From: an uncultured archaeon | GTDB lineage: Archaea; Thermoproteota; Nitrososphaeria_A; Caldarchaeales; Calditenuaceae | Direction of reading: 5' to 3' | Assembly: GCA_938017985.1 (NCBI GenBank) | Contig: CALIKS010000001.1 | Span: 86,745 to 150,744, forward strand | DNA: 64,000 nt | In this document: piece after piece, positions 1-64,000 of the stretch | Position numbering within the stretch: the first letter of the stretch is position 1 | How the letters are laid out: each line of letters opens with the position of its first letter | The notes under the pieces: generated by a model | Databases searched by the model: none | The model's input: only the letters and a program-made list of their open reading frames with translations | Told to the model about the DNA's origin: nothing | Position numbers and translations under genes: made by a program

Positions 1-20
1 ATAGAGAACAACTAATTTAT

Positions 21-506
21 ATGCTTTCAGAGGCCTATTCTGCCATTCAAGATGCTTACATAAGGCTTGGACCGACAAGGTTTGAAAGCATAGCGACAAC
101 AATTCCAGAAACATTGACAATAGACATAAATAAATATTCAATGATGGGGATCACCATTCCGACAATAGAGGTTGCACAAAATATAGAGACTCGCTATCCA
201 TACAGTATTGCCGATACCTCAATAAGTCTGGATGAAGCAGTAAGAAAGATGCAAACAATTATTCCAATGCTCTGTAATGCAGCAGCAACGGAAAATGCAA
301 TATTCAGAATCGCAGAAGAATTAAGAAAGACACAAAGGCTCTTAAACGCGCTTGAATACGTAGTTATACCTAGGTATAATTCAGCTATCCACGAAATAAC
401 AATGACGCTTGACGAGATGGAGAGAGACTACTTTACTAAGTTAAAGCATGTTAAAAGAATGCTCGAGAAGAGAGCATCAAGCACGACTAAACTTAAATCA
501 TCCTAA
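21..506 (+). CDS. atpD: A/V-type ATP synthase subunit D (5' end may lie at or before the window edge)
   Basis: Protein matches the subunit D pattern (long helices, 'NALEYVVIPRYNSAIHEITMTLDEMERDYFTKLKHVKRML'). Confidence 0.85.
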   Translation: MLSEAYSAIQDAYIRLGPTRFESIATTIPETLTIDINKYSMMGITIPTIEVAQNIETRYPYSIADTSISLDEAVRKMQTIIPMLCNAAATENAIFRIAEELRKTQRLLNALEYVVIPRYNSAIHEITMTLDEMERDYFTKLKHVKRMLEKRASSTTKLKSS

Positions 507-521
507 GCAAAAATAAAAAAC

Positions 522-662
522 ATGGAAGAAGAACTATCTAAACAAATAGACCAGATTTTTGAAGAAATAGAAAAAACCATCACATCTAAAATCGAGTCGT
601 TTAAACAAGAACTTCGCAACAAGTCAGAAAAAATAATTAAAGAAAACGAGAACCAAAAATGA
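522..662 (+). CDS. Short charged coiled-coil protein (46 aa), possibly an A-ATPase-associated small subunit
   Basis: Hand translation MEEELSKQIDQIFEEIEKTITSKIESFKQELRNKSEKIIKENENQK*, 15 nt after the subunit D stop; not in the supplied ORF track. Confidence 0.5.
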   Translation: MEEELSKQIDQIFEEIEKTITSKIESFKQELRNKSEKIIKENENQK

Positions 663-689
663 AATATTCGTCACGACCACTGAAGATTA

Positions 690-764
690 GGGCCCGTGGC
701 CTAGCTTGGATAAGGCGCCGGCCTCCGGAGCCGGAGAACGCGGGTTCAAGTCCCGCCGGGCCCG
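690..764 (+). tRNA. tRNA-Arg (CCG anticodon)
   Basis: Acceptor GGGCCCG/CGGGCCC, anticodon loop CTCCGGA, T arm CGGGTTCAAGTCCCG. Confidence 0.93.
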
Positions 765-867
765 CATAGGCCATTACTTTTGTTTTGCATTAGTTTCTTC
801 GAAAAGGTTTCATCGAGTTGGAATGCATGTATATATTGAGCTTGATTTAGTACTACAGGTGAGATGC

Positions 868-1167
868 ATGAATAAGGATTTAAGGATCGTATTGCTAGGA
901 ATGTTAATCATGTCTTGTTTGTTGCCGACAGCATATGCTGCCGAGGCTGAGACTAATGCGACTGTGAGTAAAGTCTTCGGTGCTACAGTTGCCTTCTGCG
1001 TTGCAGTCGCGGCCGCTGGATTTTCGATATCTAAGGCGGGGTCTGCTGGCTTAGCCGCCTCAGCTGAAAGACCTGAAGTCAGAACCGTGGCCATCATTAT
1101 TGCCGCATTCGGAGAGGCATTAGCTATCTATGGGATAGCAATCGCGTTCTTCATCCTAAGCGCATAA
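868..1167 (+). CDS. atpK: A-type ATP synthase proteolipid (c/K) subunit
   Basis: MNKDLRIVLLGMLIMSC... leader followed by two hydrophobic helices with 'FGEALAIYGIAIAF'; start at 868 because the longer ORF (706) runs through the tRNA. Confidence 0.85.
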   Translation: MNKDLRIVLLGMLIMSCLLPTAYAAEAETNATVSKVFGATVAFCVAVAAAGFSISKAGSAGLAASAERPEVRTVAIIIAAFGEALAIYGIAIAFFILSA

Positions 1168-1255
1168 ATAATTCAAATTCACTTTTTCAATAATGAAATT
1201 TTTAGGAGGCGAAAGATAAATAAGTGAATAATGTGTTTCATAGTTTGGGTACACT

Positions 1256-1329
1256 GCCCCGGTAGCTCAGGCTGGGAGAGCGCCCGGCTGAAGACCGGGA
1301 AGTCGCCGGTTCAAGTCCGGCCCGGGGCA
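1256..1329 (+). tRNA. tRNA-Phe (GAA anticodon)
   Basis: Acceptor GCCCCGG/CCGGGGC, anticodon loop CTGAAGA, T arm GCCGGTTCAAGTCCGGC. Confidence 0.93.
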
Positions 1330-1358
1330 TAATTTAGTTAAATCGAAAATTTAGTGTG

Positions 1359-2327
1359 TCATAATGTAGAATTTAGAATTATTGCGATGAAGATTAGTGC
1401 TAGGTAGGGGCTTGTAAATTTGAAGAGGCTCCAAGTATTTGTATGGGTCGGTGAGAAGAATAGTCTTAAGCTAAGATACAGCAGCGCAATGCTTAATGGA
1501 GCCGTAATCACTAGGTATAACAAACCAAATTTTATAGGGTCTAATAAATATAGGAGGAAGTTGAAGAGTGCCATTAGGATAGATGTCGATGCAATGCACC
1601 TGATTGCTTTGTCTTCAGAAATTATAACCGGCAACATTGGAATATTGGCTCTTGCATAGTCATCCTTGTATTTTAAAGCAAGGCTCCACACGTGAATCGG
1701 TATCCATAATACTACGATCGAAGCAAGTAGAAATCCCTCTAATGTGAGCTGATTTGTTGCAGCGACGTGCCCCATCATGGCCGGCGCGCCTCCTGCAAAG
1801 CTGCCTAGAAAGATGTTTAATGGAGTCCTTCTCTTCGACAATAAGACATATATCACGACATAATCGAAAATGCCAAATATCAAAAACGCGAGGACGTACA
1901 AATTAATCGTTAAAGACAACATGACTGATATTACTATTAATATTAATCCAAATGCGAGTGCTTTCTCCGGCGGATTTATCTGACCTGAAGGCAGGGGCCT
2001 CCTCATAGTTCTACGCATTATTCTATCGATATCGATTTCAAAATAATTTGCCACAGTTTCTGCTCCTGCAGAACCGGAAATTAAAATTGCGAGGATAAGA
2101 ATTATCTTCTCGAGTGGTGGAATGCCGTCTGTGCCTAAGAATAATCCACCAACACCAGTAAATACTAACAGCCACCAGACTCTGGGCTTCGTGACGCGGA
2201 AATATGTTTCAAGGGTCTTTGTGAGGTGAGAAAGCGATGAAGCTTGACTCATTATTTGGCAAAATAGTGTCCCAATAATATAAGTTTGTGTTTCATGCTG
2301 CAAAATGATATTTCTTGTTTGGCTCAA
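1359..2327 (-). CDS. ctaB: Protoheme IX farnesyltransferase (heme O synthase), UbiA superfamily
   Basis: 'MRRTMRRPLPSGQI', 'KRRTPLNIFLGSFAGGAPAMMGHVA', 'HVWSLALKYKDDYARANIPMLPV' are CtaB hallmarks. Confidence 0.85.
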   Translation of the reverse strand: MSQTRNIILQHETQTYIIGTLFCQIMSQASSLSHLTKTLETYFRVTKPRVWWLLVFTGVGGLFLGTDGIPPLEKIILILAILISGSAGAETVANYFEIDIDRIMRRTMRRPLPSGQINPPEKALAFGLILIVISVMLSLTINLYVLAFLIFGIFDYVVIYVLLSKRRTPLNIFLGSFAGGAPAMMGHVAATNQLTLEGFLLASIVVLWIPIHVWSLALKYKDDYARANIPMLPVIISEDKAIRCIASTSILMALFNFLLYLLDPIKFGLLYLVITAPLSIALLYLSLRLFFSPTHTNTWSLFKFTSPYLALIFIAIILNSTL

Positions 2328-2361
2328 TACTTTTATTATAGATTGTTTATATTAATTATTC

Positions 2362-3141
2362 ATGCATAAAATTCTAGATGGTAGAGTAGCAATAATTACT
2401 GGGAGTTCCAGAGGGATAGGGAGAGCAATAGCTTTAAGATTTGCGAATGAAGGGGCAAGAGTTGTATGTAACTATGTGTCTCATGAGGGTAAAGCAAAAG
2501 AAGTCGTAGAGCAGATAAAATCTATGGGTAGTGAAGCATTAGCCATAAAGGCAGACGTAGCTTCTAGAGAAGAAGCTGAACAACTCGTAGAGGCCACCGT
2601 CAAGTACTTCGGAAGATTAGACATATTGGTAAATAACGCTGGAATACTTATTAAGGGCGGAATCTTTGATGATTTATCAATTCTTGATAAACTCATAGAC
2701 GTAAATGTTAAAGGAGTAATAAATTGTACTAGGGCTGCTGCAAGAATAATGATGGAGCAAAGATATGGTCGCGTCATAAACTTGTCTTCAATCGCTGGGA
2801 TAGGGACCTCAGCGAAAAATACCACTTACTATGCAATCAGCAAGGCAGCGGTCATAATATTAACCAAACGGCTTGCTTTAGAATTAGGAGAATATGGAAT
2901 AACGGTGAATGCAGTAGCGCCTGGACTAATAATGACGGATATGGTTAAAAGTCAAAGCAAAGAGGAGCGTGAAAGTATTTTGAGACTGGCGCTTGAAAGG
3001 TCAGTCTTAAGGAGAGTGGGCAAACCAGAGGATGTAGCATCATTAATTACTTATTTGGCTTCCGAGGAGGCAGGGTACATCACAGGACAGATAATCACTA
3101 TAGATGGTGGAAGAACAGATTTCCTGACTCGCTCCTGCTAG
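2362..3141 (+). CDS. SDR-family oxidoreductase (3-oxoacyl-ACP reductase FabG-like)
   Basis: TGSSRGIG Rossmann motif, NNAG, YAISKAA, C-terminal GGR. Confidence 0.9.
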   Translation: MHKILDGRVAIITGSSRGIGRAIALRFANEGARVVCNYVSHEGKAKEVVEQIKSMGSEALAIKADVASREEAEQLVEATVKYFGRLDILVNNAGILIKGGIFDDLSILDKLIDVNVKGVINCTRAAARIMMEQRYGRVINLSSIAGIGTSAKNTTYYAISKAAVIILTKRLALELGEYGITVNAVAPGLIMTDMVKSQSKEERESILRLALERSVLRRVGKPEDVASLITYLASEEAGYITGQIITIDGGRTDFLTRSC

Positions 3142-3190
3142 ATTGGATGAAAAGATATATGAGTAAAAGAGATTACCAAAAGGTTAGTGA

Positions 3191-3469
3191 GTGTGTCAAG
3201 CTATGAAAAGAGACGATGCTTTGTATATTTCAAGACTTGTTTTAGGATTATTTATGGGATTCATGTCCGGGATTCTATCAGCATCAATGTCATGGATCTT
3301 GATAATCATCCTTGGGATAATGGTTTACGTCTTAACCGTCCCAATCTCAATAAGATTAGCTATTGATTCTACCAAGACTCAAAAGAGGAACGCAGCTCTA
3401 AACGGTATTGGAACATACGCACTCTTCTGGATAACTGGATGGATATTGTTTTATAACCTCATTTATTAA
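3191..3469 (+). CDS. Small membrane protein, unknown function
   Basis: 92 aa, three predicted hydrophobic segments. Confidence 0.6.
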   Translation: MCQAMKRDDALYISRLVLGLFMGFMSGILSASMSWILIIILGIMVYVLTVPISIRLAIDSTKTQKRNAALNGIGTYALFWITGWILFYNLIY

Positions 3470-3495
3470 TGAGCAACCACGTCATTTTTAACTTT

Positions 3496-3867
3496 CTACT
3501 TTAATTTATGAGGAACTGGAATCTTATCTATATTGTTCAGAATTATTTTCCACACTTCGATATAGGCGTCTTGCTTACCCAATACATTTATTGATGTTTC
3601 TTTAATAACCTTTAGAAATTTTTGAGAATTAGTCACAGCATCTCCATTCGTGTATAGTTTGAAGAGCAATGAGTCCTTGTCCTCAGAAGTATATGAGAAA
3701 TAGAGACCATAAAGAGCAAGGTAAGCTCTTTTTTCTTCTTCAGTACTAATTCTTCTTTTCAGTGATGCTAATATTTTCTCTGCATCTGTTATTCTTCCTT
3801 CAAATAACGTCTTTGCGAATTTCAAAACTATATTTCTAAGACGTTCATTATCCATGTAGATTATCAT
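3496..3867 (-). CDS. Conserved hypothetical helical protein
   Basis: 123 aa ORF in a gene gap, helical composition. Confidence 0.6.
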   Translation of the reverse strand: MIIYMDNERLRNIVLKFAKTLFEGRITDAEKILASLKRRISTEEEKRAYLALYGLYFSYTSEDKDSLLFKLYTNGDAVTNSQKFLKVIKETSINVLGKQDAYIEVWKIILNNIDKIPVPHKLK

Positions 3868-3899
3868 GCATGTCGTAGTTTTAAACCTAACTGAGTTTT

Positions 3900-4901
3900 T
3901 TAACGTCTTTCTTTATCTGACTCTTCTACGTCTTCCACTCCATTAGTAGTTATCTTTATTAAGACTTCACCTTCTGGCAAGTATGGGCTTGATATTAATC
4001 GCACTATTCTCACATTCTTACCAGCAGTCTTACGAATAAAGAGTCTTGTATGACTGGTATGTCCAACTATATGTCCACCAACAGGTGAAACAGCAGTAGG
4101 TGCAAAGAACTCATCTGGACGCGCCATTACCTGATTCGTAACTACAGCTACTGCATTAAAGGCCCTTGCAAGTCTGAGAAGCTTATGCATGTGTTTATTT
4201 AGTTTTTGCTGTCTTTCGGGAAGCATCTCTCTTCCTGCATACTCACTCCTGAAATGAGCTGTTAAGGAGTCGATTATGATTAGCTTGACGTTATTCTCCT
4301 TTATTATTTTATCCGCCTTGTCTAATAATAACATTTGGTGATCTGAGTTATATGCCTCTGAAAAAATGATTCTTTCTGACACTCTATCAAAATCCAGTCC
4401 AAGATGCTTCGCCATCTGTTCGATTCGCTCTATTCTAAAGGTGTTCTCTGTATCTATATAGAGGGCCGAGCCGTCTAGACCTCCTTTTTCCGGAGGTAAC
4501 TGAACATTTACCGCTAATTGGTGACATATCTGGCTCTTGCCTGAGCCGAATTCTCCGAAGAACTCAGTTATTGATTGTGTTTCTAATCCACCGCCTACAA
4601 GAGCGTCGAGAGCCTTGCTTCCTGTTGTCAGTCTCCCTATATTACTTTTAATAGAGGCTAATTCTTTAGCAGTTACCCACGAGATCTCTATTGATTCTCG
4701 TGCAAGATTTATTAGCTCAGCTGCTTTTTTCTCTCCTATTCCTGCTGCTTCAAGTTCACTGATAGTAGCTGTTGCTAATGCTTCTATAGTAGAGTAGCCG
4801 ATCTCCTTAAGCTTCTCAGCAGTTGCCGGCCCTACACCTGGTAGCTCAGAGATATCCGTGAATACTGGATGCTTGTCCTTCACTTTCTGAGGCAACTCCA
4901 T
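3900..4901 (-). CDS. radA: DNA repair and recombination protein RadA
   Basis: N-terminal HhH 'LPGVGPATAEKLKEIGY', Walker A GEFGSGKSQ, 'TNQVMARPDEFF'. Confidence 0.97.
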   Translation of the reverse strand: MELPQKVKDKHPVFTDISELPGVGPATAEKLKEIGYSTIEALATATISELEAAGIGEKKAAELINLARESIEISWVTAKELASIKSNIGRLTTGSKALDALVGGGLETQSITEFFGEFGSGKSQICHQLAVNVQLPPEKGGLDGSALYIDTENTFRIERIEQMAKHLGLDFDRVSERIIFSEAYNSDHQMLLLDKADKIIKENNVKLIIIDSLTAHFRSEYAGREMLPERQQKLNKHMHKLLRLARAFNAVAVVTNQVMARPDEFFAPTAVSPVGGHIVGHTSHTRLFIRKTAGKNVRIVRLISSPYLPEGEVLIKITTNGVEDVEESDKERR

Positions 4902-5016
4902 ACAAAATCATGTATAAGGTATATTTAAGCAATAGCCGGTTGCCTGAAAATAAAATAAACAATCTCTTGGTTGATTGAACTAATGTTAATATGGTTCTAA
5001 GCCCTATGATTCTTTA

Positions 5017-5775
5017 ATGCTTAGGTCTGGGCTAACACTGATTAAGAAACCAGAAAATAAGAGGAGGCTGATAGTAATTGATATATCTCCTTCTCCAGGA
5101 GTAGTTGGGCTGATAGTTAGCAATCTATTTACTGATTCGCTGGCTTCAGAAAAAATTGCAGAAATATCCTCACCGCATTTTCCTCAGGTCACACTTATCA
5201 ATAATGATGGAATAGCCTCTCTACCAAAAGTAGAGATTTATGATATAAAGACAGCGAGTAATGATGTATCTTTATTGTTAATAACTCGCAACTTTCTGGT
5301 TGATTCAAATGAAGCAGGTGATGAGGCGTCACAACTAATACTAGAAGTTTTAAGAGATAGTAAAGTTTCTGAAGTAATTCTTTTATCAAGTGCAAGAATT
5401 ATGGGGACGGGAGACGTATTTGTATCTTCAACCATCCTTGATTTTACTCGTACATTTTTGCAACTTGGCGCGAAGACAATACCTAATATGGAGGTTCTAC
5501 CCATCGACAGGCTAGCAGCCTCGCTTCTGTTTAAACTCTTTATAAAAGGTACGCCTGTAACCCTACTAATTTCTGACACCGCAAGCTATATGCCCGACCT
5601 ATCTGCCGCAAAAAGGCTCATTAAATTATTATCAAGATATCTCGGAATATCTATAGATGTTGCCAAGCTAGATAAAGAGATAGAGAGACAAAAGATAATT
5701 TTTGAAGAAATTGAGCGGGCTTTAAGAGAAGAATATAAGGAGAGAGAGGGGCGCCCACCATCATACATTGGATAA
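5017..5775 (+). CDS. PAC2-family (proteasome assembly chaperone-like) protein
   Basis: 'SPGVVGLIVSNLF', 'ISSPHFPQVTLINNDGIASLPKVEIY' resemble PAC2 family. Confidence 0.7.
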   Translation: MLRSGLTLIKKPENKRRLIVIDISPSPGVVGLIVSNLFTDSLASEKIAEISSPHFPQVTLINNDGIASLPKVEIYDIKTASNDVSLLLITRNFLVDSNEAGDEASQLILEVLRDSKVSEVILLSSARIMGTGDVFVSSTILDFTRTFLQLGAKTIPNMEVLPIDRLAASLLFKLFIKGTPVTLLISDTASYMPDLSAAKRLIKLLSRYLGISIDVAKLDKEIERQKIIFEEIERALREEYKEREGRPPSYIG

Positions 5776-5812
5776 ATTTATGATATAGATTTGCAATAAA
5801 AAGTTATAAACA

Positions 5813-7249
5813 TTGATAAAATATTACTTAAGGGACTTGATTGATAAGAAAGTTCTAGACGAGTTGGAAAATGTTGTAGGGCCTGACAGGATCATTTATG
5901 ATAAATGTGAACTTCTGACATATGAATGCGACGCACAGACATTTTTTAAAAAACCGCCAGACGTAGTTGTATTTCCCATCTCAACCGAAGAAGTATCAAA
6001 AATAGTAAATATATGTATAAAATATAAAATCCCATTCCTACCGAGGGGTGCCGGTACAGCTCTCTGTGGTAGCGCTGTAGCCATCAGAGGCGGAGTCATG
6101 CTCGCCTTAACAAGGATGAATAAAGTCCTTGAAACAGATCTTGAGAACCAAAGAGTGACGGTGGAGCCTTATGTGACTGCAAATGAATTAACATCCTTAC
6201 TCTCTAAATATGGCTTTTTTTACGCTCCTGACCCTGCTAGCTATATCGTTTCCTCAATAGGTGGAAATATTGCCCATAATGCTGGAGGCAATCACTGCAT
6301 TAAATATGGCGTCACAACGAATCACGTAGTTGGATTGGAGGTCGTCCTTCCAAACGGCGAGGTCATAGAACTGGGTGGTAAAGCGCTAGACCCTCCCGGT
6401 TATGACTTGGTTGGACTAATGGTTGGCTCAGAGGGTACATTAGGAATAATTACAAAAGCTATTCTTAGAATATTACGCCGACCACCGGCCTCAGCTGCTA
6501 TACTAGCAATATTCGACTCAATAGTCGACGCTTCAAATACAGTGTCAGAGGTCATATCGAGTGGAATAACGCCAGCCGCCATAGAATTCATGGATCAATT
6601 AGCAATTATAGCAGTGGAGTCCGGAGCAAGAGCATGCGGACTACCTAAGGATGCGGCTGCAATATTGTTGTTTGAAGTCGAGGGGTACGAGGAAGAATTG
6701 GACATGTTGGGACGAAGAATAATAGAGATTTGTGAAAAGAATAATTCAAAAAGTGTAAAGATGGCGAAAGACATTGATGGCATAGCGAGACTAATGGCTG
6801 GACGTAAAGCGGCTTTTGGGTCAATGGGTAATCTTGCACCTGCTTTTGTAGTCGATGATGGTACCATCCTTAGATCAAAATTACCAGAAGTAATGCAAAA
6901 GATAAAGGAGAAAAGTGAGGAAAGCGGTTTAAAAATTGCAAATGTCTTCCACGCAGGGGAAGGGAATCTACACCCATTAATTTTATATGACCCAAGAAAA
7001 AAAGAAGAGGCTGAAAAAGCATTAAAGGTCGGGCTTGACATTTTAAGACTCTGCTTGATTATTGGAGGAACAATTACAGGAGAACATGGAGTAGGCATTG
7101 AAAAAATTGAGCTAATGCCTATTCAATACACGGCAGAGGAGCTCAGAAAAATGGCAATTATAAAATTAATTTTTGATCCACATATCTTATGCAATCCTGG
7201 AAAAATAATACCAGAAAAATTCTTTATGGAAGTGAATAAACATGAATGA
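5813..7249 (+). CDS. glcD: FAD-linked oxidase, glycolate/D-lactate oxidase GlcD type
   Basis: FAD_binding_4 signature 'PRGAGTALCGSAVAIRGGVML', C-terminal 'GEHGVGIEK'. Confidence 0.88.
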   Translation: MIKYYLRDLIDKKVLDELENVVGPDRIIYDKCELLTYECDAQTFFKKPPDVVVFPISTEEVSKIVNICIKYKIPFLPRGAGTALCGSAVAIRGGVMLALTRMNKVLETDLENQRVTVEPYVTANELTSLLSKYGFFYAPDPASYIVSSIGGNIAHNAGGNHCIKYGVTTNHVVGLEVVLPNGEVIELGGKALDPPGYDLVGLMVGSEGTLGIITKAILRILRRPPASAAILAIFDSIVDASNTVSEVISSGITPAAIEFMDQLAIIAVESGARACGLPKDAAAILLFEVEGYEEELDMLGRRIIEICEKNNSKSVKMAKDIDGIARLMAGRKAAFGSMGNLAPAFVVDDGTILRSKLPEVMQKIKEKSEESGLKIANVFHAGEGNLHPLILYDPRKKEEAEKALKVGLDILRLCLIIGGTITGEHGVGIEKIELMPIQYTAEELRKMAIIKLIFDPHILCNPGKIIPEKFFMEVNKHE

Positions 7250-8582
7250 GGTAGAAGCAATAGAAAAGGTAATATCTGGATTAAAAATTATAAGTGAAGA
7301 AGAACTTGATAAATTCCAAGTTGATGGAGTCAGACCAAAAGTAGTTGTGGAACCTGAATCTGAAGATGAAATAGCTTCATTGTTAAAAATAGCAAACGAC
7401 AAGGGTTTCACAGTTATTCCTTGGGGGGGAGGAACAATGATGAGTTTAGGAAATATTCCAAAATGTCTCGATATCGTAATTTCGTTAAAAAGATTAAATA
7501 AAATTGTTGAATACTTGCCAGAAGACCTTGTAGTTACCTCCGAGGCTGGAGTGACATTAGAAGCTCTCCAGGCATCATTATTAAAAAATAAACAATTTTT
7601 ACCTTTAGATCCACCTAGAAGCGAACAAGCTACGTTGGGAGGAATAGTATCTTCAAATTCATTTGGGCCCCTAAGATATCTTTATGGGTGTGTAAGAGAC
7701 CTTCTCTTAGGCATAAAAGTAGTGGGAGCAAACGGCATAGTAATGAAGTTTGGGGGAAAAGTAGTAAAAAATGTGGCAGGCTATGACATTAAAAAGCTCT
7801 TTATAGGTTCATTGGGTACGCTTGGCATAATTACTCAGACTACTTTTAGATTATATGCAATTCCAGAGTATGAAGAAAGTTTCATCTGTACATTTAAGAA
7901 CATAGACGACTTGTCTGGTGCTTCATTAAAAATACTTAAAACTATCCATTCCTCGATTGGTATCGGGCTATCTGCAGTAGAGATACTTGATCCTAACTTC
8001 TGTGAATTGTTGAAGCATCTCGGAACTACTGAAGATTATCTGCTCGCAATAAGAGTTTTAGGTTTAACTAAAACAGGACTAGAAAGAAGAATAAATGAAT
8101 TAAAAGAAATAGTGAAGGATTATTCTCCAGCAAATATGATTACACTGAATGATGATGAACATATTAAGTTTTGGAACGAAATAAAAAATCATCCCGACAT
8201 AGCTTCCACATTTTTTGTAAGATGCAAAATCAGTACATTAATATCAAGGGTTACAAGTGTAATGAAAAAGATTGAGGAGTTAAAGAAAAAGCATGAGATT
8301 AAATATTCTATTATAGCTCACATTGGATTAGGCATTATACATTCATATTTTTATTCATTAAACTATGATGACTTGATAAAAACACTCGACGAGCTCAGAA
8401 GTTACGTAATTAATATCGGGTCAGGGAGCAGCTTAGTGATCGAGACAGCCCCGGTGGAGATTAAAAGATTAATCAATGTATGGGGACCGACCCGTGGCGA
8501 TTTTGCCTTGATGAGAGCTATTAAAAAAGCGTTTGACCCAAAGGGGATACTTAGTCCGGGTAGATTCGTTGGAGGGATATGA
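7242..8582 (+). CDS. glcE: FAD-binding subunit, GlcE-like
   Basis: 'VIPWGGGTMMSLGNIP', 'GGIVSSNSFGPLRYLYGCVRDLLLGIKVV', 'KNVAGYDIKKLFIGSLGTLGIIT' typical GlcE; 8-nt overlap with glcD. Confidence 0.85.
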   Translation: MNEVEAIEKVISGLKIISEEELDKFQVDGVRPKVVVEPESEDEIASLLKIANDKGFTVIPWGGGTMMSLGNIPKCLDIVISLKRLNKIVEYLPEDLVVTSEAGVTLEALQASLLKNKQFLPLDPPRSEQATLGGIVSSNSFGPLRYLYGCVRDLLLGIKVVGANGIVMKFGGKVVKNVAGYDIKKLFIGSLGTLGIITQTTFRLYAIPEYEESFICTFKNIDDLSGASLKILKTIHSSIGIGLSAVEILDPNFCELLKHLGTTEDYLLAIRVLGLTKTGLERRINELKEIVKDYSPANMITLNDDEHIKFWNEIKNHPDIASTFFVRCKISTLISRVTSVMKKIEELKKKHEIKYSIIAHIGLGIIHSYFYSLNYDDLIKTLDELRSYVINIGSGSSLVIETAPVEIKRLINVWGPTRGDFALMRAIKKAFDPKGILSPGRFVGGI

Positions 8583-9879
8583 ATTGGGAGAGTATATAGA
8601 AAAGGAGATATTAGATAGATTAGTTCTAGCGTGTATTCACTGTGGATTTTGTCTGCAGAGTTGTCCTACTTATAGAGTATTAGGATACGAACCTGACTCT
8701 CCGAGAGGTAGGCTATACCTAATCAAGTCTCTGTTAGAAAATAGAGTCGGCCCAGAAGAAAGCGTCTTGGAGCATTTATACAAATGTATAGTATGCAGAG
8801 GATGCGAAACAGCATGCCCCTCCGGGATTAAGTACGGATTCATTATGGACTCTATGAGGAGTCAAATAAGCAAGAGTCATGAATTCTCCTTCATTAAAAA
8901 ATTGGAGCTTAGCATAGGCGCTAAATTTTTAATCTCTCATATCGACTTTTTAAGGTTTATTATGAGCGTTATCCGCTTATCTCAAAAAATCGGTATCGAC
9001 CGTTTAGTCCGACATATGCCAAAACCATTAAATGAATTAGACTATCTTATGCCATCTCTCCCCACGTCGAAAATACACTATTCAAAAATTCCAGAAATCA
9101 TAAGGCCAGACTCGAAAAGGAGAGCAAGAGTCGGATTCCTTCATGGATGTCTAATGGAGGCCGCTTTGCCATGGGTGAATAGAGCAATGATTCATGTATT
9201 GCTTGCTAATGGATATGAAGTTATTACACCGAGGAACCAGACTTGTTGTGGAGCAGCTCCTCTACATGAAGGATTTATTGAATACGCAAAAAAATTAGCC
9301 AGAAGAAATATAGACATTTTCGAAAGAGCGGACGTAGACTACGTACTCTCTTCGGCATCAGGATGTGTAGCTACACTAAAAATGTATGACGAGTTATTAA
9401 AGAACGATTCTAAATATGAAAACAAGGCTAAAGAATTTAAAAATAAAGTAAAAGATTTTAGCGAACTATTTTTTGAAAACGGTTTCGATAAGAATTTCGG
9501 AGAATTAGACTTAAAGGTAACTTTTCACGACTCCTGCAGTCTTGCACATGCTCAAAAGATTACGAAACAACCTAGAATAATTTTGAATTCAATTCCCGGA
9601 CTAAAATTGGTCGAGATGAAAGACTCGGACTTATGTTGCGGAGCCGGAGGACTAAATTGGATTTTGTATCCTGAAATAACTCGAGAGACATTGGGTATGA
9701 AGTTACAAAATGCAAAAGCTACAAATGCGTCAGTTGTACTGGTCTCAAACATACCCTGTTATCTAAACATTTCCAGAGGAGTACGAAGATTAAAGCTCGA
9801 CATGAAAGTAGCACATTATGTTGAACTGCTGGACGAGGCTTATCGTAAAGCCAAAGCTTATTCAGAGAAAACTGAATAA
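8569..9879 (+). CDS. glcF: Fe-S subunit, GlcF-like (2x 4Fe-4S, 2x CCG domains)
   Basis: CIHCGFCLQSCPT, CIVCRGCETACPSG, QTCCGAAP and DLCCGAGG motifs; likely TTG start at 8569, overlapping glcE (ORF track start 8533). Confidence 0.85.
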   Translation: MEGYELGEYIEKEILDRLVLACIHCGFCLQSCPTYRVLGYEPDSPRGRLYLIKSLLENRVGPEESVLEHLYKCIVCRGCETACPSGIKYGFIMDSMRSQISKSHEFSFIKKLELSIGAKFLISHIDFLRFIMSVIRLSQKIGIDRLVRHMPKPLNELDYLMPSLPTSKIHYSKIPEIIRPDSKRRARVGFLHGCLMEAALPWVNRAMIHVLLANGYEVITPRNQTCCGAAPLHEGFIEYAKKLARRNIDIFERADVDYVLSSASGCVATLKMYDELLKNDSKYENKAKEFKNKVKDFSELFFENGFDKNFGELDLKVTFHDSCSLAHAQKITKQPRIILNSIPGLKLVEMKDSDLCCGAGGLNWILYPEITRETLGMKLQNAKATNASVVLVSNIPCYLNISRGVRRLKLDMKVAHYVELLDEAYRKAKAYSEKTE

Positions 9880-10015
9880 AGATAGGATATTAAATTAGCA
9901 AATTATTGAGATTAGATATAAAGTCGATGAGCTCAATTAAAGAGTGAAGTTTATTATTAAAATAAAAGAACTAAAATTCAACTAAGGTATATTGGTAAGA
10001 AAAAGTCCTATAAAT

Positions 10016-11245
10016 TTACAGAAGTATTCGATCCATCACTCCTTCAAGTGGATGCATTATTCTTGAATTTGTATAATGTTTAAGCTGAAGTCTGCAAGTT
10101 TCACTTTGAGAAAAGACTGGCATTTGAGCATGTTCTATTTTTGTGAATAGTTTATTTCCTATTTCTCTTGATGCCTCATGGTGTTTTTTAATAAGTCCCC
10201 ATATCCCTGCTATACCACAGCACTCTTCAAATTCTGTCAATTTATAGCCAGCAAGTTCAAGTAATCTTTTTACACTAGTTGTTAATCTTGCAGCTTTTGT
10301 GAAGCAGCTATGATGATAAACTGCATTCTCGACAGGCCCTTTAAATCTAATTCTGCCATCGTCATACTCATTAAGTAATATATCTACTATGTCTATAGTA
10401 TTCTCAGCAACTATTCTAGACTTTTCATCACCTAGTAGCTCTGGATAATCAATCTTTAAAGCAACATATGCTGCCGGAGAAATAGTAATCACCTTACCAT
10501 CATTCTTGATAAATTCATACATACTATCGATGTTAAATCTTGCAATCTTGACTGCTCTTTTCAATGCTCCAAATTCCAATGCTAGTGTCCCTGCCTCCAT
10601 TTGTGGAGGAGCCTCAACTCGGTATCCAAGCCTTTGTAAAAGGTTCACTGTCCTTATACCAAGCTCTACATCGTGATAATTAGTAAACACGTCTATAAAT
10701 AATGCAAGTCTCCCTCTATCACCATTGCTGCTTGAATGTTTCTTGATATATTTCTCTAGTGAGTCACCGTAAAAGCTAGGAAAGGGTGCATTGCGATCAA
10801 TATCTAATATTTGTTCAAGCAAAGTTCTTCCAAAATTGCTCTTCACTAACAAATTTGATAGGGTTGGAATCATTGCTCCTAGCTTCTCAAATGTTCCATA
10901 ATATGTGTAGAAAAATTTGTTGAGCCGTAGTGGTCCACTACTCTTTACTCGCCAGATTAATTGAGGAATCCTGACACCTGCTGGACAGACTTCTAGGCAT
11001 CTCCTACATCCGAAGCATAGGTCCATCAATTCTTGAATAGCATTTGACTCAATTGATAAGTTCAGCACACTCGAGTGTTTTGCCTGTAGAAGGACTATTC
11101 TTCCACGGGATGTTCTTGAATCCCTGTATGATAAAGATATATTTGATGTTGGGCAGACACTGTTACAGAACCCGCATCTGACACATTTGAGAACATCGTA
11201 TAAATAATCATTTAATACTTTATCTAGTGTTCTTTGTCTGAACAT
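10016..11245 (-). CDS. Fe-S oxidoreductase (GlcF/HdrD/GlpC-like) with one CCG-type domain lacking its Cys
   Basis: CVRCGFCNSVCPT, CFGCRRCLEVCPAG, EECCGIAGIWG. Confidence 0.82.
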   Translation of the reverse strand: MFRQRTLDKVLNDYLYDVLKCVRCGFCNSVCPTSNISLSYRDSRTSRGRIVLLQAKHSSVLNLSIESNAIQELMDLCFGCRRCLEVCPAGVRIPQLIWRVKSSGPLRLNKFFYTYYGTFEKLGAMIPTLSNLLVKSNFGRTLLEQILDIDRNAPFPSFYGDSLEKYIKKHSSSNGDRGRLALFIDVFTNYHDVELGIRTVNLLQRLGYRVEAPPQMEAGTLALEFGALKRAVKIARFNIDSMYEFIKNDGKVITISPAAYVALKIDYPELLGDEKSRIVAENTIDIVDILLNEYDDGRIRFKGPVENAVYHHSCFTKAARLTTSVKRLLELAGYKLTEFEECCGIAGIWGLIKKHHEASREIGNKLFTKIEHAQMPVFSQSETCRLQLKHYTNSRIMHPLEGVMDRILL

Positions 11246-11248
11246 GTT

Positions 11249-12661
11249 TTAACCACTTTTGTTTAATAAATCGTCTAGATCAAATGCTATGCCTGGAGAC
11301 AGTATATAATTGGGGTCGAGTAGTCTCTTAATTTTAATCATTAAGTTGTATGACTCTCCATGCTGGAGTCTCATGTAGCTTTTCTTTTCAGTACCTATGC
11401 CATGTTCGCCCGAGACGGCGCCGCCAATCGATATCACCCATCGATTAAGTTCATCATTAGCTCTATGTAGACTCTCTATTTTTTCACCATTATCTCCAGT
11501 CCCCCAATTTACATGTAGATTTCCATCGCCGAAATGTCCAATACACGAGGTTCTTAATCCATATTTCTTTCCAATACTGTATGCCTTTTCAACTGCCTCC
11601 ACTAGCCGAGATAAAGGAATAATTACATCGCTTATTAGTGTGAATCTTCCGAGTTTTAGAACAGATGGATAGGCACCTTTACGAGCAGACCATAACCTCT
11701 CTCTATCCTCTTTGCTGCTCGCATGCCAAATCTCAAACCCACCATTTTCTTTAACAACACTTATACATCGCTCCATCTCCTCATAAGCGGCTTTTTTGCT
11801 TCCATGAGTCTCAATAAGCAACATAGCCTCTGCGTTTGGAAATTCAATTTTCTTAAACTCAGAGACGGCCCCCATCGTTGGCTTATCCATAAACTCTAAA
11901 GCGGCAACATCAAGTCCCTGCCTGATTATTTTATAAATTGCCTTAGTCGCATCAGAAATTGATGAGAAGAACGCAGCGGATGTCTCCATACTCTCAGGTA
12001 ATGGTCTAAGCCTTAAGTTAATCTCTGTGAATATTGCGAGTGTTCCCTGAGAACCGATAAGCATTTTAACAACATCAAACCCTAAGGAATATTTGAACGT
12101 CTTTGTTCCAAGTCTTTGGAGACCATCTCTTGGAAATGCCGCCTCAAATCCTAAAACGTATTCTCTCGTGGTTCCGTACTTTACGGCTTTTAATCCTGAA
12201 GCATTTGAAGCAGCCATACCTCCGATTGTACATGCAGCGCCACTGGAAGGGTCTGGTGGGAAAAATAATCCATAGCGTTCAAGCTCTTTATTTAGTGCGT
12301 CATAAACCACTCCTGGCTGCACCCTGACCTGCATGTTCTCCTCATCTATTTCAACGATTTTATTCATCTTTTTCATATTCACAACAATTCCTCTATGTAC
12401 AGGGACAGTACCGGTAAGCCCAGTACCTCCGCCTCTAGGATAGACAGGAATTTTTTTCTCGTCAGCATATTTTAGAATTTCCACGACTTGTTCTGAAGTT
12501 TCAGGCCATACAACTACTTCAGGCTTATGAAATCCGCCTAGTTGTGCATCAATGGCGTTTGTCACTAGGTCCTCCTCATCAGTACTGACATTATTCGAAC
12601 CGCAGAGTTTTTCAAGATAATCAATATCTTTACTCGAAACTTTGCTAAAGTAGTTTGTCAT
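11249..12661 (-). CDS. FAD-linked oxidase, D-lactate dehydrogenase/GlcD type
   Basis: 'PRGGGTGLTGTVPVHRGIVVNMKKMNKI', 'GHFGDGNLHVN', 'GEHGIGTEKK'. Confidence 0.9.
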   Translation of the reverse strand: MTNYFSKVSSKDIDYLEKLCGSNNVSTDEEDLVTNAIDAQLGGFHKPEVVVWPETSEQVVEILKYADEKKIPVYPRGGGTGLTGTVPVHRGIVVNMKKMNKIVEIDEENMQVRVQPGVVYDALNKELERYGLFFPPDPSSGAACTIGGMAASNASGLKAVKYGTTREYVLGFEAAFPRDGLQRLGTKTFKYSLGFDVVKMLIGSQGTLAIFTEINLRLRPLPESMETSAAFFSSISDATKAIYKIIRQGLDVAALEFMDKPTMGAVSEFKKIEFPNAEAMLLIETHGSKKAAYEEMERCISVVKENGGFEIWHASSKEDRERLWSARKGAYPSVLKLGRFTLISDVIIPLSRLVEAVEKAYSIGKKYGLRTSCIGHFGDGNLHVNWGTGDNGEKIESLHRANDELNRWVISIGGAVSGEHGIGTEKKSYMRLQHGESYNLMIKIKRLLDPNYILSPGIAFDLDDLLNKSG

Positions 12662-12725
12662 ATTATATTATTTATTATGACTACAATTTTAAATATTTAT
12701 TGCTACATTATGTTGATAAGTTAAT

Positions 12726-15062
12726 TTAAGTAATGTTATGCATCAATTTCAGGTCGTTTTTAAAGATTTTTAACTCGTCAGGAATCTCAATTCTTATCGG
12801 GTCTCTAAGTGATAAGTTTTGTTGTTTTTTAGTTCTCCATACACTGCTATTAAAATCCTTTATCATTTCAGTAAACATTATCATCTTTCCAATTCTTTGC
12901 TTTTTGGGTAATCGTTCGAGATGTACACTTTTCTTAGAATACAGTTTTTTCCACATATAGTCTGTTATGAATGGAGAAATTGGTGCTAACAATATTAGAC
13001 ACGTCTTAAGGCATTTATGTAAAGTATACCATGCAGCTCTTGCTGAGGTTTTCTTGCCTGAGCGGAGGAGCGCCCTACTTTTAACCATTTCTATGTAATG
13101 ATCTGCAAAGGTATTCCAGAGAAAGTCTCTTATCTTAGTTGCGGGTATGAAAAAGTTAAATGACTTATATCCCTCTAAACACTCATTGACTAGTTTATTT
13201 AGTTCTGCGAGTATCCACTTGTCTGTAGGTAATAATTTTGGTTTCCTAGGATAAGGAAACTGAGAAACAAACCTAGCGATGTTCCAGAGCTTTGTTAGAA
13301 ACTTTCCAGCAGATGCTATTCTTTGCTCAGAAATTCTAAAATCATAGCCAAGGCTTGCCTCTTGTGCAGACCAGTATCTAAAGACATCGGCGCCGTATTT
13401 TTCGAGAATTGGATATGGATCAATGACATTGCCTCTACTCTTACTCATTTTTTCTCCCTTCTCATCAAGTCCTAATCCACCTATCCAGACATGTCTGAAT
13501 GGTGGCTTTCCCGTTAGTTGATAGCATCTTAGTATTGTGTAATACAGCCAAGTCCTGACAATGTCTTTACCTTGGGGGCGTATTCCTGTTGGATATCCCT
13601 TTCTAAATAACTCATTGTCTTGCTTATAGCCACTTACGAATAATGGAGTAATACTGGAATCCATCCATGTGTCAAATGTTCTATCCTCGCCGATAAATTC
13701 TCTTGAACCACATTTTGCACAATTCTCAAAAGGCGCTGGTTCTATCCATGGTCTATAATATTTACCGGGACTCGGTACATGTGGTTCTCCACATTCTTTA
13801 CAGTACCAAATTGGAATCTCAGTTGCATAGTAGCGTCGTCTTGAAATCGGCCAATCAATAGTAAGTGAGTTGATCCAGTCAATTAACAGCTGACGATGGA
13901 ATTGAGGATGAAACTCCATCTTTTCAATTATTTTTAATAGTTCTTGTCTGTATCTAAGCTGTTCAAGATAGAATTCATTCATCGGTATTATTTCAATCGG
14001 TGTTCCAGACCTCTCACAAATAGGCTCGTTATGAATGATTTCTTCAACCTTCTCAACATATCTTAGCTCCTGTAAAAGTTCAATTATCTTTGCTCTCGCC
14101 TCTTTTACAGATAGTCCCTTTAAGGGACCTGTTACCTCTGTCATCCTTCCACTCGTATCAATCGCTATCACTTCGTTCAATCCGAGCTCTCTGAAAAGCT
14201 GTACATCAGTCTGGTCTCCATAGCTGCAGACCATGACTAAGCCGCTTCCGAACTCTGGCCTAGCTGCCTTATGAGGAATTATCGGCACTTCTTGTCCATA
14301 AAGGGGCACTATTGCTGTTTTCTCTGTCAGATGCACATATCTATCATCCTCAGGATTGTGTATTACTGCTCTGCAAGCAGCCAATAACTCTGGCCGCGTT
14401 GTAGCTACTATTATTATTTCTTCTGTCTCTTTTACCATAAATTTTATGTAAACAAGTTTAGTAACAGTCTCTCTATAATCTATTTCTGCATCAGCAACTG
14501 TTGTTCCGCACTCCCAGCAATAATTATTTGGTCTAGTAGAGATGTATACGAGTCCCCGATTAAAAAGTTCAATAAAAGTTGCCTGTGTAAGCGCCCTGTA
14601 CTCAGGTGAATCTGTCCTGTAATGGTTTAATAATTCGCCTGAAAGTCCCATTCTTCTCATTATGTTAATCATTTCTTCCTCAAGCTTATCTAATGTTTCT
14701 GAACATAATCTAATGAACTCCTCTCGAGGAATCTCGGTCAGTTTTATCCCAAGTTCACGTTCTACGTATTTTTCTACCGGTATACCGTTTCTGTCTATTC
14801 CTATTGGGAATCTTACTTCATATCCCATCATCCTTGCAGTTCTGGCTATCATGTCGATTTGAGCATACTGGGCCGCTGCACCTATATGCCATGGCCTGCC
14901 CGACGGATAGGGCGGAGGCGTATCTATGATGAATATCTTTTTTCTTGACTTTTTATTGAATCTATAAATTTTTTCTTTTTCCCATTCTTTTATGAGCGAA
15001 ATCTCGATTGATGGGTCCCATGTTTTTTGACTTATCTTGGGCGTCATCTTAAACTCAGACAT
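12726..15062 (-). CDS. valS: Valyl-tRNA synthetase
   Basis: Class I: 'PPPYPSGRPWHIGAAAQYAQIDMIAR', 'GEKMSKSRGNVIDP'. Confidence 0.92.
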   Translation of the reverse strand: MSEFKMTPKISQKTWDPSIEISLIKEWEKEKIYRFNKKSRKKIFIIDTPPPYPSGRPWHIGAAAQYAQIDMIARTARMMGYEVRFPIGIDRNGIPVEKYVERELGIKLTEIPREEFIRLCSETLDKLEEEMINIMRRMGLSGELLNHYRTDSPEYRALTQATFIELFNRGLVYISTRPNNYCWECGTTVADAEIDYRETVTKLVYIKFMVKETEEIIIVATTRPELLAACRAVIHNPEDDRYVHLTEKTAIVPLYGQEVPIIPHKAARPEFGSGLVMVCSYGDQTDVQLFRELGLNEVIAIDTSGRMTEVTGPLKGLSVKEARAKIIELLQELRYVEKVEEIIHNEPICERSGTPIEIIPMNEFYLEQLRYRQELLKIIEKMEFHPQFHRQLLIDWINSLTIDWPISRRRYYATEIPIWYCKECGEPHVPSPGKYYRPWIEPAPFENCAKCGSREFIGEDRTFDTWMDSSITPLFVSGYKQDNELFRKGYPTGIRPQGKDIVRTWLYYTILRCYQLTGKPPFRHVWIGGLGLDEKGEKMSKSRGNVIDPYPILEKYGADVFRYWSAQEASLGYDFRISEQRIASAGKFLTKLWNIARFVSQFPYPRKPKLLPTDKWILAELNKLVNECLEGYKSFNFFIPATKIRDFLWNTFADHYIEMVKSRALLRSGKKTSARAAWYTLHKCLKTCLILLAPISPFITDYMWKKLYSKKSVHLERLPKKQRIGKMIMFTEMIKDFNSSVWRTKKQQNLSLRDPIRIEIPDELKIFKNDLKLMHNIT

Positions 15063-15444
15063 CCTTTATCCCTCTATTAGTCACGGTGAACAATTGATAA
15101 ATTGTTCTTAGCCCTCTCTTATATCTATCCGTCGTTCTTAGCCTCTTTCTAAGGAATTCGTCGAACTTTACGGTGTTTGAGTATTTATTTTTTAATCTTC
15201 TAAGAATTAATTCACCTTCTCTATCAAGGTCCAACAAGACTACAACTCTCGATGCATGACGTAGGGAAAAGGAATCAGCTAGCTTGTAAAAATCATATAG
15301 TGTATAGATCTTAGCTTTAATTCCCGCCTCTCTTAATGCTTCAATGTCCGATTTTCCCTCTACGAGAATAAATGTATTTTCATCCACGCTATTATTAATG
15401 AGCTTAACTATCTCTTCAATCTCCTCTCTATCTTCGTTATGCAT
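15055..15444 (-). CDS. Toprim domain protein (small primase-like)
   Basis: 'FILVEGKSDIEALREAG', 'VVVLLDLDREGELILRRL'; start chosen at internal ATG (MHNEDREE); overlaps valS by 8 nt. Confidence 0.75.
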   Translation of the reverse strand: MHNEDREEIEEIVKLINNSVDENTFILVEGKSDIEALREAGIKAKIYTLYDFYKLADSFSLRHASRVVVLLDLDREGELILRRLKNKYSNTVKFDEFLRKRLRTTDRYKRGLRTIYQLFTVTNRGIKDV

Positions 15445-15576
15445 ATTTTTGATTAGAATATCTATATTCCAATATATAGAATTATCATAAATTGCAACAG
15501 AATATGCGGTTTTTGTGTGGAGCGTCATATTATATGCTAATTAATGTATTACCAATGCTTTTTCCAAACTCACTTT

Positions 15577-15599
15577 CTAACTACCCTCAGGGTGATTAG
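15577..15599. promoter_or_regulatory. Imperfect inverted repeat, candidate RHH operator
   Basis: CTAACTACCCT-C-AGGGTGATTAG, 9 of 11 positions symmetric, immediately before the RHH start codon. Confidence 0.45.
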
Positions 15600-15600
15600 A

Positions 15601-15747
15601 ATGAGAGTAGTAACGGTTCACCTTCCTGAAGCGTACTTAGAAGCCATAGACGAGTTGGTCAGGAGGCGGTTATATCCGAATAGGGCTGAGGCAATAAGAA
15701 TGGCAGTGAGGGACTTCATAAAGGAGGAGGCAAGGACAAGTGAGTGA
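15601..15747 (+). CDS. Short ribbon-helix-helix (CopG-type) regulator, CdrS-like by size and position
   Basis: MRVVTVHLPEAYLEAIDELVRRRLYPNRAEAIRMAVRDFIKEEARTSE; overlaps ftsZ start. Confidence 0.8.
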   Translation: MRVVTVHLPEAYLEAIDELVRRRLYPNRAEAIRMAVRDFIKEEARTSE

Positions 15748-16879
15748 AACAACAATACAGACATCCGTTGACAGTGTAGAGGGAGTTAGATTAAAGCTAA
15801 TTGGTATTGGAGGAGCTGGTTGCAACACTGTAAATAGGTTAATTTCGGGGGGACTTTACGGCGCGGTTACTATTGCTGCTAACACTGACAAACAGCACCT
15901 AGACATGATTAGGGCTCATCAAAAGATTCTCCTTGGACCTACAGTTACGAAGTTTCATGGTGCGGGTGGGAACCCAGAAGTCGGAAGAATTGCGGCTGAG
16001 GAATCAATAGAAGAAATTCGCCAATCAGTTCAAGATTCAGACCTTGTCTTTATTGCTGCAGGGTTAGGCGGAGGCACAGGGACTGGCGCGGCTCCACTCG
16101 TTGCAAAAGTAGCAAAAGAATCAGGAGCAATAGTCGTCGGAGTTGTTACTATGCCTTTCAGGTTTGAGGGAAGTATCAGGAGAAGAATTGCTGTGAAAGG
16201 TCTCGAAGAGTTGCAAAAATATACCAACACCGTCGTAGTAATCGATAATAATAGATTACTTGAGCTTTATCCTCAATATAACCTGAAAACAGCCTTCTCG
16301 TTGGCTGATGAAGTGATAAATAACATGATTCTAAGCATTACTGAGTCAATTGTCAAGCCCAGCCTTATCAATATCGATTTCGAGGACTTCAAGGCCGTGG
16401 TTGGTCAGGGCAAGCTTGCTTCTCTAGGAATCGGTCGTAGTAGCTCGCCTAATAGGGCGGAAGAAGCCACGTTTAATGCCCTTCAGTCTCCACTACTTGA
16501 AGGTACTTTTGATGGAATCACAGCAGCAATCGTGCACGTAACTGGTGGAGAAGATATGAAACTGAAGGAGGCTTCTCGCCCACCCGAGATAATATCAGAA
16601 CTAATGGGTGATGATGGACTAGTAGTTTGGGGGGCGAGAATTGATAACTACTATGCATCGACGATGCAGGTCGCTTTGATACTCACAGGGGTCTCAAGCG
16701 TCGCAATAACTTATGGAGGCGAGTCAGGACCGTTGGTCGATCTTGAAGGTGAAAGACTCAAAGAAGTAGTAGCAAAAGCTCCATCACCGATAGATGATAA
16801 TCATCATGAAAAAGAAGAAGACGAACTAGAGAAATTAATAGCAGAGTTAGGCATAAAAAGATTAAAAATAGATAGGTAA
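15740..16879 (+). CDS. ftsZ: Cell division protein FtsZ
   Basis: GGAGCNTVNRL, tubulin signature GLGGGTGTGAAP; GTG start after AAGGAGGAGG. Confidence 0.97.
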   Translation: MSETTIQTSVDSVEGVRLKLIGIGGAGCNTVNRLISGGLYGAVTIAANTDKQHLDMIRAHQKILLGPTVTKFHGAGGNPEVGRIAAEESIEEIRQSVQDSDLVFIAAGLGGGTGTGAAPLVAKVAKESGAIVVGVVTMPFRFEGSIRRRIAVKGLEELQKYTNTVVVIDNNRLLELYPQYNLKTAFSLADEVINNMILSITESIVKPSLINIDFEDFKAVVGQGKLASLGIGRSSSPNRAEEATFNALQSPLLEGTFDGITAAIVHVTGGEDMKLKEASRPPEIISELMGDDGLVVWGARIDNYYASTMQVALILTGVSSVAITYGGESGPLVDLEGERLKEVVAKAPSPIDDNHHEKEEDELEKLIAELGIKRLKIDR

Positions 16880-16904
16880 GAATATTATTAAGTCCTAATA
16901 ATAA

Positions 16905-18598
16905 TTATAGTTTTGTTGTATTCGTTTTATTTCTCAATTCTTCAATTTTGCGGTCAGGAATCTTCTTGAAGAGTGGATAAGGTCGTTTTATCATGTGCCC
17001 GGCCTCTATAGGTGTTGTTCCTGCATTAAGCCAAGCATCTCCATCTGGGATCTTTATGTCCAGCATCTCTCTCATCTTTATCGCTGATACTGGTATAAAC
17101 GGCTCTAATAGTATCGAGAGACACTTAACGACTTGTGCTGCAACATAGAGTGTTGTAGCTGCTCGATTAGGTTCAGTTTTTATCTGATGCCATGGCTCTT
17201 TCTTTGTCAAATACATATTTCCCCGGCTAGACAATTCGGTGAGAATTTCAAGTGACTGTCTCATCCTCAATTCATCCATAAATTTTGATGCCTTAATAGG
17301 CGCCTCACGTATAAATGAGAGCAGTTCGTTGTCAAGCTCGTCGAAAGTGTGTGGCGAAGGAATCAGTCCATTAAAATGATTATAGATAAAAGTCAAAACC
17401 CTATGTACAAAGTTTCCAATATTGTCGTTTAGATCGTTGTTTATTGTTTTTTGAAAATCATCCCAGCTGAAGTTTGTATCACTCTTCTCTGGCCTTATCT
17501 TTATGAGGTAATATCGCCAATAATCGGCGGGAAAATAGCTAAGAGCTTGGTCAAGCCAGACACCTATTCCTCGACTCTTAGAGAATTTTTGTCCCTCAAA
17601 CATCAAGTACTCAGTTGAGGAAACATTCCAGGGAAGAGTTAGTCTCTCATCGTAAGCCATTAGTAAAGCGGGCAGGATGATTGTATGGAAGGGTATATTA
17701 TCTTTTCCGATAAAGTATACACTTCTCGTTTCTGAGTCCAACCAATATTTTTTCCATAATTCTTTATCACCTTTTTTTATGGACCACTCAATAGTAGCAG
17801 TAATGTATCCTATAACCGCCTCAAACCATACATATATCGTCTTGTCCTCTGCTCCAGGAAAGGGAGCCGGAATCCCCCATAGATTATCTCTAGTTATTGC
17901 CCTCGGCCTTAATCCTTCATTAATCCAGCTGAGTGAAAAATTCTTTGCGTTTTCTGGCAGCCTGTCATTTTGCAAAATCATCTCTTTAAGCTTTTCAGAG
18001 AATCGAGGGAGATCAAAATACCAATGTTTCGTCTTTTTGATAATAGGAGTCGAGCCACAGATACTACATTTACTATCCAATAATTCAAGAGGCTCAAGAA
18101 CTACACCGCAGTTTTCACATTGGTCACCTCTAGCCGATGGATAACCACACTTAGGGCATGTTCCAATTACGAATCGATCGGGTAAAAATCTCTTACAGTT
18201 TTCGCAGAAGAGCTGATCGACATCTATTGAGTAGATATATCCTTTTTCATAGATTTTAAAGAAAAACTCTTTACAGAACGCTATGTGTACATCATTATGC
18301 GTACGAGTATAATTGTCAAATGATAGTGAAAACTTATTGAAGAGGTCCGTGACTATTGAGTGCATCTCGTCTGTAAGAATCTTTGGGTGTACTCCCCTCC
18401 TTATCGCTTCAACCTCGATGGGAGTTCCATGCTCATCAGATCCACTTACAAATACTACGTCCTCTCCCCGTAGCCTAAGATAACGAGCATAGACATCAGC
18501 GGATAAAGCTGAACCTATAAGCGTGCCTAGATGCGGTACGTTATTTATGTAGGGCCACGCTGAGCATACAAGCCACTTGCCGAGCTCTAATCACCCAT
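16905..18598 (-). pseudogene. metG: Methionyl-tRNA synthetase with apparent 1-nt deletion near the 5' end (may be functional if this is a sequence error)
   Basis: 16905-18365 is the annotated ORF; codons 18366-18590 remain in frame and read LELGKWLVCSAWPYINNVPHLGTLIGSALSADVYARYLRLRGEDVVFVSGSDEHGTPIEVEAIRRGVHPKILTDEM, with no ATG/GTG/TTG. Confidence 0.85.
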
Positions 18599-18700
18599 TA
18601 TCAAATATCACGTTAATTCCTTTATAAACACTTATTTCTGTATAACATAAAAACGAAGGTAAAATCATAAAAGATTAAAAATATCATGTTTTAAAATTAT

Positions 18701-19249
18701 TTGCGAGAGATCTTGTCAAATCCGGAGGAAACTATTACTAGGTCTTTTAGAATTTCTGAGCATTCATTTAGAATACTAAGGGAGGATGCTGAAAGACAAA
18801 ACATATCAGTAAATACGCTTGTTAATCAAATTCTAAACCTATACGTGAATTTTGAAAGATATGCAAAGACAACACATATGATAAAACTGCCAAGTCAATT
18901 ATTAAAATCCCTCTTGGATGCTATTCAGGAAAGCATGATTATCAAGATCGCGCAACATTTAGGAGAAAATATTGCTGAATCTATCATACTTGTTAAGTCT
19001 GGGACTCTTAGCCTGGAAAGTATTATTACTCATCTTAAAGACCTTTCTATTTATGGGTATCTCTTCGAGTATAATGAAATAACTACTCCTCAAAAGATCA
19101 CCATATCGCTTGTTCATCAATTTGGATTAAGGGGTTCGCTTCTTTTTGCCCACTACATCCAATCAGTATTTAAGAGAATCAACATTCAACCCTATTTTAA
19201 TATTACTGAAAACGCCGTAACGCTTGAAATCATGAGAGAACGGTTATAG
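18701..19249 (+). CDS. RHH-type N-terminal domain plus C-terminal putative sensor domain
   Basis: 'EETITRSFRISEHSFRILREDAERQNISVNTLVNQIL' RHH-like; TTG start. Confidence 0.6.
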   Translation: MREILSNPEETITRSFRISEHSFRILREDAERQNISVNTLVNQILNLYVNFERYAKTTHMIKLPSQLLKSLLDAIQESMIIKIAQHLGENIAESIILVKSGTLSLESIITHLKDLSIYGYLFEYNEITTPQKITISLVHQFGLRGSLLFAHYIQSVFKRINIQPYFNITENAVTLEIMRERL

Positions 19250-19333
19250 ATTCATTAAACTACATTTAATCGCAAAAAATACCAATAGTTTATAACGTCG
19301 ATATGTATATTTAGACTCAGAGATGCATATAAC

Positions 19334-20032
19334 TTGCAACTAAGCAAAAAGCTCGGATTAGTGATTCTTTCCATCGCTATTGGAGTAGTAGTTTTAACCA
19401 TTTTCACTACTAATATGCATTCATTAGTAATTGGTAAGGATAATACTTACCAGGCTCCAATAGTTGATGCATATTTAAGCACTTGTCCAATGATTAATGA
19501 ATGGCGCCCCTTTGCGAATACGGCTCAAAGGCTCGACATAACTGAGGTAAAGAACAGGCTTGAACGATATGTCCAGAATTTAGGAGAGAACTATGCCGTA
19601 TCTGAAATAATGGAGTTTAAAAATAATTTTTACGCAGTCATAATTGAAGAAGATACCGGTATGGGTGCATTCGAGTTACTCGTAAATCCATATACTGGCG
19701 CGATAACTCTCGAACCAGGACCAAACATGATGTGGAACACAAAATATGGAATGCATTTTAAAATGATGGGCGGCTTGTCATCACAGCCTAGAGATGTTAC
19801 AATAGGTGAGAGCGAAGCAAAGGAGATAGCACTAAGATACCTAATGAAAACATTTCAAGGAACCATCATGGTAGAGGAACCTACTCGTTTTTACGGTTAC
19901 TATACGTTTGACTATATGATTAATGGTGTGATTCATGGTATGCTTAGCGTTAATGGATTCACGGGAGAAGTATGGTATCACTCGTGGCATGGTGAATTCA
20001 TCCAAGAAATCGAGGTGGATGAAATTGAATGA
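19334..20032 (+). CDS. Exported, membrane-anchored PepSY-like protein, Met-rich segment
   Basis: N-terminal TM; 'MMWNTKYGMHFKMMGG', 'FYGYYTFDYMINGVIHGMLSVNGFTGEVWYHSWHGEF'; TTG start. Confidence 0.6.
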   Translation: MQLSKKLGLVILSIAIGVVVLTIFTTNMHSLVIGKDNTYQAPIVDAYLSTCPMINEWRPFANTAQRLDITEVKNRLERYVQNLGENYAVSEIMEFKNNFYAVIIEEDTGMGAFELLVNPYTGAITLEPGPNMMWNTKYGMHFKMMGGLSSQPRDVTIGESEAKEIALRYLMKTFQGTIMVEEPTRFYGYYTFDYMINGVIHGMLSVNGFTGEVWYHSWHGEFIQEIEVDEIE

Positions 20033-20432
20033 TAGTCAAGGCCTGAGCCTAGCCGTCGTATTTACGATAGTTGGAGGAGTATTGATCCTAATCAATAGTG
20101 TCTTTTCTCTGATTTTATCATTGACTACACCTACGTCTGCATGGTTACCTACCTGGGGCTGTCCTTGCGGAATGAACTGGAGATGGGGAGGACCGATGAT
20201 GCCTTGGCTCTTCACTGGTATGATGACTTATCTGCCCATCATTGGAGCTCTCTCCGGAGTTATGTTGATCATTAGTGGACTAATGATACACTCAAATACA
20301 AAAAATGCGGCTGTCTGGGGATCAATTGCCATCGTCTTCTCTATCTTAGGATTCCTCGGTGGCGGCGGATTTTTAATAGGCTCACTCGTCGGGCTGGTAG
20401 GCGGAATACTATTGTTGACACAGTATCAATAA
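20019..20432 (+). CDS. Multi-TM membrane protein with Cys/Met/Trp-rich loop
   Basis: Start at MKLNDSQG (14-nt overlap with upstream gene); 'WGCPCGMNWRWGGPMMPWLFTGMM'. Confidence 0.65.
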   Translation: MKLNDSQGLSLAVVFTIVGGVLILINSVFSLILSLTTPTSAWLPTWGCPCGMNWRWGGPMMPWLFTGMMTYLPIIGALSGVMLIISGLMIHSNTKNAAVWGSIAIVFSILGFLGGGGFLIGSLVGLVGGILLLTQYQ

Positions 20433-20613
20433 TTTAGAAAAATGACCTATTGAGTCATGACCGAGCCTATCAAAGTTACATACTTCTTGTAGAGGTGTCT
20501 CGTATAGTAATAGAGCTTCCTATTGCGTAGATATACTAACGCTCAAAATTCACGTTGTTATATAGCTTGGCATAGTCGTTCGCAAGTTCTTAAAGACATT
20601 CCGCAAAACGTTG

Positions 20614-21165
20614 TTATCCATGCTTGATGGCTACTAATGTGAGCCAGACCGATAGGAGGAGGGAGGCAATAGTCTCCTGGATGGCGACGCCCGTCCATGG
20701 CCAATCAATCATCCAGACCGCTAGGCTTGCAAGGAACGCGAGGACGGCATAGAGACCAGTCCCCAACGCCTTCATGATGAGCGTGCATATGCCATACACC
20801 AGTAGTGTCAATCCAAATAATGTGAAGAGTATGACTGAGACTGTTCCATGCGCCGTCCCAAAGTCCTCCGACAGGATGCCGACTAACACAAGATCTACAC
20901 CTGATATTAAGAGTAGAATAGACCAAGGAATGACGAGTCGATGGTGCCTCCCACGAATTATTAAGACCGACGTCAAGGCGGCAAGTATGCCTGAGATTAT
21001 TAAGCCTGTGTTAAAGATTAAAGCGTTCAGTCCCTGTCTTCCATAATTGCCGAGGTCGCTCAATGCGTTATTATAGAAGTTAAACCATGGAGAGATACCT
21101 ATTGCGGCTGCTATAAAGAAGTATGCTGACCAGGCCGCAGCTAGGCCCGTATATCTTGCCCTCAC
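20614..21165 (-). CDS. DUF998-like membrane protein
   Basis: 'ISPWFNFYNNALSDLGNYGRQGLNALIFNTGLIISG' is typical of DUF998. Confidence 0.75.
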   Translation of the reverse strand: MRARYTGLAAAWSAYFFIAAAIGISPWFNFYNNALSDLGNYGRQGLNALIFNTGLIISGILAALTSVLIIRGRHHRLVIPWSILLLISGVDLVLVGILSEDFGTAHGTVSVILFTLFGLTLLVYGICTLIMKALGTGLYAVLAFLASLAVWMIDWPWTGVAIQETIASLLLSVWLTLVAIKHG

Positions 21166-21203
21166 GTAGATGATATACGACCAACAGAGAAATAAGTATT
21201 AAC

Positions 21204-22751
21204 CTAGCCTAAAGGAAGAATACTTGGATTAGAGAGTAGAATCCAGATGAATAGGATGTCAAGTACGAGGATTACGGACCATATGACTAACGCAGCCTTT
21301 TCGGAGATCCTTGTCTGAGGCGCTTGATATTCTATGGGCCACTCCTCGTACTCTACGGGCTCCTCAGCCTCTGTGATCGAAGTAGCCGCGGCTATTCGCG
21401 GCTGACCTTCAGACTCCGCTACGAAGCCAATCACTCCACGCCCAGGATGCTCCGTCTTCTCCCACATGACCGGCTTAGCTATCTCCTGATAAATTGCCCT
21501 TAGACTTGCTAGAGGCATCATTACATAGGAGTAAAACAGCATCGGAAAAATTACATGCCACCAGGGCGTCTTGATTTTCTCGAACCAACCACCGAGAAGC
21601 CAAGTTGAGATGAAGACAGCGTTAAGGAATAATGGTAGAATCGCCCACGTCGGGAAGACGTCGCTGAGAAGTGGAGGTGTCAAACCGTACAGTTCTAATA
21701 TCCAGAGTCCAGTCAGAGTGAAGCACACCCAGTTCAATAAGACTACTAACGGGGCAGACAGCATGATTAGGATAGAAAAGACCCTAGCGAATCCTACTCT
21801 TCTCATAAAGCTTGGCCGCCAAAGTAGTGGAAGGTATTTCCAAAGGCTCTGAAGCCAGCCCCTAAACCACCGTGTCCTCTGCCTCAGCCATCTCTTAAAG
21901 GTCACAGGTGCCTCCTCCCAATGCCTAGCGTCTATTACTCCTATCCGCATTTTAGCAAGAGTCATCCGAATAGCTAACTCAGCATCCTCTGCCACATTCA
22001 ATGAGTCCCATCCACCTACCTGCACCGCCTTCGTCTTCCAGAAGTAGTTTCCTGTGCCTCCTAACGGCGTATAGAGTCCTAGCCGGGCCCTCCCATTCAA
22101 CCATATTCGGAACCAGCCAGCATACTCATACGCAAATACCTTCGCTATCCATGAATCTTCCTCATTATTTATTCTCAGAATTGCTTGCACGGCATCATAG
22201 CCGTGGTCTACTAGTGCGGCAACAGCCTTCGGAAAAACATCCGAGTCAGGTATGTCCTCCACGTCAACAACTCCTACAATCTCTCCAGTACATAGCGGCA
22301 AGGCATCGTTCAGGGCGCTCGGTTTTGTGGGGTAAAATTCTCTCCGTGCAAGCGCCTTCACATTGTAAGGATATTTTTGTTGCAAAGATGCGGCTATTCG
22401 TTCACCGAGTGGGTCATCAGTAACGATAACAACTTCTTTAAGACTCGAAGGATAAGCGACATGGTTTACAAGCACCTCCGTCGTCCTCGCCAGTATAGGC
22501 TCGTTCATAGCAGGGACGATTATAGAGATTTTAGGAGCCCTGCTGGGTGGTGTAGCGGGTTTAAAGACTGGACCGATGCCTTTAACAGTTAGTAATATGT
22601 GATACGTTCCCCACACAATATAGAAAATAGTGATAAAATATGCTAAGAATGTGAGTGTCGGTCGAGTGAATACAAATAAAAGCAATGAGGTAATCGATAG
22701 GAAAAGAATTGCGATGAATACTCTTTTGTTAAATTTATTTTTCAAAGACAA
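21204..22751 (-). CDS. Membrane glycosyltransferase family 2 (cellulose synthase-like)
   Basis: 'ISIIVPAMNEP', 'DVEDIPD', 'EDAELAIRM', 'RQRTRWFRGW' plus TM segments. Confidence 0.88.
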   Translation of the reverse strand: MSLKNKFNKRVFIAILFLSITSLLLFVFTRPTLTFLAYFITIFYIVWGTYHILLTVKGIGPVFKPATPPSRAPKISIIVPAMNEPILARTTEVLVNHVAYPSSLKEVVIVTDDPLGERIAASLQQKYPYNVKALARREFYPTKPSALNDALPLCTGEIVGVVDVEDIPDSDVFPKAVAALVDHGYDAVQAILRINNEEDSWIAKVFAYEYAGWFRIWLNGRARLGLYTPLGGTGNYFWKTKAVQVGGWDSLNVAEDAELAIRMTLAKMRIGVIDARHWEEAPVTFKRWLRQRTRWFRGWLQSLWKYLPLLWRPSFMRRVGFARVFSILIMLSAPLVVLLNWVCFTLTGLWILELYGLTPPLLSDVFPTWAILPLFLNAVFISTWLLGGWFEKIKTPWWHVIFPMLFYSYVMMPLASLRAIYQEIAKPVMWEKTEHPGRGVIGFVAESEGQPRIAAATSITEAEEPVEYEEWPIEYQAPQTRISEKAALVIWSVILVLDILFIWILLSNPSILPLG

Positions 22752-23721
22752 AAGAATGCACCAATTCTAAAAGAATTTCTTTAATGTCCTCAAATCTTCT
22801 TCCTTTAATGGGTACTAGAGTGAAGTATGCTGGGTTAAGCACCCTTCCAAACTCGAGCATTTTCTCCTCATCCAAGAGCACTATGAAGTGTATGCCTAAG
22901 TCCGCTGCTTTTACAACAACCTTCATAGCCTCTGTAACATCACCTCCCTCACTTAAGACTTCGATAGCAGCAACTTTACCGTCTAAATGAATAAGGATAT
23001 GAGCCAAATATAATGCCCCGCTCTTTCCCTTAACAATCTTTAGAACCTCAGTCTTTACGTTTAGACTCTGTTCCAATTCTGCCTTAATTTTCTGGATAAG
23101 CTCTAATATCGGGCGAGCTTTCTTGAGTTCACTACTTACACCGAAGATCGGGTATCTCTCTAAATTGATCTTATCAAGCGTCGTCGTGTGGTCTTTATCA
23201 CATCTAAGACTTATTAGGGGGTATTGGAATATTGCTCCGCATCTTTGGCATCGGAAGCCTAGGCCTGGTCGACCATAGTCTATTCCCACTCTCTTCAATG
23301 GTTTATTGCATTTTGGACATCGCTCTATCACTCCTTGACTATCTTTTATGAAGTCTTCAACACCACCCATGAAGCCGCATTCATAGTGTACCACTAAGTC
23401 TAGTTGGAGGAGGTCGCTTTGCCTGCAGTTTGGACAGAGGACTTCAAGCCTAAGAGAGGTAGAACGACATATTGAGCAAGAGGGGAAAGAGATGAATCCT
23501 TTTACATCGAGAAAGGCCTCTTTATAGCAACTAAGTATATTTTCAGCCGGAATATGAAATCCAGCCAAGACATAGTATACCCCAAAGCCTGGAACTAGGG
23601 TGGGAATGATCTCCGGTTCACCATCTTCCTTCAAAAGAAGGAACACTAAATCCTTCACGCTAGTGACGAACTGGCTCTCTGGAATTTCCTTAGCGACCCT
23701 TCTTTGAGAAGCACCATCCAT
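22735..23721 (-). CDS. Multi-zinc-ribbon protein, TackOD1-like, with C-terminal alpha/beta domain
   Basis: CSICRS...CPNCRQ...HYECGFMG...CPKCNKPL..VGIDYGRPGLGFRCQRCG. Confidence 0.55.
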   Translation of the reverse strand: MDGASQRRVAKEIPESQFVTSVKDLVFLLLKEDGEPEIIPTLVPGFGVYYVLAGFHIPAENILSCYKEAFLDVKGFISFPSCSICRSTSLRLEVLCPNCRQSDLLQLDLVVHYECGFMGGVEDFIKDSQGVIERCPKCNKPLKRVGIDYGRPGLGFRCQRCGAIFQYPLISLRCDKDHTTTLDKINLERYPIFGVSSELKKARPILELIQKIKAELEQSLNVKTEVLKIVKGKSGALYLAHILIHLDGKVAAIEVLSEGGDVTEAMKVVVKAADLGIHFIVLLDEEKMLEFGRVLNPAYFTLVPIKGRRFEDIKEILLELVHSFVFEK

Positions 23722-24109
23722 GATTATCTACACTATTCCTTCAAGGTCGATTAACTTGATTTTATTTAAACATTCTTGTGCAGGTGCTACCATAATTCCT
23801 CAATCTCTACCAACATCTAAACTATTTTCTCTATGTCTAGAAACACGCCTAAAATGAGACTGGCTCCCTGTATAAAAAACCTATAACGCAGGACAATTTC
23901 TCCAAACTTACAATGCCCTATTAAATTATGAAGGGTAATGTTCACCTCACCGCTACTTAATTAATAATCAAATATGCTGGTTTAAAAGGTCAAGGAAAAC
24001 GGATCTAATACTCAATAATCATTGAACAAAAAATTTACTTAAAATAACCGATTTAACTTTTCAATTAGTTTTCATTAATCATTTCCCTATAGACAATGTC
24101 TACTATTTA

Positions 24110-25285
24110 CTAAATTTGCTTCTGAGGATTTAGATATGTAAAGTAGAGCTTAAGTATGTTAGGGTCATTATTACCGAGTTTTTCTAATGTTCTAGCCTCT
24201 ACTTCGTTTACGAATTCATTTGTAAATCTTGATGGTATGGAGACTAAACTATCAATTAAGTCGAGGGCTAGGGGTAGACCTGTTCCTTCATTGAAAAAGA
24301 ATGGCTGGGAGACCCATCTCTCTATACACTCTTTATCTACACTCCTCGGATACTCAATCTCACAAACTGAAGTGCCGTCAAAAGCCTTTATCTGCGCCCT
24401 AGTCAAGTCATCAAGTGCTTTTTTAGGTAGTTCAAAAGTTTCAAATGGCGCTGAAACATTTTTCTCAGCTTTCTCAATTACTATCTCAAAGAGTTTGTAA
24501 CGCCGAATTAGTGATGATACGGTATTGTAAAAAATGACGTGTTTCTGGGTTCCTAAGAGGTCATCGTAATAAAAAATTGTTCTTTTAGGCATTGCGTAGG
24601 ATAGGATAAATTTGTCCAGTAAGGATGTAAAGACATTTTCGCTCTTATTCATTAATGCGTAGTATCCACCTATAGCTCTTGATGGGCTCCTCTTAATGAC
24701 CGCAATAGTTCTCTTACTTTTAATTAACTCCTCTGTCAAATCGAATGTTTCTTTTACTATATTCTTCAGCATCTCTTTATGTTCTGGTTCTCTGGTTCTT
24801 AATGCGTGAAATAAAAATCCATAAAAGCTCCCGTCAATCAGGACGAGGTCGGACTTGTCCAAAGCTTCCAAGGCTAATTTTCTCTCATTATAATTAACTA
24901 TCATTTCAAAAAAGTGTCTGCTCAAGTCTGGAGATAATGCTTGTTTCCTTTTGAATACGCCTGCCTTTAGAGACTCATTTATGTTTTCTAATCCCTTTAT
25001 TGTTTTTATCCCCACAGCGAATACACCATATCTGACCCCAAGTCTCTCACTTAGTTGTGGAGACCTAGAACCATCTATGGCTGAAACAGTGTATAACTCA
25101 TCACTATCTGGAAGTGCTTTTACGTATGGTTTGAGTAATTGTATCGCCTCCTTCAGAGCTTTTGATACCTCCTCTATTTTACTTGCGAGGTTTATTGATT
25201 CTTTCTCAGCTTCTTCAAAAAATCCTATCTGGAGATCATGTGGAAGCATCAGCCATTCTACATATTCTTCCATCAAGCTCTTCAC
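24110..25285 (-). CDS. nurA: NurA-domain nuclease
   Basis: 'TVSAIDGSRSPQLSERLGVRYGVFAVGI', 'LVLIDGSFYG'; 4-nt overlap with HerA gene. Confidence 0.8.
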   Translation of the reverse strand: MKSLMEEYVEWLMLPHDLQIGFFEEAEKESINLASKIEEVSKALKEAIQLLKPYVKALPDSDELYTVSAIDGSRSPQLSERLGVRYGVFAVGIKTIKGLENINESLKAGVFKRKQALSPDLSRHFFEMIVNYNERKLALEALDKSDLVLIDGSFYGFLFHALRTREPEHKEMLKNIVKETFDLTEELIKSKRTIAVIKRSPSRAIGGYYALMNKSENVFTSLLDKFILSYAMPKRTIFYYDDLLGTQKHVIFYNTVSSLIRRYKLFEIVIEKAEKNVSAPFETFELPKKALDDLTRAQIKAFDGTSVCEIEYPRSVDKECIERWVSQPFFFNEGTGLPLALDLIDSLVSIPSRFTNEFVNEVEARTLEKLGNNDPNILKLYFTYLNPQKQI

Positions 25286-26730
25286 CTCGGAGTGAAAGTC
25301 AAAAGTAAAGGCACGGGTGAAGGATTCATGATTCCCGCAAAATAAAATCTGCCTGGTTTTAGTTGTAAGAGTTGCTCAGGCCTAATGCCATATGGGCTCA
25401 GCCACTCAGAAGCCCCGCCCTCGCCCGTAGCATCTAATGGATGTATCCTACCTATGAAGTATGTATTCAAGTTTCTCCTAACGGCTGCGTTTATACCAAT
25501 CTCACCTTTAATGCCCTGCGATATTAGAGTTAAGTTGAACTTTCTTTTTCTTCCGAGGGCAGCCAAGTTTTTAATCATTTCGGACGTCTGGGCCTGGATT
25601 CCTTTGGGATCCCAGGGTGCATATTGAGGTGCCTCATCTATAATCATGGCTATCTTTACGTCCTGACCAGTATCCATTGTTCTATATATCTCAGCACTAA
25701 GTGATAAGAAGAATCCAAGCTTACTTTCTACCATTGCGCCACTCATGTCAATTACTAGAACATGTTCTTCACGCAGTTTTTTTATTATCTCTGAAATTGT
25801 TATTGTTCCCATTAATGGTATCAAGTCTTCAGGCTTAATCTTTCTGAATACTCTTCTACAGGCTCGCCTTGCATTCTCCTTCCAATCACTTCTCTGTATG
25901 CTTTCAATCATGGTTTCAATGTTTGCCTTTAAAGTTTTGTAGAGTTTGTTATAGTCTCCTCCGGCCTCGTTTACTCTTTCTCTCCATTTTTCAATAAACT
26001 CGTCAAATGCATCTCTAATAGTTGCATTATCTCCAAACTTATAACTCAAATCTTGAAGATACGCAAATATTGATTCTTCATCCAATGCGATTTCGGTTAT
26101 AGGAACCACGTTCTCCCTGAAGTAGGGTACATAGTCTGTCCCGCTCCAGTCTAGGATTAAGACGTCATATCCACATTTTTTGTAAAACTCCATCAATACG
26201 TATCTGGCAAGCCATGACTTACCGCTTCCCGTGCTTCCAAAAATGCCTACGTGGTAAGGTATGTAGTCCTTTAGTACAGGAACCAGCCAGCCCTCATGAC
26301 CTTCAAGATATGCATCAAGGTATTCAGGCTCCTTGATGTTTCTTGCCAATAATTCAAGTGGATTGTCGTTATCTTCAAATAAATATACAGGCGACCTCGG
26401 AGCAATGATTAATTTATTTGGCTCAAAACCATTTGTCCCCTTGACGCCGATGGGCATTACTCTAAATGAATAGACTTCTCTAGCTCCTGACGGTTGGCCT
26501 CCATGCTTCAAGTAGGCCACGTCTGGTCGGTATGCATTATGGCTTAGAAACTCGTTCTTTCCTAATCCCTCACGCAATACTCCCACTATCTCATTTACGG
26601 GATTTTCCTCTCCGCCATTCTTTATTAAAACTAATTCTTCTGCTTTAATTTCTCTCTCAATATCCTTCAGTAATATGACGCGAGCATATGTTTCAGTCGA
26701 GCCGTCACCTATCCTACCAATAAACTTCAA
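25282..26730 (-). CDS. herA: HerA-family DNA helicase/translocase
   Basis: Walker A GIFGSGKSW-type (GIFGSTGSGKSWLARYVL), 'VLILDWSGTDYV', 'IIDEAPQYAPW'. Confidence 0.85.
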   Translation of the reverse strand: MKFIGRIGDGSTETYARVILLKDIEREIKAEELVLIKNGGEENPVNEIVGVLREGLGKNEFLSHNAYRPDVAYLKHGGQPSGAREVYSFRVMPIGVKGTNGFEPNKLIIAPRSPVYLFEDNDNPLELLARNIKEPEYLDAYLEGHEGWLVPVLKDYIPYHVGIFGSTGSGKSWLARYVLMEFYKKCGYDVLILDWSGTDYVPYFRENVVPITEIALDEESIFAYLQDLSYKFGDNATIRDAFDEFIEKWRERVNEAGGDYNKLYKTLKANIETMIESIQRSDWKENARRACRRVFRKIKPEDLIPLMGTITISEIIKKLREEHVLVIDMSGAMVESKLGFFLSLSAEIYRTMDTGQDVKIAMIIDEAPQYAPWDPKGIQAQTSEMIKNLAALGRKRKFNLTLISQGIKGEIGINAAVRRNLNTYFIGRIHPLDATGEGGASEWLSPYGIRPEQLLQLKPGRFYFAGIMNPSPVPLLLTFTPR

Positions 26731-26778
26731 TTCCTTATAATGAAATAGTCTTGCCGAGATATAAGAATGTAAAGGTAC

Positions 26779-28485
26779 TTATTCATATAACCCTATGTTT
26801 CTGGCTCTTAAATCTACTAATCTTTTGAGCCAACTACTGAATTCCTCGGGATTAATCCCTGAATAGCTCTTACCTTTTGCATCTCGGATAGAGATTGTTT
26901 TCTCTTTTTCTTCTTTATCTCCGACTATAACTATGAATGAAACCCTTTCATTATGCGCTTGAAGAATCTTTTTACTAATTGTACCTTCTCCACTACTCAG
27001 CGAACACCTAATTCCTCGTGAAGAGAAAATTTCTCTAATATTTTCGGCATAATTAATTACTCGATCAGAGACAGTCAGTATTCTAACTTGCTCGGGTGAC
27101 AGCCAGACTGGCAGTCTACCATTGTAATGCTCTAATAAGAGGGCTATATAGCGGTCTAAGCTGCCTAGAAGTGCCCTATGAATCATCACAGGTCTCTTCT
27201 TAGACCCATCTGAGTCAACATATTCTAGCCCCAGCTTTTCAGGTATGAAAAAGTCAAGCTGTATAGTTGTGCACTGCCACTTCCTACCGAGTGAGTCCTC
27301 GACATCTATGTCTATCTTCGGTCCATAAAATGCTCCTTCACCTTCTTTTAGAATATAGTTTATTCCGAGCTCCTCTAATGAGTTTTTAAGCATCTCTGTC
27401 GCGTAATTCCAAAGCTCGAGAGAACCAATGAATTTTTCAGGCCTAGTTGATAAGTTGATAAATACGTTTCCACCGATTAGGTTTTGATGAATCATGATTG
27501 CCGCATTCATAATTTTTGTTACTTGCTCCTTTATCTGGTCTGGCCTACAAAAGACATGTCCATCGTCTTGCGTCAAAGACCTTACACGTAGTAGTCCCGT
27601 CAGTTCCCCTGACTGTTCATTCCTATAGACAGTGGCAAATTCTGAGTATGCTATTGGCAAATCTCTATAGCTTCTTGGCTTGCTCAAATAAATCAATGCA
27701 TGTCCCGGACAATTCATTGGCTTAACTACATATTCTTCATCCTCAATATTTAGTACAAACATTCTTTCCCGATAAGCCTCGTAATGACCAGTCCTATACC
27801 AAAGGTCCGACTTAAATAAATGCGGAGTCCAAACCTCCTGGAATCCAAGACTCTGGTTTATCTCTCTAATATATTTAATGAGCTCTTCTCTAATAATGGC
27901 TCCTTTTGGATGATAAAGCGGTAGTCCAGAGCCTGCTTCTGGATTTATTGAAAATATGTCTAGTTCCCTGCCTAAATGTACATGTGTTGGCTCCTTTACC
28001 TCCTCTTTCATTAATTGAATTGAGGAGCGAGCCCGAGTCTCCCTTTGAACATTTCTTTTAATAAGTCGTACATCAGACCTGAACTGCTCGGCCAATGGAT
28101 GTCCCTTAATTGATATTGTGAATTTTTTATTCCAACCAAATGGTGAACGATGTACATCTAGACCTGATTTTTTAGCGGTTGATTCCATTTGTTTTATGAG
28201 TTCAAAAGCCTTTTCTGGCCTAGCTAAACTGCTGCTCAAATGTGCATATGGATATATGAGAATTTTACTTATGCCTAAATTCTCAGTAAAAGTTTTAATT
28301 TCCTCAATCATTCTTAAAACCGTCTCTTCTGTATCATTTTCTTCAATCGAGGTGAAAAGAACTAAAACATCCTTAAGCATGGTCTTTTTTGGAGTTATTT
28401 CCTCAGCTAACGGTCCCTCCTTAGATATGGGCTCGTACTCAAAGTAATCAGCATGAAGCTGCAGGATTTTCATGCATATGTCCAT
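26779..28485 (-). CDS. thrS: Threonyl-tRNA synthetase (archaeal type)
   Basis: Archaeal editing domain N-terminus 'MKILQLHADYFEYEP', class II motifs 'MNCPGHALIY', 'RVRSLTQDDGHVFC'. Confidence 0.95.
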   Translation of the reverse strand: MDICMKILQLHADYFEYEPISKEGPLAEEITPKKTMLKDVLVLFTSIEENDTEETVLRMIEEIKTFTENLGISKILIYPYAHLSSSLARPEKAFELIKQMESTAKKSGLDVHRSPFGWNKKFTISIKGHPLAEQFRSDVRLIKRNVQRETRARSSIQLMKEEVKEPTHVHLGRELDIFSINPEAGSGLPLYHPKGAIIREELIKYIREINQSLGFQEVWTPHLFKSDLWYRTGHYEAYRERMFVLNIEDEEYVVKPMNCPGHALIYLSKPRSYRDLPIAYSEFATVYRNEQSGELTGLLRVRSLTQDDGHVFCRPDQIKEQVTKIMNAAIMIHQNLIGGNVFINLSTRPEKFIGSLELWNYATEMLKNSLEELGINYILKEGEGAFYGPKIDIDVEDSLGRKWQCTTIQLDFFIPEKLGLEYVDSDGSKKRPVMIHRALLGSLDRYIALLLEHYNGRLPVWLSPEQVRILTVSDRVINYAENIREIFSSRGIRCSLSSGEGTISKKILQAHNERVSFIVIVGDKEEKEKTISIRDAKGKSYSGINPEEFSSWLKRLVDLRARNIGLYE

Positions 28486-28571
28486 TCTTAAAAGTAGGAT
28501 ATTAGCCTTATCAAAGTAGTTAAGTTAAAACTAAGGTTTTATAGTAAAATTATGTATAATAGTGATGATTG

Positions 28572-29171
28572 ATGACAATTAAAAGATCATTGGAGAAAAA
28601 AGTTTTAATAAAAATTAGTCATCAGCTGGTCAAAATACTAGCTGAGCGAAAGATAGATCCCTTTCTTCTAACTTATAGTGCCTTTGGACTTACATTGTTT
28701 GCAGCATTGCTATATTCCTTATCGAAGGGTTCAGGGTTGTTTATAGCTATTGCGGGTTTTATATTGCTCTTATCTGGCTTTCTAGACGCACTAGACGGGG
28801 AACTAGCTAGAACCTTAAAAAAAGTATCTCGAAAGGGATCTTTTCTTGACTCTGTGCTTGATAAGTTAGGAGAAGTATTCATCGCGCTTGGAATCTTTAT
28901 TTCCAAAACCACTTCAGCTTTGTTAGTAATTCTTTTTATTACTTGTTCTCTGCTAGTTAGTTATGTAAGGGCGAAGTCTGAACAGCTCGGTGTAGAAGTT
29001 ATGGGAGTAGGAATAGCTGAGAGGGCCGAGAGAATAATCATCTTAGCAGTGACTTCATTCTTCTATCCAATCTGGAATTTCTCGCTTGAATATGGTTTAC
29101 TACTGATAACGCTACTTTCAGTAATCACTATAATTCAAAGAATATTATATGTTTATAAACAGCTATTATAA
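28572..29171 (+). CDS. CDP-alcohol phosphatidyltransferase (archaetidylinositol-phosphate synthase-like)
   Basis: 'DALDGELARTLKKVSRKGSFLDSVLDKLGE' DGxxAR...GxxxDxxxD motif. Confidence 0.85.
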   Translation: MTIKRSLEKKVLIKISHQLVKILAERKIDPFLLTYSAFGLTLFAALLYSLSKGSGLFIAIAGFILLLSGFLDALDGELARTLKKVSRKGSFLDSVLDKLGEVFIALGIFISKTTSALLVILFITCSLLVSYVRAKSEQLGVEVMGVGIAERAERIIILAVTSFFYPIWNFSLEYGLLLITLLSVITIIQRILYVYKQLL

Positions 29172-29236
29172 AACATCAAATCTCATCCCTAATCTCGGCT
29201 CAAATTTATATTATTCCAATGAGTAAAAGCTTATGA

Positions 29237-29794
29237 ATGAAGATATTCGATGCATGGGAAACTGATGGTTTAGTAATCAATGACCAAGGACTAAAGGCAT
29301 ATATCAATCTCAGACCAATAGTCATTCCACACTCAGGAGGAAGACATGAGCATAGAAGGTTTGGAAAGTCACAAGTAAATATTGTTGAACGTCTTGCCAA
29401 TATGTTTATGCGTCCCGGAAAGAATGGGGGGAAAAAGACAAAGGCTCTCCAAATAGTAAAGAATGCTCTCTACATAATTCACTTGAGAACCGGTGAGAAT
29501 CCATTACAAGTACTAATTAAGGCATTAGAGAATTGTGCGCCTAGAGAAGACGTCACGCGGGTGACTTATGGAGGTATTACCTACTTCAAGGCAGTTGATA
29601 TTTCACCTCAGAGAAGGCTCGACTTGGCATTAAGATGGCTAGCAGAGGCTGCCAGAGAAAATTCATTTAGAAATCCAATAACCACGGAAGAAGCGCTGGC
29701 TAATGAAATAATATTGGCAGCAACGGGAGATGTTAGAAGCTATGCATTGAAGAAAAAGATCGAGCAAGAAAGAGTAGCTTTAGCCTCTCGGTAA
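29237..29794 (+). CDS. rps7: 30S ribosomal protein S7
   Basis: 'GKKTKALQIVKNALYIIHLRTGENPLQVLIKALENCAPREDVTRVTYGGI', 'ALRWLAEAAR'. Confidence 0.96.
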   Translation: MKIFDAWETDGLVINDQGLKAYINLRPIVIPHSGGRHEHRRFGKSQVNIVERLANMFMRPGKNGGKKTKALQIVKNALYIIHLRTGENPLQVLIKALENCAPREDVTRVTYGGITYFKAVDISPQRRLDLALRWLAEAARENSFRNPITTEEALANEIILAATGDVRSYALKKKIEQERVALASR

Positions 29795-29818
29795 GAAGAA
29801 ATCGACGACCTTGATAAA

Positions 29819-29834
29819 TTAATATATTTATATA
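29819..29834 (+). promoter_or_regulatory. TATA-box-like promoter element for EF-1alpha
   Basis: AATATATTTATATAGGACC ~30 nt before ATG 29865. Confidence 0.55.
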
Positions 29835-29864
29835 GGACCAGACAATTTTAGAATTGAGTTTGAA

Positions 29865-31163
29865 ATGTCTCAGAAACCACACCTAAACCTCGTCGTAATC
29901 GGACATGTAGATCACGGCAAATCAACTACTATGGGTCATTTCTTAGTGCTGAATGGTACAGTCGATGAGAGACAGCTTAAGGAACTTGAGGCAGAGGCTA
30001 TGAGGTTAGGCAAGGACACATTCATTTACGCCTTCATCATGGACTCGATAAAAGAGGAGAGAGAAAGGGGACTAACTATACAACTCAGTTTTCAGAAATT
30101 CGAGACCAAGAAGTACTACTTCACAATTATTGACGCGCCCGGTCATAGAGACTTCGTAAAAAACATGATTACAGGAGCCTCTCAAGCTGATGCAGCTATA
30201 CTAGTTGTTTCTGCAAAAAAGGGTGAGTATGAAGTAGGAATTTCTGTTGGTGGACAGACTAGGGAACACTTATTCCTAGCTTTTATGCTCGGTATTCGGC
30301 AAATGATTGTTCTGGTTAACAAGATGGACGACTCGACTGTTAACTGGTCTAAAGAACGCTTCGAGGAGGTTAAGCAGGGAGTCTCGGCACTCATGAAACA
30401 GATAGGATTAGATGTTTCTAAGGTTCCATTCATACCCGTTTCTGGTTGGACTGGTGACAACCTTATCAGTAAGAGCGATAAGATGCCATGGTACACCGGG
30501 CCAACCCTGTTGGAAGCTCTTGACCTGTTCCAGGAACCGCCAAAACCAATAGATAAGCCTTTGAGACTGCCAATTCAAGCTGTCTACAGCATTAAGGGCG
30601 TGGGAACAGTTCCTGTCGGACGAGTAGAGACAGGAATCTTGAAACCGGGTGATCAAGTAGTTATCATGCCGGGCAACATCAGGGCAGAGGTGAAGAGCAT
30701 AGAGATGCATCATGCACCACTACCACAAGCAGTTCCCGGAGACAATATTGGGTTCAACTTGAAGGGAATCGAGAGAACACAACTTCAAAGAGGAATGGTT
30801 GTCTCCCATCCAGATAATCCATGCAAAGTGGCGGAAGAATTTAGGGCACAAATTATTGTCATTAATCATCCGACAGCAATAGCAGTTGGATATACACCAG
30901 TGATGCATATTCATACGGCACAGACTGCTGTAAAATTTGTCGAGCTTGAAGGAAAGATAGATCCCAGGACTGGACAGATAGTGGAGAAGAATCCTCAATT
31001 CCTAAAGACAGGAGATGCAGCGATTGTTAAACTCCAACCACTGAGACCAGTCGCTCTTGAGGCATACAGTGACTTTCCACAGTTAGGCAGATTCGCTATC
31101 AGAGATATGGGAATGACAGTTGCTGCGGGTATTGTGCGGGAGATAACTAAGATTACTAAATAA
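29865..31163 (+). CDS. tuf: Translation elongation factor 1-alpha
   Basis: GHVDHGKST, DAPGHRDFVKNMITGASQADAA, NKMD. Confidence 0.97.
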   Translation: MSQKPHLNLVVIGHVDHGKSTTMGHFLVLNGTVDERQLKELEAEAMRLGKDTFIYAFIMDSIKEERERGLTIQLSFQKFETKKYYFTIIDAPGHRDFVKNMITGASQADAAILVVSAKKGEYEVGISVGGQTREHLFLAFMLGIRQMIVLVNKMDDSTVNWSKERFEEVKQGVSALMKQIGLDVSKVPFIPVSGWTGDNLISKSDKMPWYTGPTLLEALDLFQEPPKPIDKPLRLPIQAVYSIKGVGTVPVGRVETGILKPGDQVVIMPGNIRAEVKSIEMHHAPLPQAVPGDNIGFNLKGIERTQLQRGMVVSHPDNPCKVAEEFRAQIIVINHPTAIAVGYTPVMHIHTAQTAVKFVELEGKIDPRTGQIVEKNPQFLKTGDAAIVKLQPLRPVALEAYSDFPQLGRFAIRDMGMTVAAGIVREITKITK

Positions 31164-31168
31164 CCTCA

Positions 31169-31483
31169 CTAACTACTAACACGCATTTCTACTGCGACTT
31201 CCTCCGGTATTTGTATTCTCATAATTTCTCTCATAACTCTTGGGTCATTTATTGTTAAATCGATGATTCTACGGTGAATTCTCAATTCCCATTTTCTCCA
31301 AGTTTTCGTCCCTTCACCACAGGGGCTCTTTCTTACGGGTAAGACGAGTCTCCTTATTGGAAGCGGTACTGGCCCGGAGATTTTTACACCTGTCCTCTGC
31401 GCTATTGATTTTATCTCTCTGCAAGTGGCCTCTAATTTATCGAGATCCGTTGAGGTTAGTTTTATTCTTACTACTTGTGGCAA
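31169..31483 (-). CDS. rps10: 30S ribosomal protein S10
   Basis: 'VRIKLTSTDLDKLEATCREIKSIAQRTGVKISGPVPLPIRRLVLPVRKSPCGEGTKTW'. Confidence 0.96.
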   Translation of the reverse strand: MPQVVRIKLTSTDLDKLEATCREIKSIAQRTGVKISGPVPLPIRRLVLPVRKSPCGEGTKTWRKWELRIHRRIIDLTINDPRVMREIMRIQIPEEVAVEMRVSS

Positions 31484-31541
31484 TCTTTGTTCCCCTTGAC
31501 TAAAAAAGGAAAGGAATAAACCATTATATTAATCATACTAT

Positions 31542-32489
31542 TCAAGCACCCATTACAACTATATACTGGATAATGATGGATAGATAAATTACTGAGAATG
31601 AGATAAGAGCAGAGACGTGCCATCGTAGTCTCCGTAGATATGATAATGTTGCTGTTAAAAGAATAAATGCGCCTAATTGAGCAATTACTAATACAATGTT
31701 TGCTGCAAGCGTTGATGGAATGATGCTCCTACTAATAAATTGTCCCCAGCCAGTTATCTTATCAATGAAAGCAATAGCGGGATAAATTGCTAGGGGAAGT
31801 AGACTAATCATGATTGACGAGAATAATTTTAATGACTGCTCCAAATCTCCAATAAACAATCTGACAACCTTTCTAGGCGTGTATGTAGGTTCTTCTGTAC
31901 TTCTTCGGGACATCAATTCATGAATCGATGAAGTTACAGAAACATAAACATAGATTATAAATAGAGAAAGTAGAAGATTTTTAATAAAATTATTGACTGA
32001 AAAATTAGGAAGATGATATATATGAAGAATGATTAGCTCTATCTTTGAATTCAAAAAAAGAGCAGATAAAATTGTTAATGAGAGTAATCCAACTAAAATT
32101 GTTAGCCGCACTTTTTCCAATAGTGGTGCGACCAACCATATAGGGAAGAATATGTTAGTAAGTATTGTCTCTATTCTGCTTTGGCTGGTTTTTAACTGCT
32201 CAATGTTAAGGTCTCCCTGCTCTCTAAGAAGTCGATAAATGACTGTACCTTCTTCGGTGAGGACATAGTTTCTTTTAGCATCCTGCGTCACTAATCGCTC
32301 CAGCTGTTTGAGATTATAGTAAAGACTTCCTGTACTAATACCTAGTTTATCCCTTAAAGTCGTGGCGCTTATTCTACCTGCCTCACCGATTGTCAATATA
32401 ATTCTTCTTCTCACACGGTGTCTGAGAAGCCAAATTGCTTCTTCTAATTCCTTGTTATCGGACATTTCAAGCAACCAGTCTTTATACAA
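31542..32489 (-). CDS. Membrane-anchored winged-helix transcriptional regulator
   Basis: N-terminal HTH 'RRRIILTIGEAGRISATTLRDKLGISTGSLYYNLKQLERLV' followed by several TM segments. Confidence 0.75.
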   Translation of the reverse strand: MYKDWLLEMSDNKELEEAIWLLRHRVRRRIILTIGEAGRISATTLRDKLGISTGSLYYNLKQLERLVTQDAKRNYVLTEEGTVIYRLLREQGDLNIEQLKTSQSRIETILTNIFFPIWLVAPLLEKVRLTILVGLLSLTILSALFLNSKIELIILHIYHLPNFSVNNFIKNLLLSLFIIYVYVSVTSSIHELMSRRSTEEPTYTPRKVVRLFIGDLEQSLKLFSSIMISLLPLAIYPAIAFIDKITGWGQFISRSIIPSTLAANIVLVIAQLGAFILLTATLSYLRRLRWHVSALISFSVIYLSIIIQYIVVMGA

Positions 32490-32693
32490 TCATTATTACA
32501 TCTTCGCAGATTTAAACTTAACATACTAATACAATAAAGGCTCAGTCAAATGCCTTCTCACTCATTTACTCAGAATAACTCTGAAACATCATCGCCATAA
32601 TTCATTACAATTAAAGGATTAATATAGGTTTTCGATTCATAGAGAGCTCCAAAAAATTTATTGAGAAATAAAATATAATTATTCAGTGACCGG

Positions 32694-33512
32694 TTGTTGG
32701 GGACGTTCCAAGAAAATGATCAGGTACTCTTAATTACGCAAAAAGGAAACAGGTATTTCTTTACTCTTAGAACTAAACGAAGATATCACACTAATGAAGG
32801 AAGCTTTGATGCTGATGCTATAATTGGAAAGATAGAGGGTTCAGAAGTCATCAGCAGTACAGGACAAAAAGCAGTTATCTTCAGGCCTACAATAACAGAA
32901 AGCCTTCTCTTTTTGCCTAGAAAAACGCAGATAACTTATCCAAAGGATCTCGGATTTCTGATAGCTGTGACTGGTCTGGGGCCGGGTTCACGGGTTATCG
33001 AAGGAGGAACTGGCAGCGGAGTTTTAGCATTATTTCTCGCATGGCATGTAAGGCCTGGTGGCAAGGTATATAGCTATGACATAGATGACGAGTTTTTTCC
33101 AGCAATCCATCGACACGTAGAAAATCTGGGACTTTCAGATGTAATAGAGTTGAAGAAAGGCGACTTATCTATAAGTGTCGAGGAAAACAATGTAGATGTT
33201 TTTATAGCTGACGTGCCAGAGCCTTGGAAAACAGTTGAATCAGCCTATAACGCGCTTAGACCCGGTGGAATGTATGCTGCGATAGTGCCAACTATTGAGC
33301 AATTAATTAAGACTTCGACTGCTCTTAAGACAAGTGGTTTCTTTGAGTATATTTCGGGAGAACTTTTTTTTAGGCCATGGAGAGTGAAGGAAGGAATGTC
33401 GCGGCCACATCATAAAATGCGTGCACATACAGTCTTTATAATTGTAGGAAGAAAAACAATGATTAAAGACACTACATTATGGTCATTAAAGCTCCCAGAT
33501 GGATATAGATAG
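32694..33512 (+). CDS. trmI: tRNA (adenine-N1-)-methyltransferase TrmI family
   Basis: 'GPGSRVIEGGTGSGVLALFLA', 'DVFIADVPEPWK'; TTG start. Confidence 0.85.
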   Translation: MLGTFQENDQVLLITQKGNRYFFTLRTKRRYHTNEGSFDADAIIGKIEGSEVISSTGQKAVIFRPTITESLLFLPRKTQITYPKDLGFLIAVTGLGPGSRVIEGGTGSGVLALFLAWHVRPGGKVYSYDIDDEFFPAIHRHVENLGLSDVIELKKGDLSISVEENNVDVFIADVPEPWKTVESAYNALRPGGMYAAIVPTIEQLIKTSTALKTSGFFEYISGELFFRPWRVKEGMSRPHHKMRAHTVFIIVGRKTMIKDTTLWSLKLPDGYR

Positions 33513-33514
33513 TA

Positions 33515-34129
33515 CTATTGCTTGTACATTGCTTCTAATAGCTCAACATGTGTCTTTATTTTCTCCGCAGCATCATTAACATGTTGGAATGGATACGCCT
33601 CGGGATACCTGAATGAAAACCTATTAAAGTAACATGATGCGGCATTAGAAGCTGCTATTGCATAAGTCAAGGCAATTGCCTGATGTTCTTCTATTTCTTG
33701 GTAACTCTCAGCTCCCCTTGAACGTATTCCAGCTGTTTCGTCTTTAGCACGTCTTGCCGCAATATCTTCAGGCCTGTACTCTAAGAATATTATACTATGC
33801 GGCCTAAGTTTTGCCACGACTGTTGATGGTATGCCTGGATAATATCCATATGGAGTCTTGACTGCAGCATGTGTATCAACAATTATTGTTCCATCTTGTC
33901 TAGATATATTCTCAGCTGCTAACTCTTGTAGTTCCCTATATGAGTCAAATGGTATTTTACTTCTCATCTCATCTCTTGATTTTAGTCCATAAATAACAGC
34001 GGCTTCCTTGAACATCAAGTCGCCGAAATTTAATATTTTTACGTCGGGCCTCATCTCAGTTAGTTTCTTAAAAATTGTCGTTTTTCCGGCTCCTGGAACA
34101 GCAAGTACAACCACTCTTACCATAATCAC
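33515..34129 (-). CDS. adkA: Archaeal adenylate kinase
   Basis: 'VLAVPGAGKTTIFKKL', 'NFGDLMFKEA', 'IIVDTHAAVKTPYGYYPGIP'. Confidence 0.92.
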   Translation of the reverse strand: MIMVRVVVLAVPGAGKTTIFKKLTEMRPDVKILNFGDLMFKEAAVIYGLKSRDEMRSKIPFDSYRELQELAAENISRQDGTIIVDTHAAVKTPYGYYPGIPSTVVAKLRPHSIIFLEYRPEDIAARRAKDETAGIRSRGAESYQEIEEHQAIALTYAIAASNAASCYFNRFSFRYPEAYPFQHVNDAAEKIKTHVELLEAMYKQ

Positions 34130-34173
34130 TCGATAATTGTTTATTCACAGCATGTCAAAAATCTATCTTTTAC

Positions 34174-34416
34174 CTACCCTAAACTTGACTTAATAATAAT
34201 TCGGTATGCATGCTGGACATCCTCCTTTTTAACCGTTCTCCTACCCGCATGATGTGCCAGCAATATGGCCTGTTCTGCAATCTTCAGGCCTAGATCCTCG
34301 AGAATTACTCTCAATTCTTCTGCAGCGTCTTCACCGACCCTTATAGCTCCTGCCTTCTTAAGCAATCTATGCATGGGCGCAGTCGATAGTTCGCTCATTC
34401 CTGTTATATAATCCAC
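34174..34416 (-). CDS. Archaeal histone
   Basis: 'APMHRLLKKAGAIRVGEDAAEELRVILEDLGLKIAEQAILLAHHAGRRTVKKEDVQHA' histone fold. Confidence 0.93.
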   Translation of the reverse strand: MDYITGMSELSTAPMHRLLKKAGAIRVGEDAAEELRVILEDLGLKIAEQAILLAHHAGRRTVKKEDVQHAYRIIIKSSLG

Positions 34417-34564
34417 TTAAGACACCGTTAAAAACTAATCTATATGTCGAGGCTCGATATTCTCCTAGATAACGTCTAAGAATTACCTCTATACATGTCA
34501 TAAAAGTATTCATTAAAGGTTTATAGGGAATTAAAATATAGATAATTACTGAAAGTGAGAATAA

Positions 34565-35431
34565 TTGGCGCTCCTGGGTAGAGTAGTTTGCCCATATTGT
34601 AAGAGACTAACTTTAAAAGGAAAGTATTGTATGAATTGCGGTAAAGAGCTTCCTCCAGAACTACAGGAAGCTCCATCAGCCGCAGCGCCAGCCCAGCCGG
34701 TACAAGTGCCTGAAGCGAAACCCCAGCCACGGCCAGCGGAAGCAACAGTAACGCCCACGCAGCCCCAGCCTCCAGCAACAGTTGAGGGAATGATACCTGA
34801 AGAGGTAACCGAGGAAAGAAAATTAATTGAGCAACTATCTAAGCTTTATTCATGGTCACTTAGATTAATTGACTTACTTCTCGACGGGGAAGCTACAAGT
34901 GATGTATTCACCGAGATTTACGAGGAATATAGCTCAAGGATTACTACACTAGATGAAAAGAGGCGAGATATGATAGCGAAATATGAGGAGCGACTGCGTG
35001 AATTAAACGAACGTTCTGAAAATCTAAAGATTAGACACGAAATAGGAGAGATTGGAGACAGAGATTATATCAGACAAAAGATTGAAATTGATAAAGAAAT
35101 CTCTAAGATTAGACCAAAACTCGCAATATTACAGAACCCAATTGAAATACGGCTAGCAGACATTCCCTCATTTACACAGAGCGTTGAAAAGAAGGTAAAA
35201 GACATCAATGAAAAGGGGACCCAGCTAGGATTGTCAAGCCAACAAATATCTAAGATCATCTCTGACCTGCAATCCCTGCTAGACGCAAGTCAAACATTAA
35301 TAGAACAACACAACAAAATCAAACATGAGATCCAGAAGATAGAAATAAGATACAAAATCGGTGAGCTCAAACAGGACGAATACTTAGCCCAAAAACAGCG
35401 GCTCGAAAGACAGTTAGAACTGACATTTTAA
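34565..35431 (+). CDS. Zinc-ribbon, Pro-rich linker, coiled-coil protein of unknown function
   Basis: CPYCKRLTLKGKYCMNCGKEL; PAQPVQVPEAKPQPRPAEATVTPTQPQPPAT linker; two coiled-coil repeats. Confidence 0.75.
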   Translation: MALLGRVVCPYCKRLTLKGKYCMNCGKELPPELQEAPSAAAPAQPVQVPEAKPQPRPAEATVTPTQPQPPATVEGMIPEEVTEERKLIEQLSKLYSWSLRLIDLLLDGEATSDVFTEIYEEYSSRITTLDEKRRDMIAKYEERLRELNERSENLKIRHEIGEIGDRDYIRQKIEIDKEISKIRPKLAILQNPIEIRLADIPSFTQSVEKKVKDINEKGTQLGLSSQQISKIISDLQSLLDASQTLIEQHNKIKHEIQKIEIRYKIGELKQDEYLAQKQRLERQLELTF

Positions 35432-35502
35432 GATATAAAATTATTAACTTGTTAAATTTTTAAATGCTTAATAGGCTTGTTGATTATTAGTTATCTACGG
35501 AG

Positions 35503-35805
35503 GTGAAATATATGCCAATCTATGTTTGTTTGATGAAGTTGACAGATCAGGGCATTAAAGAGGTTAAAGATGCTATTAAGCGTGTTCAGGAAGCAATTAA
35601 AACCCTTGAAGCAATGGGAGGAAGGCTAATAGCCTTCTATATGGTTATGGGTGAGTATGATTATATTGGCATTGCAGAAGTCCCAAGCGACGAGGTTGCT
35701 GCGGCCTTCCTGCTAGGATTAGGATCCCATGGATACGTTAGGACAACAACATTAAAGGCTTTCACAACAGAACAGATTGCGGCCATTATTGGAAGACTAT
35801 CTTAG
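35503..35805 (+). CDS. GYD-domain protein
   Basis: 'YVCLMKLTDQGIKEVKDAIKRV', 'FYMVMGEYDYIGIAEVPSDE'. Confidence 0.88.
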   Translation: MKYMPIYVCLMKLTDQGIKEVKDAIKRVQEAIKTLEAMGGRLIAFYMVMGEYDYIGIAEVPSDEVAAAFLLGLGSHGYVRTTTLKAFTTEQIAAIIGRLS

Positions 35806-35863
35806 AACTAATGATGTAGGCAAATAAGCGATCCATCGGAAAATGCTAAACATTCTCTTTTTT

Positions 35864-36105
35864 TGTATTATTTATTTTGATCCCTTTTCCCAGAGAATTT
35901 TACCACTATGCCTAGTTCTGACTTAGCCATATCGCTCTGCAACATTGATGGCTTTCTGTTAAATATGTTTCTATCTCATCTTTCGGCATATCAGTATAGT
36001 CTTCTGGTCAAGCCATTCTTTTATAACTTCTTGGGCTATGGTTTTGATAATCTTTCTCCAACTCTCTAAGCTCTCTTATCGCCCTATTTGATGATATTCT
36101 AAACT
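35864..36105 (-). pseudogene. Frameshifted gene remnant, possibly RHH/VapB-like
   Basis: Coding-like peptides in three frames on the minus strand: EKFRISSNRAIRELRELEKD / IIKTIAQEVIKEWLDQKT / TDMPKDEIETYLTESHQ / MAKSELGIVVKFSGKRDQNK*. Confidence 0.4.
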
Positions 36106-36109
36106 TTTC

Positions 36110-36184
36110 TGCTCCGGCCGGGATTTGAACCCGGGTCACTGGCTCGAAAGGCCAGTATACTTGTCCGGGCTATACTACCGGAGC
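36110..36184 (-). tRNA. tRNA-Glu (UUC anticodon)
   Basis: Minus strand GCTCCGGTAGTATAG...CTGGC-CTTTCGA-GCCAG...CCGGAGC. Confidence 0.93.
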
Positions 36185-36268
36185 TACTTGAATATACACA
36201 TAGACTCAATAATATGAATCTTATCTATGAGAAAATAAAAAAAGTGTCAGAAAGATATCTAATTAGTT

Positions 36269-37900
36269 TCATTCTGGGACTTCTGGTATTTCTCCGCCTG
36301 CTCCTGGCTTCTTTTCCTCTTTCTTCTTTGAAGCAGCAATAACATCATCTATTCTCAATATCATCGCAGCGGCCTCGAAGCTTGACTTCAACGCCTGGGC
36401 TTTTACTCTTACGGGCTCAATAACACCTAATGAATACATGTCTTCTATCTTGCCGTTAAATATATTGATTCCATAGCTGATACCATTTTCCGCGTGTTTA
36501 TTCCTGAGAGACGACATTATGTCGACTGGGTCAAGGCCTGAATTTTCTGCCAGCGTCTTAGGAACTATCTCCAATGCATCTGCATAAGCAAGCATTGCAA
36601 GCTGTTCTTTACCTGGATACTTAGCCGCCTCACTTCTTACGAGTTTAGATAGCTCAGCCTCTATGGCTCCACCTCCAGGTACAATTTTACTCTCCTCTAC
36701 AATGTTTATCATGTTCATTATTGCGTCGTTAAGAGCTCGTTCAGCCTCATCTAACTGTCTCTCAAGTCCAGCCCTAATCAAGATGGCTACAGCTCTTGGA
36801 TTCTTACACTCTTCGACGAATACCATTCTGTCTTCTCCGATTTTTCTCTCTTCTACGAGCCCAGCATATCCCAAGTCTTTTTCACTTAGGTCCTCGAAGT
36901 TTGTAACTATTCTTCCTCCGGTTGCCTTCTCAAGCTTCTCCATATCACTTCTCTTGACTCTGCGGACAGCTAATATACCGGCCTTCGCCAAGAAGAATTG
37001 TGCGGCGTCATCGATTCCTTTTTGGCAGAATACTACATTTGCGCCTACTTTTACTACTTTGTCCACCATTTCTTTGAGAATTCTTGTCTCCTCGTCTAGG
37101 AATTCCTTTATCTTCAACGGGTCTCTAATTCTTATTTCAGCAGAAAACTCGGTCTTTTCAATCTCAAAGGGAGCATCCAGAAGCGCTATCTTTGCATTTG
37201 TGACCCTTTTAGGCATCGCGGCATGAACAACTTCTTTGTCAACAATTACTCCTTTAATAAGCTGTGATTCTAAAAGGCTTTTACCTATCTTTTTAACAAT
37301 CTGGATATCGTCCTTGTCCGCCCTCATTTTACCATTGACTTCTCTTACTACGCTGCTTACTGCATCAATTGCGAGCTGAGCTAAATGATCAGTTGCAAAT
37401 CCGAGAGATTTGCTTCCAAGACACGTCCTAACCATTTTCTTAAGAGTCTCAGTATCTGTCAGCTTTACCTCTATCGCAAGACTATTTAATTTGTTTATCG
37501 CAATTTCCATAGCTTTTTTGTAGCCCACAATTATAGTGCTGGGGTGTATCTTTTGGTCTACAAGTTCTTCTGCACGTTTTAGCAGCTCGCCTGCAATTAT
37601 CACGGCTGTTGTAGTTCCATCACCTACTGTTTTGTCCTGTGTCTTTGCCACTTCTATAATCATCTTTGCAGCTGGGTGTTCGACATCCATCTTCTCGAGA
37701 ATTGTTGCGCCATCATTAGTCACTATTACATCACCAATTGAATCTACGAGTAGCTTATCCATTCCTTTTGGCCCTAATGTCGTCTTTACCATGTCAGATA
37801 TTATTTTCGCCGCCGTGATGTTATTTCGCTGTGCAGTTTTACCCCTGCTTCTGCTTGTTCCTTCTTTGAGTATTATCACTGGTTGACCAGCTAACGCCAT
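36269..37900 (-). CDS. thsA: Thermosome subunit (group II chaperonin)
   Basis: '[29 protein letters not shown]', '[15 protein letters not shown]', '[13 protein letters not shown]'. Confidence 0.97.
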
Positions 37901-37988
37901 TATATACTCACCGCTGAATAGATTATATTAGCCTCAATATAAAAATATCTTAAGATTTCATACTTAACATACCTATATAGTAAACATA

Positions 37989-38867
37989 ATGCTTAAACAA
38001 TTGTTAACTAAATTAATTAATGAATTGTTGCTGGGCGCACATGTATCAATATCAGGCTCGATTGACCTCTCCGTTGATAGAGCGTTACAACTTTCATGCA
38101 CTACTTTTCAGATATTTACTCGCAACCCTAGAGGATGGAAGGCTTCAAAATTGAGGAAGAATGAAGTTGAACTATTCAGAGATAAAAGAAAAAAAGCTGG
38201 TATTAACGTGGTTGTCGCACACATGCCTTATTTGCCAAATATTGCTTCTCCTAATAAAAATTCTTGGCAGCTTTCGCTAAAATCATTAATTGACGAGTTA
38301 AAGAGATGCGACTTACTCGGGATCGAGTACCTCGTCACTCACATAGGTAGTCATTTAGGTAAAGGAATAGATGTAGGGATATCACAAGTAGCAAAAGCAG
38401 TTGATACATCGGTCGAAAAGGCGAGTCCTAAATGCGTCCTTTTACTAGAGAACATGGCTGGCCAAAAGAACAGTGTAGGTTCCAGGTTTGAAGATATAAA
38501 AAGAATATTAGACAAAATTTCACACATCGATAAAGTTGGTATTTGTCTTGATACATGTCATCTCTACGCTGCTGGTTATGATGTTAAGTCAAAAGAAGGA
38601 ATAAACAATACTTTAAATGATTTTGACTCGCTTATAGGTTTAAAAAATTTGAAAGTTGTTCATCTAAATGACTCGGCAGGTGACCTGGGAAGCCGCTTAG
38701 ATAGACATGAGCATATAGGATTGGGACGAATAGGAAAAGAAGGTTTCAGAAACTTCATTAATCATAAATTCATTAGAGATTTACCTATGATAATTGAAAC
38801 ACCTGAAGATGAAAAAGGCGATTACTCAATGGATCTCTCAATACTGAGAAGTCTATATAAAACATAA
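37989..38867 (+). CDS. nfo: Endonuclease IV (AP endonuclease)
   Basis: 'GAHVSISGSIDLSVDRALQLSCTTFQIFTRNPRGW', 'GICLDTCHLYAAGYD', 'HLNDSAGDLGSRLDRHEHIGLG'. Confidence 0.95.
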   Translation: MLKQLLTKLINELLLGAHVSISGSIDLSVDRALQLSCTTFQIFTRNPRGWKASKLRKNEVELFRDKRKKAGINVVVAHMPYLPNIASPNKNSWQLSLKSLIDELKRCDLLGIEYLVTHIGSHLGKGIDVGISQVAKAVDTSVEKASPKCVLLLENMAGQKNSVGSRFEDIKRILDKISHIDKVGICLDTCHLYAAGYDVKSKEGINNTLNDFDSLIGLKNLKVVHLNDSAGDLGSRLDRHEHIGLGRIGKEGFRNFINHKFIRDLPMIIETPEDEKGDYSMDLSILRSLYKT

Positions 38868-38883
38868 GCCCGATGAAGTATTA

Positions 38884-39345
38884 GTGGCGAAGCACTTTAT
38901 GAACATAAACAGTCTTAGAAAATTGATTTTAGTAATTATAAAGGCAGGATTTTCTCTCACTTCTATACAGTTCATTATAGTAGGTGTCTCTTGTTTGGTT
39001 TTTGCAGAGGCAATACTGTATTTATTGATAGACATGTTCCATGTATATGACATAATAGCAGTAATAGTAGCGACGGAACTTTCAGTTTTACTAAATTTTT
39101 ACATTAATGATAACTGGACTTTTAGAAGACTAAAAAATTCTGGAGGGGGCTTCATGATTAGGTTAATTAAATTTCACGTATCCAGAATTGCAAGTATTTT
39201 GGTGAACATCGGTTTATTCGCTCTCCTTAATAATATCTTTTTAATCCACTATTTATTGTCTTACTTTCTGGCAGCACTTGTAGCATTTACTATTAATTTC
39301 ATTACTAGTATCATATGGGTCTGGAGGACTCACATGATTAATTAA
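38884..39345 (+). CDS. GtrA-family membrane protein
   Basis: 4 TM, 'LLNFYINDNWTFR' GtrA signature. Confidence 0.85.
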   Translation: MAKHFMNINSLRKLILVIIKAGFSLTSIQFIIVGVSCLVFAEAILYLLIDMFHVYDIIAVIVATELSVLLNFYINDNWTFRRLKNSGGGFMIRLIKFHVSRIASILVNIGLFALLNNIFLIHYLLSYFLAALVAFTINFITSIIWVWRTHMIN

Positions 39346-39355
39346 TAAATGAATT

Positions 39356-39820
39356 TCAACGTCTAGACGCCTCATTTTCAACATCCTTTATTATTTTATC
39401 AGAATATCCTAATTGTTTCAGCCCTTTGATCAATAAAGAGAGATATTGTTTTGAGGGCGGCACATGCATCCTGGGTCTTGAAGAGACATGAGTATAAGCA
39501 TGATGTTCACCTTTTTCACTTTGAACCACGACTTTTATTCTCATCCTCAGATTGGCAAGTCCTTCATACCTGTCTATAATGTTTAATTTCTGTTCATCTA
39601 TCACATATACTGCTCCGAAAACAGTTGCTTTTTCATCTTCTTTTAGTCCTGCTATTCCACATCTCCAAGAAATTGAGTATGAGTCGAATACTAATCTATG
39701 CTCAGGTAACCAAGCCGGAAAATAATCATACCAATCTTTTATAACTAACCGCATTTGCTCTGGGTTTAGTAAGACATCATAGGCAAAGTAATTGACCTTA
39801 CTAGTCGGCCTATCCTCCAT
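39356..39820 (-). CDS. Gamma-glutamylcyclotransferase/AIG2-like protein
   Basis: 'YFAYDVLLNPEQM', 'VFGAVYVIDEQKLNIIDRYEGL'. Confidence 0.75.
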   Translation of the reverse strand: MEDRPTSKVNYFAYDVLLNPEQMRLVIKDWYDYFPAWLPEHRLVFDSYSISWRCGIAGLKEDEKATVFGAVYVIDEQKLNIIDRYEGLANLRMRIKVVVQSEKGEHHAYTHVSSRPRMHVPPSKQYLSLLIKGLKQLGYSDKIIKDVENEASRR

Positions 39821-39902
39821 TACTTATTAATTCATAGCGTTTAACTTATATATTTGATTATTCAGTGTTGTTTTATAACTTAAAATAAAATTAAACCAAT
39901 TA

Positions 39903-40850
39903 ATGAGTGAAGAAATCATGGAGGTGCAAGTAAGCTCACCTTCGCGACTTCACCTCGGTCTTCTGTCTGATGCGCATGGAAAGAGGGCTTGGCAGGGCAT
40001 CGGCCTGGCAGTTAAAGAGCCCAGAACGACTTTATACGCAAAAAAGTCGAGTAGCTCCGGCATACACTTATCGGGTAATTTTTTTGATGAAGAGTTAAAT
40101 GCAATAATACAAAATGTCTACAGACTCATGGGTATTGATCTTGGTATTGAGTTAGATATGATTGAATATCCTCCGCGTCATGTAGGCCTGGGATCAGGTA
40201 CTCAGATAGTTCTCTCTGTAGCAGCTGCTATAGCTAAGATTGCTAATGTTGGTCTTTCGATTGATGAGATTGCATTGAGGGCTAATAGAGGAAAGTATTC
40301 ATGGATTGGAGTCGAGACATTTAAGCGAGGAGGATTCATTATTAGTTTAGGTAGAGGGAAAGAAAGCATACAGCCAGTCATTAGACTAGAATTTCCTGAC
40401 GAGTGGTTTATCGTCATGTTGGTTCCGGATAAAAGTAAAGGATTTTCAGGAAGATTAGAGGAAGAACTATTGTCACATTTAAAATATTCTGATCAAACAA
40501 TACTGGCTATTTACTCATCATTAATAAATGAAGTGTTGCCAGGAATTTTGGAGCGTGATTTGGAGCTTTTTGGAAAGGGAATCGAAAAAATTCAGAGATT
40601 AGTAGGTTATGAATTTAGAGAGATTCAGGGAGGCATCTATAACGTGGAATCATCAAAATTAATAAACTTATTATGCAGGTCTGGATTGCAAGGAGTAGGA
40701 CAATCAAGCTGGGGACCTACTGTTTATGGATTCACTGATAAGAAAGAGGAAGCCTATAAAGTCGCCTCGCTTATAAAGAAGCACATGTCAAACGTTAAGA
40801 CATACGTCTCAAACGCCGATAATCAAGGTGCTAGGATAACTTACTGGTAA
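39903..40850 (+). CDS. mptG: GHMP-type beta-ribofuranosylaminobenzene 5'-phosphate synthase family
   Basis: 'SPSRLHLGLLS', 'PPRHVGLGSGTQIVLSVAAAIAKI', 'GVETFKRGGFIISLGRG'. Confidence 0.8.
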   Translation: MSEEIMEVQVSSPSRLHLGLLSDAHGKRAWQGIGLAVKEPRTTLYAKKSSSSGIHLSGNFFDEELNAIIQNVYRLMGIDLGIELDMIEYPPRHVGLGSGTQIVLSVAAAIAKIANVGLSIDEIALRANRGKYSWIGVETFKRGGFIISLGRGKESIQPVIRLEFPDEWFIVMLVPDKSKGFSGRLEEELLSHLKYSDQTILAIYSSLINEVLPGILERDLELFGKGIEKIQRLVGYEFREIQGGIYNVESSKLINLLCRSGLQGVGQSSWGPTVYGFTDKKEEAYKVASLIKKHMSNVKTYVSNADNQGARITYW

Positions 40851-40925
40851 TTCTTTGTATATTACTTTAAGCATATTTGAGGGATTAGCTTAAAGGTTGG
40901 TTAATACTATTTATAACCAGAAGGA

Positions 40926-42710
40926 ATGGAATTCTTAACATTGGTCAACTACTATGAGCAGCTCGAGGCCACTACTAAAAGACTCGAGATGAGGGATATA
41001 TTGATTCAGCTCTTTAAAGAAGCCGAGCTGGAAGAGATTGATAAAATCGCATACCTTACATTGGGCACTCTATATCCAGCTTATGTAGGAATCGAGCTAG
41101 GTGTGGCTGAGAAACTCGCCATCAGAGCTTTAAAGATGGTTACTGGATTCGATGAATCTAAGATTGAAGAGCTATTAAACAAAATTGGCGACCTTGGGCA
41201 AGTTGCAGAGAATATACTATCACAGAAAAAATCTCAGCTAGTCTTGTTTACTCAGCCTCTGAGCGTATTGGATGTTTACAATAAGCTAGATAAAGTAGCG
41301 AAAATGAGTGGAGAGGGTGCAATTGAAAATAAAGTAAAGACTCTTGCAGGCCTATTGGCACAAGCACAGCCAAAGGAGGCTAAATACATAATTAGGCTAC
41401 TTACTGGAAAGATGCGTTTAGGCGTGGCTGATATGACAATCATTGATGCCGTATCTATGTTGTTCGGCGGAACAAAGGAAGCAAGGGAGGTCTTCGAAAG
41501 GGCATATAATATCTCATCAGACATTGGAATAGTCGTCAGAGAGGCCAAGAAGTCGGGGATTGATGGCGCCCGTTCAATAAAGCTATCAATCGGAAGACCT
41601 GCCCGTCCCATGCTTGCCGAACGTCTCTCAGACAGCAAAGAGATACTTGAGAAGTTAGGAGGACGAGGGCTAGCTGAGTATAAGTATGATGGTGAAAGAC
41701 TACAGATTCATAAAAACGATAGCGACATTATCATCTTCTCTAGGAGACAGGAGAATATTACGCATCAATTTCCAGACGTCGTTGAAAGATGCAGGTCTCG
41801 TCTCAGGGCTAGGAAAGCGATTGTCGAGTGCGAGGCCGTCGCCGTGGAGCCTGATACCGGAGACATGCTGCCCTTTCAAGAATTAATGCATAGAAGGAGA
41901 AAATATGATGTCGAAAAAGCTGCACAGCTATACCCTGTATCGCTTTTCTTCTTCGATGCGTTACTCATTAATGATGAAGAGCTTCTAGATAGGCCATTGT
42001 TAGAGCGCCGCTCAATATTAGATGAAATTGTTGACAAAAGTGAGGATATATCATTGACTAAAGCCATAGAAGTTAGTGACCCCGAGGCGCTTGATAGATA
42101 CATGCTTAAGGCAGTCGAGGATGGATGCGAGGGGGTAATTGTTAAAGACATATCGCCAAGGTCCATCTATACGGCAGGAGCAAGAGGCTGGCTATGGATA
42201 AAATATAAGCGAAGCTATGTCTCAAAACTTATAGATACTTTGGACTTAGTCGTAATAGGTGCCTTCTATGGAAAAGGAAAGAGAAGTGGAAAATTCGGCA
42301 CTGTTTTAGTTGCCGCGTATGATAAATCTATGGATATGTTTAGGTCGATCTGTAAGGTCGGGACAGGCTTTAAAGACGAAGACTTTGATAAACTTACAGA
42401 GATGCTGAAACAACTAGCTGTTCCACACAAACCACCTAGAGTAGACTCTACGATGGTGCCTGATGTTTGGGTAATGCCACAGCTTGTCTTAGAAATAGTT
42501 GGTGACGAGATTACTCTAAGTCCTGTCCACACTGCAGGATTCGGCAAAATAGCCAAAGATGCCGGCCTGGCAATTAGGTTTCCAAGATTCACGGGTAGGT
42601 ATAGGTTTGATAAGGCCCCAGAAGACGCTACTACCATTGATGAGGTAATAGAGATGTATAAGTCTCAGCTAAAGGTTATTCAGCCGAAGGAGGAGGTAGA
42701 ACCAACCTGA
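40926..42710 (+). CDS. lig: ATP-dependent DNA ligase
   Basis: Adenylation motif 'EYKYDGERLQIHK', 'EGVIVKD', 'WIKYKRSY'. Confidence 0.96.
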   Translation: MEFLTLVNYYEQLEATTKRLEMRDILIQLFKEAELEEIDKIAYLTLGTLYPAYVGIELGVAEKLAIRALKMVTGFDESKIEELLNKIGDLGQVAENILSQKKSQLVLFTQPLSVLDVYNKLDKVAKMSGEGAIENKVKTLAGLLAQAQPKEAKYIIRLLTGKMRLGVADMTIIDAVSMLFGGTKEAREVFERAYNISSDIGIVVREAKKSGIDGARSIKLSIGRPARPMLAERLSDSKEILEKLGGRGLAEYKYDGERLQIHKNDSDIIIFSRRQENITHQFPDVVERCRSRLRARKAIVECEAVAVEPDTGDMLPFQELMHRRRKYDVEKAAQLYPVSLFFFDALLINDEELLDRPLLERRSILDEIVDKSEDISLTKAIEVSDPEALDRYMLKAVEDGCEGVIVKDISPRSIYTAGARGWLWIKYKRSYVSKLIDTLDLVVIGAFYGKGKRSGKFGTVLVAAYDKSMDMFRSICKVGTGFKDEDFDKLTEMLKQLAVPHKPPRVDSTMVPDVWVMPQLVLEIVGDEITLSPVHTAGFGKIAKDAGLAIRFPRFTGRYRFDKAPEDATTIDEVIEMYKSQLKVIQPKEEVEPT

Positions 42711-43276
42711 GCGAAGAGACTACGTCTGAGGAAGAAGCAAGAGCATTAGCAGAGGTTAAAGCATGGCTCGAGAAAAAAATTATAGAATTAAATCAAGAGA
42801 TCGAGATGATAAAAAGAATAACTTCTTATATCGATGAATTATTAGCTAGTTCAAGCTTTAAAAGAGCTGATATGCTTATCTCTAAGAAGACAGAGTCCCA
42901 AGTGCAGGCAAAGGCCATTCCTACAGAGAAACCATCAATAAGGGTTATTAGAAGTCGAAGCGGCGCTATCCTTGCCACATTAACTTATACAAAGGATGAA
43001 GCGAGATTTCAGATAAGTCCCGAGATAGATTTGAGAAGAGATGATAAGCCCTTCTCTTCCTTTCTTCTCCGCAAGGTCCTCGAGGCAATGAGTAGAGATG
43101 ACGAGGAAAGAGTAAGGTCAGGCGAGCTCGACAGTGAAAAAATGATTAAATATGAAATAGTATTCGACGGGGATAGAGTCTCTGAGATCATAGTAAAGAA
43201 TTACAGAGACGAGGCAAGGTTCAGGGACCTTATAAACTCGGTTAGATGGACACTCGAAACCGTTAGTGGACGCTAA
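42707..43276 (+). CDS. Conserved hypothetical protein with candidate CTG start overlapping the lig stop
   Basis: Open frame from CTG 42707: (M)SEETTSEEEARALAEVKAWLEKKIIELNQEIEMIKRI...; SD GGAGGT at 42692-42697; the ORF track starts only at internal ATG 42806. Confidence 0.6.
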   Translation: MSEETTSEEEARALAEVKAWLEKKIIELNQEIEMIKRITSYIDELLASSSFKRADMLISKKTESQVQAKAIPTEKPSIRVIRSRSGAILATLTYTKDEARFQISPEIDLRRDDKPFSSFLLRKVLEAMSRDDEERVRSGELDSEKMIKYEIVFDGDRVSEIIVKNYRDEARFRDLINSVRWTLETVSGR

Positions 43277-43361
43277 CTAAATTCTCCGTAGCACAAATAA
43301 TTGAGCATCTTTTTGAGTCATCCAAAACTTAACTAAGGGTAATGCTTAAAGCTTTCCATGA

Positions 43362-46118
43362 ATGAATTTCTTACGAATGAAATTAATCAGAGCATCAATT
43401 CACTTAATGCTGGTCTTTACATTAATTGTCTTATCAGCTCAATTATTTGTTACTCCTGCACTCGCCGATGCGACCCAGGTTACTTTAACCATTCAGAATT
43501 ATCATGGAAATTCACTTAAGGATGTAAAGATTGAACTTCTAAATTCTACTACTAATCAAGTAATGGTCAGCGGGATATCAGGCTCTGATGGAAAAGTAAA
43601 GTTAACAATAATAAAGGATGCGACATATATTCTTGAAGCAACATACTTAGGAGTCAAAGTTGGAAGGATAGAAAACTGGAATTACTCCAACCCTAATTCT
43701 CCTAAAACTATTCGCGTAGGAGTATTTAACTTGAGGATAAGAATAATGTCTTCAGGACAGCTCGATCCAGTACCAAATGCAAGGGTCAACATAACCTCAA
43801 GCGAAACCTCTCCAGATGTCAGTAAAAGCAAAGTCACGGATAGTAATGGCTACGTAACATTTGAAAATCTACCTAATGGGACAACATACAACGTAAAAAT
43901 AAAGTATGGGGACCGGGTAATAATTGAAAAATCTGAAGAAATTACACTTATTGATGATTATGATTTTACATTTACATTGGATTTGTACCGGCTTACACTT
44001 AGATTAAAAGATAGTTCATCTCAACCCGTTAAGAACGTCAACGTTAAACTCTGGAGAGGAGAAGATACAGGAGAGCCATTCGCAAAGGTATATTCAGGTG
44101 CAGATGGTAATGCGACGTTCAAGCTACTACCAAAAGGAACCTACATCTTTAAAGTTGAGTACAAGTCAGAGTACATTTATACTTCTGATCCCTTCACATT
44201 GAGTAGTAATAAAATAATTGATGTTAGCCTCTCGTTGAAGTCACTTATTGTCAATATTAAGAGTAAATCGGGAAATACTGCTTCAGGATTCACCTACTTC
44301 GGTAAACTTATGTATGACGGTAATACTTATGCTGAAACTTCAACGAGTGATGGAATACTAAACTTTGGCATAGTTTATGGAAACCGTGACTACATTCTCA
44401 AGATATTATTTGAAGGAACAGAAATTTATAGCGGGACAATAAAAGGCGAAGACATCGGCATAATTTCGGTAACTGGCTCTATTGGAGATTTCAGCATAAA
44501 GATCTCCGGCTCAGGACTCTTTGGTAAGCTTAGTGATATTCTAGTAGACTCGACTGTCAGATTAAAGTTTGGCAAGTATCAAGTAGAAAAGAAGCTTACA
44601 GCTGAGGGCGGAGTGACCTATCATGACTATCCCTTAGTAGAATACGCCTACGAAATAATACTTGATACAAATACTATCGGGTCTGGAAATATAGATAAGC
44701 CTCAACATCAATCCATCATTACGATTTCTCCAGAGTCTAAGCAGTTAAAGATAAGAGCAATCTCACTTGATAACAAATCACTCAGTGGCAAGTTAATCTT
44801 AATTTTACGCAATGATAAAATAGGTGAAATTAAAATCTCAGAAGAATCTACAACTTTAAAAGGACTTTTACGCCTGAGCTACAATTACCAATTTATTTAT
44901 ATGGGAAAACTTGTTGCGGAGGGGACTATAGAGAAGGAGGCAATCGATAAATCTACATTTGATATACTTGCATCAGTTTCTAACGTTAAAATTATTGCTT
45001 TTGACCATGCTGCCGAGAATAAACTTGTAGGTGCAAGTATCATAATATCCACTGGTGAGTATAAAAGCACCAAAACTACTAATAATGAAGGCGAAGCTGT
45101 TTTTGATAGTGTTCCACTAACAGATATTTTTACAACTATATATTATAAAGGAGTAAAAGTATACTCATCACCGCATGAATTATCACCAACCAAGACGTCA
45201 CTTACAATTTCTGGTACAGGTGTTTATCAAATAAGTTTTAAAGTAATGGATGGTGAAAAAGAACCATTAGTAAATGCAATAATTGAGGGAAGTATTGGAG
45301 ATTATCAAATTAGTGGTAAACTAGATGAAAAAGGTATGCTTACCGCTAATCTAGTCCCAAATGGAACGATAATTGTTAAAGTATCATATCTAGATATAAT
45401 CGTCTACGAAGACGCTCATAAAATTGATAGAGATAGGCAAGCAATCGAAATTATCTCAAGAGTATTCCCAATACGGGTAGACGTATTCAAGATAACCATG
45501 AATGGTGAGGAACCACTCGAAAAAGGTTTAATTCATTTTGAAAGTGATGGCCGAGAAGTATTTGTAGGTAATATACAGGATGGTGCTTTTCATGACAAAT
45601 TACCCGCGTCAAACTATCATGTCTGGATAGAGTATCAGGGAGCCAAGGTTGCTGATAAATTAGTGCTTCATAACGGCCCTACACGTATAGGAATGACGAC
45701 CGAGGTCTATGAAATAGCGCTGCTAATAATCGATCTGGCAGAGAATCCATTAGCAGGCATCAACGTTGAAGTTAGAAGAGAAAATAACTTAATTACTGCT
45801 GGCGAGACAGATGCCGAAGGAAAAGTATCATTCTCTCTCGCAAAGGGAGAATACAATATTAATTATAAATGGGACCAAGTTTCATTTTCATATTCAGTAT
45901 CTGTAAAAGATGCTAGTTCCAAAGTTCTTCTAACCCAGAGGAGCCCTCTCATGGCTATGTTTATATCAATAGCTGCCTCTGCTTCACTTGGAGCTATCAC
46001 TGTCTTGGGAATCGTTAAGTCCATTAAGTCGAAGCCATCTATGAGAGGCAGAGTATCAAGAGGTCGAAGTGAAGGTTGGAAGAAGACAAAAGAAAAAACA
46101 TTGAAGAAAAACCTGTAA
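43362..46118 (+). CDS. Large secreted/membrane-anchored protein with about ten tandem Ig-like (carboxypeptidase-regulatory/Cna-B-like) repeats
   Basis: N-terminal hydrophobic signal, repeated ~80-90 aa beta units, C-terminal TM with basic tail. Confidence 0.8.
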   Translation: MNFLRMKLIRASIHLMLVFTLIVLSAQLFVTPALADATQVTLTIQNYHGNSLKDVKIELLNSTTNQVMVSGISGSDGKVKLTIIKDATYILEATYLGVKVGRIENWNYSNPNSPKTIRVGVFNLRIRIMSSGQLDPVPNARVNITSSETSPDVSKSKVTDSNGYVTFENLPNGTTYNVKIKYGDRVIIEKSEEITLIDDYDFTFTLDLYRLTLRLKDSSSQPVKNVNVKLWRGEDTGEPFAKVYSGADGNATFKLLPKGTYIFKVEYKSEYIYTSDPFTLSSNKIIDVSLSLKSLIVNIKSKSGNTASGFTYFGKLMYDGNTYAETSTSDGILNFGIVYGNRDYILKILFEGTEIYSGTIKGEDIGIISVTGSIGDFSIKISGSGLFGKLSDILVDSTVRLKFGKYQVEKKLTAEGGVTYHDYPLVEYAYEIILDTNTIGSGNIDKPQHQSIITISPESKQLKIRAISLDNKSLSGKLILILRNDKIGEIKISEESTTLKGLLRLSYNYQFIYMGKLVAEGTIEKEAIDKSTFDILASVSNVKIIAFDHAAENKLVGASIIISTGEYKSTKTTNNEGEAVFDSVPLTDIFTTIYYKGVKVYSSPHELSPTKTSLTISGTGVYQISFKVMDGEKEPLVNAIIEGSIGDYQISGKLDEKGMLTANLVPNGTIIVKVSYLDIIVYEDAHKIDRDRQAIEIISRVFPIRVDVFKITMNGEEPLEKGLIHFESDGREVFVGNIQDGAFHDKLPASNYHVWIEYQGAKVADKLVLHNGPTRIGMTTEVYEIALLIIDLAENPLAGINVEVRRENNLITAGETDAEGKVSFSLAKGEYNINYKWDQVSFSYSVSVKDASSKVLLTQRSPLMAMFISIAASASLGAITVLGIVKSIKSKPSMRGRVSRGRSEGWKKTKEKTLKKNL

Positions 46119-46654
46119 ATATCTATCAAGGAATAGCTAGAAACCTGTTATTGATCGGAATAACTATTTATCTAGCATTATCGCTATTTCTACTCTTAGG
46201 CATATTTTTGGAGACTCCTTATCCGTTAGTCGTTGTAGCATCAGGAAGTATGAGGCCAACAATCGATGTGGGCGATATACTCGTGATAACAGGTGTTGAT
46301 TACGAGAAGATCATTGCATCTCCAGAAAATGGAGACGTAATAGTGTATAAAATATGGGGATACGACGTTCCTATCATTCATCGAGCCATAGCTAAAACCG
46401 AAGATGGTATAATAACTAAGGGAGATGCAAACAAAGACTCTGACCCATGGTCGCCGATAACGAAGGAGCAAATTTTAGGAAAATGGACAGGAATAAAGAT
46501 CCCATACTGGACCGGGCTAGGCTACCTTGCGCTTGTCTTAAAAGATGAACGATACTATCCAATCAGTTATTTACTAATAGTACTGTTAATCTTACTAGAT
46601 GTTTTGTTCCTTGTAAGGGATGGAATTTTAAAATCTAGAGGAAACTCTTCCTAA
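46076..46654 (+). CDS. Signal peptidase I (archaeal/ER type)
   Basis: 'VVASGSMRPTIDVGDILVITGV', 'IIHRAIAK', 'GDANKDSDPWSPI'. Confidence 0.92.
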   Translation: MEEDKRKNIEEKPVNIYQGIARNLLLIGITIYLALSLFLLLGIFLETPYPLVVVASGSMRPTIDVGDILVITGVDYEKIIASPENGDVIVYKIWGYDVPIIHRAIAKTEDGIITKGDANKDSDPWSPITKEQILGKWTGIKIPYWTGLGYLALVLKDERYYPISYLLIVLLILLDVLFLVRDGILKSRGNSS

Positions 46655-47279
46655 TCTTATCAGCGATTAATGCATACTTTGAATTCGGAGCAACCCTGTT
46701 CACAATTTCTATATACATACTGATCAGCTTTGAAATTTCAGACAGCTTATCATCCATTCCATATTTCCTGTAAAGTTTTATTCTTGAGGCGTGAATAGCC
46801 GCCTCGATTAATGCTGAGACTGCCCTGGTGTATGGAACTGGCTTTACATTAAAAAATCCTACGTGAAGTGGTGTGCATAAAAATTCTATAAATTCATTTG
46901 AGGATTTATCATCACTAATCACTTCAAATTCAATCCAGGCTTTAGCATCTCTTAGTCGCGGCACGTTTACAGAAACTGACTCAGTATACTCAAAATCTGA
47001 GCATAGATCCAGTGCCGCCTCAACTATTTTTTCAGGGCTCGTAATGTTTACAACGCCCTGCTTAGTTTTTGATAAATTCAGTCCAGTCTCTGAAGACGAG
47101 TAGGCCCTAATCTTAAAATGGACTGTGTTCTCATTTTTTATCAACACTATACCCATCGCTGCGGCATGCGGCTTTCCATAAATATCTAAAGACGTTACTA
47201 TTGTCTCGTAGATAATTCCAGTCTTAATTCCTAACTCGGCTATTCTCTCCGAGATAATGGATCTGTTGTCAAAACTCAA
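46635..47279 (-). CDS. DUF447-family protein
   Basis: 'GIIYETIVTSLDIYGKPHAAAMGIVL', 'GFNVKPVPYTRAVSALIEAAIHASR'-like pattern. Confidence 0.75.
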   Translation of the reverse strand: MSFDNRSIISERIAELGIKTGIIYETIVTSLDIYGKPHAAAMGIVLIKNENTVHFKIRAYSSSETGLNLSKTKQGVVNITSPEKIVEAALDLCSDFEYTESVSVNVPRLRDAKAWIEFEVISDDKSSNEFIEFLCTPLHVGFFNVKPVPYTRAVSALIEAAIHASRIKLYRKYGMDDKLSEISKLISMYIEIVNRVAPNSKYALIADKIRKSFL

Positions 47280-47376
47280 CTATTCTCTTGCTTATTTATC
47301 ATGCTGCTTATGGATAAATTTTTAGTGGAGGAATGCATTAATATAGTGCTTACAATATTCATAGTTGGCGGTAATA

Positions 47377-47676
47377 ATGGAGAATCAACAAGTATATTAT
47401 ATATCCGGAGAAGATATAGAGAGGCTGAGGCAAGCTCTAATGAATGATGAGATATCCTCAAAGGCGAACATAGTTTTTAAAGATGCCAAACTTTTAACCG
47501 GTAAAAGTGGCTACTATATCAGGGTAATAGGCACAGAGGACCAGCTTAACCGTATTAAAGAACTCATCGGCGAGGCTTCGAAAGAAATTGACGCTCGAGA
47601 AGTTGAAGAAGTATTGAAAAAAATAAAGGAAGAAGACGAGAATGTCTTAACAGGTTTTGGTAGCATCTTTGGATAG
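47377..47676 (+). CDS. Small acidic hypothetical protein
   Basis: MENQQVYYISGEDIERLRQALMNDEISS...; start chosen at second Met of ORF 47365. Confidence 0.6.
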   Translation: MENQQVYYISGEDIERLRQALMNDEISSKANIVFKDAKLLTGKSGYYIRVIGTEDQLNRIKELIGEASKEIDAREVEEVLKKIKEEDENVLTGFGSIFG

Positions 47677-47723
47677 CTAAAAGGGTCTTACTTAAATATT
47701 CCCTTAGATCATATATTATCGTA

Positions 47724-48575
47724 ATGCTGATAGAAAGAGTCTCAACAGGAATTCCAATGCTAGATAGAATACTTGGGGGAGGATTCATACGGGGCAAGAC
47801 ATACCTCATAACAGGTGAAACAGGCGTTGGCAAGACCATAATGAGCTTACAGTTCTTATTAGATGGGCTTCAAAAAGGCGAAAACGTGGCCTATGTCTCA
47901 CTAGATGAAAGAATATCTGCAGTTCTTGATGGCGCATTAACTTTGGGCTGGGATTTCTGGAGCTACTATAAAGCAGGCCACTTCTATCCATTCGAGATAA
48001 GAATATATTCTGAAGATTTAGGAAAATACAGAAAGGACAGTAAAGCGTATATCGATACAATCATCAAGATGACGAGAGGTGGAAAAGTATCCAGAATCGT
48101 ACTCGACCCAATATCTGCCATGGCTTTTGGGGCTGGCGAAGAATTTGCAGTACGTGAGTATATCCGTGAAATAATATTATTCCTAGAAGAAAGAATCGGA
48201 GCAACAACAATAATTACATGCGACATTCCTACTGGCTCCAATAAACTTAGTCGTTTCGGATATGAAGAATACCTAGCTTCCGGAGTAATAGTTATAGGCC
48301 TAGTTAGGGTAGGAGGCCGCCTTATCAGGACATTGTATGTAAGAAAGATGCGATGGTCACCAGCAGACTCAACAATATACACTTTTGAAATCGTCAGGAA
48401 TAAAGGCATAAGTATCGGTCCTCCTTTAAGAGTTCTTGAATTACGTAATCTTGGTGCTCAAGCCTCAATATTAGGTAGCTTTAAATATTCACCAGAAACA
48501 TCGCAGACTGGAAAAGAGACACAAGATTTTGGTGATTTATCAGTAAAAGATTCAACAGACATTAATCTTCCTTAG
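47724..48575 (+). CDS. KaiC-like RecA-superfamily ATPase
   Basis: 'STGIPMLDRILGGGFIRGKTYLITGETGVGKTIMSLQFLLDGL'. Confidence 0.85.
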   Translation: MLIERVSTGIPMLDRILGGGFIRGKTYLITGETGVGKTIMSLQFLLDGLQKGENVAYVSLDERISAVLDGALTLGWDFWSYYKAGHFYPFEIRIYSEDLGKYRKDSKAYIDTIIKMTRGGKVSRIVLDPISAMAFGAGEEFAVREYIREIILFLEERIGATTIITCDIPTGSNKLSRFGYEEYLASGVIVIGLVRVGGRLIRTLYVRKMRWSPADSTIYTFEIVRNKGISIGPPLRVLELRNLGAQASILGSFKYSPETSQTGKETQDFGDLSVKDSTDINLP

Positions 48576-49921
48576 CAGCCTCCACTTTTGATGTATCATT
48601 AATTATTATCTCTAGGTCCCCAAACTTAGTTTTTCTTAGTTTAACCCATTTAAGTCGCACTTTATTTCCTTCTGGAATATTATTAATTATCTTTGCGTTT
48701 GCTCCAAAGGCTCTACAATATACATTTCTTTTTCCATCTGTAAGCCACAAATTTAGAACTTCTATTTCTTTATCATTTTTTAGTCTATGAAGAGCTAGTG
48801 GCGACTTCATCTCAATTATTCCATCAATACATACGTAAGTTAATTCTTCTGAAAGTTCGCTTAAAGATCGTACAAAAATATCGTTTGAAATCATCGACCC
48901 TATTTTTTCACCTAACTCATAAGGTATGAGAATCCATTTTTTATCTTTATAGACGAATTCATATTTTCTCACAACATAACTATTCGCTGGTTCTATGTCT
49001 GGATGCTTAACAAATATGATTTGATTAAAACATGTAGCAAGACAAATATTCTCATCTATAGACAGTTCTAATCTATCAAGTACTGTTATATTTAATGGAG
49101 GCATATATTTGTCATTGTAGTTATTAAGAAAAGTAATGCAAGTCTTGGGGGTGACGATTAGTTTTTGGCCTTCAATTTTCGCAGCAGCTATTAACACAAG
49201 CTGGCCTAACTCAGCATTTTTTATGAGATCGATTTGATCTCTCCATACATTCATGTTTAATATTTTATCACCGATCAGCAATAAAACTTCTCGAAGCACG
49301 ACCTTTTCATTTCTATAATCAATAAAAAACTCGTCAGAAAGTCCTATAATCCTGGCCTTAATGTCTAATTCATTTTCTGGTTTATTGGACTTGATATCTT
49401 CCTGAAAAAAGTTTTCTAAAGTTTGAATTTTTGGTACATCAATTTTTTTGATATATGCATTTTTTCCAATATGAAGCTCGATTCTTCCATCTATGCCATC
49501 TCTAGTATAGGCATCTTTTATTATCAAATCATCACCCACCGCTATGTTCATTTCTAACATTTTTTTCAGACTCTCACTCCATGCAATTGCTGAAACTACT
49601 CCAGAGTTATCGCCGAGCCTTAAAAAAGCATACTCTGTCGTGGCGGTCTTGATGGGTCCTCTTATACCAAGTACTTTGCAACGAATATTAACGTTGTTAA
49701 GACCACCTACGAGTTTAGCTATTGGCACTATATATTCATCTTTATCGATCGATTCAAATACGCCGAGTTCTTCACAGATTAGGTAAAGGGCTCCGAGCCT
49801 AGTTAAGCGATGATTATCAGCAATAAGCTGATTAATTTTATTTTCTATTTCTTCTCTCCTCTCAACTCCTACTTTCTTAATAATTTTATTTAATATTTCT
49901 TCTTCTCTGTTCAAATTCAAG
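48562..49921 (-). CDS. Replication protein A-like OB-fold ssDNA-binding protein (start approximate)
   Basis: Multiple OB-fold segments 'VNIRCKVLGIRGPIKTATTEYAFLRLGDNSGVVSAIAWSE'; TTG start likely close to 49921-49925 rather than 49959. Confidence 0.75.
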
Positions 49922-49924
49922 AAT

Positions 49925-51019
49925 CTACCTTGGTATTTTAATGTTGATGAACGGTCCAAGTTTTATCCTTGCTTTTCTGTAATCTTCTTTTAACCAAATA
50001 GTGACTATTCTATCTTTTTCAGCGACTCTACTAGCTACATATCCTAGTGCTATTCCTTTCTTTAATGTTGGTGAAAGATTTCCACTCGTAACTGTACCTA
50101 TTTGTGTATTATCTTCAAATACTTCCATACCCCTCCTAGGAACTCCGGTTTCTTCAAGCTCAATCCCGACTAAAAATCTCTCTGGAGTGCATTGTTTCAG
50201 TTCTTCTAATGAATCTTTACCGATAAATTCATGTCCTTCAAACTGAATTGCCCATTCAAGTCGGGCCTCTATTGGCGTTATTGTTTCGTCAAAATCGACT
50301 TGGGATAGAGGGTATCCAGCCTCAAGTCTTAATATGTCTCTCGCCGCCAAGCCGCATGGAACTGCGCCAAGAGAAATTATTCTATTCCAGATCTTTCCTA
50401 CTTTTTCAGGATTATCAGATTTTATGAGTAGTTCAAATCCATCCTCTCCCGTGTAACCACTCCTTGTAACTACAATGTCAATTCCTTCATAATTTAAAAA
50501 ATATCCAGTAAACCACTTAAGGGTACTTACATCAAGATTAAGCAACTTTAATACTAATAAGGATGAGTGTGGCCCTTGTATTGCTAATAATGCAGAACTC
50601 TCTGTTATGTCGTCCAGACTTAGCGTCGAGGGGGCAAAACTTCTAATCCATTTATGTACCTTAGCATCAGTAGCTGCGTTTGTGGTTAAGACATATCCAT
50701 CATCATCTATCTTTAATACAGTCCCATCGTCAATGAGACGTGCATTCTCGTTTAACAATAAACAATACTTCATTTTTCCTACCTTAAGCCTCGAGACATC
50801 GACTGTAAGAATTTCTGAGAGATACTTAGTTGCTCCTGGGCCCTTAATTAATGTTCTCTTCATGTGACTTACATCAAATACTCCGACAGAGTTTCTTACT
50901 GCGTAGTGTTCCTCTCTTAATGATTTATAGACCAGCGGTGTACGCCATCCTTCAAACTCTGTAATTTCTTTCGCCTGCTTTTGATGAAGTGGGAATAAAA
51001 TGGGTTCTCTAATGCTCAT
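49925..51019 (-). CDS. gcvT: Glycine cleavage T protein (aminomethyltransferase)
   Basis: 'GVFDVSHMKRTLIKGPGA', 'GYTGEDGFELLI', 'RDILRLEAGYPL'. Confidence 0.95.
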   Translation of the reverse strand: MSIREPILFPLHQKQAKEITEFEGWRTPLVYKSLREEHYAVRNSVGVFDVSHMKRTLIKGPGATKYLSEILTVDVSRLKVGKMKYCLLLNENARLIDDGTVLKIDDDGYVLTTNAATDAKVHKWIRSFAPSTLSLDDITESSALLAIQGPHSSLLVLKLLNLDVSTLKWFTGYFLNYEGIDIVVTRSGYTGEDGFELLIKSDNPEKVGKIWNRIISLGAVPCGLAARDILRLEAGYPLSQVDFDETITPIEARLEWAIQFEGHEFIGKDSLEELKQCTPERFLVGIELEETGVPRRGMEVFEDNTQIGTVTSGNLSPTLKKGIALGYVASRVAEKDRIVTIWLKEDYRKARIKLGPFINIKIPR

Positions 51020-52566
51020 TACTTCTCCTCTCCTTCTTCTTTACTTTTAATCCTCTTAGTATATATTTTCCAGCTCAGTGTAATTGTGCGGGGATGGTTA
51101 GCCTTTACTTCATCCACTCGATTAACGGACATATTTGTCGGAGCCTTTTTTATATTTTCAGGAGCTGTATACGCCTCTTTGATTATCTGTCTTAAAGTCT
51201 CTGCATATCTGTCAAGTTCTCTTTTTGGCTCGGTTTCAGTCGGCTCAACCATAAACGCCTCCTCAACAATTAATGGGAAATATATCGTGGGGGCGTGGAA
51301 TCCATAGTCTAAGAGTCTTTTTGCAATGTCTATTGTAGACACACCAGTATCCTTTAACAATTTTTTAAAGCTGACTACGAATTCGTGCTTTCTAGGAAGC
51401 TCTGGATCAAATGGAACTATAACTCCTTCCATTGATTTTAATTTTGATAGTAGGTAATTAGAAGCTAGAACTGAAATCTCTGAGGCTTCCCTTAACCCTT
51501 GCCAGCCGAGTCTTAATAAATATGCGTAAGCTTTTACGCATACAAGAAAGTTCCCATGAAAAGCCTTTATGCGGCCAATTGATTTTTTATCCGGCTCTTC
51601 GAAGTAGTAGCCTCTTTCTGGAGAGAAGGCTATTAATGGCGGGGGCAAGAACTTTTCCAGTCTTTTCTTTACGCCTATAGGACCAGATCCAGGTCCTCCT
51701 CCGCCATGAGGAGTTGAGAACGTTTTATGAAGGTTTAGATGGACAATATCAAAACCCATATCTCCAGGTCTAACTATACCGGCAATCGCATTTAGATTGG
51801 CGCCATCGTAGTAAAGTAGCCCGTCGTACGAGTGAATAATCTCAACGATCTCCTTGATTCTGTTCTCAAATAGTCCTATGGTATTTGGGTTTGTTAACAT
51901 TAATCCGGCAACGTCCTCTCCCATCATTTCTTTTAATTTTTCAACATTTACCATTCCTTTATTATCAGATTGTACCTCCTCGATTTCAAATCCAGCCATT
52001 GATGCTGATGCAGGATTTGTACCGTGCGCTGAGTCTGGAACAATTATTACTTTTCTATTCTCACCCTTAACTAAATGATACTTCCTCATTATCAAGCATC
52101 CAGCAAATTCTCCATGTGCGCCAGCAGCGGGGGCAAACGAGAACCTATCCATACCTGTTACTGTACAAAGCAGCTTCTCTAATCTGTAGAGGATTTCGAG
52201 ACAGCCTTGGACGGTTGATACATCTTGTAATGGATGAATATTTATCAATTCATCCATCATTGCAACCTCTTCGTTTCCAACCGGATTATACTTCATTGTA
52301 CAACTTCCTAAAGGATAAAAACCAGTCGATACACTGTAGTTCATTTGGCTTAACCTTGTAAAATGCCGAATGACTTCTATTTCTGACACTTCGGGGAGAT
52401 TTAGATTTTCTCTTAAGAGACTTTTAGGTATGCTTTCAATTATACTCTCTCTATCGTAGCTCATCTCGTCATGCCATGTCACGGCTTTGTATTTGCTAGC
52501 ATTACTTCTCGCGATCTCGAACAATAATGGTTCTGGCCATCTTGCCTGCCTATAGTCTTCACTCAT
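51019..52566 (-). CDS. gcvPB: Glycine dehydrogenase (decarboxylating) subunit 2
   Basis: 'GSCTMKYNP', 'PDSAHGTNPASASMAGFE', 'NLHKTFSTPHGGGGPGSGPIGV'. Confidence 0.96.
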   Translation of the reverse strand: MSEDYRQARWPEPLLFEIARSNASKYKAVTWHDEMSYDRESIIESIPKSLLRENLNLPEVSEIEVIRHFTRLSQMNYSVSTGFYPLGSCTMKYNPVGNEEVAMMDELINIHPLQDVSTVQGCLEILYRLEKLLCTVTGMDRFSFAPAAGAHGEFAGCLIMRKYHLVKGENRKVIIVPDSAHGTNPASASMAGFEIEEVQSDNKGMVNVEKLKEMMGEDVAGLMLTNPNTIGLFENRIKEIVEIIHSYDGLLYYDGANLNAIAGIVRPGDMGFDIVHLNLHKTFSTPHGGGGPGSGPIGVKKRLEKFLPPPLIAFSPERGYYFEEPDKKSIGRIKAFHGNFLVCVKAYAYLLRLGWQGLREASEISVLASNYLLSKLKSMEGVIVPFDPELPRKHEFVVSFKKLLKDTGVSTIDIAKRLLDYGFHAPTIYFPLIVEEAFMVEPTETEPKRELDRYAETLRQIIKEAYTAPENIKKAPTNMSVNRVDEVKANHPRTITLSWKIYTKRIKSKEEGEEK

Positions 52567-53974
52567 GTCTTACCACTGCTTTAAGAGCAGAAATATAGTT
52601 ATTTACCGAGGCAAGGCTATGGACTTCTGTAAAACATGTAACTATAGCTTCACCGAGCTCCGGATAATCACTAGCAATGTTTAATCCCCCAATTATCCCT
52701 TTTTCTAAAAGACCCTTCAAGACCTTATCCGCAGTCATTTCTTTCACAGAATAGACAAATTCTTGATAATGAGGAAGTCCATAAAATGGAATTTTTACAA
52801 AATCAAGTTTATGGAATTTTTCAATCGCTTTGTTTGTTAAGGTAAATATATACTCAGCCAGCTCTCTTAATCCACTCCTGCCTAATAAGGCTAGATAAGT
52901 CGCTACTCCTACTGCCATTAAGGCTTGATTTGTACAAATGTTTGACGTAGCTTTCTCTCTCTTAATGTGCTGTTCCCTTGTCTGGAGAACCATAGCAAAG
53001 CATCTGCTAGTACCATTAACATCCTCTGTCATCCCTATTAATCGTCCAGGCATGTTTCTCAACATTTTAGGGTCATCCTTACATGCAAAAATTCCAAGCG
53101 ATGGTCCACCGAATGATAACGGTAGACCGAGTGACTGTCCCTCACCTACAGCAATATCTGCTCCAATCTCCCCCGGAGATTTAATGAGACCTAGGACTGT
53201 TGGTTCAACACCAGTAATAAGATATGCTCCCTTTCGATGCACAATTTCAGCTAACTCATCAAGATTCTTCATAATGAATCCGACAGCGTTGGGATATTCA
53301 ACATAAAGTGCCGCAGAATCATGTAAGTTTCTTTCTAACTCTTCAACATTAAGCTCCCCCTCAGTCGTATAGCCTATCTCTTTTATGAAGCCCCCCATTG
53401 GTTCAATGTAAGTGTTGAGGACCTCTAACCTCTCTTTGAATACATATTTTCCAATAATAATTTTCTTTCTTCCGCTAAGCCTAATAGCCATTCTTCCAGC
53501 CTCACCAAGTGCTGTTGACCAGTCATACATAGATGAGTTGACGATCTCGAGTCCGAGAAGTTCGGCCATTAAGCTTTGGTATTCAAATAGTGCTGTAAGC
53601 ATTCCCTGTGAGGCCTCAGGTTGGTAGGGCGTATATGACGTCAAGTACTCACTTCTTCTGAGAATCTCTTTAACTGCCGCAGGAACATATCTCAGATAGA
53701 TGCCTTGGCCAATGTGAAGCTGAACCCTAGGATAATACAAATTTTTAACCGCGATATTTGAAATACGTTCAAGCATTTCTTTCTCTGAAAAGGGACCTTC
53801 AAAATCTGGTTCTTTTTTAATGATAAATTCCTTTGGAATATCATTAAAGAGCTCGTCTATCGAATTGATTCCAATCGATCTCATCATTTCAGCAATTTCT
53901 TCGTCAGTATGCGGAATAAACGGATTATGTTTTATGGATTTGCTCATTTTCCAACTCAACATATTGTTTTTCAT
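52559..53974 (-). CDS. gcvPA: Glycine dehydrogenase (decarboxylating) subunit 1
   Basis: 'PHTDEEIAEMMRSIGI', 'YTPYQPEASQGMLTALFEYQSLMAELLGLEIVNSSMYD', 'CTNQALMA'. Confidence 0.96.
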   Translation of the reverse strand: MKNNMLSWKMSKSIKHNPFIPHTDEEIAEMMRSIGINSIDELFNDIPKEFIIKKEPDFEGPFSEKEMLERISNIAVKNLYYPRVQLHIGQGIYLRYVPAAVKEILRRSEYLTSYTPYQPEASQGMLTALFEYQSLMAELLGLEIVNSSMYDWSTALGEAGRMAIRLSGRKKIIIGKYVFKERLEVLNTYIEPMGGFIKEIGYTTEGELNVEELERNLHDSAALYVEYPNAVGFIMKNLDELAEIVHRKGAYLITGVEPTVLGLIKSPGEIGADIAVGEGQSLGLPLSFGGPSLGIFACKDDPKMLRNMPGRLIGMTEDVNGTSRCFAMVLQTREQHIKREKATSNICTNQALMAVGVATYLALLGRSGLRELAEYIFTLTNKAIEKFHKLDFVKIPFYGLPHYQEFVYSVKEMTADKVLKGLLEKGIIGGLNIASDYPELGEAIVTCFTEVHSLASVNNYISALKAVVRHE

Positions 53975-54061
53975 CTTATTAAAGTATTTCGATTATACTA
54001 ACAATAAATTAGACGAAGAAGTTATTTTGTAGAATGTCATTAGTTACCGCGAGATTAATAG

Positions 54062-54754
54062 ATGAGACTCAAACCTCCAATAATAATCCTAAACTTTAAA
54101 ACCCATAAAGAATCGACAGGACAACAAGCTGAAAGGTTGGCAATGATTGCTGAAGACGTCAGTAAAGACACTGGAGTTACAGTGGCAATAGCTGCTCAGC
54201 CGACAGATATTTTTAGATTATCAAATAAAGTAAAAATACCGATTTTGGCACAGCACGTCGATGCAGAGGAACCCGGCAATCACACTGGGCATATAACGGT
54301 TCATGCGATAAAAGAAGCAGGAGGCGTTGGTACACTATTAAACCATTCTGAAAAAAAGTTACTCCTCAATGATATTTCGAAAATCATAAGTATGCTTAAG
54401 GCAGAGGGCATGCTATCTGTTCTATGCACAGATACTCCGTCGACGTCTATTTCCGGGGCAATTTTTAAGCCGGATTTTTTAGCAGTGGAGGCACCAGAAT
54501 TAATAGGTACTGGAATTAGTGTATCAAAGGCTAAGCCAGAAATAATAACTAAAACTATAGAGTTAATAAGGAAATTGTCAGTCAATGTTCCGGTTTTATG
54601 CGGCGCTGGAATTACTGACGAGACAGATGTTAGTAAAGCGATTAAATTAGGGGTAGATGGAGTATTACTTACCACTGCATTTGTTAAGGCGAATGACCCA
54701 TATAATGTTTTGTTATCAATGTGTCACGCTGCTCTAGAACATTACAAAAAATAG
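54062..54754 (+). CDS. tpiA: Triosephosphate isomerase (archaeal)
   Basis: 'IILNFKTH', 'LNHSEKKLLL', 'VLCGAGITDETDVSKAIKLGVDGVLLTTAFVKA'. Confidence 0.94.
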   Translation: MRLKPPIIILNFKTHKESTGQQAERLAMIAEDVSKDTGVTVAIAAQPTDIFRLSNKVKIPILAQHVDAEEPGNHTGHITVHAIKEAGGVGTLLNHSEKKLLLNDISKIISMLKAEGMLSVLCTDTPSTSISGAIFKPDFLAVEAPELIGTGISVSKAKPEIITKTIELIRKLSVNVPVLCGAGITDETDVSKAIKLGVDGVLLTTAFVKANDPYNVLLSMCHAALEHYKK

Positions 54755-54998
54755 AATTTTATGTTTTTCGACAATAACCGCCTCCTCAAAACATGAATAA
54801 AGTAAGAATCATCAAATATAAGAGAAAATACTATTGACCAATTTAATTATTTCAATAGTTTTCCCCTGAAACGTATTATTAACAAAATAACCAGATAAAT
54901 CTCTTTTATAAGAGAGAGATACTGGAAATTTTTAGTCTATCTTGTATTTTTTTCTAAAAATTATTTTTATTTTTATAAATTTGTTCAAACAAATAATA

Positions 54999-55012
54999 AT
55001 ATATTTATATAG
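54999..55012 (+). promoter_or_regulatory. TATA-box-like promoter element for glnA
   Basis: AATATATTTATATAGACC ~35-45 nt before ATG 55047; nearly identical to the EF-1alpha element. Confidence 0.55.
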
Positions 55013-55046
55013 ACCCCGTAGTACTGGAGTCTAGGTCAAATACAAA

Positions 55047-56459
55047 ATGAAAGCCGAGACTGAAAAAATCATACAAATCATCAAGTCATATGACGCAAAA
55101 TTTCTAGATTTGCAGTTTACTGATCTTCTTGGAAAACTCCAACACGTAACAATAATGTTGAATAAGTTAGATGAAAGTTTCTTAGAGTCAGGTTTTCCTA
55201 AGCTAGACGGCTCATCTATTAGAGGATTTGTAGAGATCCATGAGTCTGACATGGTTCTAATGCCTGACTATACTACAATTGCTCTTGACCCGTTTAGCGA
55301 GACAAAGACAATTCGTGTTTTATGTGACGTATATATGGGTTATGGTAAAGGACGTTTCTCAAAAGACCCTAGATGGATAGCTCAAAAAGCAGAAAAACAT
55401 CTTGAAGAATTAGGTATTGACATTTCATATTGGGGTCCAGAACTCGAATTTTTCGTCTTCAATAAGGCCAGATGGGACGTCTCTGTACCTTACAGGGGCA
55501 TGTCCTACGAGATTGACTCAAACGAAGCGGCTTGGAACTCAGGCTCATATCCAATAAGATTCAAGGAGGGCTATTATCCGGCCATGCCGCAAGATACATT
55601 AATGGATTTTAGAAATGAATGTTCATTAATACTTAAGGAAAGTTTTAGAATCGATATTGACGCACATCATCACGAAGTAGCCACTGCTGGGCAATGTGAA
55701 ATAGACATGGAATATGACACTCTTACCAAAATGGCGGATAATGTTCAGACATGCAAATACGTTGTTAAGAATGTTGCTAGAAAGCATGGATTGACGGCTA
55801 CATTTATGCCGAAGCCAATCTATAAGGATAATGCCTCAGGCATGCATGTCCATTCAAGTCTATGGTCGGGTGGCGAAAACTTATTTTACGATCCTGAGGA
55901 TAAGTATGCTGAGTTAAGTCAAATAGGCAGATATTTTGTCGGTGGATTGATCGAACATAGTCGAGCATTAGCTGCAATCGTATGTCCTACAACTAATTCT
56001 TACAAAAGACTTACTCCTGGCTATGAGGCGCCTGTTTATATCGCATGGAGCAAATCCAATAGGTCTGCAAATATAAGAATACCTGTATATCAAATCGGTA
56101 ATCCTCGTTCAAAACGTGTAGAGTTCAGAACACCGGATCCTTCATGTAATCCTTACTTAGCATTTGCAGCGATACTTATGGCTGGGTTAGATGGAATGAA
56201 AAAGAAAATTGATCCAGGCGAACCGATCGATATGAACATCTATCACTTAACTACAGAAGATAAACGTAAATATGGGATAAAACAGTTACCCAACAATTTA
56301 CTTGAGGCTGTTCAAGAATTAGAATGTGATAATGAGTTCTTAAGGCCAGTTTTTACTGCCGACTTAATAGAATCCATTATTTCTATTGAGAAAAATATGT
56401 ATTATGAATTGTGTAGTATGCCACATCCCTATGAATTTTATCTCTACTTTGATGTATGA
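55047..56459 (+). CDS. glnA: Glutamine synthetase
   Basis: 'LDGSSIRGFVEIHESDM', 'SGMHVHSSLWSGGENLFYD', 'VEFRTPDPSCNPYLAFAAILMAGLDG'. Confidence 0.97.
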   Translation: MKAETEKIIQIIKSYDAKFLDLQFTDLLGKLQHVTIMLNKLDESFLESGFPKLDGSSIRGFVEIHESDMVLMPDYTTIALDPFSETKTIRVLCDVYMGYGKGRFSKDPRWIAQKAEKHLEELGIDISYWGPELEFFVFNKARWDVSVPYRGMSYEIDSNEAAWNSGSYPIRFKEGYYPAMPQDTLMDFRNECSLILKESFRIDIDAHHHEVATAGQCEIDMEYDTLTKMADNVQTCKYVVKNVARKHGLTATFMPKPIYKDNASGMHVHSSLWSGGENLFYDPEDKYAELSQIGRYFVGGLIEHSRALAAIVCPTTNSYKRLTPGYEAPVYIAWSKSNRSANIRIPVYQIGNPRSKRVEFRTPDPSCNPYLAFAAILMAGLDGMKKKIDPGEPIDMNIYHLTTEDKRKYGIKQLPNNLLEAVQELECDNEFLRPVFTADLIESIISIEKNMYYELCSMPHPYEFYLYFDV

Positions 56460-56497
56460 ATACATAACATTAAAATTGCGAATATCCTTTTCTATTC

Positions 56498-57430
56498 TTA
56501 ATGTAATAGTGTTTCTCCTAAAAAACCAGTGACTATAAGACTTATTGCCTCTTCTTCTGTAAGACCCCTACTTCTCAGATAGTTTATTTCATCTTCCGAT
56601 ATTTTTCCAATTGAGGCTTCATGTGTGAGTGTTGCTTCTTTATTCTTAGTAAAGATTTCTGGTATTGAACTTATGATTGAATTATTTGATAATAGTAGTC
56701 CCATGCATTCAATATGGCCTATACCCGCACCATTTGCAACTATTTTACTATGAGAAGTTATCTTGGCATTTCTATCTGAAATCATTCTTAATTTTATAAT
56801 TCCGTTTGAATTATCACCGTTTAGGAATAATGATTCATATAATTCTGCCTCCTCATCCTTAGCTAATATTGATACCTCAAAATTTGCAGAAGAATTTTTT
56901 TCTAGAAAAGCGGTGCTGCTGACACTTAATTTTTTAAGGGGACTGATACACTTGTAGAAGCTGAGCATGGATGCTCCCTTTTCTAACATTACTTCTGTGA
57001 CAGTCTTTACCTCATCTGAGACGCCCCACTTATGGAAGTGTCTAAGTTTAAGTGAAGAATTTTCTTTAAGAATGATCTTTGTATAACCTTCATGTACACC
57101 GCATAAAACTGGTTTCGCTGCATTACATATGCTATAAATTTCGACGTTAATGCCGGGATCAACAATTATGAGATTATTAATATTTTGATGAATATTTGGT
57201 GAGGAGATAGTTATACATGTACTTAATGGGTGACTTATTTGTTGTCTTACCCATATAAAGTATCCTTCACTCGGTCTTTTGTCAAGATATTTTTTTGCCT
57301 CTTCAAACTCTTCATAGGCCTCAGCACTAGGCCTAAGGATAACGCCCTCTTCTGAAAGTAATTTTTTAATTACGTGATTAATTTGTAAGTAATTCGCGCT
57401 CTTCGCATTCCTTACACTTTTCATAACCAC
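56498..57430 (-). CDS. SufB/SufD-family Fe-S assembly scaffold, short form
   Basis: 'ITKNKEATLTHEASIGKISEDEINYLRSRGLTEEEAISLIVTGFLGE' SufBD C-terminal signature. Confidence 0.85.
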   Translation of the reverse strand: MVMKSVRNAKSANYLQINHVIKKLLSEEGVILRPSAEAYEEFEEAKKYLDKRPSEGYFIWVRQQISHPLSTCITISSPNIHQNINNLIIVDPGINVEIYSICNAAKPVLCGVHEGYTKIILKENSSLKLRHFHKWGVSDEVKTVTEVMLEKGASMLSFYKCISPLKKLSVSSTAFLEKNSSANFEVSILAKDEEAELYESLFLNGDNSNGIIKLRMISDRNAKITSHSKIVANGAGIGHIECMGLLLSNNSIISSIPEIFTKNKEATLTHEASIGKISEDEINYLRSRGLTEEEAISLIVTGFLGETLLH

Positions 57431-58103
57431 ACCTCAGAATTGTTTCCCAAGGTTTTCTCCAATCTTTTGAAGAACAAATAATTTCTCCCTCTAGCATTAC
57501 GTGTGCTACGTCTGGGTCAAGAAATTGAAGTATGTCTCCGCGATGTGTAATTGCTAGGATAGATACTCCATTATTGATTAATTTATCTTGAATAATCTTT
57601 ACTATTTTAGTTAGATTTATAACGTCTAATCCAGAATCTATTTCGTCAAGAATAACAAATGTTGGTTTTAGTGATATAATTTGAATTATCTCTGATAGTT
57701 TTTTCTCACCGCCCGAAAATCCAACGTTAATTTCCCTTTCTAACAGATTAGAAATTAGTGAAAATTCTTTCATATTAAAAATTGATTTTTCTTTTGCAAT
57801 TCTTTTTAATAAAAGAGAAAGCTTAACGTTTTTTATTGCTGGAGGAGATTGAAAGGCCATTGCTATACCTAACTTCACTCTTTCCTCTATTGACAGATTA
57901 GTAATATTAATGTCTCTGAACCATATTTCTCCTTCTGAAACTTTGTATTTTTGGAACCCCATTATCGTATATGCCAATGTCGATTTGCCAGAAGCATTCG
58001 GTCCCAATAAAGCATGTATCTCACCATCCTTAATGTTCATATTAACTTTTTTCAGAATAAACTTTTCATCTACTTTAACAGATAAATTCTTTATCTTAAG
58101 CAT
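57378..58103 (-). CDS. sufC: SufC Fe-S assembly ATPase
   Basis: 'LLGPNASGKSTLAYTIMGFQKYKVSEGEIWF', 'NVGFSGGEKKLSEIIQIISLKPTFVILDEIDSGLD'. Confidence 0.93.
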   Translation of the reverse strand: MLKIKNLSVKVDEKFILKKVNMNIKDGEIHALLGPNASGKSTLAYTIMGFQKYKVSEGEIWFRDINITNLSIEERVKLGIAMAFQSPPAIKNVKLSLLLKRIAKEKSIFNMKEFSLISNLLEREINVGFSGGEKKLSEIIQIISLKPTFVILDEIDSGLDVINLTKIVKIIQDKLINNGVSILAITHRGDILQFLDPDVAHVMLEGEIICSSKDWRKPWETILRCGYEKCKECEERELLTN

Positions 58104-58181
58104 TTCGGAGCCTACGTTATTTAGTATTAGATGGTATTAAATATATTTATAACGACTATCATTAAATAGTGATAGACAATT

Positions 58182-58814
58182 TTATTCCTCTTCTTCTGCT
58201 ACAGCCTGTGTGGTAAATTGATCTATGGTTATTTTTTCGAGTAATTCTGGTGTAGCTAATCCCTTTTCGATTAATACTCTCCTAGCGAGATACCAGAATG
58301 CAAAAGGAAGCGAGGTTCTTCCTCTATTGTTCATGGGAATTATTAGGTCTATGTTGCTGCATACATTATCTGTACTGCACATTGCTATTACTGGTTTTCT
58401 AGCTATGCTCGCCTCAGTAACGGCTTGTATGTCGTACCTTGGGTCTGAAACTACTATTAAATCGGGTTCGAGGTAATACTTTAATGTTCTATTTGTGAAT
58501 ATTCCTGCAGGAATTTTTCCCGCTATTGGAATTGTGCCAGTGACCTCGCAGAATTTTTGAACCGCTTTGATTCCATAGATATGTGTCGAGACGACAACTA
58601 CTTTATTCAAATCATTCATAGCAATCATTCTTGCGGCTAAGTTAAGTCTGTCAAGAATTTTCTTTACGTCGATGAGATATACACCATCTGCTCTTAACTT
58701 ATAAATAAACCTCTCCATGTGTTTTACTTTTATTTTAGCCCCAAGATGAACACCACACTTTACCAAAAGTTCTTGTAGCTCCACCTCAGGACTAATATAG
58801 GTACTGTCGCTCAA
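58182..58814 (-). CDS. rps2: 30S ribosomal protein S2
   Basis: 'CGVHLGAKIKVKHMERFIYKLRADGVYLIDVKKI', 'DPRYDIQAVTEAS', 'IPMNNRGRTSL'. Confidence 0.96.
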   Translation of the reverse strand: MSDSTYISPEVELQELLVKCGVHLGAKIKVKHMERFIYKLRADGVYLIDVKKILDRLNLAARMIAMNDLNKVVVVSTHIYGIKAVQKFCEVTGTIPIAGKIPAGIFTNRTLKYYLEPDLIVVSDPRYDIQAVTEASIARKPVIAMCSTDNVCSNIDLIIPMNNRGRTSLPFAFWYLARRVLIEKGLATPELLEKITIDQFTTQAVAEEEE

Positions 58815-60061
58815 CCAGCATTCAACCTCTGAATTTCTCTTACCTCCTCATTCATTCTTATCAATTCATTGGCTTTTGATATCCTTTCTCCTCCTATTAT
58901 TCCTGCCTTAATAACTTTACATCCGAAGCCCACCGCTATATGAGGTAAATAATGATCCGTTGTCTCGCCAGACCTGTGTGAAGCAATTAATAATAGATTA
59001 TATTTTTTACCAGTTTTTACAGCTTCCCATGTGAGTGTTAATGTACCTACTTGGTTTGGCTTTATTATCGCTGCCTTTATTGCCTCCATCGATGCAGCCT
59101 TGGCTATTAGTTCAGATCTAGTCACTACTAAATCATCACCACATATATAGGTCTTCGGTAGTGCTTTTGAAAGTTTTCTAAACGATTCGTAATCATCTTC
59201 TTTGAACGGGTCTTCTATGTAGATTATCTCATATTTATTGGCTAGTTCTTCTAAATATTGAAGATATTCTTCTGTGTCGAGATATAGTCCGACACTAGCC
59301 AATTCATACCTCTCACTGCGTGTATTGTAAATATTGGTTCCAGCAACATCTATACCCACACCCATTTTGACGCCCAACTCATCTTCAACCATCTTTGCAG
59401 CCTTGTAAACAATTTCTAGAGCCGCCTCAACATTGATTGGTGGTGCATATGCTCCTTCATCACCTCTGCCCAATGGATAGTTAGTAATTTTTTCTTCTAA
59501 AAATTTGCCGACCAATTTATGAACCTTTATGTTTGCTGCGATTGCGTCCGAAATTGTTTTTGGATTTTTAGGAATGACGAGAATTTCTTGAATCTCAGGA
59601 GCTCCGGGACCTGCGTGTTTACCCCCACCTATCACGTTTCCCAGAGGTAAGGGCAGGATAGGTTGAGTGTGGGTCATAGAGGCTAAATAATCATATAAGG
59701 GTCTTCCTTCGGCCTTTGAAATTGCAATTGACGTTGCAACAGAAATCGCAAGAGCAGTATTTCCACCTATCTGAGAGAAGTTCCAAGTTCCATCTAAATC
59801 GATAAGCAGGTTATCGACTGTTTCATAACTATCGATGTCAATTCCCTTCATTTTTGGTATTATTTCTTTCTGGAGCAGTATTAGAGCTGTTTCTGGACTA
59901 CTGTTGGGAAAAGGCTCAGCTTCTCTCGCGCCTCTACTTTTTCCTGAGGGGGCCGCTGCTTGACCAACATAACCATCAACGTCTACAATAATTTCAATAG
60001 TCTTATCTCCTCTACTATCGTAGATTAATCTTCCCTTAATTTCTTTAATTTTATGCGCCAT
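58811..60061 (-). CDS. eno: Enolase
   Basis: 'DSRGDKTIEIIV', 'PSGKSRGAREAEPF', 'IIKPNQVGTLTLTWEAVK', 'SHRSGETTDHYLPHIAVG'. Confidence 0.97.
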   Translation of the reverse strand: MAHKIKEIKGRLIYDSRGDKTIEIIVDVDGYVGQAAAPSGKSRGAREAEPFPNSSPETALILLQKEIIPKMKGIDIDSYETVDNLLIDLDGTWNFSQIGGNTALAISVATSIAISKAEGRPLYDYLASMTHTQPILPLPLGNVIGGGKHAGPGAPEIQEILVIPKNPKTISDAIAANIKVHKLVGKFLEEKITNYPLGRGDEGAYAPPINVEAALEIVYKAAKMVEDELGVKMGVGIDVAGTNIYNTRSERYELASVGLYLDTEEYLQYLEELANKYEIIYIEDPFKEDDYESFRKLSKALPKTYICGDDLVVTRSELIAKAASMEAIKAAIIKPNQVGTLTLTWEAVKTGKKYNLLLIASHRSGETTDHYLPHIAVGFGCKVIKAGIIGGERISKANELIRMNEEVREIQRLNAG

Positions 60062-60064
60062 TTC

Positions 60065-60277
60065 TCATCTACTCTTTCCAAACCAAGAATCGAATTGAAC
60101 AATCTCTTCAAAATATTCAACATGGGACAAAAACATTCTTCTACAACAATACCTCGTTATTCCAAGACGGTCTAAGACTTTGCCAGGATCTTCACCTGCC
60201 TCGATCCCTTCTACGAATCTCTCCCACTTATCTGCAATCGGAGCACCGCATGAAAAGCATCTGATTGGAAACATCAT
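60065..60277 (-). CDS. rpoN: DNA-directed RNA polymerase subunit N
   Basis: 'FPIRCFSCGAPIADKWE', 'LDRLGITRYCCRRMFLSHVEYFE'; start near MMFPIRC. Confidence 0.95.
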   Translation of the reverse strand: MMFPIRCFSCGAPIADKWERFVEGIEAGEDPGKVLDRLGITRYCCRRMFLSHVEYFEEIVQFDSWFGKSR

Positions 60278-60359
60278 GCCTGACAACATAGGCGAATAGA
60301 AATTTAAATACCCTTTCTTTCAAAGATTATTCATAAAAACTGCCCAAAATTCTTCAGGC

Positions 60360-60758
60360 TTATCTATAGCTTTTCTGTTTAAATCTTCTCGCTGACCTTC
60401 TATTAGGCTTCTTTGGTTCAGTCCTTCTGGGGTCTCCTGCTAATAAATGCCTATCAAACTGAAGAATCTTGGATTTAAGAGCCTCCGAATGGGTCGCCAA
60501 TGCCCTTGCAATCGCCATCGCACAAGCATCTGCCTGACCGATTATTCCTCCTCCCTTTACGTCAATTACAAAGTCGTGCGTCTTCACGAATTTATCATCG
60601 AATCTAAGAGGCAGCAGAACTTTTTCACGCACAATTTCATTACCATAAAGCTCTGCTGGTATACCATTAATGTAGACTCTTCCCTCGCCAGGCACGACTC
60701 TAAGCCTCGCTCGTGATTCTTTTCTTGCACCTACGAATATTTGCGCTGCCTTGACCAA
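60360..60758 (-). CDS. rps9: 30S ribosomal protein S9
   Basis: 'GARKESRARLRVVPGEGRVYINGIP', 'GGGIIGQADACAMAIARAL', 'DPRRTEPKKPNRRSARRFKQKSYR'. Confidence 0.96.
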   Translation of the reverse strand: MVKAAQIFVGARKESRARLRVVPGEGRVYINGIPAELYGNEIVREKVLLPLRFDDKFVKTHDFVIDVKGGGIIGQADACAMAIARALATHSEALKSKILQFDRHLLAGDPRRTEPKKPNRRSARRFKQKSYR

Positions 60759-60827
60759 TGGTCTCGAGAGTAATTATGAATATCTAGTTTATATATGCAT
60801 TTTCAAGACATTAATTATTAGGAGGAA

Positions 60828-61256
60828 ATGAGTAATAGCTTTAGGACTGACGAATATATAATAGATGTCTGGCTGACTGAACGGATTAAGGACATCGGAG
60901 TCAAAATTCCAACTAAAAGATTATCGCTCAGGGAGCTATTATCAATGGACGTCCCCTTCGTCCCTTTAATGGACGGCAATAAACACTTCTTCAATAAAAA
61001 GGATTTAGAAAAAGCTGCAGAAGTATTGGGTGAAAAATTTCTAAGTGCTGAAGTTTTTCCTATTATTTTTGTTTCAAAAAGAAGTGAGTGTTGTGATTTT
61101 TATATCCTCAGAGGCGAGTGGGTAGATGAGGTCTTCAGGAGACTCGTAGGAATATCGTCAGTAAATAAGATGCCTAATGGACAACCATATACCTATAAGT
61201 CACTTGTCTTAGAATTCATTAAAAAATATCCATCACTGGCTATTATTACATTATAG
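60828..61256 (+). CDS. DUF61-like conserved hypothetical protein
   Basis: 'TKRLSLRELLSMDVPFVPLMDGNKHFFNKKDLEKAAEVL'. Confidence 0.7.
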   Translation: MSNSFRTDEYIIDVWLTERIKDIGVKIPTKRLSLRELLSMDVPFVPLMDGNKHFFNKKDLEKAAEVLGEKFLSAEVFPIIFVSKRSECCDFYILRGEWVDEVFRRLVGISSVNKMPNGQPYTYKSLVLEFIKKYPSLAIITL

Positions 61257-61328
61257 CTATCGCAAGGCGATTAATCAAGTAGTAAATCACGTATTTTTAA
61301 ATAATGCCAATGCTCTATAATTAACAGT

Positions 61329-62825
61329 ATGAGTGCCAGAATACCATTACAGAGAGTAGCGAGTAATGTTTGGCTAATTCCACAGGATTTTAGGAGCGAT
61401 ATGAAGGCTCCGGTATACGTATATGCGTCTGAGAAATTACTACAGAAAATGCTTGGGGACAGGACATTGGTACAGGCAGTAAATGTATCTACTCTTCCTG
61501 GAGTTATGAAACATGTAGCAGTATTGCCAGATGCACATGAAGGGTATGGCTTTCCAATAGGCGGGGTTGCAGCTATGGATGCGACAGAAGGTGTTGTCTC
61601 ACCAGGCGGCGTAGGATACGATATTAATTGCGGTGTTAGGTTAATGGTCACAAATCTTCATGTAAAGGATGTACTGCCAAAGATAAGAGAACTAATCAAT
61701 ACTATATTTCTAAACGTTCCTGCTGGTCTTGGTTCTCGTCGGAGCGATTTCAGAGTTACTCATAGCGATCTTGACAAAATTGTTTTGGAAGGTGCTAGAT
61801 ACATTATTGATAAGTATGGACTAGGATGGAGTGACGATTATAAATATATAGAAGAGGAAGGAGCGTATCCTAGGCATAAGTCAGGAGATATACCTGACCC
61901 TGACCCCTCTATCGTTTCCAGAGAAGCAAAAAGCAGAGGAGAAGCACAGATTGGGACTCTTGGCAGCGGTAATCACTTCTTAGAGATACAGAAAGTCGAA
62001 AAAATATTTGACCCCAGCGTTGCAAAAGTAATGGGAATTTATGAAGAGGGGCAAATTACTGTACTAATACACACGGGAAGCAGAGGTTATGGGCATCAAA
62101 TATGCAGTGATTTTCTCAGAGTCATGGAGCGTGCAGTAAGTAAGTATGATATAAGGCTGCCAGACAGGGAGCTTGCATGTGCTCCAGCGAGCAGCCCTGA
62201 GGCAGCTCAATATCTAAAGGCGTTTGGATGCGCGGTAAACTTTGCCTTTGCTAATAGACAGGCTATTAGCCATTGGGTTAGGCAGAGTTTCGAACACGTC
62301 TTTAAACAATCATCAGACTCCCTATCAATGAAGATTGTTTATGATGTTGCTCATAATATCGTAAAGCTTGAAAAACATAAAGTAGATGGCGAAATGAGAT
62401 CAGTCTTTGTTCATAGAAAAGGAGCAACAAGGAGTTTTCCCGGAAAAGTTGAGTACTATAGCGACATGATACCTATATCGTATCGAGATTATGGTCAACC
62501 AGTATTTTTACCAGGAAGCATGGGTACAGCAAGCTGGGTATTGATTGGTGATCCTAACTCATTACAATTAAGCTTTGGAAGTACGGCGCATGGAGCCGGT
62601 CGCCAAATGAGTAGAGCAAGCGCAAAACGACAATACAGAGGTGACAGTGTAGTCCGATTACTTGAGAGCAAGGGAATATACGTGAAGGGAGACACCATGG
62701 ATACAATAGTTGAAGAAGTCCCAGACGCATATAAAGACCCAGACGAAGTCGTAGAGGTAGCGCATCAAGTAGGACTAAGCAGAAAAGTAGCCCGACTAGT
62801 GCCACTAGGCGTAGTGAAAGGCTAA
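61329..62825 (+). CDS. rtcB: RtcB tRNA-splicing ligase
   Basis: 'LPDAHEGYGFPIGGVAAMDATEGVVSPGGVGYDINCGVRLM', 'GTLGSGNHFLEIQ', 'HGAGRQMSRASAKR'. Confidence 0.97.
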   Translation: MSARIPLQRVASNVWLIPQDFRSDMKAPVYVYASEKLLQKMLGDRTLVQAVNVSTLPGVMKHVAVLPDAHEGYGFPIGGVAAMDATEGVVSPGGVGYDINCGVRLMVTNLHVKDVLPKIRELINTIFLNVPAGLGSRRSDFRVTHSDLDKIVLEGARYIIDKYGLGWSDDYKYIEEEGAYPRHKSGDIPDPDPSIVSREAKSRGEAQIGTLGSGNHFLEIQKVEKIFDPSVAKVMGIYEEGQITVLIHTGSRGYGHQICSDFLRVMERAVSKYDIRLPDRELACAPASSPEAAQYLKAFGCAVNFAFANRQAISHWVRQSFEHVFKQSSDSLSMKIVYDVAHNIVKLEKHKVDGEMRSVFVHRKGATRSFPGKVEYYSDMIPISYRDYGQPVFLPGSMGTASWVLIGDPNSLQLSFGSTAHGAGRQMSRASAKRQYRGDSVVRLLESKGIYVKGDTMDTIVEEVPDAYKDPDEVVEVAHQVGLSRKVARLVPLGVVKG

Positions 62826-62828
62826 ATT

Positions 62829-63989
62829 TTATTCTAAATAGTCAGTCTCCAGTATAAAGCTCAGTAAATATGTGTTTTTAAGGTCTTCTACAGTCACTCT
62901 CTCGATAATTGAGCCAAGTCTATCAGTAATTACTTTACGCCAATTAGGATTGGAAAGGTCAATTGAGATTCTAGATGCCTCTACTGCTATATCGATCGGA
63001 TCAAAGTCTCTTCTAAGCCCAATTAACTTCTCTACTTCGTTTAGCGGCAGATCTTTAAGAAGCTTTTCTGAGACCTTATTCTTGAGTTCAACCAATGAGC
63101 CCGTCATTTCTATTCCTAATAATTTGGTCTCGAGCGACTTCAACTTTAAGCCTGTAAAAACTGACTTTAATAATTTTGTATCGTAAACATACACGTTAAA
63201 GTTTTCGTCAATTCTTTTAGAAATTATGGCTGAAACTTCTAAATATGAGTCGTCTGTACCCTCTGGTGTCTTAAAACCTATTGGCACATAAAACTTCTCA
63301 CCATCATAGACTCCAATGCAATATATTAAGAATAAACCATTCTTGTCAAGTGCGTAAGTATTTGCCGTAATCACTAATCTTTTATGAGATTTATTAGGTA
63401 ATGGTATCATTATCTCCTTTTCTCCTAATGATAATTTCATAGTCTTCCTAAGGAGTATTTGGTCAATTATCTTTAGTGAATAATACTTAGCAACACTCCA
63501 ATCCATACCTCGTGAAATCCACGTTGAGTATGCTATTTCATTAATTTCTTCCAGTAAAACCTCGTCCAGCTCGTCTGGTTGATATTCCTCAATCTTCCTT
63601 TTTAGTGCCATCCAGTCCAATATTTCTAAAACACCCGCTGACTCGGTTTCATGAATCGTTATGAATTTTCTATCTCCAACCATCACAACATCGTATTCAA
63701 TAGTATCAAATGGAATGGAAAATATCCTTCTCATCGATAACTCTATGAATGCCAAACCAAGTCTTAATAGGTTTGGATCATCCAAAGGGTCCACTTCTAG
63801 CATCATTCCATAAGTATAATCCGTATAGATGCCATTCGTGATTGCTGGAACAACAATACTCTTAACATCATGACTAATTACAGTATTGTTTCCCACTACA
63901 TAGTATCTATAGTGTTTACTTCTGAGTCTCCACTCTACATGATTTGGAATCTTTACATACTTATTAAATCCTTCAGGTGCTTTTACCAC
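62829..63989 (-). CDS. Hypothetical protein, 386 aa, family not recognised
   Basis: Long uninterrupted ORF with coding-like composition, convergent to rtcB. Confidence 0.65.
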   Translation of the reverse strand: MVKAPEGFNKYVKIPNHVEWRLRSKHYRYYVVGNNTVISHDVKSIVVPAITNGIYTDYTYGMMLEVDPLDDPNLLRLGLAFIELSMRRIFSIPFDTIEYDVVMVGDRKFITIHETESAGVLEILDWMALKRKIEEYQPDELDEVLLEEINEIAYSTWISRGMDWSVAKYYSLKIIDQILLRKTMKLSLGEKEIMIPLPNKSHKRLVITANTYALDKNGLFLIYCIGVYDGEKFYVPIGFKTPEGTDDSYLEVSAIISKRIDENFNVYVYDTKLLKSVFTGLKLKSLETKLLGIEMTGSLVELKNKVSEKLLKDLPLNEVEKLIGLRRDFDPIDIAVEASRISIDLSNPNWRKVITDRLGSIIERVTVEDLKNTYLLSFILETDYLE

Positions 63990-64000
63990 GCATTGAACAA

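Follow-up and report, generated by a model that had tools for sequence, protein, structure and literature searches.

The question raised by this locus is where the translation of an essential methionyl-tRNA synthetase (MetRS) begins, as its reading frame enters a well-preserved N-terminus without passing a usable start codon. The window, that is, the whole stretch of 64,000 nucleotides analysed here (contig C1, 86745-150744), belongs to an assembly of 1.63 Mb in 72 contigs that is 83% complete. On the minus strand, a TGA at 18593-18591 is followed by TTA GAG CTC GGC AAG TGG, and the frame remains open to the stop ending at 16905. The earlier note had described exactly this, an intact MetRS N-terminus preceded by a TGA and lacking ATG, GTG and TTG. 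It was also correct in placing the first canonical start at ATG 18365, which is 75 codons in and would, if used, cost the protein its HIGH-type motif.

The gene itself is inconspicuous in all other respects. Its whole-protein scores exceed the curated cut-offs of NCBIfam NF001100 (609.5 bits against 587) and TIGR00398 (557.8 bits against 336), and the translation contains both class I motifs, PHLGT (HIGH-type) and KFSKS (KMSKS), which places it in the MetRS family. A profile search of the 72 contigs returned a single full-length MetRS (557.6 bits against a cut-off of 336). The suspicion that this might be a decaying copy beside an intact second metG did not hold, as no second MetRS was found in the 83%-complete assembly, where the remaining matches were of the Leu/Ile/Val-RS type. 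With 559 open codons and one full-length match in a genome of this completeness, metS is a functional single-copy gene. Conserved N-termini were further screened in 508 homologous gene pairs of the window genome (G000, 635 kb read) and a second species, G014; many of the pairwise candidates turned out to be antisense shadow ORFs or rRNA and were removed. Among the protein genes, the conserved N-terminus without a canonical start in either species was by far the longest in MetRS (74 and 44 residues). Because it is outstanding among 508 gene pairs of two species, the start-less N-terminus is not a matter of chance.

Read from 18596 on the minus strand, the start region is GGGTGA-TTAGAG-CTC-GGCAAGTGG. 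The 16S gene ends in GGATCACCTCC both on contig C1 and in G014, and in canonical genes of these two genomes the GGTG spacer peaks at 7-8 nt before the start; the spacer of metS is that of ordinary canonical starts. The mini-frame and the TATA-like box were found at the positions given by the earlier note (Table 1).

Table 1. Features of the metS start region and of the cimA gene discussed in the text.
Feature	Position	Strand	Remarks
metS/metG coding sequence, read from the putative CTC start	16905..18584	minus	559 codons; open frame, profile scores, single copy
Putative non-canonical start codon CTC	18582..18584	minus	conserved in relatives; aligned with ATG/GTG/TTG of other archaea; nucleotide-level constraint
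Shine-Dalgarno GGGTGA	18591..18596	minus	complementary to 16S tail GGATCACCTCC
Spacer from GGTG to CTC	18591-18585	minus	7 nt
TATA-like box TTTATAAA	18621..18628	minus	some 40 nt ahead of CTC; the leader would then measure about 15-25 nt
Mini-frame ATG GGT GAT TAG	18587..18598	minus	not conserved; GGTGA is the conserved part
cimA (outside the window)	G000 C1:314661-316241 (L115:14661-16241; L261)	minus	GGTG-N5-ATC-GAT conserved in most of the order

Comparison with relatives, as the earlier note had advised, showed a CTC or CTA in all homologous MetRS genes read in the order (Caldarchaeales), and the same start-less N-terminus in the genes of one MetRS type (type A). The MetRS search gave a match in all 61 genomes, a few incomplete ones yielding a weak paralogue only; upstream regions were read for the fetched loci, and the start was read in 38 order genomes with a homologous MetRS. 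All 38 have CTC (19 genomes) or CTA (19 genomes; G002 counted one codon further along), across two MetRS types, A and B, that are about 42% identical. GGTG lies exactly 7 nt before this codon in 30 of the 38 genes; some type-B genomes have a spacer of 6. In type A, which includes the window gene, GGTG-N7-CTC/CTA is present in 13/13 genes, and all 13 lack ATG, GTG and TTG between the upstream stop and codon +14. No conservation is seen in the one or two codons just ahead of CTC/CTA, and a number of genomes have stops there, such as TAA in L063, TGA TAG in L068 and TAG in L057, which makes CTC/CTA the first possible codon in these genomes. A second clade of the phylum, around genome G053 (families f5, f14 and f18-f24), which may represent Bathyarchaeia, carries GGAGGTG-N7-CTC in 25 of 27 full-length genes, the exceptions being TTG in L245 and CTG in L248.

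In a tree of 85 MetRS proteins, the CTC/CTA genes fall into types A and B of the order and into the G053 clade; the Sulfolobales and Desulfurococcales relatives have canonical starts. At the aligned codon, outgroup archaea have ATG (the Aeropyrum-like L042), GTG (L025-L027, L045) or TTG (L022), and CTC therefore sits at the start position itself. About 13 genomes, mainly of the f3 genera g12/g13, hold an in-frame GTG or ATG 2-3 codons upstream of CTC/CTA. These codons could be usable as starts, which counts against CTC/CTA; they lie 0-2 nt from the Shine-Dalgarno sequence, which is too near, and CTC/CTA is still fixed in these genomes. A TATA-like box was detected at -58..-34 in 20 of 25 type-B relatives (about 1.5 expected), with matches clustering at -50 to -41, and in 6 of 13 type-A genes (about 0.6 expected); no such cluster was seen before the CTC of the G053 clade (1/25). 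Judged by the position of the box, the metS leader would hold little but the Shine-Dalgarno sequence. In the divergent MetRS of L258 (G083, f22), a TTC stands at the start position after GGAGGCG-N6, and no ATG, GTG or TTG follows until codon 21.

The codon is constrained beyond the residue that it would encode. The 63 CTN-start genes have C as third base in 42 cases, A in 19, G in 2 and T in none, with about seven third-base changes on the tree; at 36/36 control four-fold sites of the same genes, where first and second base are fixed, all four bases occur. Within the G053 clade (the two non-CTC rows, L245 and L248, being left out), CTC is the sole single-codon column among 147 conserved columns, and the other conserved leucines are each encoded by four to six different codons. 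Genome-wide leucine usage would freely permit CTT and CTG. The lack of a canonical start, the Shine-Dalgarno spacing and this nucleotide-level conservation together suggest that the start codon is conserved by selection. Comparison thus supports both site and codon, and translation of metS very probably starts at CTC, or at CTA in some relatives. A non-canonical start is the sole survivor among the alternatives that the earlier note had offered.

We posit that the ribosome would bind the GGTGA Shine-Dalgarno sequence on a short-leader MetRS mRNA and begin 7 nt downstream of GGTG at the leucine codon CUC/CUA, giving the N-terminus (M/L)GKWLVCSAWPY, as in the MetRS of Desulfurococcales. The ordinary initiator Met-tRNA (anticodon CAU) would be forced by the Shine-Dalgarno sequence onto the mismatched codon, and the amino acid inserted at CTC/CTA would be Met via Met-tRNAi. 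Two mismatches to CAU should make initiation at this codon very inefficient, which counts against this model. One initiator tRNA, with a CAT anticodon and normal features, was identified in G014 and the part of G000 that was read, and no initiator-like tRNA-Leu was found in either; an altered initiator tRNA or genetic code was rejected on these grounds. The factor aIF1, which discriminates against non-canonical start codons (PMC6237735; Hasenohrl et al. cited in PMC8211752), is present in 15 of 16 genomes searched. It was not found in the 83%-complete window genome, and its loss was rejected as a cause because the 15 relatives have it.

MetRS is not the only gene of these archaea with a candidate non-canonical start. 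Two f2 genomes, L291 (G012) and L292 (G015), have another MetRS type (about 32% identical) with GGTG-N7/8-ACG and no canonical start nearby, apparently an independent instance of a metS gene with a non-canonical start. The next conserved case in the 508-pair screen is the citramalate synthase gene cimA (TIGR00977, 608 bits). Its start region reads GGGGTGTCTGA-ATC-GAT; in several genomes, a TGA immediately precedes the ATC. ATC and GAT are the sole single-codon columns among 198 conserved ones. In L263, the Shine-Dalgarno sequence, ATC and GAT are kept although three codons are inserted behind them. ATC (spacer 5) appears the more plausible start over GAT (spacer 8). Three f3 genomes have TTC at the ATC position, and a search for cimA around G053 gave no match at 1e-100.

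A scan for non-canonical starts anchored on Shine-Dalgarno sequences returned 35 candidates in G014, mostly likely artefacts, and seven in G000, MetRS included. Several genes drew attention during this work. An RtcA-like gene (L212:10193-11278, minus strand, G000 C7) has an apparent CTG start after GGTGA-N6, a CPSF-like gene (L214 from about 3339, plus strand, G000 C20) has ATA where G014 has ATG, and a nucleotidyltransferase gene has a CTG start candidate; each of the three is a candidate from a single genome. An adenylosuccinate-lyase-like gene (G014 C1:701843-703231, plus strand, L155) shows 61 conserved residues without a canonical start, with GAGGAG-N6-CTC before the conserved block. Near a GHGG-TLDP-like motif (G000 C1 at about 23790, plus strand, L101, and G014 at about 451190) a conserved frame is broken, possibly by a cbf5-type archaeal intron. 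A eukaryote-type ubiquitin-conjugating enzyme E2 domain is encoded at G000 C65:17265-17666 and also in G014 (1.437 Mb) and G017; the E2 of G014 had no counterpart in 14 control genomes. Candidatus Caldiarchaeum subterraneum is known to carry a eukaryote-type ubiquitin E2 (PMC5654768), in line with the assignment of the order to Caldarchaeales (Aigarchaeota); the relatives of the window genome group with Thermoproteota.

Why such a codon should be kept is a separate matter from where translation starts. Selection may preserve it because it limits MetRS synthesis, or because it ties MetRS to initiation stringency or to the supply of Met-tRNAi. With slightly more doubt than belief, we propose that the poor start codon is conserved in order to regulate MetRS. 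A still more tentative extension is a small archaeal regulon under unusable-looking starts (metS with CUC/CUA, the f2 metS apparently with ACG, and cimA with AUC), in which translation would respond to charged initiator tRNA or aIF1 stringency, or in which metS would start with leucine; MetRS synthesis could thereby adjust to the supply of Met-tRNA.

The rival that survives best, although we consider it unlikely, is that CTC/CTA is a tolerated poor start inherited by drift and free of any regulatory role. The same genomes do hold other non-canonical starts, such as the CTG candidates in rtcA and the nucleotidyltransferase gene and the ATA in the CPSF-like gene. Yet a single base change, to CTG, would strengthen the start, and CTC/CTA has been kept across two clades, two MetRS types and about seven third-base changes, with the apparently convergent ACG in a third MetRS type pointing in the same direction. 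Against the regulatory proposal itself stands that CTT and CTG are shunned about equally at the metS start, a pattern that plain weakness of the codon explains only in part.

This choice of codons is what an elongator Leu-tRNA might account for, if it decoded the codon as a true leucine start and so freed MetRS synthesis from charged initiator Met-tRNA. Only CTC and CTA are used, which form Watson-Crick pairs with GAG and UAG anticodons, CTG is almost absent although it is the codon nearest to AUG, and the arrangement would make biological sense for MetRS. Against it stand the lack of any tRNA-Leu with initiator features in G014 and the part of G000 read, the apparent ACG start of the f2 genomes, and the avoidance of CTT, which a GAG anticodon can read. 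In addition, aIF2 is specific for Met-tRNAi. We therefore give this reading little credence.

The cause favoured by the earlier note, a T dropped in sequencing or assembly from a real start ATG GGT GAT TTA GAG, can practically be dismissed. The ATG of the window genome does lie at the right distance from the TATA box, but none of the relatives has it: the remaining order genomes and 25 genomes of the second clade share the lack of a start or the CTC/CTA, all same-order type-A relatives being without a canonical start in the same way, and GGTGAT represents the conserved Shine-Dalgarno sequence (GGTGA) and not codons 2-3. The leaderless transcript suggested for this ATG falls with it, as the ATG is specific to the window genome. 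The feature reported there is thus real and unusual and the non-canonical start stands, while the missing base does not. Hardly more credible is a start at the GTG inside GGTGA followed by a +1 frameshift; most genomes have this GTG, shifted by one base relative to the MetRS frame, but its frame meets a stop before the slip site in L018 (GTG AGA TAA), L019, L235, L239 and L243, no Shine-Dalgarno sequence precedes it, no slippery sequence is conserved, and the spacer of 6 in some type-B genomes does not fit. Introns occur in archaeal protein genes, but a hidden upstream exon, or RNA editing, that provides an AUG is equally far-fetched with a TATA box 40-50 nt upstream that leaves a leader of about 15-25 nt, an in-frame stop directly before the start in many genomes, and a Shine-Dalgarno sequence correctly spaced to CTC.

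Initiation at CTC/CTA with a possible regulatory role resembles known systems in part. The bacterial infC gene (IF3) has an AUU start under autogenous control, according to the works listed in PMC9845219 (Butler et al., 1987; Brombach and Pon, 1987). Both infC and metS are translation-machinery genes with a conserved poor start codon behind a Shine-Dalgarno sequence, and a poor start codon preserved in evolution, one mark of infC-like control, was found for metS. They differ in that AUU is one position off AUG and CUC/CUA two, and in that metS encodes an archaeal aminoacyl-tRNA synthetase; autocontrol has been demonstrated for infC and is for metS a proposal by analogy. By analogy with infC, the start codon of aIF1 was examined as well and proved to be ATG in those genomes that were read. 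The fungal cpc-1/GCN4 homologues share deeply conserved non-AUG initiation in a gene tied to amino-acid supply, but they are eukaryotic and involve near-cognate codons, N-terminal extensions and uORFs (PMC5487733), whereas CTC/CTA would be the sole start of metS on a short-leader prokaryotic mRNA. Non-AUG starts of chloroplasts are likewise kept in evolution and proposed to tune protein level; they belong to another system, and the accessible part of that source reports no CUC/CUA start (PMC9845219). Work on archaeal aIF1 stringency concerns a discriminating factor that these genomes also have, and its accessible text does not describe a natural archaeal CUC/CUA start (PMC6237735; PMC8211752). 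A full-text search of the open literature, with most subscription journals outside its scope, found no description of CTC/CUC/CTA/CUA start codons.

Starts of this kind lead gene callers to shorten genuine genes or to miss them; in the present case, the mechanical ORF call cuts 75 residues, including the catalytic HIGH motif. For the biology of these archaea, the finding would mean that an essential synthetase, which supplies the substrate for all initiation, itself starts at a codon barely recognisable to the initiator tRNA, and that this has been preserved in two archaeal clades. The metS start may thus offer a direct way to study the tolerance of archaeal ribosomes for mismatched start codons and the use that they make of them.
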